A DNA stretch of 29,231 nucleotides, from positions 1 to 29,231 of IMG/VR virus record IMGVR_UViG_3300046095_000092. One strand, written 5' to 3'. Positions 1 through 29,231 of this stretch are shown in pieces. The notes below the pieces were generated by a model. The model was not told the DNA's origin. It ran no database searches and worked only from the letters and a program-made list of their open reading frames with translations. Positions within the stretch are counted from its first letter, which is position 1. Every line of letters begins with the position of its first letter. A program made the position numbers and the translations under genes. This stretch comes from a virus.

Positions 1-137
1 CAGCAGTAGGTGTGATCACTACAGTGAATGAGGTAGGAACTGCATTTGACCTAGCTAAGGAGGGAGTAATATCTAAAGAGGAGGCACTTGCTACCTACAA
101 TGAGAAGCTAGGTGATACATTTGGTGCAGCCACTACA
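1..137. repeat. Terminal overlap, copy 1 (circular closure)
   Basis: These bases match 29095-29231 in direct orientation, with one mismatch: c at 127 against a at 29221. The repeat lies inside the tape measure gene, and joining the ends at an offset of 29,094 (a multiple of 3) keeps that gene in frame. I therefore read it as assembly overlap of a circular or circularly permuted genome rather than a true terminal repeat. Confidence 0.9.
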
Positions 138-1652
138 TTGGCTGAGGCTGAGAAGTTATACGTGTCCAAAACCGAAGCATACATTGAGGCTACCATGGCA
201 AGGGCAAGAGCTGAGGTATTTGCTAAGAAAGCAGCGGAAGCAGATGCCGCAGCAATTATTGCTAAGACTAAGGACCAAACTACAGCCATTGATAAGACCA
301 GGGATAACATTAAAAAGAATAGTGCTATAGTTAATGCTATTCCCATCTTAGGTGGTATCATTGTTGCGACCAATGAATTAGTTGGTGGTAGTGAAGAGAC
401 CCTAGCACAGAAACAAAAGAAACGAGTTAAGGAGAAGGAGAAGAGTCTTAAGAAAGAGGCTAATATGTATGGTGAGGAGGCAAAGAAAGCACTTGAGACT
501 GCAATAAAATTAGAGCACACTAATGAGATAAGTAACAAGTCACAGCAAAAAAAGACAGATACTCACAAAAGCAATAGTGCTGCTAGAATAAAAGAGGCAG
601 AGAATGAGGCTAAGAGATTGTATGACATAGAGGTTAAATCTAATGAAGCCAGGATAAAGAAAGAGGATGAGCAGTTTGACCTCATGAATAAGCTAACCCT
701 ATCTCAACAAGAGCAGGATAAATTGGCACTCATGCAGGACTATGATAAAAAGTTTGAGATTGCTGAGGGGAATGCTGAGCTCGAGAAGCTACTCATTGAG
801 CAGCAAAAGAAAGATATTGCAGATATCAATAAAAAGTATGCAGATGAGGCTACTAAGAAAAAAGAGGAGGATGCTGCTAAGATAAAAGCAGAAGAGGAGA
901 AAAAAGCAGCAGCACTTAAGCAAGCCCAGGATCTAATCTTCAACATGAATGCTACGCAAGAGGAGAAAGATATGCGAGCTCTTGAGGAGAAGTACAAAGA
1001 GGAGCAAAAGATAATAGGAGATAACGCAGCCGCACAGCTACAGCTTACTGAAAAGTTTGAAACTGATAAGACAGCAATAGAAAACAAGTACACCCTTGAG
1101 AAAATTGAGAACGCTCGAAAAGAAAGAGAAGCCAAGCTAACACTGGCTGCGGATATTGCCAATGGTATTAATACCGTAGGTGCTGCCTTTATCAAGGACC
1201 AAAAGAAACTAGAGAAGTTTAACAAGGCAAATGCATTGATACAAATAGGTATTGATACAGCCAAGGCTATCTCATCCCTAGTTGCTGCATCACAATCTAA
1301 CCCTGCCAATGCTGTTACCTTTGGTGCTGCAGGTATTGCACAATTTGCTACAGGTATTATTCAGATTGCTACCAACGTAGCCAAGGCTAAGCAGATACTT
1401 AGCTCAGGTGGTAGCGGTACTCCATCCGCAGGCGGTGGTGGTGGCGGTGGTGATACAGGTAGTACACCTAACGTAGCACAGCAAGTACCACAAGCGGCAC
1501 AGCTCTTTGGCTCAGCTAATGCAGGAGGTACAATGAGTGCAGGAGGAGGTACAAATAATAGCTCCATGACTGTGACTGCCGTAGTATCTGAGACCCAGGT
1601 AACCAACGTACAGAATAAGATTAATAAGATTAACAAAAACGCAGAACTATAA
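1..1652 (+). CDS. Tail tape measure protein, C-terminal part (cut by window start)
   Basis: The gene begins at 28458 and runs across the junction. Joined over the overlap it encodes about 762 residues. This part has no true start of its own; the GTG at 12 is internal. It holds long charged Lys/Glu/Ala-rich coiled-coil stretches (roughly bases 400-1130), then a hydrophobic Ala/Ile-rich segment with Thr and Ser (about 1140-1400), and a glycine-rich tail near 1410-1560. Coiled coil plus hydrophobic helices and a low-complexity end is typical of tape measure proteins, which set tail length and occupy the tail tube lumen. Its neighbours are tail genes. At roughly 1.5 angstroms per residue, 762 residues would suggest a tail of about 110 nm; that is an inference from the family rule. 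The stop shares one base with the next start (TAATG). Confidence 0.85.
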   Translation, partial: AVGVITTVNEVGTAFDLAKEGVISKEEALATYNEKLGDTFGAATTLAEAEKLYVSKTEAYIEATMARARAEVFAKKAAEADAAAIIAKTKDQTTAIDKTRDNIKKNSAIVNAIPILGGIIVATNELVGGSEETLAQKQKKRVKEKEKSLKKEANMYGEEAKKALETAIKLEHTNEISNKSQQKKTDTHKSNSAARIKEAENEAKRLYDIEVKSNEARIKKEDEQFDLMNKLTLSQQEQDKLALMQDYDKKFEIAEGNAELEKLLIEQQKKDIADINKKYADEATKKKEEDAAKIKAEEEKKAAALKQAQDLIFNMNATQEEKDMRALEEKYKEEQKIIGDNAAAQLQLTEKFETDKTAIENKYTLEKIENARKEREAKLTLAADIANGINTVGAAFIKDQKKLEKFNKANALIQIGIDTAKAISSLVAASQSNPANAVTFGAAGIAQFATGIIQIATNVAKAKQILSSGGSGTPSAGGGGGGGDTGSTPNVAQQVPQAAQLFGSANAGGTMSAGGGTNNSSMTVTAVVSETQVTNVQNKINKINKNAEL

Positions 1653-2089
1653 TGAACTCACTACAAGCAATCATAGATCACATTGAGCTATTCTATACTA
1701 ACCATCTACAGGTAATGAAAGTAGGTAGTGATTTTAAGGAGCAACTATACAACTTTGCTACTCAGGATGAAAAGTACCCCATTGTTTTTGTAGTACCGGT
1801 AAGTGTTAACCCTACCGAGAATACATCTGAATTTAACTTTGATATCTATTGCTTTGATATCATCCAAAAAGATAGAGCTAACATCATAACTATCCTTAGT
1901 GATACACAGCAGATATTAAATGACCTGTATATTTACTACATGGATAGCAATGACTATTCATTTGATGTCATAGGGCTTCCATCATTCCAGGCATTGAACA
2001 ATGATTTACTTGACTATGCTGCAGGCTATGTTATGAATATCACGTTAACGGTAAATGATTGGACTGATTGTGCAGTGCCACTACAATAA
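1652..2089 (+). CDS. Putative tail completion/terminator-like protein
   Basis: The product is 145 residues with no signal peptide or membrane segment. It begins with an amphipathic helix, followed by a beta-rich stretch around 'YPIVFVVPVSVNP' and 'FNFDIYCFDII', then a helix with 'ILSDTQQILNDLY'. This alpha/beta layout, with a conserved 'SDT.QIL.DL' helix, resembles small proteins found beside tape measure genes in Bacteroidota siphophages, where tail terminator or tail completion roles are plausible. Translation is probably coupled to the tape measure gene through the TAATG overlap. The exact role is an inference; a baseplate or neck function is also possible. Confidence 0.4.
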   Translation: MNSLQAIIDHIELFYTNHLQVMKVGSDFKEQLYNFATQDEKYPIVFVVPVSVNPTENTSEFNFDIYCFDIIQKDRANIITILSDTQQILNDLYIYYMDSNDYSFDVIGLPSFQALNNDLLDYAAGYVMNITLTVNDWTDCAVPLQ

Positions 2090-2118
2090 ACATTTTAGAG
2101 GCTTAAACTAATATAGGT
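2089..2118 (+). promoter_or_regulatory. Late promoter P-late1 (AACA-N16-TAATATAGGT)
   Basis: AACA at 2089-2092 is followed by 16 bases and TAATATAGGT at 2109-2118, directly abutting the ATG at 2119. The same arrangement occurs at 4724, 7307, 21714 and 24115. I infer that it is read by the phage sigma-like protein at 21221-21766. Confidence 0.65.
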
Positions 2119-2889
2119 ATGAGTCAACCATTTTGGTGGGGAGATTGGAGACCTAACCTTACACCGCATACCGGCAACTTACAGCCAACAGATTTGATAG
2201 AGTGCACTTCTATTGTGGGTAATTTGCCTGTCAATACAGCCATTACAGGTGCTCAGATTATAGCAGCAGCATCAGGTGGTAGTGCAACCTGGGGAGGTAT
2301 CACAGGAACACTGAGCTCACAGACTGATTTACAGACTGCCTTGAATGGTAAGCAAGATACTTTAGTAAGTGGTACTAACATCAAGACAGTCAACGGCAAC
2401 TCATTGGTAGGCAGTGGGAATATAACTACTAACCCAAGGACATTAGCTAGCATCAATGGTAGCAACCTAACAGGTAATACAAATCAAATAAGTGCATCCG
2501 TATTGATACCTGCAGGTACTATATCTACAAACAACACAATATACATTAAGAATTTACTTACAAAAACAGCAGGCTCAACTACTTCAACAGGTAGAATTTA
2601 CATAAACACTACAAATTCATTGAGTGGTGCTACTTTATTGGCAAGTAGTGGACAAATGAACGCTTCAAGTTACCATCAAAGATTTGAGCGAAATATATTT
2701 TTTGACGGAACAAATTTGAATATGTTTAATTCAACAGGGAATGCAAGTTTTGATTTGGGAGTATCAATAACCACACTTGTTGCATTCAATCCTACCACTC
2801 CTTACTACTTATTGTTTGCAATTCAAAATTCATCTACCTCACCTGATAACCTAGGATATAAACGTGTAATAGTACAGATATATGATTAA
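2119..2889 (+). CDS. Tail fibre / receptor-binding protein candidate
   Basis: This 256-residue protein starts with a Trp-rich N-terminus (MSQPFWWGDWRP) that could anchor it to the tail. A stretch around residues 55-100 (WGGITGTLSSQTDLQTALNG, KQDTLVSG, NGNSLVGSGNI) is a well-known repeat type in tail fibre shafts. The C-terminal half is Ser/Thr/Asn-rich and predicted to be all beta, as expected for a receptor-binding tip. It is preceded by late promoter P-late1. The 3' half is clearly more AT-rich than the 5' half (hand counts 28-32% GC in lines 2521-2640 and 2701-2760, against 47% in 2161-2220), which suggests a swapped tip. The receptor is unknown. Confidence 0.65.
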   Translation: MSQPFWWGDWRPNLTPHTGNLQPTDLIECTSIVGNLPVNTAITGAQIIAAASGGSATWGGITGTLSSQTDLQTALNGKQDTLVSGTNIKTVNGNSLVGSGNITTNPRTLASINGSNLTGNTNQISASVLIPAGTISTNNTIYIKNLLTKTAGSTTSTGRIYINTTNSLSGATLLASSGQMNASSYHQRFERNIFFDGTNLNMFNSTGNASFDLGVSITTLVAFNPTTPYYLLFAIQNSSTSPDNLGYKRVIVQIYD

Positions 2890-3025
2890 TATAAACGGAA
2901 TAGAGTACACTATCACAGGCCCTATTGAGGTGATTAGTGATACACAGCTTCACGTGGAAACGGATAAGGGTATTATTCTGGTAGATGATACAATGCATAT
3001 ATATAAAGAATTAACAAATGGCTAG
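2882..3025 (+). CDS. Small hypothetical protein (47 aa)
   Basis: A short gene starts at the ATG at 2882, overlapping the end of the fibre gene by 8 bases. It ends at 3025, overlapping the next gene by 8 bases. The product begins MINING and is rich in beta-forming and acidic residues (VISDTQLHVETDKG, IILVDDT), with no Cys and no membrane segment. The perfect fit between its neighbours, with overlaps on both sides, is the main evidence that it is real. It could be a fibre-associated or chaperone-type protein, but I do not recognise the family. Confidence 0.6.
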   Translation: MININGIEYTITGPIEVISDTQLHVETDKGIILVDDTMHIYKELTNG

Positions 3026-3470
3026 TTACGGTAACACAGGGGAGTTCAATGTGCTATATCCTACACGTAGGAAGATGGCTACAATACTCAAGAGAATTTT
3101 AAGGAATGATATTGTGGATGGTGAGGGTACTCTTGTTGAGAGTATCCGTATCAATGCTAAGATAACAGGCTTCCAAAAATTGGAGATACAGATAGTAGCC
3201 ATGTACTACTTTATCTTTCTTAATAATGGTGCGTTTCTTTGGAATGGTGGAGTCATTACCCCTCGTGATTATGTAGCACAGTTTACGGATGAGCTAAACA
3301 ATGCAGGTATTACTGCAGAAATTTATCGGCAGTACACTGAATGGCTTACAAAAAAGTATCCATTGATAGAGGCAGTTGAGGTGCTTGAAAGACAGCAAAG
3401 AATAGTGTACACATTTGAGGCTCTTGACCCTCCTCCAGGATTCTCTCCTGACTATCCATTAGATGTCTAA
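3018..3470 (+). CDS. Hypothetical tail-region protein (150 aa)
   Basis: The product has 150 residues. It starts MASYGNTGEFNVLYPTRRK, has a basic stretch near residues 17-30 and then a hydrophobic core around 'IVAMYYFIFLNNGAFLWNGG' (about residues 60-80). It ends with a Pro-rich tail (EALDPPPGFSPDYP). The hydrophobic stretch contains Asn and Gly and looks more like a buried core than a membrane span. It lies in the tail and fibre block, translationally coupled to the 47-residue gene. Its 3' end overlaps the 3' end of the opposing minus-strand gene by 12 bases. I believe similar proteins occur beside tail genes in other Bacteroidota phages, but their function is not known to me. Confidence 0.55.
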   Translation: MASYGNTGEFNVLYPTRRKMATILKRILRNDIVDGEGTLVESIRINAKITGFQKLEIQIVAMYYFIFLNNGAFLWNGGVITPRDYVAQFTDELNNAGITAEIYRQYTEWLTKKYPLIEAVEVLERQQRIVYTFEALDPPPGFSPDYPLDV

Positions 3471-4199
3471 TTCTTTTTTCATAGACAGCACATTAAACAC
3501 ATAGATGAGAGGTAGAGCTCCTACCTTTTCACTCTTAGTTATATCCCCATTGCTCAACCCGTAGATGGTTTGCTCCCATGACCACTTAGTTTGTGCCTGC
3601 TCTTTCTCTATCTCTTTGATTTCCTCAGGGTCCATCTCCCTACGCTCCTGATCGTTTAGGTCCTGATCTAATTCGCCAGTAAACAAGTTCTCATAGTTTT
3701 TTAGGAATGTATCCCTGTACTTAAGGAACTCATTTATTATCCCATACACATCTGTGATTGGTAGGTCATGAAATTTCTCAGCTCTGATATTACAGTCAAA
3801 CTCATAGGGCTCAAGTATCTCCTCACCCCATTCATTTTGCTTGCTATGCCGGTAGCAGATGGCACATACTTTATCAAGATTTGTGACGTAGTTATCTGTG
3901 AAATAATAGTCAAGGTCAATGTACTCATAAAGAGTGAGCTTGTTAAATGGCTTAAACTTCATTCCTAACAGCTCATGCTTATAATTTTTAGATGGCTCAG
4001 AGGCACACCAATTATTCTCTTGAATTAACTCAGTGAGCTCATCCACATCTAGGTCCTCAATAACCTCAATAGGCTCATCTGATAAAATAGAAAGAGCCTC
4101 ACTATTATAGTAGTAGGCTCCCTGGTCTTTTGCTATCTGATTAAATTCAATGAACTGCTCAAGCGTTACTTGGCTCCATTGTTTGGGTACTTGTATCAT
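3459..4199 (-). CDS. Tail assembly chaperone-like protein, larger (246 aa)
   Basis: This is one of only two genes on the minus strand. The start 'MIQVPKQWSQVTLEQFIEFN' resembles the start of the neighbouring upstream gene (LDEITIEQFETI), so the two share a domain. That N-terminal pattern is common in tail assembly chaperone candidates of Bacteroidota phages. The remainder is acidic, with a strongly charged segment (NDQERREMDPEEIKEIEKEQ) and a hydrophobic C-terminus (ALPLIYVFNVLSM). Its start lies inside the upstream gene (41-base overlap, +1 frame), so the pair is translationally coupled. Position between tail genes and head genes fits a chaperone that binds the tape measure protein; I infer this from context and sequence style. 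Confidence 0.45.
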   Translation of the reverse strand: MIQVPKQWSQVTLEQFIEFNQIAKDQGAYYYNSEALSILSDEPIEVIEDLDVDELTELIQENNWCASEPSKNYKHELLGMKFKPFNKLTLYEYIDLDYYFTDNYVTNLDKVCAICYRHSKQNEWGEEILEPYEFDCNIRAEKFHDLPITDVYGIINEFLKYRDTFLKNYENLFTGELDQDLNDQERREMDPEEIKEIEKEQAQTKWSWEQTIYGLSNGDITKSEKVGALPLIYVFNVLSMKKELDI

Positions 4200-4710
4200 T
4201 CTTTACTTGTTGGCTGATTTTCTCAGCAATAAACATAAGATAAGGTATAGCTACATTTGCCATTAACTTTCTAATCAACTTTGCTTTATGCTTAATGTGT
4301 GCATCTGTATAGTGCTCAGCAGGGGTAAGGTCCTCCCGTTTAAACATGACTGCTAACATCTCAGATACATAGCCTTTCTGTTTATGTAAAGCTATTTTTT
4401 CAATCATCTTAGTATCCCGTACAGTTAACTTCATTTGTGCTCGGTAGATGTATCCCTCAAGCTCAAGCTCCTCAACTGTTTCATATTCTTTTTGATCAAG
4501 GCTATTAAATTCTTTAACTACATTAACAAAATCTGCCACATCATAATCCCAAAACTCAGACTCAGGGATACCAAGGTAAGTAAACACTTTTAGATGCTTA
4601 TCAATGGGGTCCAGGTTAGGGTCATTGTTAATATCGGTAATGGTTTCAAATTGCTCAATGGTTATCTCATCGAGTTGATTGGGAATTTCCCTGTTTAATA
4701 TACTTATCAT
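4159..4710 (-). CDS. Tail assembly chaperone-like protein, smaller (183 aa)
   Basis: I choose the ATG at 4710 (MISILNREIPNQLDEITIEQ) over an in-frame TTG at 4728. The ATG has an A-rich leader, and the TTG lies against the -7 box of the promoter. The product is acidic and helical; the N-terminal 'EITIEQFETI' recurs in the partner gene, and there is a basic helix near 'KHKAKLIRKLMAN' toward the C-terminus. The gene is first in a two-gene minus-strand unit and overlaps its partner by 41 bases. In lambda-like phages two chaperone products are made by -1 frameshifting; here they are separate overlapping genes, and I found no suitable slippery heptamer in the overlap. Confidence 0.45.
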   Translation of the reverse strand: MISILNREIPNQLDEITIEQFETITDINNDPNLDPIDKHLKVFTYLGIPESEFWDYDVADFVNVVKEFNSLDQKEYETVEELELEGYIYRAQMKLTVRDTKMIEKIALHKQKGYVSEMLAVMFKREDLTPAEHYTDAHIKHKAKLIRKLMANVAIPYLMFIAEKISQQVKNDTSTQTMEPSNA

Positions 4711-4723
4711 GTTATAATTTTTG

Positions 4724-4752
4724 AACAAATATAGGAAAATTTTAATATAGGT
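4724..4752 (+). promoter_or_regulatory. Late promoter P-late2 (AACA-N15-TAATATAGGT)
   Basis: AACA lies at 4724-4727 and TAATATAGGT at 4743-4752, with one extra A before the ATG at 4754. The spacer is one base shorter than in the other copies, but the distance from AACA to the start codon is again 26 bases. A second ATATAGG at 4730-4736 lies between the two elements. Confidence 0.65.
4726..4733 (-). promoter_or_regulatory. Host-type promoter -7 box for the minus-strand gene pair
   Basis: On the minus strand this reads TATATTTG, an exact match to the Bacteroidota TAnnTTTG box, 15 bases before the ATG at 4710. I see no clear -33 TTG at the right distance. It overlaps the AACA of the opposite late promoter P-late2, so the two promoters share DNA. 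Confidence 0.5.
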
Positions 4753-4753
4753 A

Positions 4754-5710
4754 ATGGCTAAAGATAAAATCCCTACCTATACAATTACTATTGACCCGGC
4801 ATACGCTGAAAATGGGGAGGACCTTGGTATAGAGCAGATAGCTTTTACCTCTAATCCTGCCATCAAAGTAAAGGGAATGGCATTCAACTCCCAAGCTAAG
4901 CCTTTATTCTTTAATGATGAACTCAAGTATCGTATCACTGCACCTGCTTTGATACCTATGGAGATCTACCGATTGGATGAGGATAGCAAAGAGGAGTACA
5001 ATGTCAAGTTTACTAAGGAAGAGATAGAGCTAATTCATGGAAAATTCATGCAGCAGATGGTCAATCGAGACCTATTTAACCTGGAGCATGATCAATCTAT
5101 GACTGTTCCTGCGTATGTACTTGAGGCATGGATAGTAGACAACCCTAAAAAAGATAAGGCATACTCCACATTTGGTATTGAAGTACCTGAGGGTACGCTA
5201 ATGGTAACTGCCCAGGTTACTGATAAGGAATACTATGCAGAGCTTGTAGCACAAGATCAGATAGGCTTCTCCATTGAGGGATATCTTGGGATGAAATTAA
5301 AAGAGCAAACAAAAACAAAAACAAATATGAACAAGTTACCTGATGGAGAACACACTATCGAGGATAAAATCTACGTTGTAAAAGATGGAGAGGTTATTGA
5401 GATACGTGATGTTGAAATGGAGGACACCTCAGAAGAGGTAGCCCTAGAAGATACTGTTATCGAAGAGGATACAGTAGAAGAGGAGACAATGGCGGTAGAC
5501 CCTGTAGTAGATGCAGAGGCTATCATTGCTATTGTACGACCTTTATTAGATGAGCACATGAATGCTGTAGCTGCAATGATTGCAGAGATGCGTAACCAAC
5601 TAGATGAGATACTTTCTACTGAGGTAGAAGATGAGGTGGTGATGGAGGATGTGACCTTGAGTGCACATCAAAGACTTAGTAACTTTGTAAAATTTAACAC
5701 AACAAAATAA
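4754..5710 (+). CDS. Prohead protease fused to scaffold (XkdF-like)
   Basis: This 318-residue protein has a protease half followed by a scaffold half. The N-terminal 185 residues look like an XkdF-type phage protease: a histidine in 'FNLEHDQ' (His112), 'YVLEAWIVDN', and a serine in 'DQIGFSIEGYLGM' (Ser173). His and Ser are the catalytic residues expected in assemblin-type prohead proteases. From about residue 190 the sequence becomes acidic and coiled-coil-like (EDTSEEVALEDTV, EEDTVEEETMAV), as in scaffolding domains that are cleaved during capsid maturation. It lies just upstream of the capsid gene, as is usual, and is expressed from P-late2. Self-cleavage and delta-domain processing are inferred from the family. 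Confidence 0.75.
   Translation: MAKDKIPTYTITIDPAYAENGEDLGIEQIAFTSNPAIKVKGMAFNSQAKPLFFNDELKYRITAPALIPMEIYRLDEDSKEEYNVKFTKEEIELIHGKFMQQMVNRDLFNLEHDQSMTVPAYVLEAWIVDNPKKDKAYSTFGIEVPEGTLMVTAQVTDKEYYAELVAQDQIGFSIEGYLGMKLKEQTKTKTNMNKLPDGEHTIEDKIYVVKDGEVIEIRDVEMEDTSEEVALEDTVIEEDTVEEETMAVDPVVDAEAIIAIVRPLLDEHMNAVAAMIAEMRNQLDEILSTEVEDEVVMEDVTLSAHQRLSNFVKFNTTK
5657..5687 (+). promoter_or_regulatory. Possible host-type promoter before the capsid gene
   Basis: TTG at 5657-5659, 20 bases, then TAACTTTG at 5680-5687 fits the Bacteroidota consensus. It lies in the last codons of the protease gene, so it could be chance. The leader that follows is A/C-rich (AACAACAAACAAA before the ATG at 5722), a type linked to strong translation in this phylum. 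Confidence 0.35.
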
Positions 5711-5721
5711 CAACAAACAAA

Positions 5722-6657
5722 ATGCGTAAATTAAGATTTGATTTAAACAATGGTGCAGGTGCTACACTTACACCCAATGCCGAGAGCTTTTACGCTCAGG
5801 CTTACCTAGGGTCATCAGATATCGTAGATAACTTCCGTACTTTACCAGGTGTAAAGTTTGAGGTGAAAATCGGTACTGTAACTTTTGGTGATATTTTACA
5901 ACCATCTACTTGTTCTTTCACTGCACCAACTGATGAGCTTACAGCTAAATTAATGAGTGTATGTGCTTTGTCTAGCATGGCTCAAATTTGTCAGTTTGAC
6001 TTGGAGCAATCATTTGTATCTTTACAGATGGCAGCAGGTTCTAACGGTGATTTCTCTGTAGCTAACTTCATGAACTTCTACTGGAGTGAAATGGCTAACT
6101 CTATCAATGGATCTATTGAGTCATTGAGATGGCAAGGTGATGCTTCTCTATCAAGTGGCCCACTTTCTTTGTGTGATGGTTATGAGGTAGCTCTTACTGC
6201 AGGTTTAACTTCCCTTACTGATACAGTTATCAATGGTGGTACAGGTGCAATCACTACCTTTGCTCAGTTATTAACTAAATTAGATGCTGCTTACGCTTTG
6301 GTACCTGCCTCTATTGCATCACGTACTTCTGATTTACGTTTCTATTTACCTACTCAATTAGTTAATATCTATCGTAGAGGTGTTGCTGCAGGTAACACAC
6401 AAGCATTTATCACACAAGATTTGGCTTTAACTTACTTAGGTATCAAAATAGTTCTTTGTCCAGGTATGTCAAACAACACTTTTGTTATGACTTTGAAGGA
6501 CAATTTAGTTTACTTATTTGACGGTGAGGGTGACCCATCTGACTTACGTGCAGTGAACTTAGCTGATACAGTAGCTGAGCCTTACATCCGTACACGAGCT
6601 AATATGAAAATTGGCTTTAACTATGTAAATGGTAAAGATATCGTTTACTATTCTTAA
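5722..6657 (+). CDS. Major capsid protein
   Basis: The product has 311 residues and is soluble with mixed alpha/beta sequence, including features expected of an HK97-fold shell protein. It lies directly after the protease-scaffold gene. The C-terminal region (AVNLADTVAEPYIRTRANMK, then 'GFNYVNGKDIVYYS') looks like the end of a capsid P-domain. Codon choice differs from neighbours: Arg is mostly CGT and many codons end in T or C (GCT, ACT, TTC, AAC), whereas most genes here use AGA/AGG. That is what one expects for the most abundant virion protein. The function is inferred from position, size and codon bias, with no catalytic motif to confirm it. Confidence 0.75.
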   Translation: MRKLRFDLNNGAGATLTPNAESFYAQAYLGSSDIVDNFRTLPGVKFEVKIGTVTFGDILQPSTCSFTAPTDELTAKLMSVCALSSMAQICQFDLEQSFVSLQMAAGSNGDFSVANFMNFYWSEMANSINGSIESLRWQGDASLSSGPLSLCDGYEVALTAGLTSLTDTVINGGTGAITTFAQLLTKLDAAYALVPASIASRTSDLRFYLPTQLVNIYRRGVAAGNTQAFITQDLALTYLGIKIVLCPGMSNNTFVMTLKDNLVYLFDGEGDPSDLRAVNLADTVAEPYIRTRANMKIGFNYVNGKDIVYYS

Positions 6658-6670
6658 TATTAACTCATAG

Positions 6671-6690
6671 AGGGGGGCAACCCCCTTTAT
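6671..6690 (+). terminator. Hairpin between capsid and tail tube genes
   Basis: AGGGGG, a GCAA loop, then CCCCCT form a six-pair GC-rich stem followed by TTTAT. The U tract is short, so it may terminate only part of the transcripts or stabilise the capsid mRNA end. Confidence 0.55.
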
Positions 6691-6706
6691 ATAATACTTT
6701 AACACA

Positions 6707-7246
6707 ATGGCTTGTCAAGCATTAGAAGCAATCTTAAAATCTTGTCTTAACAACAGTGGAGGTATTTATGGTATTTGGATTAACCAACAAGATGAGGTAC
6801 TATCTATCACTCCTGCAGACCCATCAGCGGGGATAGGATGGTCGATAACAGCTATCACTCTTCAGGCTACTCCTGTATTATTTGATAACTTCTACGTTAG
6901 ACGCAACACATCTAACTTTACTGAGGATAGCACTATTGACCTAGTTAATGGTAGCTCTTTTGTAACTCAGACTATTAACTTAATGTTCCACAGACGTGAG
7001 GCTGCTAAGTCTCGTGCTATCAAAATCCTTGGAGCAGGACAGCAGTACCTTACAGCTATCATCCTTGATGCTAATGGTCTTTATTGGTACTTCCCATACT
7101 TGCAGGTATCTGCTACAGGTGAGGGATCAGGTACAGCTCGTGCGGATGGCTCAAAATACTCGGTTACTTTGGTAGCAGAGAATGAGTACCTAGCGTATGA
7201 GGTAAATATGAGTGCTGGAGCACTTGCTGCAATCGGAGTATCATAG
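6707..7246 (+). CDS. Major tail tube protein candidate
   Basis: This is a 179-residue soluble protein, predicted to be beta-rich in its second half ('YWYFPYLQVSATGEGSGTA', 'SKYSVTLVAENEYLAYEVN'). It lies next to the capsid gene and shares its codon preference (CGT for Arg, GCT and ACT common), which indicates high expression. Those two facts make it the best candidate for the tail tube subunit. A head decoration protein is the main alternative. It sits just before a strong terminator, so it is the last gene of the capsid transcript. Confidence 0.55.
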   Translation: MACQALEAILKSCLNNSGGIYGIWINQQDEVLSITPADPSAGIGWSITAITLQATPVLFDNFYVRRNTSNFTEDSTIDLVNGSSFVTQTINLMFHRREAAKSRAIKILGAGQQYLTAIILDANGLYWYFPYLQVSATGEGSGTARADGSKYSVTLVAENEYLAYEVNMSAGALAAIGVS

Positions 7247-7274
7247 TTTAATATCCTGCCTCTCTATATATTAG

Positions 7275-7303
7275 AGCCCTGCCGTAATGGTGGGGCTTTT
7301 TTT
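7275..7303 (+). terminator. Rho-independent terminator after the tail tube gene
   Basis: AGCCC at 7275-7279 pairs with GGGCT at 7293-7297, with additional inner G-C pairs, and a run of seven T follows (7297-7303). It ends the head transcript just before late promoter P-late3. Confidence 0.85.
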
Positions 7304-7306
7304 ATG

Positions 7307-7336
7307 AACATTTGACAAAGCTAAATTAATATAGGT
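7307..7336 (+). promoter_or_regulatory. Late promoter P-late3 (AACA-N16-TAATATAGGT)
   Basis: AACA is at 7307-7310, followed by a 16-base spacer and TAATATAGGT at 7327-7336 abutting the GTG at 7337. It follows directly after a terminator, the expected place for a new promoter, which supports a transcription role for the motif. Confidence 0.7.
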
Positions 7337-7687
7337 GTGATTTACATTGAACAGGGAGTTATTAATCAGTTTGTCTTGACCTTAACAGAGGTAACAACTG
7401 TACCCACACCAAACTATTTATTTGTATTCACTAACGAAATGAATACCACTAGCACACCACAGCTATTCACAGCTCCTGATACAAGTGCTTACCCTGAAAG
7501 ATACAACCTGTTTGCTCTAGATGAGCCTACAGATATCATACTAATTAAAGGGCAGTACACTTACCAGGTATATGAGAGCTCAACTGCATACGTTCTACCC
7601 CTTACAATAGCTCAGACTACAGGAGTAGTAATTGAGGAGGGGAGAATGGTTGTAAGTGGTCCTGCAGGTAACTCAATATACGATTAA
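7337..7687 (+). CDS. Hypothetical virion-region protein (116 aa)
   Basis: The gene starts with GTG (MIYIEQGVINQFVLTLTEV); the start is fixed by the adjoining promoter box. The 116 residues are predicted to be almost all beta ('NYLFVFTNEM', 'QYTYQVYESSTAYV', 'GVVIEEGRMVV'), like a small Ig-like or jelly-roll domain. It is first in the portal-to-lysis block and ends two bases before the portal gene. It may be a decoration or adaptor protein; similar proteins beside portal genes in Bacteroidota phages lack a known function as far as I know. Confidence 0.55.
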   Translation: MIYIEQGVINQFVLTLTEVTTVPTPNYLFVFTNEMNTTSTPQLFTAPDTSAYPERYNLFALDEPTDIILIKGQYTYQVYESSTAYVLPLTIAQTTGVVIEEGRMVVSGPAGNSIYD

Positions 7688-7689
7688 CT

Positions 7690-8982
7690 ATGGCATGGTA
7701 CGATAGATTTATTAACAGCAACAAAGGCCCCGAGGTAATTGAGGGCTACCAATCATTTAGCACCCCATTCCTACCTGTAGGAAGAGGCAACTTGACCTTA
7801 CCTGTAGTAGACCCTAGGTATAACGCTAATATGTGGCAGTATTTTGGTGCAGATAACCTGTATCCTGAGCTATTGAATCAGATGTATTTCAGCTCACCCT
7901 TACATGGTGCCATTGTAGACTTTAAGACCAATGCTGTGATTGGTGGTGGGTTTAACCTTACCACTGATAAGCTCACACCACAGGAAAAACTAGAGATGTT
8001 TACCTTTGAAAAGAAAGCTAACCTCAAGCACACCGTTAAGGCAGTTACAAAGCAGCTAATTATACACAATCGGGTATATTTCAAGCTGTATTTTGGTGAG
8101 AAAAGAAAGCTAATTAAGATAGAGAACGTATCACCGGAGAAAGTAAGGGTAGGTAGAGACAAAAAAATGTACTTTTTGTGTGATGATTGGTCACGTAGAA
8201 TAGGCATTGAGGAGATTAAGCCATACCACATTACCTGTAAAGATGCATGCCAACTATTTAGCTACGAAGTAAAGTCGGTAGGTCAAGATTACTACTCACT
8301 ACCTACCTATACAAGTGCTTTAAACTTTGCTTTTCTTAGTGGTGAGCTATCTTACTTCGCTAAAAGTAACATACAAAATAGTGTTTTTCCATCCTTTGCT
8401 ATGATGTTCCCAAAGAGGCCACAGTCTGAGGAAGAAAAGCACATGATTAAGGAAACTATTGATCGCCTTAAGGGTGCAGCTAATGCAGGAAAAGCAGTTG
8501 CATTCTTTGCTAACAGTGCGGACCAACTTCCAAAGATAGAATCACTGCCAACTAATGGCAATGATAAGCTATTCCACGAGGCATCTGCTTTGAACACTGA
8601 GCAGATTTGTTTTGCTCATACTATTGACCCTATCCTAATGGGGGTACGTACCACTGGAAGCCTAGGTAGTGGTAGTGATATCAAGCAAGCCTATGTGATA
8701 TTTGAAAAGAATGTAGTAATGGAGCTACGTCAACAGGTTACTACTATATTTAATGAGCTCTTGAGTATTGCTCGCATTCCTGCAGAGTTTACTATTAATA
8801 ACTTCCAAATCATTGGAGATACTATCATAGAGGTAGATGAGGAAACGGCAAAAGTTAAGGATGCATTGAATAACTTGAGTGATGCACTACTAGGTAAAGT
8901 ACTTGAAAAAATGACTACCAATGAGATTAGAGCTCTAGCCTCACTTCCTCCTATTGATCAACCTACTCAACCTATTGTATAA
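7690..8982 (+). CDS. Portal protein
   Basis: The product has 430 residues, the normal size for a siphophage portal. It begins with 'MAWYDRFINSN' and an N-terminal region with 'FGADNLYPELLNQMYFSSP' and 'HGAIVDFKTNAVIGGG', which match the way portal proteins of this type begin. It contains the alpha/beta core with 'IKIENVSPEKVRVG', and its C-terminal third is helical with 'GVRTTGSLGSGSDIKQAYVI' and 'VVMELRQQVTTIFNELLSI', resembling the crown and stem helices. It would form the dodecameric ring through which DNA enters the head. It lies far from the terminase genes on the map, which is unusual, and precedes the head-tail connector. Confidence 0.8.
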   Translation: MAWYDRFINSNKGPEVIEGYQSFSTPFLPVGRGNLTLPVVDPRYNANMWQYFGADNLYPELLNQMYFSSPLHGAIVDFKTNAVIGGGFNLTTDKLTPQEKLEMFTFEKKANLKHTVKAVTKQLIIHNRVYFKLYFGEKRKLIKIENVSPEKVRVGRDKKMYFLCDDWSRRIGIEEIKPYHITCKDACQLFSYEVKSVGQDYYSLPTYTSALNFAFLSGELSYFAKSNIQNSVFPSFAMMFPKRPQSEEEKHMIKETIDRLKGAANAGKAVAFFANSADQLPKIESLPTNGNDKLFHEASALNTEQICFAHTIDPILMGVRTTGSLGSGSDIKQAYVIFEKNVVMELRQQVTTIFNELLSIARIPAEFTINNFQIIGDTIIEVDEETAKVKDALNNLSDALLGKVLEKMTTNEIRALASLPPIDQPTQPIV

Positions 8983-9548
8983 TGCTGTACTTTATAACTG
9001 AGGCATACCTCAAAACAAACACACCCATTACAGCCAATGTGGATGTTAATGACGTAACTCCCTACATTGCGACACAAGCGGCATTAAGAGTACAGCCTAT
9101 CCTGGGCACTACGTTCTACAATTACTTGCTTACTCAGTACAATGCTCAGGTATTACTACCCGATGAGGTAGATTTGGTAGAGTTTATTCAGCCTGTAATA
9201 GCATGGAGGAGTGCAGAGGATGCAGTGTTTGGGTTGACGTACCAACTTAAGAACAAAGGCCTGCAAACTCAGTCAGGTGATTTCTCAGCAAGTGTATCAC
9301 GCTCAGAGGTAGCCTTTGGTATGGAGCACTATGCACAGAAAGCATCATTCTTTGAGCAACGTCTAATCAGGTGGCTACTTGCTAACCGTAACCTGTTCCC
9401 TTTATTCATATCCACAGCTAACCAGGATACTGACCTACGCCCTATGTTTAACCATTGCTCATGCATTACTCAATGGCAAACTACTTGCACAGGTATGTGC
9501 GGTAACTTCCTTGAGAATGGGTACAATAACAGCATCCTGATATTGTGA
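8982..9548 (+). CDS. Head-tail connector/adaptor-like protein (DUF6712-like)
   Basis: The 188 residues begin 'MLYFITEAYLKTNTPITANV' and contain 'VTPYIATQAALRVQPILGT' and 'IAWRSAEDAVFGLTYQLKNKG'. These resemble a helical family found right after portal genes in Bacteroidota phages, often annotated as DUF6712 and likely a head-tail adaptor. Four cysteines cluster near the C-terminus (CSC, TTCTGMC, roughly residues 158-173) and may bind metal. The gene starts on the last base of the portal stop (TAATG) and overlaps the holin start (GTGA). Confidence 0.55.
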   Translation: MLYFITEAYLKTNTPITANVDVNDVTPYIATQAALRVQPILGTTFYNYLLTQYNAQVLLPDEVDLVEFIQPVIAWRSAEDAVFGLTYQLKNKGLQTQSGDFSASVSRSEVAFGMEHYAQKASFFEQRLIRWLLANRNLFPLFISTANQDTDLRPMFNHCSCITQWQTTCTGMCGNFLENGYNNSILIL

Positions 9549-10036
9549 AGTCACAGCTATCCATACTATTAGGCACCATGCATGCTAATTGGTTTAAGCT
9601 CTTAGGGGTTATCAGTGCATTTTTAATGCCTATCTCAGGGTTATTATTCTTAGTTGGCTTTGTGATTGTATTGGATACTATAACAGGGGTATGGAAGAGT
9701 TATAAAAACAAGGTAAAGATAACTAGCAGGGGCCTATCTGCAATCATTAGTAAGATGTTACTCTATGAGGTAACTGTTATTATGTTTTATATGATAGATA
9801 AGTTCATACTAAATAGTATCATCCTGCAGTTTTTCTCTGTAGAGCTATTACTCACTAAGGTACTTGCACTCATCCTAGTTAGCATTGAAGTCATGAGTAT
9901 TAACGAGAACTACAAAGCAGTCAAAGGCCTTGACCTATGGCAGTCTATGAAAAACCTATTTGCAAGAGCTAAGGACATTAAAAAAGAAGTGGATGAAATT
10001 AGACACAAGCAAGATATTTCAGGAACGCCTATCTAA
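9545..10036 (+). CDS. Holin family protein
   Basis: This 163-residue membrane protein has hydrophobic segments at roughly residues 18-45, 68-85 and 100-117, and a charged C-terminal tail (FARAKDIKKEVDEIRHK). The pattern 'DTITGVWKSYKNK' after the first membrane region, then 'SRGLSAIISKMLLYE', is typical of the Phage_holin_4-type family. It is immediately followed by the amidase and the spanin, forming a lysis cassette. It would permeabilise the inner membrane and release the amidase. The start is GTG, overlapping the previous stop by four bases. Confidence 0.75.
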   Translation: MKSQLSILLGTMHANWFKLLGVISAFLMPISGLLFLVGFVIVLDTITGVWKSYKNKVKITSRGLSAIISKMLLYEVTVIMFYMIDKFILNSIILQFFSVELLLTKVLALILVSIEVMSINENYKAVKGLDLWQSMKNLFARAKDIKKEVDEIRHKQDISGTPI

Positions 10037-10640
10037 CAGTCAGTACTTCCATGAGGAGTCTGAGAAAAAACAAATCTATCTACATCACACTGCAGGCAAT
10101 GGCAACCCAATAGCTGTATCAAGGTGGTGGAATAGCAACTCAGATAGGATAGCTACTGCATTTGTGATAGGTGAGAGAGGTAGCATAGTGCAGTGCTTCT
10201 CCTCTAAGCATTGGGCTTATCACCTGGGGATAGATAGTCAAGATTTTTCAGTGCATGGACTCAAGTACCAAAACCTAAATAAGTTATCAGTAGGTATTGA
10301 GATATGTAACTGGGGCCCATTGAAGCTAAAGGATGGTAAGTACTACAATTATGTTAAGGGAGTAGTGGACCCATCAATGGTAACTACCTTAGATGCACCC
10401 TACAAGGGCAATAAGTTTTGGTACAAATATACGGATGAGCAGATTGAAAGCACTCGGCAGTTGGTGGAGTACCTGTGTGAGACCTATGACATTCCCAAGG
10501 CTTACCGGTCAGAGATATTTAGCATTGATAAAGAGGCATTCAAAGGTACTGCAGGGATCTACACTCACAACAGTGTGAGAAAAGATAAGGCAGATATTTA
10601 CCCATGCCCTAGAATGATTAAGATGTTACAAAGCCTATGA
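9993..10640 (+). CDS. N-acetylmuramoyl-L-alanine amidase (endolysin)
   Basis: I take the ATG at 9993 (MKLDTSKIFQERLSNSQYF), giving 215 residues; an in-frame TTG at 9960 is less likely. The Amidase_2 fold is recognisable: 'IYLHHTAGNGNP' carries the first zinc ligand, 'AFVIGERGSIVQCF' and 'WAYHLGID' follow, and 'GIYTHNSVRKDKADIYPCP' carries the second histidine and the Lys/Asp region. It cleaves the amide bond between MurNAc and L-Ala in peptidoglycan. There is no signal peptide, so it depends on the holin. It overlaps the holin gene by 44 bases in another frame and is coupled to the spanin gene by ATGA. Confidence 0.85.
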   Translation: MKLDTSKIFQERLSNSQYFHEESEKKQIYLHHTAGNGNPIAVSRWWNSNSDRIATAFVIGERGSIVQCFSSKHWAYHLGIDSQDFSVHGLKYQNLNKLSVGIEICNWGPLKLKDGKYYNYVKGVVDPSMVTTLDAPYKGNKFWYKYTDEQIESTRQLVEYLCETYDIPKAYRSEIFSIDKEAFKGTAGIYTHNSVRKDKADIYPCPRMIKMLQSL

Positions 10641-11086
10641 GATACTTACTACCTATATTGATACTCATTGTATCCTGCTCAGCTCCTAAGCGAGCTCAAT
10701 GGCACTATAAGAAAGCATTAAAGAATGGCCTGCAAGTAGTACAGGATAGTGATACCATCCGCATTACTACAGTTGACAGCATCCCAGTGATACACAATGA
10801 CACTATAGTGTGGGAGAAGTTCTATACTACTAAGGATACGGTCATTAAGTTCAACAATATATACGTGCCTAAGACTAGATTTCAAACAAGGATAGAGTAC
10901 AGGTACAAGACCAGGGTTGAAAGGATAAGAGGTAAGACTATATACAAAACAGCTCAAGCTGAGCAGGTAGTTAAGTACAGATGGGCATGGTGGCCTATTG
11001 TGATTTCGTTTATAATCGGTATATTGCTCCGTTTTTTAATTCAAAAGGGGCTGCTAGATAGGATAGCCCTGCTATTTAAGCTATGA
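10637..11086 (+). CDS. Unimolecular spanin candidate (lipoprotein with C-terminal membrane helix)
   Basis: The 149-residue product begins with a lipoprotein signal (MRYLLPILILIVSC) with the lipid-modified Cys at 14. The middle is periplasmic, rich in beta and charged residues (DTIRITTVDSIPVIHNDTIV and similar). A membrane helix lies at about residues 117-136 (WAWWPIVISFIIGILLRF), followed by a short tail. An outer-membrane lipid anchor at one end and an inner-membrane helix at the other define a u-spanin, which disrupts the outer membrane in the last lysis step. Position directly after holin and amidase supports this. The Ser at +2 after Cys would allow outer-membrane sorting by E. coli rules. 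Confidence 0.7.
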   Translation: MRYLLPILILIVSCSAPKRAQWHYKKALKNGLQVVQDSDTIRITTVDSIPVIHNDTIVWEKFYTTKDTVIKFNNIYVPKTRFQTRIEYRYKTRVERIRGKTIYKTAQAEQVVKYRWAWWPIVISFIIGILLRFLIQKGLLDRIALLFKL

Positions 11087-11856
11087 GAAAACGTCTATTT
11101 TACGATATTGAGACTTCATTCAATGTCGGTGTGTTCTGGAGAACAGGATACAATCTAACCATTCACCCAGGTGACATCATTCATGAGCGTGCAATCATCT
11201 GCATCTGCTATAAATGGGAGGGTGAGGAGGAGATACACAGCCTAACATGGTCAAAATCACAGAGTGATAAGAAAATGATTGAGGCCTTTGTCAAAGTTAT
11301 AGCTCATGCAGATGAGATTGTGGCTCATAATGGGGATAGGTTTGACCTCAAATGGATACGCACAAGAGCTTTATTCCATGGCATCAATGTTATGCCATCA
11401 CCTAAGACCATAGATACCCTTAAATGGGCTAAAAGGTACTTTAATTTCAATAGCAATAAACTAGACTATATAGCTAAGTTACTTAAGGTAGGTGCTAAGA
11501 TGGAAACAGGAGGCCTTGATCTATGGAAAGATATAGTATTCCGTAAAGACCAGGATGCACTTAATAAGATGGTGGACTATTGTAAGATGGATGTGGAGGT
11601 ACTTGAGTCAGTATTCAATAAACTTAACAGCTACACCCTAGTTAGTCACAACTATGCCGTACAGCAAGGGGGTGATAAGTACGAATGTGCAGAATGTGGT
11701 GGCACTAACCACAGGTACAATAAAAAAGTAGTGACTGCAGCCGGTACTGTACACCATTGGCTCCAATGTCGTGACTGCAAAAAACACAATAAGATAAATC
11801 ACTTGGTATTCACTAAGTATCAGGAGTATCTCTACAAGAGAAAGAATATATCTTAA
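11083..11856 (+). CDS. DnaQ-like 3'-5' exonuclease with C-terminal zinc ribbon
   Basis: The 257 residues carry all three exonuclease motifs of the RNase H-like (DEDDy) superfamily: 'FYDIETS' (Asp8, Glu10), 'AHNGDRFDLKW' (Asn83, Asp88) and 'DYCKMDVEVLE' (Tyr166, Asp170). This is close to the YprB/PolB-exo type (RNase_H_2). From residue 200 there is a four-cysteine ribbon, 'YECAECGG' and 'LQCRDCKK' (Cys202, 205, 229, 232). It likely degrades or proofreads DNA or RNA ends. It has no polymerase domain. It is coupled by ATGA to the spanin gene and is the last gene before the early region, so it might be expressed late. Confidence 0.75.
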   Translation: MRKRLFYDIETSFNVGVFWRTGYNLTIHPGDIIHERAIICICYKWEGEEEIHSLTWSKSQSDKKMIEAFVKVIAHADEIVAHNGDRFDLKWIRTRALFHGINVMPSPKTIDTLKWAKRYFNFNSNKLDYIAKLLKVGAKMETGGLDLWKDIVFRKDQDALNKMVDYCKMDVEVLESVFNKLNSYTLVSHNYAVQQGGDKYECAECGGTNHRYNKKVVTAAGTVHHWLQCRDCKKHNKINHLVFTKYQEYLYKRKNIS

Positions 11857-11909
11857 GTTTATAGGCGTATTTTTGCGGAGATTAATCAGCTTATAGCCTT
11901 ATAACAACC

Positions 11910-11934
11910 AAAAGCGCGTTGTTCTGTGCTTTTT
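11910..11934 (+). terminator. Terminator-like hairpin after the late genes
   Basis: AAAAGCGC pairs with GTGCTTTT (one G-U pair) around an 8-base loop. The A run before the stem and T run after it could make it work in both directions. Confidence 0.5.
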
Positions 11935-11962
11935 ATGACTAGTTATTTTATTATTTAAGTAA

Positions 11963-11990
11963 TTTTTACCAACATTATGTGTTTTTTACC
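11963..11990 (+). repeat. Pair of TTTTTACC boxes, 20 bp apart
   Basis: TTTTTACC occurs at 11963-11970 and 11983-11990, followed by AACATTA and ACATTA respectively. The 20-bp step puts both on the same DNA face. They may be operator sites facing the second pair of boxes. Confidence 0.4.
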
Positions 11991-12040
11991 ACATTAATGC
12001 TACTTATTTCCGTCATTCCTTATTTAGAATCATTTTAAAT

Positions 12041-12070
12041 TTGTGTAAAACTTAATTTTTTTGTGTAAAA
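12041..12070 (+). repeat. Pair of TTGTGTAAAA boxes, 20 bp apart
   Basis: TTGTGTAAAA occurs at 12041-12050 and 12061-12070, the second copy just upstream of the -33 element. The reverse complement (TTTTACACAA) resembles the TTTTTACC-type boxes upstream. Operator sites for a phage or host regulator are plausible. Confidence 0.4.
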
Positions 12071-12074
12071 TGTT

Positions 12075-12103
12075 TTGCAGATATGAAACCTTTTATATCT
12101 TTG
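12075..12103 (+). promoter_or_regulatory. Early promoter (TTG-N18-TATCTTTG)
   Basis: TTG at 12075-12077, 18 bases, then TATCTTTG at 12096-12103 matches the Bacteroidota housekeeping promoter. Transcription should start shortly after, giving a leader of about 25 bases before the ATG at 12132. Confidence 0.7.
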
Positions 12104-12131
12104 TCAGGTATTAACACTTAAAAATTTATTT

Positions 12132-12311
12132 ATGGAACGGTTTAACCAACAATTTAACAGATCCCTTGACTTTATCAAGGCAAACGAAAACAATGCAGAA
12201 GTGCTTACTTTTTTCCTAGAGCAACTGCTTGTAGAAGCTAATGAGGAAATGACCAAAGTAGCACTAGATCACACCGAAGATTTTTTAACCATCTTAAACG
12301 CTAACAAATGA
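12132..12311 (+). CDS. Small early protein (59 aa)
   Basis: This is the first gene after the early promoter. The 59 residues (starting MERFNQQFNRSLDFIK) are acidic and predicted to be almost all helical, with no Cys and no membrane segment. The spacing from the promoter, an A/T-rich leader (AAAATTTATTT) and an ATGA overlap with the next start support it as a real gene. A role in early takeover of the host is possible from its position, but nothing in the sequence names one. Confidence 0.65.
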   Translation: MERFNQQFNRSLDFIKANENNAEVLTFFLEQLLVEANEEMTKVALDHTEDFLTILNANK

Positions 12312-12406
12312 AAAGAGAACTATTCAATGTAGCTGCAAGCGTAGCTGTGATTTTAGCTACCATGGTAGCAATGTATAACACTTTAATTTTTATGATATGC
12401 AAGTAA
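12308..12406 (+). CDS. Small membrane peptide (32 aa)
   Basis: The peptide starts MKRELFNVAASVAVILATMV and is a single membrane helix with a short basic N-terminus and a C-terminal Lys. It overlaps the preceding stop as ATGA and the next start by 10 bases, as expected in a compact operon. Its function is unknown; a small membrane effector is possible. Confidence 0.5.
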   Translation: MKRELFNVAASVAVILATMVAMYNTLIFMICK

Positions 12407-12687
12407 CAATAGATAATAGCACAGCATTCTTTGAATTTGATGAGGTGCATGGTAGCTGTGAGTTTAACATAACTAACATTACCGAGGAGGATTACGAGGT
12501 AGAGCTGAGTAACATCTTAGCTACCCATGTGATTGGTGAGGTAGAGCTTGACTACATCCTAACGGATACACAACTTGACCAACTAAATGAAGAGATTATT
12601 TGGTGCATTCAGGATACTAACCTGGTAAGAGATATGCAGGAGCCAATGAATGACTTGGATGAGGATGATTGGAGGTATGATGCATAG
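12397..12687 (+). CDS. Acidic hypothetical protein (96 aa)
   Basis: The product is strongly acidic (for example 'FEFDEVHGSCEF', 'NITEEDYEVELSN', 'MNDLDEDDWRYDA'), with two central Cys and no basic patch. Acidic small early phage proteins are sometimes DNA mimics or inhibitors of host enzymes; this is only a suggestion. It overlaps the membrane peptide gene at its start and the next start (12677) at its end. Confidence 0.6.
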   Translation: MQVTIDNSTAFFEFDEVHGSCEFNITNITEEDYEVELSNILATHVIGEVELDYILTDTQLDQLNEEIIWCIQDTNLVRDMQEPMNDLDEDDWRYDA

Positions 12688-12925
12688 AGATATATCCGAA
12701 ATGGCTAGATGGTGGTCCAAACAGTCATTTGCAGGAGATAAGGGAGGCTCCTTTAATTTCGCCCTATATTTAGAATACCTTAAATGTAAGAACTCATGTA
12801 TAGATTATTGTACTACTACGAAAACAGGCTTAGTGAAAGCTACGACTTTGCAACCAAAGCCCTCTGTAATTGGCAGCTTAACAAATTTAGAGCAGCAGGT
12901 ACTCATATTTACGGACACTTTGTAA
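12677..12925 (+). CDS. Hypothetical protein, frame conflict in its 3' half
   Basis: I take the ATG at 12677 (MMHRDISEMARWWSKQSFAG), overlapping the preceding stop; an in-frame ATG lies at 12650. It would encode 82 residues. The first 40 look like a normal protein. From about residue 41 (KCKNSCIDYCTTTKTG) the sequence looks less natural, and another frame from 12796 looks better over the same DNA. So the gene may truly end early, overlap its neighbour by 130 bases, or contain a frameshift in this assembly. Confidence 0.4.
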   Translation: MMHRDISEMARWWSKQSFAGDKGGSFNFALYLEYLKCKNSCIDYCTTTKTGLVKATTLQPKPSVIGSLTNLEQQVLIFTDTL

Positions 12926-12957
12926 TTGAGAAAGTATGCGACAAGATAAGATACTAG
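12796..12957 (+). CDS. Small basic protein (53 aa) overlapping the previous frame
   Basis: An ATG at 12796 opens 53 residues: 'MYRLLYYYENRLSESYDFAT' then 'KALCNWQLNKFRAAGTHIYG', ending 'VCDKIRY'. The composition, with aromatic residues spaced on helices and a basic end, looks like a genuine small protein. It overlaps the HNH gene start by 22 bases. The frame is closed by TAA codons just upstream of 12796, so it starts at or near this ATG. Confidence 0.5.
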   Translation: MYRLLYYYENRLSESYDFATKALCNWQLNKFRAAGTHIYGHFVIEKVCDKIRY

Positions 12958-13556
12958 AAATACTCTACCCATACATTCCTGCTAAAGTGCTAGGTGAATA
13001 TCTAGGGTTGACTGCATCCCAAGTGTACAATAGAACGTACAACAGAAAGATAAAAAAAGACCCTAAAACAAAGAAAGCAATAAATAGATCCTTGATATTA
13101 AACGCAGGCAATAAGACAAGATTTGATAAAGGTCATGTACCATTCAATAAAGGCATTAAATGTCCTAATTTAGTCTTAACTAATGCAGCTGCTACGATGT
13201 ATAAGAAAGGCAACAAGCCATCTAATACTAGAGAAGCTAATGCTACTAGCATCCGAACTGATAGCAGTGGTAAAAAGTACCACTACAGTAAGATAGCAGA
13301 TAGCGTATGGGTGTTAACTCACCGCTTGCTGTGGGAGCAGGCTAATGGGCCCATTCCTCCCAAACACGTAGTAAGATTTATTGATGGAGATACATTGAAT
13401 CTACAGTTAACCAACCTGGAGTGCATCCCAATGAATCAAAACATGACTAAGAACAGCATCCAACGGTTTCCAATGGAGCTACAGCAGGTCATGAAATTAA
13501 AAAGTAAACTTAATAAAACAATAAACAATGGCAAGAAACGGAATGAACGATCTTAG
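12936..13556 (+). CDS. HNH homing-type endonuclease
   Basis: The 206 residues contain a stretch typical of phage HNH endonucleases: 'FDKGHVPFNKGIK' (about 63-75), then the HNH core 'VLTHRLLWEQANGPIPPKHV' (His129), 'RFIDGDTLNLQLTNLECI' (Asp150, Asn160) and 'NQNMTKNS'. The N-terminus (residues 1-35) looks like a helix-turn-helix 'ILYPYIPAKVLGEYLGLTAS'. It nicks or cuts specific DNA; such enzymes are often mobile and lie between other genes. The site it recognises cannot be seen. It overlaps the following gene by 29 bases. Confidence 0.8.
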   Translation: MRQDKILEILYPYIPAKVLGEYLGLTASQVYNRTYNRKIKKDPKTKKAINRSLILNAGNKTRFDKGHVPFNKGIKCPNLVLTNAAATMYKKGNKPSNTREANATSIRTDSSGKKYHYSKIADSVWVLTHRLLWEQANGPIPPKHVVRFIDGDTLNLQLTNLECIPMNQNMTKNSIQRFPMELQQVMKLKSKLNKTINNGKKRNERS

Positions 13557-13773
13557 AGATCACCTCTTTGCAGCTCTCGAGAGATTAAATGATGATGAGC
13601 TAACATCTGAGCAACTGACTACCGAGGTAGAAAAGGCTCAGGCAATTTCTAACCTATCTAACTCAGTGATAAACAGTGCCAAGGCTGAGGTAGATTTTAT
13701 GAAAGCTACCGGTATGATAGCTACTACAAGCAACTTATTCAAAGGAGTTAATGACCCTAAAAGATTAGACTAA
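13528..13773 (+). CDS. Conserved phage protein (81 aa) of unknown function
   Basis: The 81-residue product (MARNGMNDLRDHLFAALERL, then 'EVEKAQAISNLSNSVINSAK', 'AEVDFMKATG') follows a pattern I recognise in many phages of Gram-negative hosts, where such a small helical protein often lies near an HNH endonuclease. Function is not known to me. It is predicted to be all helical, with a possible N-terminal DNA-binding helix. The start overlaps the HNH gene, and its stop shares a base with the next start (TAATG). Confidence 0.6.
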   Translation: MARNGMNDLRDHLFAALERLNDDELTSEQLTTEVEKAQAISNLSNSVINSAKAEVDFMKATGMIATTSNLFKGVNDPKRLD

Positions 13774-13961
13774 TGAAATACGTAAAATACTACAGAATGT
13801 GGCTCGAAGATACAGTAGAGCCAGAGGGTGGATTTTGGTGCTATATGGGAGCTGATGAGAAAAACTTTCTTTATCAGTTAAACTTCCCCTACAAAGAGAA
13901 TGAAGAACCTGAAACCTTAGAACAATACCTTGAATGGGGGTACAAAATTGAACAGCTATGA
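13773..13961 (+). CDS. Hypothetical protein (62 aa), aromatic and acidic
   Basis: The product is rich in aromatic residues (MKYVKYYRMWLEDTVEPEGG, 'FWCYMGADEKNFLYQLNFPY') and acidic in its second half ('KENEEPETLEQYLEWGY'). It is coupled by TAATG on one side and ATGA on the other, inside a tight early operon. I do not recognise the family. Confidence 0.55.
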   Translation: MKYVKYYRMWLEDTVEPEGGFWCYMGADEKNFLYQLNFPYKENEEPETLEQYLEWGYKIEQL

Positions 13962-14455
13962 TAGGACAAATAGATGAGACAGTATTCGAGCTCACAAAAC
14001 TACAGAATGAGGACCTAATGAATCTTATCCTGGACTACCAACTAAACACACCTAGTAGGGTAGAGATATCAGCATACAAGAGATACTACCTGTACAACTA
14101 TATGTACAACTACCGGCACATGACCTTGAGCATGATAGGTAAATTCTTTAACCGAGATCATAGCTCAGTTATTCATGGCATGAAAGAGCATACATATTGG
14201 TATGGTAGAAAAGATGAAAGATACCTAAAGTACATTCACCCATTACCTGACCTAATTAAGCAGAAAAGAGATGATATAAATATCTTTGATGTCAGTGTTA
14301 TGCCGATGTGTGACGAAGAAGCAAGGGTTACTATCACAGGAAATATGCCTCCAAAGTTATTAACAAAATTTCAGGATAAGATGACTGTATCCGATATAGT
14401 AGCTATCTTTGAGGACCATAATTTTTTAAGGGTTAATATGGGGGAGGGGGTTTAG
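13958..14455 (+). CDS. DnaA domain IV-like DNA-binding protein
   Basis: The 165 residues contain, at about 34-80, a sequence close to the DNA-binding domain IV of DnaA: helix 'VEISAYKRYYLYNYMYNYRH', then 'MTLSMIGKFFNRDHSSVIHG'. In DnaA, the RDHTTV(I/L) signature contacts the DnaA box; here it is RDHSSVIH (Arg66 to His73). There is no ATPase domain, so it cannot be a full initiator. The C-terminal part is unlike DnaA ('MPPKLLTKFQDKMTVSDIVA'). It lies directly upstream of the iteron region and the primase-helicase gene, so a role in origin recognition or in controlling initiation is the natural reading. It ends at a terminator. Confidence 0.7.
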   Translation: MIGQIDETVFELTKLQNEDLMNLILDYQLNTPSRVEISAYKRYYLYNYMYNYRHMTLSMIGKFFNRDHSSVIHGMKEHTYWYGRKDERYLKYIHPLPDLIKQKRDDINIFDVSVMPMCDEEARVTITGNMPPKLLTKFQDKMTVSDIVAIFEDHNFLRVNMGEGV

Positions 14456-14469
14456 GCTCCCTCTTTTTT
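14444..14469 (+). terminator. Terminator after the DnaA-like gene
   Basis: GAGGG (14444-14448) pairs with CCCTC (14459-14463) around the stop codon, and six T follow. It separates the first early operon from the replication region. Confidence 0.65.
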
Positions 14470-14672
14470 ATGACCCTATGACGATGTGACGATACTCTTA
14501 TGGGGGGTACTGAATATATAGAGCACTAAAAAAGTTTGCGTTCTGGAAAATTTATCGTCTTATCGTCATGGAATAGCTGAAACCCAATACAGCACTAGTT
14601 TATAGCCGTGACGATGATTTTATTTTATCGTCATTAATTGTCTTTTTATCGTCATTTATTATATTTGTAACC
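14456..14672. other. Candidate replication origin with seven iterons
   Basis: This 217-bp non-coding stretch carries seven copies of a short word. TGACGAT occurs at 14479-14485, 14487-14493 and 14609-14615. Its complement ATCGTC occurs at 14554-14559, 14562-14567, 14627-14632 and 14648-14653, and all but the first of these extend to ATCGTCA. The first two copies lie 8 bp apart, as do copies three and four in the opposite direction; the last two are 21 bp apart. AT-rich DNA surrounds copies five to seven. Iterons next to a primase-helicase gene and a DnaA domain IV-like gene are typical of an origin, but this is not proven. Confidence 0.65.
14638..14667 (+). promoter_or_regulatory. Replication promoter (TTG-N19-TATATTTG)
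   Basis: TTG at 14638-14640, 19 bases, then TATATTTG at 14660-14667 matches the host consensus. Iteron seven lies inside the spacer, so a protein bound there would block the promoter. Only five bases separate the box from the ATG at 14673, so the mRNA should be nearly leaderless. Confidence 0.7.
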
Positions 14673-16988
14673 ATGTTTAACCCTAAAATATCAGTTTTCA
14701 GGAGTTTGTATAACTCCAAAGAAACGCCTTTTACACTTGAGGCCATAGAAGTGTACAATAGAATCAAGCAAGGTAACCCCGAGCTGATTAGTAAGATAAA
14801 GAAACTCAGAGCAGGAGATGCAGAAAGTAAAATGCAACTCATGGCTATCATGTTCAATGGTACATTCAGTGAACGTAAGGATGATGGCCTGATACAGCAC
14901 TCAGGATTGTGCGTGTTAGACTTTGACAAGTATCCTGATATGGAAACTTTGCAAGCAGAACGGAACAGGCTCAAGGAATGCCCCTATGTGTACATGATGT
15001 TTACTTCTCCCAGTGGTAATGGACTTAAAGTAGTTATCCGTACACCTGAAAGCAATAAGTTTGAGCACAAGAGGAGATTTGAGGCTTACAAGGAATACAT
15101 AAATAGTGATTATTTTGACGTGGCTAACAGTAATGTGAGTAGGGTATGCTTTGAAAGCTACGACCCTGAGGCCTACCTCAATGAGTTCTGTGATGTGTTC
15201 CAAGCAATCACCCAGGATAAAGGATACCACAAGGCTGAAAAGATAGCAGTGCTCCCCATTGCTAATGAAGACCGTATCATTGAGCTTGTCATGAAGTTTA
15301 ATCATGGCATATTTGAACAGGGCAGAAATAATTGGACATTCAAGGTAGCCTGCTGCATGGCGGAGTATGGGGTAGATCAGTATGCCGCTAAGAATTACCT
15401 GCTGCAATATGCACAGGAGGACTTTACAGCTACTGAAATAAACTACACTGTGATTAATGCCTACAAATCAAGCAACTTTAACACTAAGTACTTTGAGGAT
15501 ACATACACCGTTAACAAGGTAAAGCTAAAACTAAAGGAGGGCCTTAAGGATGAGGACATTCAAAAGCAGTTAGGGGTATCAGGTAACATCATTGAATCAG
15601 TAAAGGAGGAGGTGCAGAACTCAGATGATGTGTTCTGGCAGGCAGATGGTAAGAAAATTACTATCGTGCCGCATGACTATGCCAAGTTCCTACATAAGCA
15701 TGGCTTTGCTAAGTATTACCCTGAGCGAAGTAATAAACCTACCTATGTATACATTGAAGAGAATAAGGTATCTGAGAGCTCAGTGGAGCTAATCAAAGAC
15801 TTTGTACTCAAATACTGCCTTGCTAAGGGTGAACTTGACGTATATAACCACTGTGCTAAGTCAGCAAATTTGTTTACTGAAAGTCACCTGAACATGCTAG
15901 AGTCTATTGATATGTGTATCCTACAGGATACAAGGCATGTATCTTACATCCCATTCAATAACGGAGTGGTCCAAGTATCCAAGGACAAAGTAGAGCTACT
16001 TAGCTACATTGATATAGATGGGTACATTTGGAGGGAGCAGATAATCAAAAGAAATTATACCCGAATCGCGATTCATGATAATAATTTCCAAGATTTTGTA
16101 CATAAGGTATCTGCCCAGGATGAGCAGCGTATCAAAGCAATGGAGTCAACACTTGGCTACCTCATCCATACCTTTAAAGATAAGACGGACCAAAAAGCAA
16201 TTATATTCAATGATCAGGAGATAGATGATAACCCTAACGGAGGTAGTGGTAAGTCATTGATGTTGACAGCCATCGGCAATATCCGTAAGATTATAAAGAT
16301 AGATGGTAAGGCATATAACCCCTCTAAGAATGATTTTGTGTACCAACGGGTAAACATAGATACTCAGGTACTAGCATTTGATGATGTCAAAAAACACTTT
16401 GACTTTGAGCAGCTATTCTCCCTAATCACTGAGGGCATACCGGTCAACAGAAAAAACAAGGATGAGATATACATTCCCTTTGAGCGTTCACCTAAGATAG
16501 TTATTACTACCAACTATGTTATCAGTGGGGCAGGTACCTCACATGATCGTAGGAGGCATGAGATAGAGTTCTTTCAGTACTTCAACTCACAGCGTAACCC
16601 ACAGGATGAGTACGGTAAGTTATTATTTGATGAGTGGAGTAAGGATGAGTGGTCACACTTTGATAACTACATGCTCAGTAACCTACAGATGTACCTCCAG
16701 AATGGATTAGTGAGGAGTATATCCATTAATGCAGATGCTAAGCGTTTCATTCAGAACACGTGTAAAGAGTTCTATGACTTTGTGATGGATGGGAATATAG
16801 CCCTGAACACAAACTACTATAATAAGTCATGCATGGAAGCATTCCAATCAGATACCAATGGCTTTAAGGACCTAGATAGCAGAAAGTTTATTAAATGGGT
16901 GCAAGCCTACGCTAGTTATAAAAATTATAAATTCACAAAAAACAGAAACCAAAATGGCAGATATTTTGAAATTACTCTTGTTGATTAG
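14673..16988 (+). CDS. Primase-helicase (BT4734/PrimPol-like plus SF3 helicase)
   Basis: The 771 residues form a replication protein. The N-terminal 170 residues match the BT4734-like domain common in Bacteroidota: 'LCVLDFDKYPDM' (Asp83, Asp85, probable metal-binding pair) and 'SPSGNGLKVVIRT' (about 112-124), reminiscent of archaeo-eukaryotic primases. The C-terminal part is a superfamily 3 helicase: Walker A 'PNGGSGKS' (523-528), Walker B 'VLAFDDV' (Asp570-571), 'IVITTNY' with the sensor Asn (614), and a basic 'HDRRRHEIEF' that supplies an arginine finger. It should unwind DNA and make primers at the origin just upstream. There is no phage DNA polymerase in the window, so host polymerase probably extends. 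Its 3' end overlaps the lipoprotein gene by 35 bases. Confidence 0.85.
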   Translation: MFNPKISVFRSLYNSKETPFTLEAIEVYNRIKQGNPELISKIKKLRAGDAESKMQLMAIMFNGTFSERKDDGLIQHSGLCVLDFDKYPDMETLQAERNRLKECPYVYMMFTSPSGNGLKVVIRTPESNKFEHKRRFEAYKEYINSDYFDVANSNVSRVCFESYDPEAYLNEFCDVFQAITQDKGYHKAEKIAVLPIANEDRIIELVMKFNHGIFEQGRNNWTFKVACCMAEYGVDQYAAKNYLLQYAQEDFTATEINYTVINAYKSSNFNTKYFEDTYTVNKVKLKLKEGLKDEDIQKQLGVSGNIIESVKEEVQNSDDVFWQADGKKITIVPHDYAKFLHKHGFAKYYPERSNKPTYVYIEENKVSESSVELIKDFVLKYCLAKGELDVYNHCAKSANLFTESHLNMLESIDMCILQDTRHVSYIPFNNGVVQVSKDKVELLSYIDIDGYIWREQIIKRNYTRIAIHDNNFQDFVHKVSAQDEQRIKAMESTLGYLIHTFKDKTDQKAIIFNDQEIDDNPNGGSGKSLMLTAIGNIRKIIKIDGKAYNPSKNDFVYQRVNIDTQVLAFDDVKKHFDFEQLFSLITEGIPVNRKNKDEIYIPFERSPKIVITTNYVISGAGTSHDRRRHEIEFFQYFNSQRNPQDEYGKLLFDEWSKDEWSHFDNYMLSNLQMYLQNGLVRSISINADAKRFIQNTCKEFYDFVMDGNIALNTNYYNKSCMEAFQSDTNGFKDLDSRKFIKWVQAYASYKNYKFTKNRNQNGRYFEITLVD

Positions 16989-17190
16989 TATATTAACAGG
17001 GTGCAAGAGCTCGCAGAAATGTGATGCATACGGATACATTAAGATGGAACAATACGACTACATTCAGGTAGTTGGCTACACTGATACCATCCCTACCTTT
17101 GGGGAGACATGGATGCAACTTCCAAAGGGTGAGTACCAGGTGAAAGCATGGAAAGAGAATCAAGAGTATATATTGAATGTAAAGCTATGA
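16954..17190 (+). CDS. Small lipoprotein (78 aa)
   Basis: The product begins 'MADILKLLLLISILTGCKSS', a lipoprotein signal with a perfect lipobox (LTGC, Cys17). The mature part of about 60 residues is beta-rich (YGYIKMEQYDYIQVVGYTD). Early expression of a surface or periplasmic lipoprotein fits superinfection exclusion, as with T5 Llp-type proteins, but that is only an analogy. The gene overlaps the replicase by 35 bases in another frame and ends in an ATGA overlap with the nuclease gene. Confidence 0.65.
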   Translation: MADILKLLLLISILTGCKSSQKCDAYGYIKMEQYDYIQVVGYTDTIPTFGETWMQLPKGEYQVKAWKENQEYILNVKL

Positions 17191-17645
17191 AAAAAAAATA
17201 CAAAGCAATGCTCCATGAAATGAAGCTTCAACGCTATGCCATTACTCACCCCAATTACCCACCTGATTATATACCTAAAACAATGTACAAAGACTCAACG
17301 GCAAACGGCCTAACAAAAGCTATCTGTGATTTTATAAATTACAATGGCTACCAAGCAGAACGCATTAACACAAGCGGCACAGCTCGTGAAAAAAAGACCA
17401 CAGCCGGTAAGGTGATTGGTGTAACCTGGACTAAAGGCACCTCAACTGCAGGGAGTGCGGATATATCTGCTACCATTAAGGGCCGCTCAGTTAAAATTGA
17501 GGTCAAGATTGGCAAAGATAGGCAGTCTGATGCACAGAAAAGGTATCAGGAGAATATAGAGAAAGCAGGAGGTATCTATATAATTGCTAAGGATTTCGAT
17601 AGTTTTGTAGAGTGGTACAATAAATTCATTGAATCATGCAGTTAG
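17187..17645 (+). CDS. VRR-NUC-like PD-(D/E)XK nuclease
   Basis: I use the ATG at 17187 (MKKKYKAMLHEMKLQRYAIT), which overlaps the previous stop as ATGA; an upstream ATG at 17148 would give a 39-base overlap inside the lipoprotein gene. The 152 residues carry the nuclease core: 'AGSADISATIKGRSVKIEVK' with Asp92 and Glu105-x-Lys107, then Gln117 in 'SDAQKRYQENIEKAGG', and a strand 'YIIAKDFDSF'. This is the pattern of VRR-NUC and related Holliday-junction-type nucleases in phages. It may resolve recombination or replication intermediates. Confidence 0.7.
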   Translation: MKKKYKAMLHEMKLQRYAITHPNYPPDYIPKTMYKDSTANGLTKAICDFINYNGYQAERINTSGTAREKKTTAGKVIGVTWTKGTSTAGSADISATIKGRSVKIEVKIGKDRQSDAQKRYQENIEKAGGIYIIAKDFDSFVEWYNKFIESCS

Positions 17646-17857
17646 AACCCGATATACTAGATAGGATGATAGATGAGCTATCATTCACCCCTGAACAGCT
17701 CAAAGAATTAGGTATGAAGTTTTGGATAAGCAAAGATTATGAGTTTATCCTAGATGATTATGATGGCTTTGCAGTTAATAAGAGCCCATTACTAAAAGGG
17801 GATACAATATATTTTTGTACTGAGTGTAAATTTTTACTAAATTTTTTACCTTTGTGA
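17636..17857 (+). CDS. Hypothetical protein (73 aa)
   Basis: The product is acidic (MQLEPDILDRMIDELSFTPE) with a helix-rich first half and two Cys in 'IYFCTECKFLLNFLPL' at the end. It overlaps the nuclease gene by 10 bases and is the last gene before a host-type promoter; its stop lies within the promoter region. Function is unknown. Confidence 0.5.
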   Translation: MQLEPDILDRMIDELSFTPEQLKELGMKFWISKDYEFILDDYDGFAVNKSPLLKGDTIYFCTECKFLLNFLPL

Positions 17858-17877
17858 ATATATAATTTGTATATTTG
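17851..17877 (+). promoter_or_regulatory. Recombination operon promoter (TATATTTG box)
   Basis: TATATTTG at 17870-17877 is an exact -7 box. The best -33 element, TTTG at 17851-17854, is only 15 bases away, shorter than usual, so the upstream element is uncertain. The leader to the ATG at 17900 is about 20 bases and AT-rich. Confidence 0.6.
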
Positions 17878-17899
17878 TAGAAATTAATACCTTAAAATT

Positions 17900-18442
17900 A
17901 TGGCAACAGTAAGAAAACAAGCAGCTGAGCAAACAGCATCTGAGGTGGTTACCCTCAACATCTACCAAAAATTGCACTGTGCTAAGCAGTCAATGGGTAA
18001 GGTCATTAAGAATGCGACAAACCCACATTTTAAACGCAGCTATGCTGATATTAACAGCATCATTGATACGGTAGAGCCTATACTAATGGATTGCGGCCTA
18101 ATCCTAATGCAGCCTGTAATTGATAATAAAGTTATCAGCAGAATAATTGACATTGAATCAGGAGAGAGTATAGATAGTTCACTTGAATTACCTGCTATTT
18201 TAGATCCTCAGAAGTTACTTAGCTGCATAACTTACTACCGTAGAGGGACATTGGTTAGTTTACTTTCCCTGCAGGCCATTGATGATGATGGGGAGACTGC
18301 AGCTAAAGCACCCAAGGCAAAGCCTACGTTAGATGGTGAGAGATGGGATAAGGCATTTAATGCAGTGAAGAGTGGTAAGTTTACTCCTGAGCAGATAAAA
18401 GAGATGTATAACCTAACCAAAGAGCAGGAGGCACAGCTATGA
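17900..18442 (+). CDS. ERF-family single-strand annealing protein
   Basis: The 180 residues match the ERF family: 'FKRSYADINSIIDTVEPILM', 'CGLILMQPV', 'DPQKLLSCITYYRRGTLVSL' and 'LQAIDDDGE' (about 45-132). The 'Q..... ITY.RR..L' and 'DDDGE' stretches are diagnostic. It anneals complementary single strands and pairs with an exonuclease, here the next gene, to form a recombination module. The C-terminus carries a helix (FTPEQIKEMYNLTKEQEAQL). It is the first gene of a long coupled operon and overlaps its exonuclease partner by four bases. Confidence 0.85.
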   Translation: MATVRKQAAEQTASEVVTLNIYQKLHCAKQSMGKVIKNATNPHFKRSYADINSIIDTVEPILMDCGLILMQPVIDNKVISRIIDIESGESIDSSLELPAILDPQKLLSCITYYRRGTLVSLLSLQAIDDDGETAAKAPKAKPTLDGERWDKAFNAVKSGKFTPEQIKEMYNLTKEQEAQL

Positions 18443-19062
18443 AGTTCAGAGCATCACAATTAGGCAAGCTAATGACCTCCTCCCGTACTAAGGGGGAGGC
18501 ATTGAGCCAAACAGCTAAGAGCTACATCATTCAGAAAGCTAAAGAGGATTTCTTTGAGTACAGGAGTGAGCTCAATAACAAGTATATCAGTAAAGGACTA
18601 GCACAGGAACAGGATAGTATTGACCTACTTAACCTGGTTAGGCTAGAGGACTACAAAAAGAATGAGGATAGGGTACAGAATGAATGGTTATCCGGGTGCT
18701 GTGATATTATCACTGATACAAGTATCATAGATATCAAGACCTCATGGTCCTTAGATACGTTTCCTGCCACTAACTACGAGCTAAAGGATCTATCTGACTA
18801 TGAGTGGCAAGGACGTGCTTACATGTGGTTATATGACATGCCATCATTTGAGCTGTGCTATGTAATGGTAACTACTGCTCCTGAGATAATGGGTGACTAT
18901 GAGAATGGAGCTCTGCACTATGTGGATCACATTGCACCTGAAAAGCGTATCACATCCATTACCTTTGCTAGAGATAAAGAGATAGAGATACAGATGGCTG
19001 AGAGGCTGATATTAGCTACTGAATTTTATAAGGAAGTAATAACCCAATTGCAAGAGAAATGA
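18439..19062 (+). CDS. YqaJ-like recombination exonuclease
   Basis: The 207 residues resemble lambda-exonuclease-type YqaJ proteins: 'FRASQLGKLMTSSRTKG' at the N-terminus, 'GLAQEQDSIDLL' (Glu57), 'GCCDIITDTSIIDIKTSWSL' (Asp89, Asp98, Lys100) and 'YEWQGRAYMWLYD' (Gln124). These are the metal-binding and catalytic positions of the family. It should resect 5' ends to give single strands for the ERF partner. Coupled to its neighbours by ATGA on both sides. Confidence 0.85.
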   Translation: MKFRASQLGKLMTSSRTKGEALSQTAKSYIIQKAKEDFFEYRSELNNKYISKGLAQEQDSIDLLNLVRLEDYKKNEDRVQNEWLSGCCDIITDTSIIDIKTSWSLDTFPATNYELKDLSDYEWQGRAYMWLYDMPSFELCYVMVTTAPEIMGDYENGALHYVDHIAPEKRITSITFARDKEIEIQMAERLILATEFYKEVITQLQEK

Positions 19063-19271
19063 ACATAACACACGAGAACGAAATAAAGCAAGAGGACAGC
19101 ATCCTATTGGCAGTGATGGCTAAGTACTATGAACGGAGTAAGAAAGGGCAGCAGAAGTACGGTACTAACCTGGATAGGAAAGATATTGACCTGAATGGAT
19201 GGCTTAACCATCTACAGGAGGAGCTGATGGATGCGACTCTTTATATTGAGAAACTAAAGAAAGAGATATGA
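19059..19271 (+). CDS. MazG-like nucleotide pyrophosphohydrolase-type small protein
   Basis: The 70 residues include 'RSKKGQQKYGTNLDRKDIDL' and 'NHLQEELMDATLYIEKLKKE', a pattern common in small phage proteins related to the all-alpha NTP pyrophosphohydrolases. The acidic 'EELMDA' would be the metal-binding helix. At 70 residues it is shorter than catalytic MazG proteins and may lack the full site, so activity is uncertain. Coupled on both sides by ATGA. Confidence 0.55.
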   Translation: MNITHENEIKQEDSILLAVMAKYYERSKKGQQKYGTNLDRKDIDLNGWLNHLQEELMDATLYIEKLKKEI

Positions 19272-19525
19272 AAGAACAAACAGCAGTAGAGTGGTTGGAA
19301 AACCAAATTAAAAATTCAAAGCATTATTACAGTTTAATGAAAGAACTAAATAGTAGAAGTACAATAGCACAATCTAACATTTTTGAACAAGCCAAAAAAA
19401 TAGAGAAAGAGCAGATTATTAACTCTTTTGTAGAATGTTGGAAAGAAAATATGCCCGATGGATATGAATGCAAATTATCAGCAGAAGAATACTACAATGA
19501 AACATTTAAACAACAAGAACAATGA
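19268..19525 (+). CDS. TAVEWL/YYNETF paralogue 1 (85 aa)
   Basis: The product starts 'MKEQTAVEWLENQIKNSKHY' and ends 'AEEYYNETFKQQEQ', with 'EQAKKIEKEQII' between. The next gene has the same start, middle and end, so the two are tandem paralogues. Proteins with this pattern are common in Bacteroidota phages, often in several copies; I know no function. This copy is visibly more AT-rich than its neighbours (for example 19300-19380), which suggests it was gained separately. Confidence 0.6.
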   Translation: MKEQTAVEWLENQIKNSKHYYSLMKELNSRSTIAQSNIFEQAKKIEKEQIINSFVECWKENMPDGYECKLSAEEYYNETFKQQEQ

Positions 19526-19722
19526 AACAAACAGCAGTAGAATGGTTGGTTGAGCAGATATGTGGAGACCACACAGAACAATGGCAGAAAGAAATAGAAC
19601 AAGCCAAAGAAATGGAGAAGGAGCAGATATATAATGCGTTATGTAGGGGGCATAGTGACTGCGGAGTATTCACAATGACATCTGAATGCGAACAATACTA
19701 CAACGAAACCTTTAACATATGA
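19522..19722 (+). CDS. TAVEWL/YYNETF paralogue 2 (66 aa)
   Basis: This copy starts 'MKQTAVEWLVEQICG', continues 'IEQAKEMEKEQIYNA' and ends 'CEQYYNETFNI'. It lacks a central stretch present in the first copy and carries Cys residues (ICG, ALCRG, DCG, SEC) absent at those places in the first copy. It overlaps the first by ATGA. Confidence 0.6.
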   Translation: MKQTAVEWLVEQICGDHTEQWQKEIEQAKEMEKEQIYNALCRGHSDCGVFTMTSECEQYYNETFNI

Positions 19723-19940
19723 AAGCAACACTAGAATTTAACCTACCAGAGGATCAGGCAGAGCACTACTGTGCCATCAAAGGAGCTGATATGCTTAATG
19801 TACTTTGGGAGCTCAAAGCAGAGCTACGTGGTATGCTAAAGTATGGAGAGCTACCTGATCAACAGTATGACATAGTAGAGAAGATACAGGACTTTTTAAT
19901 TAGTAGCCTAGATGATAACGATATAAAATTAGACAAATGA
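19719..19940 (+). CDS. Conserved phage protein (73 aa)
   Basis: The 73 residues open with 'MKATLEFNLPEDQAEHYCAI' and continue with 'DMLNVLWELKAELRGMLKYG'. The 'LEFNLPED' start and 'LR..LKYG' centre form a pattern I recognise in phages of several phyla, always small and without known function. It is acidic and helical. Coupled by ATGA to both neighbours. Confidence 0.6.
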   Translation: MKATLEFNLPEDQAEHYCAIKGADMLNVLWELKAELRGMLKYGELPDQQYDIVEKIQDFLISSLDDNDIKLDK

Positions 19941-20185
19941 GATACCCCATTATTTTTATATCCGCTCTAATCATTGAGATATGCAGCACATTCTACATTA
20001 GATTTGTCTCTGAGGGTAACACACCAGGCATGATATTCTTTGCAGCTATCAGCCCATTCCTTGGGCTCCCATTCCTAACCTACATGATAGAGGCTACTAA
20101 TTGGAATGAAAGGATATTTAATGCCGTAGCACTGAGTGCAGGATACATAACAGGAACAGTAATAGTAATAACAGTAATAAAATGA
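19937..20185 (+). CDS. Small membrane protein (82 aa)
   Basis: The product has three likely membrane helices: about residues 3-20 (YPIIFISALIIEICSTFY), 31-50 (GMIFFAAISPFLGLPFLTYM) and 62-81 (AVALSAGYITGTVIVITVIK). There is no signal for export beyond these. It is the fourth small gene after the exonuclease. Its function is unknown; early membrane proteins may affect superinfection or host physiology. Confidence 0.5.
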   Translation: MRYPIIFISALIIEICSTFYIRFVSEGNTPGMIFFAAISPFLGLPFLTYMIEATNWNERIFNAVALSAGYITGTVIVITVIK

Positions 20186-20277
20186 TTATTTTAGCATTAA
20201 CAATTTTAATAGCCCCTGCTATAGTGTGGGGATGGATAAGCACAATTAACTACATCAAATACATAAACCATGAGTAA
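20182..20277 (+). CDS. Single-span membrane peptide (31 aa)
   Basis: An ATG at 20182, overlapping the previous stop as ATGA, opens 31 residues: 'MIILALTILIAPAIVWGWIS' then 'TINYIKYINHE'. It is a membrane helix followed by a short polar tail. It ends inside the start of the SSB gene (8-base overlap). Exact fit between its neighbours is the main evidence. Confidence 0.5.
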   Translation: MIILALTILIAPAIVWGWISTINYIKYINHE

Positions 20278-20626
20278 ATTTAAAGGAGAGGTGGTATTCA
20301 TTACCCCAACAACGTCAGTATCTGACAAATTTAAGAAAAGAGAAGTAACCCTGAAGTCACAGGATGAGTACCCTCAGTACGTTACATTCCAACTAACCCA
20401 GGATAAATGCGATCTAGCCAATAACCTGAAAGCAGGTGACGCGGTAGAGGTGAGCTATAACCTACGAGGCCGTAAATGGGAGGCACAAGATGGTACTATT
20501 AAGTACTTTAACTCTATCGAGGCATGGACTATGAGCCTGAGCTCAAAGGTAGAGAATAGTGCTGTTGATAAATTAAGAAAAACTTTTGACACTACAGATG
20601 AGAGCAGTGACGATTTACCTTTCTGA
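20270..20626 (+). CDS. DUF3127-like single-stranded DNA-binding protein
   Basis: The 118 residues look like an OB-fold SSB of the DUF3127 type: 'GEVVFITPTTSVSDKFKKRE', 'YPQYVTFQLTQDKCDLANNL', 'GDAVEVSYNLRGRKWEAQDG', 'YFNSIEAWTM'. The C-terminus is acidic and ends 'DDLPF', the tail by which SSB proteins recruit partners. It lies in the same operon as the ERF and YqaJ genes. Its 3' end overlaps the following HTH gene by 29 bases. Confidence 0.8.
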   Translation: MSKFKGEVVFITPTTSVSDKFKKREVTLKSQDEYPQYVTFQLTQDKCDLANNLKAGDAVEVSYNLRGRKWEAQDGTIKYFNSIEAWTMSLSSKVENSAVDKLRKTFDTTDESSDDLPF

Positions 20627-20834
20627 GGACCAAGAGCTATCTGATTGGATGCGTAGAGAGATACGTGGTAAGCTATCCAAGAGATATAAGCTAACCCATC
20701 TATCTGAGGATATGGGGGTGAACTATGCTAAGCTATATAGGTTTATGCAGGGTAGGAATGTAACCACTGAGATATATGATTCATTTTTTAAAGTATATTT
20801 GAAGTCATGGAACTCCTACTTATCATACCTATAG
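20598..20834 (+). CDS. Small helix-turn-helix protein (78 aa)
   Basis: I start at the ATG at 20598 (MRAVTIYLSEDQELSDWMRR) rather than the TTG at 20586. The centre, 'KLTHLSEDMGVNYAKLYRFM' then 'QGRNVTTEIYDSFFKVYL', has the spacing of a Cro/C1-type helix-turn-helix. It is a candidate regulator of the early promoter or of the boxes at 11963-12070. It overlaps the SSB gene at its start and the membrane gene at its end. Confidence 0.6.
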   Translation: MRAVTIYLSEDQELSDWMRREIRGKLSKRYKLTHLSEDMGVNYAKLYRFMQGRNVTTEIYDSFFKVYLKSWNSYLSYL

Positions 20835-21055
20835 CATGGTGGTGGTGCAATTTTGAGCCACTGCAAGCAACCTTGACCGAGATATACATGTCCTTAAGAC
20901 TTGGCACATGGGCTATACCCTTACTAGATGCATTGAGCTGTAGTAAGTGTGTGGCCTTTTGGCTTACATTAGCTTGGCATCAAGACTTTATCCTTGCATG
21001 TCAGGCAGCACTGGGTGCATACATACTTGAATTATGTTTGAACAAACTGACATAG
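20807..21055 (+). CDS. Membrane protein with Cys motif (82 aa)
   Basis: The 82 residues contain hydrophobic segments at about 2-14 (ELLLIIPIAWWWC), 34-58 (TWAIPLLDALSCSKCVAFWL) and 62-78. The 'DALSCSKCVAFWLTL' stretch with a CxxC pair recalls a family I have seen in other Bacteroidota phages; its role is unknown to me. It overlaps both neighbours. Confidence 0.5.
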   Translation: MELLLIIPIAWWWCNFEPLQATLTEIYMSLRLGTWAIPLLDALSCSKCVAFWLTLAWHQDFILACQAALGAYILELCLNKLT

Positions 21056-21249
21056 AGATAATAGATAAGATAGATGCTACTGCAGATGCTGTAAAGTATT
21101 CTAAGCACTCATGTGTGCAGCTCTATAAGATACGGGTTAAGTATGATGGCCCACAGCCTCGTGAGTGCTTCTGTGCATCTGTTAGGCGTAAGGTGTGGTA
21201 CAAAGACTTTATGAATTGGTATGAAAAGAGTCTTAGACAGGTACATTAG
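21034..21249 (+). CDS. Hypothetical basic protein (71 aa)
   Basis: The product (MFEQTDIEIIDKIDATADAV, then 'HSCVQLYKIRVKYDGPQPRE', 'CFCASVRRKVWYKDFMNWYE') has an acidic helix, then a basic Cys-containing second half. It may bind nucleic acid, although no known fold stands out. It overlaps the sigma gene by 29 bases, so the two are probably translated together, and it could be a partner of the sigma factor. Confidence 0.5.
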   Translation: MFEQTDIEIIDKIDATADAVKYSKHSCVQLYKIRVKYDGPQPRECFCASVRRKVWYKDFMNWYEKSLRQVH

Positions 21250-21766
21250 TACCCATTACCATGAGGTCAGGGCTTATACGCTGTACTTTCTCACTAAGAT
21301 GGGGAGTAATATCGAAGCGGATACTGTTATTAACAATAGCTACCTCCATGTACTAAGCATAAATGAGGATACCACAAGTGAAACCCAGGTGAAGAGCTAT
21401 CTGCTTAACACTATCAAGTATCAGATACTATGGAACACCTCACTCAGCCATAAGGATGATAGGGTTACTTCTATGGAGTATGACCCCAGTGAGCAGGAGG
21501 ATAACGAGCAGGACCTACAGGCTAAGATACTGGAGGATAAGATATACAGCACTCACAAGGGGCTGATAGAGATATACAGAAGCGAGATAGATGATCATGT
21601 GCACAGGATAGTATTTGAGGCATACATAGATAAGGGATACACCACAGCAAGAGGGATGGCTAAGTACTTTGATATACCGGTAACATCTGCTCACTATCTG
21701 ATTAGAGAAATTAAACAAAATCTTAGAAAATTACAATATAGGTATGAGACTATCTCAAATAATTAG
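21221..21766 (+). CDS. ECF-like RNA polymerase sigma factor (candidate late activator)
   Basis: The 181 residues follow the layout of a two-domain (group 4, ECF) sigma factor. Residues 8-80 resemble region 2: 'YISTHYHEVRAYTLYFLTKM', 'EADTVINNSYLHVL', and 'VKSYLLNTIKYQIL', which recalls the 'WL..IA.N' helix of ECF factors. An acidic linker follows (DPSEQEDNEQDLQ). Residues 125-172 resemble region 4, ending in a helix-turn-helix 'GMAKYFDIPVTSAHYLIREI'. There is no anti-sigma gene next to it. It is the last gene of the early operon, and a late promoter (P-late5) lies within its 3' end. I infer that it redirects host polymerase to the AACA...AATATAGGT promoters. The family match is by eye. Confidence 0.65.
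   Translation: MKRVLDRYISTHYHEVRAYTLYFLTKMGSNIEADTVINNSYLHVLSINEDTTSETQVKSYLLNTIKYQILWNTSLSHKDDRVTSMEYDPSEQEDNEQDLQAKILEDKIYSTHKGLIEIYRSEIDDHVHRIVFEAYIDKGYTTARGMAKYFDIPVTSAHYLIREIKQNLRKLQYRYETISNN
21714..21743 (+). promoter_or_regulatory. Late promoter P-late5 (AACA-N16-CAATATAGGT)
   Basis: AACA at 21714-21717, 16 bases, then CAATATAGGT at 21734-21743 abutting the ATG at 21744. It lies wholly inside the sigma gene coding sequence, so it would start the packaging transcript from within the activator gene. Confidence 0.65.
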
Positions 21767-21920
21767 TATCTTGGCTACATTCACTGCCTTGACGGGTGCC
21801 GTCTTTTTACTTAGAGATAACAGCGCTCTAGCAATGAGAGCAATGGGGATATGGGTAGTGCTTTATTATGGATGGTTATTTTTAGAACAATACGAATATG
21901 AAAAAGAAAGTAAAGAGTGA
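21744..21920 (+). CDS. Small membrane protein (58 aa)
   Basis: An ATG at 21744, set by the late promoter, opens 58 residues: 'MRLSQIISILATFTALTGAV', then a second hydrophobic stretch 'MGIWVVLYYGWLFLEQY' and a charged tail 'EYEKESKE'. Two membrane helices with a polar C-terminus are likely. It overlaps the sigma gene by 23 bases and the next gene by 23. First in the packaging transcript. Function is unknown. Confidence 0.6.
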   Translation: MRLSQIISILATFTALTGAVFLLRDNSALAMRAMGIWVVLYYGWLFLEQYEYEKESKE

Positions 21921-22098
21921 ATACTTAGGTAATTACATTACCAGGTACAATAGTTTGGGGTTTGAAACTTCATTCACAGTAACTGAGGAAACATCTGACG
22001 AAGCTGAGCACCTTACATCTGTAGGGTTAGGGTATCTCTTTGAAGAGGTAGCTACTAAGGGTAAGTATAAAGGGATAGAGAATGAGCCTGCTGAGTAA
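21898..22098 (+). CDS. Hypothetical protein (66 aa)
   Basis: The product (MKKKVKSEYLGNYITRYNSL, then 'TSFTVTEETSDEAEHLTSVG') has a basic start and acidic C-terminal half. It overlaps both neighbours by about 20 bases in a compact late operon. I do not recognise the family. Confidence 0.5.
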   Translation: MKKKVKSEYLGNYITRYNSLGFETSFTVTEETSDEAEHLTSVGLGYLFEEVATKGKYKGIENEPAE

Positions 22099-22414
22099 AT
22101 ACTATGCTTTTGTAGACTCTTATAATGACTATCCTAAGCAAGCTACTGAGAATGCTAAAATAGCAATCAGGTGGGCAGAAGAGAATGGATGGGGTAGCTG
22201 TGGTACTGCAGTAGGTAAAGCTAGAGCTAATCAGTTAGCTAAGGGTGAGAATATCACTAGAGATACCATTGCTCGCATGGCAGGCTTTGAACGTCATAGG
22301 CAGAACTCACAGAAAGAGTTAGGTGATGGATGCGGTAGATTGATGTGGTTAGCCTGGGGAGGTGATGAGGGTGTAGAATGGGCCCAACGTAAACTTAAAG
22401 AAATAGATAAATGA
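22082..22414 (+). CDS. Conserved 'RANQLA...WGGDEGVEWA' domain protein (110 aa)
   Basis: The 110 residues include 'CGTAVGKARANQLAKGENIT', 'ARMAGFERHRQ' and 'CGRLMWLAWGGDEGVEWAQR', a conserved pattern I recall from phage head morphogenesis proteins, where it is often fused to proteases or other head proteins. Here it is a separate protein just before the terminase genes. The conserved Cys, Arg and Trp positions suggest a defined fold, but its function is not known to me. Coupled to the small terminase gene by ATGA. Confidence 0.6.
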   Translation: MSLLSKYYAFVDSYNDYPKQATENAKIAIRWAEENGWGSCGTAVGKARANQLAKGENITRDTIARMAGFERHRQNSQKELGDGCGRLMWLAWGGDEGVEWAQRKLKEIDK

Positions 22415-22833
22415 GACCTAAGCATATACCTACTCCCGATGATATGTGGGATTTATTTGAAGCCTACAAACGTTGGTGTAAAGAAAACCCTAGATACTCC
22501 TATTCCCTATCTACTAAGACAGGAGAGGCTACAGCAGTACCATTAGAGAGACCGCTTACTCAAGTGGGTTTCAGGACTTTTGCAGCAGATAAGGGGCAAA
22601 GTGTGCAGGATTATTTTGCAAACTACGAGGGTCGATATTCAGCGTATACGACAATCTGTGCACGCATAGAGGAAGCCATCCGCATGGACCAAATCGAGGG
22701 AGGTATGGTAGGGCAGTACAATGCATCCATTACTCAACGTCTCAACAACTTAACTGAGAGGGTTGACACTACCACTAAGGGAGATAAGATAGAGAGCATA
22801 CAGGTGACCATAGTGCGGCCTGATGCAGATTGA
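22411..22833 (+). CDS. Terminase small subunit
   Basis: The 140 residues (MRPKHIPTPDDMWDLFEAYK, 'PLTQVGFRTFAADKGQSVQD', 'YTTICARIEEAIRMDQIEGG') match small terminases of Bacteroidota phages. 'LTQVGFRTFAADKG' looks like a helix-turn-helix that recognises packaging DNA, and the C-terminal half is a helical oligomerisation region. The large subunit follows one small gene later. The pac or cos site it binds cannot be placed from the sequence. Confidence 0.75.
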   Translation: MRPKHIPTPDDMWDLFEAYKRWCKENPRYSYSLSTKTGEATAVPLERPLTQVGFRTFAADKGQSVQDYFANYEGRYSAYTTICARIEEAIRMDQIEGGMVGQYNASITQRLNNLTERVDTTTKGDKIESIQVTIVRPDAD

Positions 22834-22990
22834 TTTTATGTGTGCTGTGGTAGAGGACTACATCTACAAAATGAAAGGCGTACAGGTTAGGATAGATAGG
22901 AGGGCAGTAGCTACCGATGGCAGGCAGATGGCTATGCTAATGAATGCATATCAGATAGCAAATGGAAATAAAGAGCACAGTAATATTTGA
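22823..22990 (+). CDS. Small protein between terminase subunits (55 aa)
   Basis: From the ATG at 22823 the frame encodes 55 residues (MQIDFMCAVVEDYIYKMKGV, then 'QVRIDRRAVATDGRQMAMLM'); an in-frame ATG at 22838 is an alternative. It overlaps the small subunit gene by 11 bases and the large subunit gene by 29, filling the gap between them. It is moderately basic. Function is unknown. Confidence 0.55.
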   Translation: MQIDFMCAVVEDYIYKMKGVQVRIDRRAVATDGRQMAMLMNAYQIANGNKEHSNI

Positions 22991-24113
22991 GAAAAACTAC
23001 GAGGCACTCAATGACCCTGGCATTAGGTTTGTAATTAACGAGGGAGGGAGCAGGAGCTCTAAGACATATAGCCTTTGTCAGTTAGTTATTATATACTGCC
23101 TACAGAACAACCATAAGGTAGTATCTGTTATCCGTAAGACATTCCCTGCCCTAAGGGCTACAGTGCTAAGAGACTTTATAGAGATACTTAAGGAGCTCAA
23201 CATCTATTCAGTAGAGGACCACAATAAGAGTGAGCACATATACACCTTCCCTAATGGATCTATAGTGGAGTTCTTTAGTGTGGATGATGAGCAGAAGATA
23301 CGAGGTAGAAAGAGAGACATAGCATGGTGCAACGAAGCCAATGAGCTATACTTCGATGACTTCACTCAGCTGAACATGAGAACAGAGAGTAAGCTAATCT
23401 TTGACTACAACCCTAGTGAATCTACCTCATGGCTATATGAACTACCACAGGAGGAGAGCATCATGATCAAGTCAACGTACAGGGATAACCCATTCCTACC
23501 TCAGAGTATCAGGACTCAGATAGAGGACCTTAAGAGAACGGATGAGGCACTGTATCAAATCTATGCACTGGGTGAGAAAGCAATCAGCAAGAGTAACATC
23601 TACAGCCAATGGTCATTCGTAGCGCATAGGCCTGCTAAGTTTGTCAAGTTTGTGTATGGCCTTGACTTTGGATACAATCACCCTACCGCACTCATGAGGG
23701 TGTACTACTGTGATAAGGACATCTACGTTGAGCCCGTGATATATGAGAGCTACCTGACCACTACCATGCTGATTGAAAGGTTAGCAACCCTAGGCATAGA
23801 GCAGACTGTTAGTATCCTAGCTGACTACTCACGGCCTGAGATTATTCAGGAGATGAATATAGCAGGGTATGATGTACTGAACGCTAACAAGGTAGTTAAG
23901 AAAGGGATAGATAACCTTAAGACCTTTGGTGTGATATGCCAGGATGATAAGGCACTCAAGAGGGAGTATGAGAATTACAAGTGGAAAAAGGTAGGAGACT
24001 TTATAACAGATGAGCCAGTTAAACTATTTGATGATGCCATGGATGCAATCAGGTACGCAACTACTCACATTAAGCAGCAGTATTATTCTGATGATGTCTA
24101 CTATGCATTCTAA
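22962..24113 (+). CDS. Terminase large subunit
   Basis: The 383 residues form a packaging motor. ATPase half: Walker A 'INEGGSRSSKTYSL' (28-35), Walker B 'DIAWCNEANE' (119-128), coupling motif 'LIFDYNPSES' (about 145-154). Nuclease half: 'VYGLDFGYNHPTAL' (Asp235), 'ILADYSRPE' (Asp288) and 'KLFDDAMDAIRYA' (Asp357-361), the RNase H-like acidic triad. It belongs to the PBSX/XtmB-like type. It translocates DNA into the head through the portal and cuts it. The portal gene is far away on the circle. Confidence 0.9.
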   Translation: MEIKSTVIFEKNYEALNDPGIRFVINEGGSRSSKTYSLCQLVIIYCLQNNHKVVSVIRKTFPALRATVLRDFIEILKELNIYSVEDHNKSEHIYTFPNGSIVEFFSVDDEQKIRGRKRDIAWCNEANELYFDDFTQLNMRTESKLIFDYNPSESTSWLYELPQEESIMIKSTYRDNPFLPQSIRTQIEDLKRTDEALYQIYALGEKAISKSNIYSQWSFVAHRPAKFVKFVYGLDFGYNHPTALMRVYYCDKDIYVEPVIYESYLTTTMLIERLATLGIEQTVSILADYSRPEIIQEMNIAGYDVLNANKVVKKGIDNLKTFGVICQDDKALKREYENYKWKKVGDFITDEPVKLFDDAMDAIRYATTHIKQQYYSDDVYYAF

Positions 24114-24114
24114 A

Positions 24115-24144
24115 AACAAAACACCAGGATAAAATAATATAGGT
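24115..24144 (+). promoter_or_regulatory. Late promoter P-late4 (AACA-N16-TAATATAGGT)
   Basis: AACA at 24115-24118 and TAATATAGGT at 24135-24144 abut the ATG at 24145. It lies in the 31-base gap after the terminase gene. A second AACA occurs nearby (24120-24123), so the exact upstream element is less certain than in the other copies. Confidence 0.6.
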
Positions 24145-25611
24145 ATGGCAATTAATTTAAAGGCACAGCCTCAAGTGCTCACACCTGCGTACAACCCTAT
24201 CAAGTATATCTATGATAGCACCAATAAAAACCTTGGAGGCTTTAAGTATATTTTTGAGGTATACGAATCAGGCACTGTCAATCAGATAGCAGAGTACAGG
24301 GTGCTACCTGTTTACTCTACAGGGTTTGGTGAGATAGACTTAACTAAGCTATTGCAAGCCAAGGTAAGCTATGACCTATTCCCTACTAACACCACGGTGT
24401 ACAATGCACCGAACAGCCATTACAAATATGATGTCAAGGTAGGTGAGGAGTATCTTACTACGACCACGTTTACCTCTCTTATGAGTCAGTATGTTATTTC
24501 ACCATACTCGGGTAGATTACAGCTCAATGGAGCTAACACATTTGTGGTAGGTGATCAGATAGTGTTAACGCAAACAGGTGTAGGTACAGTTAACCCTACC
24601 CTTGATGGACTATACACCGTGCTAGTTGCTACTCCTACATTCATTGTCATTAACTTCCTATGGTCAGCAATCATTAACCCTAACAAGGACGTTGCCATTA
24701 CCTATGCCGATGGGAGAAAGACAGTGACCTACAATATCATTGATAACCTAAATAATTATGTGTTCAATGGTGCACTACCTTGGATTGAGTGGCCTAGCTA
24801 TAATCATTTAGACTACTACCTAACTGCTCCGACAAAAGAATTCCTTACCTCCATCCCTGCTACCAACTTCTACTCTACCTTATCTCAGGACCTATGGATG
24901 AATGCGGTGTATGGCTCTATGCCTGGAGGTACTCATAAGATAGTATTCACTAATGATGGGGGTGATATATTTAGCAAGAGTGTAGCTGCATCAGACCACG
25001 TAACAGGTAATGCGGTAGGTCCTAACAACGCAGGTACCTTGACTGTTATTGCAGGCTCACTGCCATTGATTAACCCTACGACTGAATACTATGAGTATTA
25101 CTATGAGCATGCAGGCAATCAGGTAACACAAAGCTACCGAGTTAACATAGATCGTAGAGTACGGAGTCAAGAGTACAGCATTATATTCCTAGACCGATAT
25201 GGCTCATGGGGTAGCTTTGCATTCACAGGTAGAGCATACCAAAAAGGTACGGTACAACGGGAGCAGTATAACATGGATGTACAGGGTAAGATATTAAGCA
25301 GTGAGTGGACCTATGACCTGATAGATAGAGGCTATGTTAACAGCTATATAACAGTTGAGGAAACCATTGACCTTAATACCGATTGGATGACTCAGGAGAT
25401 GGCTACCTATTTCACTGAGCTAATCAGTTCACCCTATACATACTTCAAGGTGAGCTACTATGATGAGGACTGCGACATGCCTTACAGCACTAAGTATGTG
25501 AGCTGCAATATAGTGACCTCTAGCTATGAGTATTACAAGCAGCGAAATAAGAATCTAATCAAGCAAAGCATTACTATTAAGCTAGCTAATAACGACATGG
25601 TCAATGGTTAG
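24145..25611 (+). CDS. Tail protein (distal tail/baseplate candidate, 488 aa)
   Basis: The 488-residue product starts 'MAINLKAQPQVLTPAYNPIK' and is beta-rich throughout, without a membrane segment. The N-terminal 150 residues ('YNPIKYIYDST', 'YIFEVYESG', 'EIDLTKLLQ') resemble the start of a large tail protein family in Bacteroidota phages, with a distal tail or baseplate role likely. It is directly followed (8-base overlap) by the 950-residue tail protein and then the tape measure gene. The role is inferred from order and sequence style. Confidence 0.55.
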   Translation: MAINLKAQPQVLTPAYNPIKYIYDSTNKNLGGFKYIFEVYESGTVNQIAEYRVLPVYSTGFGEIDLTKLLQAKVSYDLFPTNTTVYNAPNSHYKYDVKVGEEYLTTTTFTSLMSQYVISPYSGRLQLNGANTFVVGDQIVLTQTGVGTVNPTLDGLYTVLVATPTFIVINFLWSAIINPNKDVAITYADGRKTVTYNIIDNLNNYVFNGALPWIEWPSYNHLDYYLTAPTKEFLTSIPATNFYSTLSQDLWMNAVYGSMPGGTHKIVFTNDGGDIFSKSVAASDHVTGNAVGPNNAGTLTVIAGSLPLINPTTEYYEYYYEHAGNQVTQSYRVNIDRRVRSQEYSIIFLDRYGSWGSFAFTGRAYQKGTVQREQYNMDVQGKILSSEWTYDLIDRGYVNSYITVEETIDLNTDWMTQEMATYFTELISSPYTYFKVSYYDEDCDMPYSTKYVSCNIVTSSYEYYKQRNKNLIKQSITIKLANNDMVNG

Positions 25612-28456
25612 GATACAACTAGCAACAGGCTACCTAGATGTTAAGGAGGGTACATCATTCCCCTTAAGTTTTCAGGTAGGAGACATTAGAGATATATCTT
25701 CTAGGAAAGGTAGCTTCTCTAAGACCATTACATTGGTAGGCAGTAAGAATAACAATAACCTACTTAATCACTACTATGATGTTAACATTGTAGCTGGTAC
25801 CTTTAACATCAATGCATTAACTACATGCTCAGTTATTCAGGATGGTATCCCCGTCATGGAGAATGCAAGCATGCAGCTCACCTCAGTTAAAAAGGTACAG
25901 CTCACCGAGCAGTATGAGGAGCATGTGGAGTATGAGGTATTGATTAAAGAGAGCAAGGCAGATTTCTTTACAGCCATCAATAACAAGGAGCTAACTGATA
26001 TAGATTTTAGTGACCTTAATCATAACTATGATGCATTCAATGTATTCAGTAGGTTTAGCAATACGGTGGTAGATGGCTTCAAGTACTTCCTCCCAGGTAG
26101 TGGTAGTGTGTTCACAGTTACTCAGGAATATAAGCCTGCCATCTTTGCTAAGACTTACTTCGATAGGATATTCCAAGATGCAGGATTTACATACAGTTGG
26201 CCTGACTTGGTAGATGATAAGTTTGACAGGTTAGTCATTCCTTACAATGGGGATACAGATAACTTTGATTACAATGATTATACGGTCAAGGCAAGTGCAG
26301 GACCTAAGACATTTATCTCTACAGGCTTTGCAGGTAGTATAGGAGCTAACCCTGCATTCAACTTAACTACAATGCCATGGACGGAGATAGAGGACCCACA
26401 GAATATCTTTAACCCTGCGACAGGTAACTACACCATACCGTTTAATATCAGCTCAAATAACTCACAGCAGTACGACTGCAGCGTGACTATGACTTATGAG
26501 CTAAGGCTAGTTAACTCTCACACCGGCACATTGTTCTCAGGTACTAATACCTTTGCCTCACCTGTATTCTACAGGCCTAGGCTATTAGCTAATGTAAACA
26601 CTACTCAAGTAGCTGCTGTTAACCTATACACTAACCCTGCACCATTGAACAATAGTACTGCTATTACCTATGCAGTGCAGAGCCCTACCTCCATTCCTGT
26701 AGGTACCACTACAATCTTAAGTCAAACAGTTACTGCTAGCATACCTATAACTGCTCCAAGTGTACCATCGGGTGCTTCAGCATTCTTAAAGTTTGATGTC
26801 ATTAAGGATAGTTTTCAGCTACCTAACCAACCTGCTCTTAACCCTGCCTGGAAAACAGGCTCAGCTACAGGGCCTCTATGTGCTGCTAACAAAATTAGGA
26901 TGCATGTAGTAGTAACTAGCATTAACATTAGCATCACCCCATCTAATAACATTTATGCGAGTGCTGGTATCATTGATGTGAATGACTATGTGCCTCAAAA
27001 GATTAAGCAGAATGATTTTATTAAGGGTATCTTTAACATGTACAACCTCTATGTAGATGTAGATAAAAACCAACCTAATCAGCTCAACCTCATCCACAGG
27101 GATGCATACTACGATGCAGGTCAAGAGGTGGATTGGACTTACAAGCTAGCCAAGGATAGAGAGCAGTCACTGTCATTCTTACCTGAGCTAACAAGTAAGA
27201 AACTAATACTCACATACACACCTGATACGGATGGTCCTAATGCTACGTACACTACAGCTACCAATCAGATATACGGGCAGGCAGAGGTAGTCTTTGATAA
27301 CGAGTATGTTAAGGATGTAACTACTAAGCCTGTGCTCTTTGGTCCTACGCCACTAATCAAGAGTTCATTTGGTGCATTCGTACCAATGTTATCAGGGCAG
27401 GCTCCTAAAACTAACATACGTATACTATACGATAGCACTGCAGATGTAGGCTTGACCTCCTGCTCACCTTATCACATATATGACTATGGTACTGTAGGTA
27501 TGCAAAGTGTTACTAGCTATCCCTACGTAGGCCACTTCGATAACCCACTCAACCCTACCTGGGATTTGAACTTCTCAGTGTGTGCGTTCTACTATTACCA
27601 ACCATCAAGCCTAACAGATAACAATCTGTATAACAGGTATTGGAGGCGTACCATGGGGCAGATTAATAGTGGTAAGATGTTGACTGCCATGTTTAATCTC
27701 AAGGACACTGACATCCAAGCCTTAAGGCTCAATGATAAGATACGCATTGATAACTCATGGTGGAACATTAACAAGGTTATTGATTACAATGCCAATGCTA
27801 ATCAGCTCACACAAGTAGAGCTAATCAGTATAGATAGTGAGATAAACTTCATGCCGTTTATTAGCCCATTCGGCACACCAGGTGTGGGGCTTCCTAACAT
27901 CTCAGGCATACAGCAGGTAGCTAACAGCACTGTAGTCAAGACTAAGAGCATGAATAGTAATGTGCTCACAGGTGGTCAAGTGATTGGTGAGGTAGTGAAC
28001 AGGGGTAACGTGGTACCTGGAGGGCTCAGAGTAATGGTGGCCACTGAGGGGTACTCCGTTGAGGATGATGGTATAGTTACTGACAACCTAGTGGTAAGGG
28101 GTAGGCTTAACGGTATACCTATTGAGCCATCCTGCTACAAGTACACAGCTATACTTCTACAAACAGGAACAGCAGCCCCTACTGCAGATGTCAAAGAGTC
28201 TAGCTTTGGGGATATAGTATGGACTCGAGTTGCCGTAGGTCAGTATCAGGGAGTTATACAAAATTGGGAGATAGGTACTATCCTTGATAGTGAGCTAACT
28301 GTTATCATAAACAATGTTAATCCTGACGGGGTGATTAGTGCTCAGTATATAATATCGGGGAATAGATTAGATATAACAACAACTCAGATAGGTGTGGGCT
28401 ATGTAGATGGCTACCTTAATTATACTACTATCGAAATAAAATATTACAAGCCATAA
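25604..28456 (+). CDS. Large tail protein (tail hub / tail-associated candidate, 950 aa)
   Basis: The longest gene in the window. The N-terminus, 'VKEGTSFPLSFQVGDIRDIS' and 'RKGSFSKTITLVGSKNNNNL', follows a pattern I know from large tail proteins of Bacteroidota phages (a domain with 'D.R....R...SKTI...G...NN'). The protein is beta-rich, with repeated Ser/Thr/Asn-rich stretches. A hub or baseplate position next to the tape measure gene is likely. Toward the C-terminus, 'VVRGRLNGIPIEPSCYKYTA' and following may be a carbohydrate- or receptor-contacting region. Functions are inferred from family and location. Confidence 0.6.
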   Translation: MVRIQLATGYLDVKEGTSFPLSFQVGDIRDISSRKGSFSKTITLVGSKNNNNLLNHYYDVNIVAGTFNINALTTCSVIQDGIPVMENASMQLTSVKKVQLTEQYEEHVEYEVLIKESKADFFTAINNKELTDIDFSDLNHNYDAFNVFSRFSNTVVDGFKYFLPGSGSVFTVTQEYKPAIFAKTYFDRIFQDAGFTYSWPDLVDDKFDRLVIPYNGDTDNFDYNDYTVKASAGPKTFISTGFAGSIGANPAFNLTTMPWTEIEDPQNIFNPATGNYTIPFNISSNNSQQYDCSVTMTYELRLVNSHTGTLFSGTNTFASPVFYRPRLLANVNTTQVAAVNLYTNPAPLNNSTAITYAVQSPTSIPVGTTTILSQTVTASIPITAPSVPSGASAFLKFDVIKDSFQLPNQPALNPAWKTGSATGPLCAANKIRMHVVVTSINISITPSNNIYASAGIIDVNDYVPQKIKQNDFIKGIFNMYNLYVDVDKNQPNQLNLIHRDAYYDAGQEVDWTYKLAKDREQSLSFLPELTSKKLILTYTPDTDGPNATYTTATNQIYGQAEVVFDNEYVKDVTTKPVLFGPTPLIKSSFGAFVPMLSGQAPKTNIRILYDSTADVGLTSCSPYHIYDYGTVGMQSVTSYPYVGHFDNPLNPTWDLNFSVCAFYYYQPSSLTDNNLYNRYWRRTMGQINSGKMLTAMFNLKDTDIQALRLNDKIRIDNSWWNINKVIDYNANANQLTQVELISIDSEINFMPFISPFGTPGVGLPNISGIQQVANSTVVKTKSMNSNVLTGGQVIGEVVNRGNVVPGGLRVMVATEGYSVEDDGIVTDNLVVRGRLNGIPIEPSCYKYTAILLQTGTAAPTADVKESSFGDIVWTRVAVGQYQGVIQNWEIGTILDSELTVIINNVNPDGVISAQYIISGNRLDITTTQIGVGYVDGYLNYTTIEIKYYKP

Positions 28457-28457
28457 C

Positions 28458-29231
28458 ATGAATGAAGTAGAGATACCATTAAAGCTCGGCGGCATAGCTG
28501 CCATTAAAGCAGAGCTCAGAGACTTACAAGGTCAAATAGCTAATGCAGGTGATGCTGATACCATGACTGAATTGGCTCAGCAAGCAGGAGCATTAAAGGA
28601 TCAAATTAAGGATGCCAATGAACAGGTAGCTATCTTTGCTACAGGGTCAAAATTTGAGACAGTATCCAATAGCTTTGGTGCTATTAAGAATGACCTAATG
28701 AGCCTAGACTTTGAGGGTGCCTCACAAAAGGCTGCCATCTTTGCAACTACATTAGCTGCGTTAAAACCTGAGGATTTAAAAAAGTCATTTAAAGATTTTA
28801 AGGGTACACTCAAAAGTGTAGGAGATGGCTTCACGTCATTGGGTAAGACCTTGATGGCTAATCCTATGTTCCTGATTGCTGCAGTCATTGCAGCTATTGT
28901 GGCTATAGTGGTGGTATTGATGCATAAGCTAGGCTACCTGGACCCAATCATTGAGGCTATAGGTACAGCATTTGATGCACTCATTGAAGTTATTAAGCAA
29001 TTTGGTGAGAGCCTAGGTATTGTATCAGGTCAGACTGAGGAGTTTATTAGAATGCAGGAGGCTAATACTGAGGCCAACAAAGCAATGGAGGACTCAGCAG
29101 TAGGTGTGATCACTACAGTGAATGAGGTAGGAACTGCATTTGACCTAGCTAAGGAGGGAGTAATATCTAAAGAGGAGGCACTTGCTACCTACAATGAGAA
29201 GCTAGGTGATACATTTGGTGAAGCCACTACA
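28458..29231 (+). CDS. Tail tape measure protein, N-terminal part (cut by window end)
   Basis: The gene starts one base after the previous stop. 258 codons lie in the window: 'MNEVEIPLKLGGIAAIKAEL', a helical region, then a membrane-like helix at about residues 138-155 (FLIAAVIAAIVAIVVVLM). Long helices with a hydrophobic segment are characteristic of tape measure proteins, which also help DNA pass the inner membrane. The reading frame continues without a break at base 3 of the window and ends at 1652. The overlap copies differ by one codon (GAA here, GCA at the start of the window). Confidence 0.85.
   Translation, partial: MNEVEIPLKLGGIAAIKAELRDLQGQIANAGDADTMTELAQQAGALKDQIKDANEQVAIFATGSKFETVSNSFGAIKNDLMSLDFEGASQKAAIFATTLAALKPEDLKKSFKDFKGTLKSVGDGFTSLGKTLMANPMFLIAAVIAAIVAIVVVLMHKLGYLDPIIEAIGTAFDALIEVIKQFGESLGIVSGQTEEFIRMQEANTEANKAMEDSAVGVITTVNEVGTAFDLAKEGVISKEEALATYNEKLGDTFGEATT
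29095..29231. repeat. Terminal overlap, copy 2 (circular closure)
   Basis: This is the second copy of the sequence at 1-137, identical except for a at 29221. It overlaps codons 213 onward of the tape measure gene. Confidence 0.9.

Follow-up and report, generated by a model that had tools for sequence, protein, structure and literature searches.

The window is the whole 29,231-nucleotide stretch of viral DNA that we analyzed. Its ends, positions 1-137 and 29095-29231, carry a 137-base terminal direct repeat with one mismatch, and the window therefore spans an entire genome, circularly permuted and 29,094 bases (~29.1 kb) long, although it is catalogued as a plain virus record. Nearly all genes lie on the plus strand. 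The circle starts with packaging, encoded by the small (22411) and large (22962) terminase genes, followed by genes for a 488-aa and a 950-aa protein, the tape measure gene (28458, across the join to 1652) and a tail-like gene (2119). Next are genes for a protease (4754, Peptidase_S78_2), a capsid-like protein (5722), the portal (7690), a holin (9545) and an amidase (9960). The replication block comprises exonuclease (11083 and 18439), primase (14673), ERF (17900) and SSB-like (20270) genes. This early block is closed by the gene of a 181-aa protein (21221-21766, plus strand), a predicted ECF-like late sigma factor. The minus strand carries two genes, 4710-4159 and 4199-3459. These lie between the tail-like and protease genes (3459-4710), are conserved and are apparently served by a host-type promoter. 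An Rfam search matched no RNA family.

We observed that the pattern AACA-N16/17-AATATAGGT occurs at five sites in the window, all on the plus strand and each directly 5' of a start codon. The chance expectation is 0.04 per window (the largest count in 100 shuffles was 1), and the reversed pattern, used as a control, gave no match in the window. AACA lies at 2089, 4724, 7307, 21714 and 24115, in each case with 26 bases between it and the start codons at 2119, 4754, 7337, 21744 and 24145, in agreement with the coordinates reported in an earlier, sequence-only reading. Predicted late promoter 1 (2089-2118) consists of AACA at 2089-2092, N17 and AATATAGGT at 2110-2118, and abuts the ATG of the tail-like gene at 2119. 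Predicted late promoter 2 (4724-4752) has AACA at 4724-4727, N16 and AATATAGGT at 4744-4752, and precedes the ATG at 4754 of an S78-type prohead protease gene, with the capsid-like gene 5722 next. The third (7307-7336; AACA 7307-7310, N17, AATATAGGT 7328-7336) abuts a GTG at 7337, a start that is frequently ATG in relatives, and heads a gene for a 116-aa protein followed by portal, holin and amidase. An intrinsic terminator (7273-7299, plus strand) lies directly 5' of this site, and a hairpin with a T-run is also present upstream of the orthologs. The fourth (21714-21743; AACA 21714-21717, N17, AATATAGGT 21735-21743, ATG 21744) lies within the 3' end of the sigma-like gene and heads the small and large terminase genes. 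The fifth (24115-24144; AACA 24115-24118, N17, AATATAGGT 24136-24144, ATG 24145) heads the genes for the 488-aa, 950-aa and tape measure proteins. The tail-like, protease-capsid, portal-lysis, packaging and 24145 tail blocks are thus each headed by a site.

The early genes carry promoters of another type. The -7 box of Bacteroidota sigma-A is TAHHTTTG (PMC6847099). We found a predicted host-type early promoter at 12075-12103 (plus strand; TTG-N18-TATCTTTG, TTG at 12075, box at 12096) before the gene at 12132, and a second at 14638-14667 (plus strand; TTG-N19-TATATTTG, TTG at 14638, box at 14660) before the primase gene. A host-type -7 box, TATATTTG, is located at 17870-17877 (plus strand) before the ERF annealing-protein gene 17900. 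The TAnnTTTG boxes that had been assigned to the early genes are real, and they are kept in 10/13, 14/33 and 28/32 orthologs, respectively. Before the five late genes, TAHHTTTG boxes gave 0-1 ortholog matches, and on the coding strand the late sites lack the TAnnTTTG of Bacteroidota sigma-A promoters that the early genes possess. The genome thus has two clean promoter classes, with the predicted sigma gene as the last early gene. A further host-type box, TATATTTG at 4726-4733 on the minus strand, is kept in 26/28 orthologs and would drive genes 4710-4159 and 4199-3459. This box overlaps the AACA (-35) of late promoter 2. Initiation there could thus additionally silence the leftward unit, with the late sigma possibly blocking access to the leftward early promoter at 4724-4733. 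The TATAGG string in the motif led us to consider a T7-like promoter read by a single-subunit RNA polymerase; we rejected this, as family searches of most of the larger ORFs in the window named no such enzyme.

The 181-aa protein had been read as an ECF-like sigma factor. Pfam, PHROGs and PDB sequence-profile searches with this protein gave no sigma match, and none of 25 diverse family members matched Pfam Sigma70_r2 or Sigma70_r4_2. Two AlphaFold (AF2) models, with mean pLDDT of 75 and 79 and a pTM of 0.40, predict three helices (residues 3-27, 33-43 and 54-74), a disordered, low-confidence linker (75-94) and a four-helix HTH domain (96-122, 126-136, 143-150 and 154-180). The predicted structure therefore resembles that of ECF sigmas, which have regions 2 and 4 only, a flexible linker and a length of about 150-200 aa. 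In Foldseek searches of the PDB, each of the best 50 listed matches of both models was a sigma factor, a sigma domain or a sigma mimic of the PhyR type, and the ECF sigmas SigL, SigH, SigE and AlgU were near the top (probability up to 1.00), with modest E-values of 2e-3 and up. The SigL initiation complex 6dv9 matched with a probability of 1.00 over 174 columns, and the sigma-4 domain 3hug gave a TMt of 0.60-0.64; the whole-chain TM is ~0.35 because the domain arrangement differs. Viral matches annotated as sigma-70/RpoE were collinear with the 181-aa protein. Alignment to 15 bacterial ECF sigmas with hhalign covered 136 collinear columns at a weak E of 0.036, compared to 12-31 columns and E of 0.16-0.38 for controls. 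These data largely support the prediction that the 181-aa protein has a strongly diverged, ECF-like two-domain sigma fold. The earlier identification is thus upheld at the level of the modeled fold, but not by the Pfam, PHROGs or PDB HMM searches; since there is no significant sequence-profile match, we name the protein ECF-like and do not file it as an ECF member. The best Foldseek match of both models was chain C of 9n9q, an entry deposited as an RNA-guided transcription complex.

Relatives were tblastn-confirmed homologues of the 181-aa protein, fetched from IMG/VR without using the motif. The full set, pattern-selected loci included, comprises 333 loci with a full gene and 202 distinct proteins, which fall into six clusters at 62% identity. 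Because an exact-pattern scan of IMG/VR contains chance matches (single sites, random gaps and large sigma-less contigs), our conclusions rest on the sigma-selected loci. Within the window's cluster, these carry the motif before the orthologs of 2119 (22/23), 21744 (55/59; the remaining 4 have AATATAGAT) and 24145 (47/49), a total of 124/131, and before other genes in 0/598 upstream regions. The ortholog counts for 4754 (20/27 in the AACA form, the others mostly in a TACA-N17 form) and 7337 (20/22) include motif-selected contigs. Among 23 near-complete sigma-selected records (27.8-31.6 kb), 22 had 4-5 sites and the other one had 2, essentially all on a single strand, with 0 matches for the reversed control. 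Sigma-lacking records of at least 25 kb that matched the pattern by chance had 0-1 site, with one exception that had 2; this truncated record of 25.8 kb starts just ahead of the 24145 site, and the sigma region may therefore be missing from it. The link between protein and sites suggested earlier is borne out, as in hundreds of contigs the motif accompanies the protein and stands before the same late genes. We also looked for relatives that keep the sigma-like gene without the motif, a combination that would have spoken against the link. Every cluster with more than one member keeps AACA-N17/18-AATAT immediately 5' of the start codon, and no examined clade of that size lacks it; this core alone is universal.

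Co-occurrence of protein and sites would also be compatible with another conserved phage factor as the reader. The sites could be late promoters served by an activator or DNA-binding protein that acts with host sigma-A, while the sigma-like protein is, for example, a PhyR-like decoy. Several other phage genes, such as that of the DnaA-HTH protein at 13958, are as conserved as the sigma gene, and PhyR sigma mimics are among the Foldseek matches listed. However, the late sites lack the TAHHTTTG box needed by host sigma-A, and two elements at a fixed 17 bp spacing are the layout of a sigma site. In addition, the sigma-like two-domain protein is present wherever near-complete records hold multiple sites, and its HTH residues T155, S156, A157 and I161 do not vary between clusters, which one would expect if the protein reads DNA but not if it is a decoy. 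We therefore consider another reader unlikely and favor the sigma-like protein itself.

The motif usually abuts the start codon, and it could also be a translation-initiation element in the mRNA, bound by the ribosome or an RNA-binding protein, for highly expressed late genes. Yet in relatives it is the AACA-N17-AATATAGGT spacing that is constant, whereas the distance to the start codon shifts between 0, 1, 2 or 10-12 bases. This is better matched by a promoter than by a translation signal, and it led us to replace the fixed rule of 26 bases from AACA to ATG by an N17 rule; at 4724, the earlier figure of 26 arises partly by coincidence, from an N16 spacer and 1 additional base. The longest distances belong to a sub-clade with a 10-12 nt leader between the motif and the ATG of the 24145 ortholog, which shows that it is the promoter, rather than the ribosome, that sets the position of the element. 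A translation element is further contradicted by its absence before other late genes of the same operons, e.g. capsid, portal and tape measure. Moreover, Flavobacterium initiation depends on A-rich Kozak-like positions (PMC6847099) and not a fixed bipartite 30-mer. Taken together, a role in translation initiation is highly improbable. The two conserved elements, their fixed spacing and their restriction to late genes are as expected of late promoters.

Site 4 lies in the last sigma codons (AAA CAA ... CAA TAT AGG TAT). From the window's clade we picked 83 distinct sigma genes by protein alone, so that the test is non-circular, and assessed their synonymous codon differences. The mean rate over codons 1-159 was 0.39, with zero at 4/155 codons. 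At codons 165, 166, 172, 173 and 175 the rate was 0, 0.02, 0, 0 and 0, and at codon 174 it was 0.09. This near-zero synonymous variation at the motif codons demonstrates selection on the DNA word, not on the protein alone. In clusters 2 and 3, the end of the sigma protein and site 4 are lost together. The discriminator, the 4 bases after AATAT, is nearly uniform in four clades, being AGGT in clusters 0 (180 sites) and 1 (73 sites), ATAT in cluster 3 (20/22) and AAGT in cluster 4 (38/39), and it is mixed AAGC/AGGT in cluster 2. The change in cluster 4 is identical at all 28 inspected sites, before three unlinked genes; that separate sites of one genome changed in the same way speaks for a single trans-acting reader common to them. 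Many of the contigs are closely related, and the sites might in principle be chance occurrences or inherited copies without function. This is opposed by the expectation of 0.04 per window, by motif positions that are invariant amid 17 freely varying spacer bases and by the parallel change at unlinked sites of one clade. The synonymous-codon selection already contradicts it, and we give this explanation practically no credence.

We thus favor, with high confidence, a model in which an ECF-like sigma serves five late promoters and most late mRNAs would be leaderless or nearly so. The sigma would be a late product of the early operon, expressed from host sigma-A-type promoters. With regions 2 and 4 only, it would bind host RNA polymerase and direct it to the five promoters, and thereby to the genes for packaging, capsid, portal/lysis and tail. 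Its region 4 would recognize AACA as the -35 element and its region 2 (T/C)AATAT as the -10 element, followed by the 4-base discriminator, AGGT in the window. In cellular bacteria, SigE-type ECF -35 elements contain AAC, and the SigE promoter is GGAACTT-N15-GTCTAA with the start 4-6 bases further. With AACA as -35 and (T/C)AATAT as -10, this geometry predicts that +1, after the discriminator, coincides with the A of the start codon or adjoins it. Most late mRNAs would hence be leaderless or nearly so, with the mRNA of site 2 nearly leaderless. Sigma binding at the sites, the start position and the timing are inferred. Since the apparent target sites lie directly against late start codons, the early-to-late switch can be read from the DNA.

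Several known systems resemble this one in part. T4 gp55 is a diverged phage late sigma that recognizes a -10-only TATAAATA promoter with the sliding clamp and gp33. A diverged phage sigma for late genes is common to both, whereas a -35 element and a region-4-like HTH are present here. Cellular ECF sigmas (SigL, SigH, SigE and AlgU), which we compared together with the SM6 promoters of Flavobacterium psychrophilum (PMC9723704), share the two helical domains with a linker and the spacing of about 16-17 bp. In contrast, the protein has no significant sequence similarity to them, the -10 element is AATAT and not CGT, and no anti-sigma gene was identified here. The phage AR9 has late promoters of the form AACA-N6-T(A/G), read by a phage multisubunit polymerase, with 5' UTRs of 26-491 nt (PMC5312081). 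The resemblance is limited to AACA and superficial, as the spacing there is 6.

The closest precedent is set by phiEco32 gp36 and its relatives, phage-borne late sigmas of the ECF type (PMC4281155, PMC4331800). As in the model for the present genome, a phage-encoded ECF-type sigma takes over host polymerase for middle/late genes, early genes use host promoters, and the promoters are few, well conserved and AT-rich, in phiEco32 tAATGTATAtA located 6-8 nt upstream of the start (PMC4281155, PMC4331800). The kind of system is therefore already known and this one would work like it; the earlier proposal of a simple switch, distinct from those of T4 and lambda, is broadly correct, though phiEco32 had already supplied an ECF late sigma. 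Promoters of the phiEco32 group have a -10-type motif with no conserved -35 described (PMC4281155, PMC4331800), whereas the sites here have a fixed -35 AACA, a different sequence and a start codon fused to the promoter. The host promoters here are of the Bacteroidota type, and the sigma gene heads no promoter of its own. What is new is the unrecognized sigma family, the bipartite promoter fused to start codons and the promoter within the sigma gene's own end.

A tblastn search of the phage collection with the sigma-like protein found no phiEco32-group phage and no cultured member, and no cultured phage relatives of the protein were found by DNA or protein search. Other genes of the window gave distant portal and primase matches only, in Nonlabens, Flavobacterium, Polaribacter and Bacteroides phages. 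These results suggest a large, uncultured, Bacteroidota-type phage group that carries a highly diverged sigma factor. Probably, the whole lineage expresses its late (virion) proteins from leaderless mRNAs, using start-codon-fused promoters read by a profile-invisible sigma family, with which their discriminator has co-evolved clade by clade. In Flavobacterium, leaderless mRNAs form the minority (PMC9723704, PMC6847099), with 5.5% in F. psychrophilum (PMC9723704), and the prediction therefore merits a test; if true, virion genes would be expressed without leaders in a host phylum where such mRNAs are a small minority. The analysis gives a readable early/late program to a large metagenome-only phage group that sequence annotation leaves 'hypothetical'. 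It also provides a series of naturally occurring sigma/promoter pairs that share a fixed core and differ in the discriminator from clade to clade. Sigma-promoter co-evolution and leaderless translation in Bacteroidota are directly testable with short synthetic constructs, and the pairs may find use as orthogonal parts for gene expression in this phylum, in which promoters from E. coli fail.

We made three further observations. A 29.6-kb relative, L210 (JAIXRY010000011.1), was assigned to a bacterial MAG of ~0.8 Mb, from a phylum whose other listed members measure 0.5-1.1 Mb; the phage promoters, however, look Bacteroidota-like, and this placement is probably a mis-binning. An antisense AATATAGGT lies at 10651-10659 (minus strand) within gene 10637, with AGCA in the window and AACA at N16 in the L015 record, and is possibly a coding coincidence or an antisense late promoter. 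Finally, at 47 cluster 2 loci (e.g. L294), AACA-N17-AATATAGAT followed by GTG/ATG occurs at the gene after sigma, inside a reading frame (V-D-N-I-D-V); this could be a coding coincidence or site 4 in a new position.
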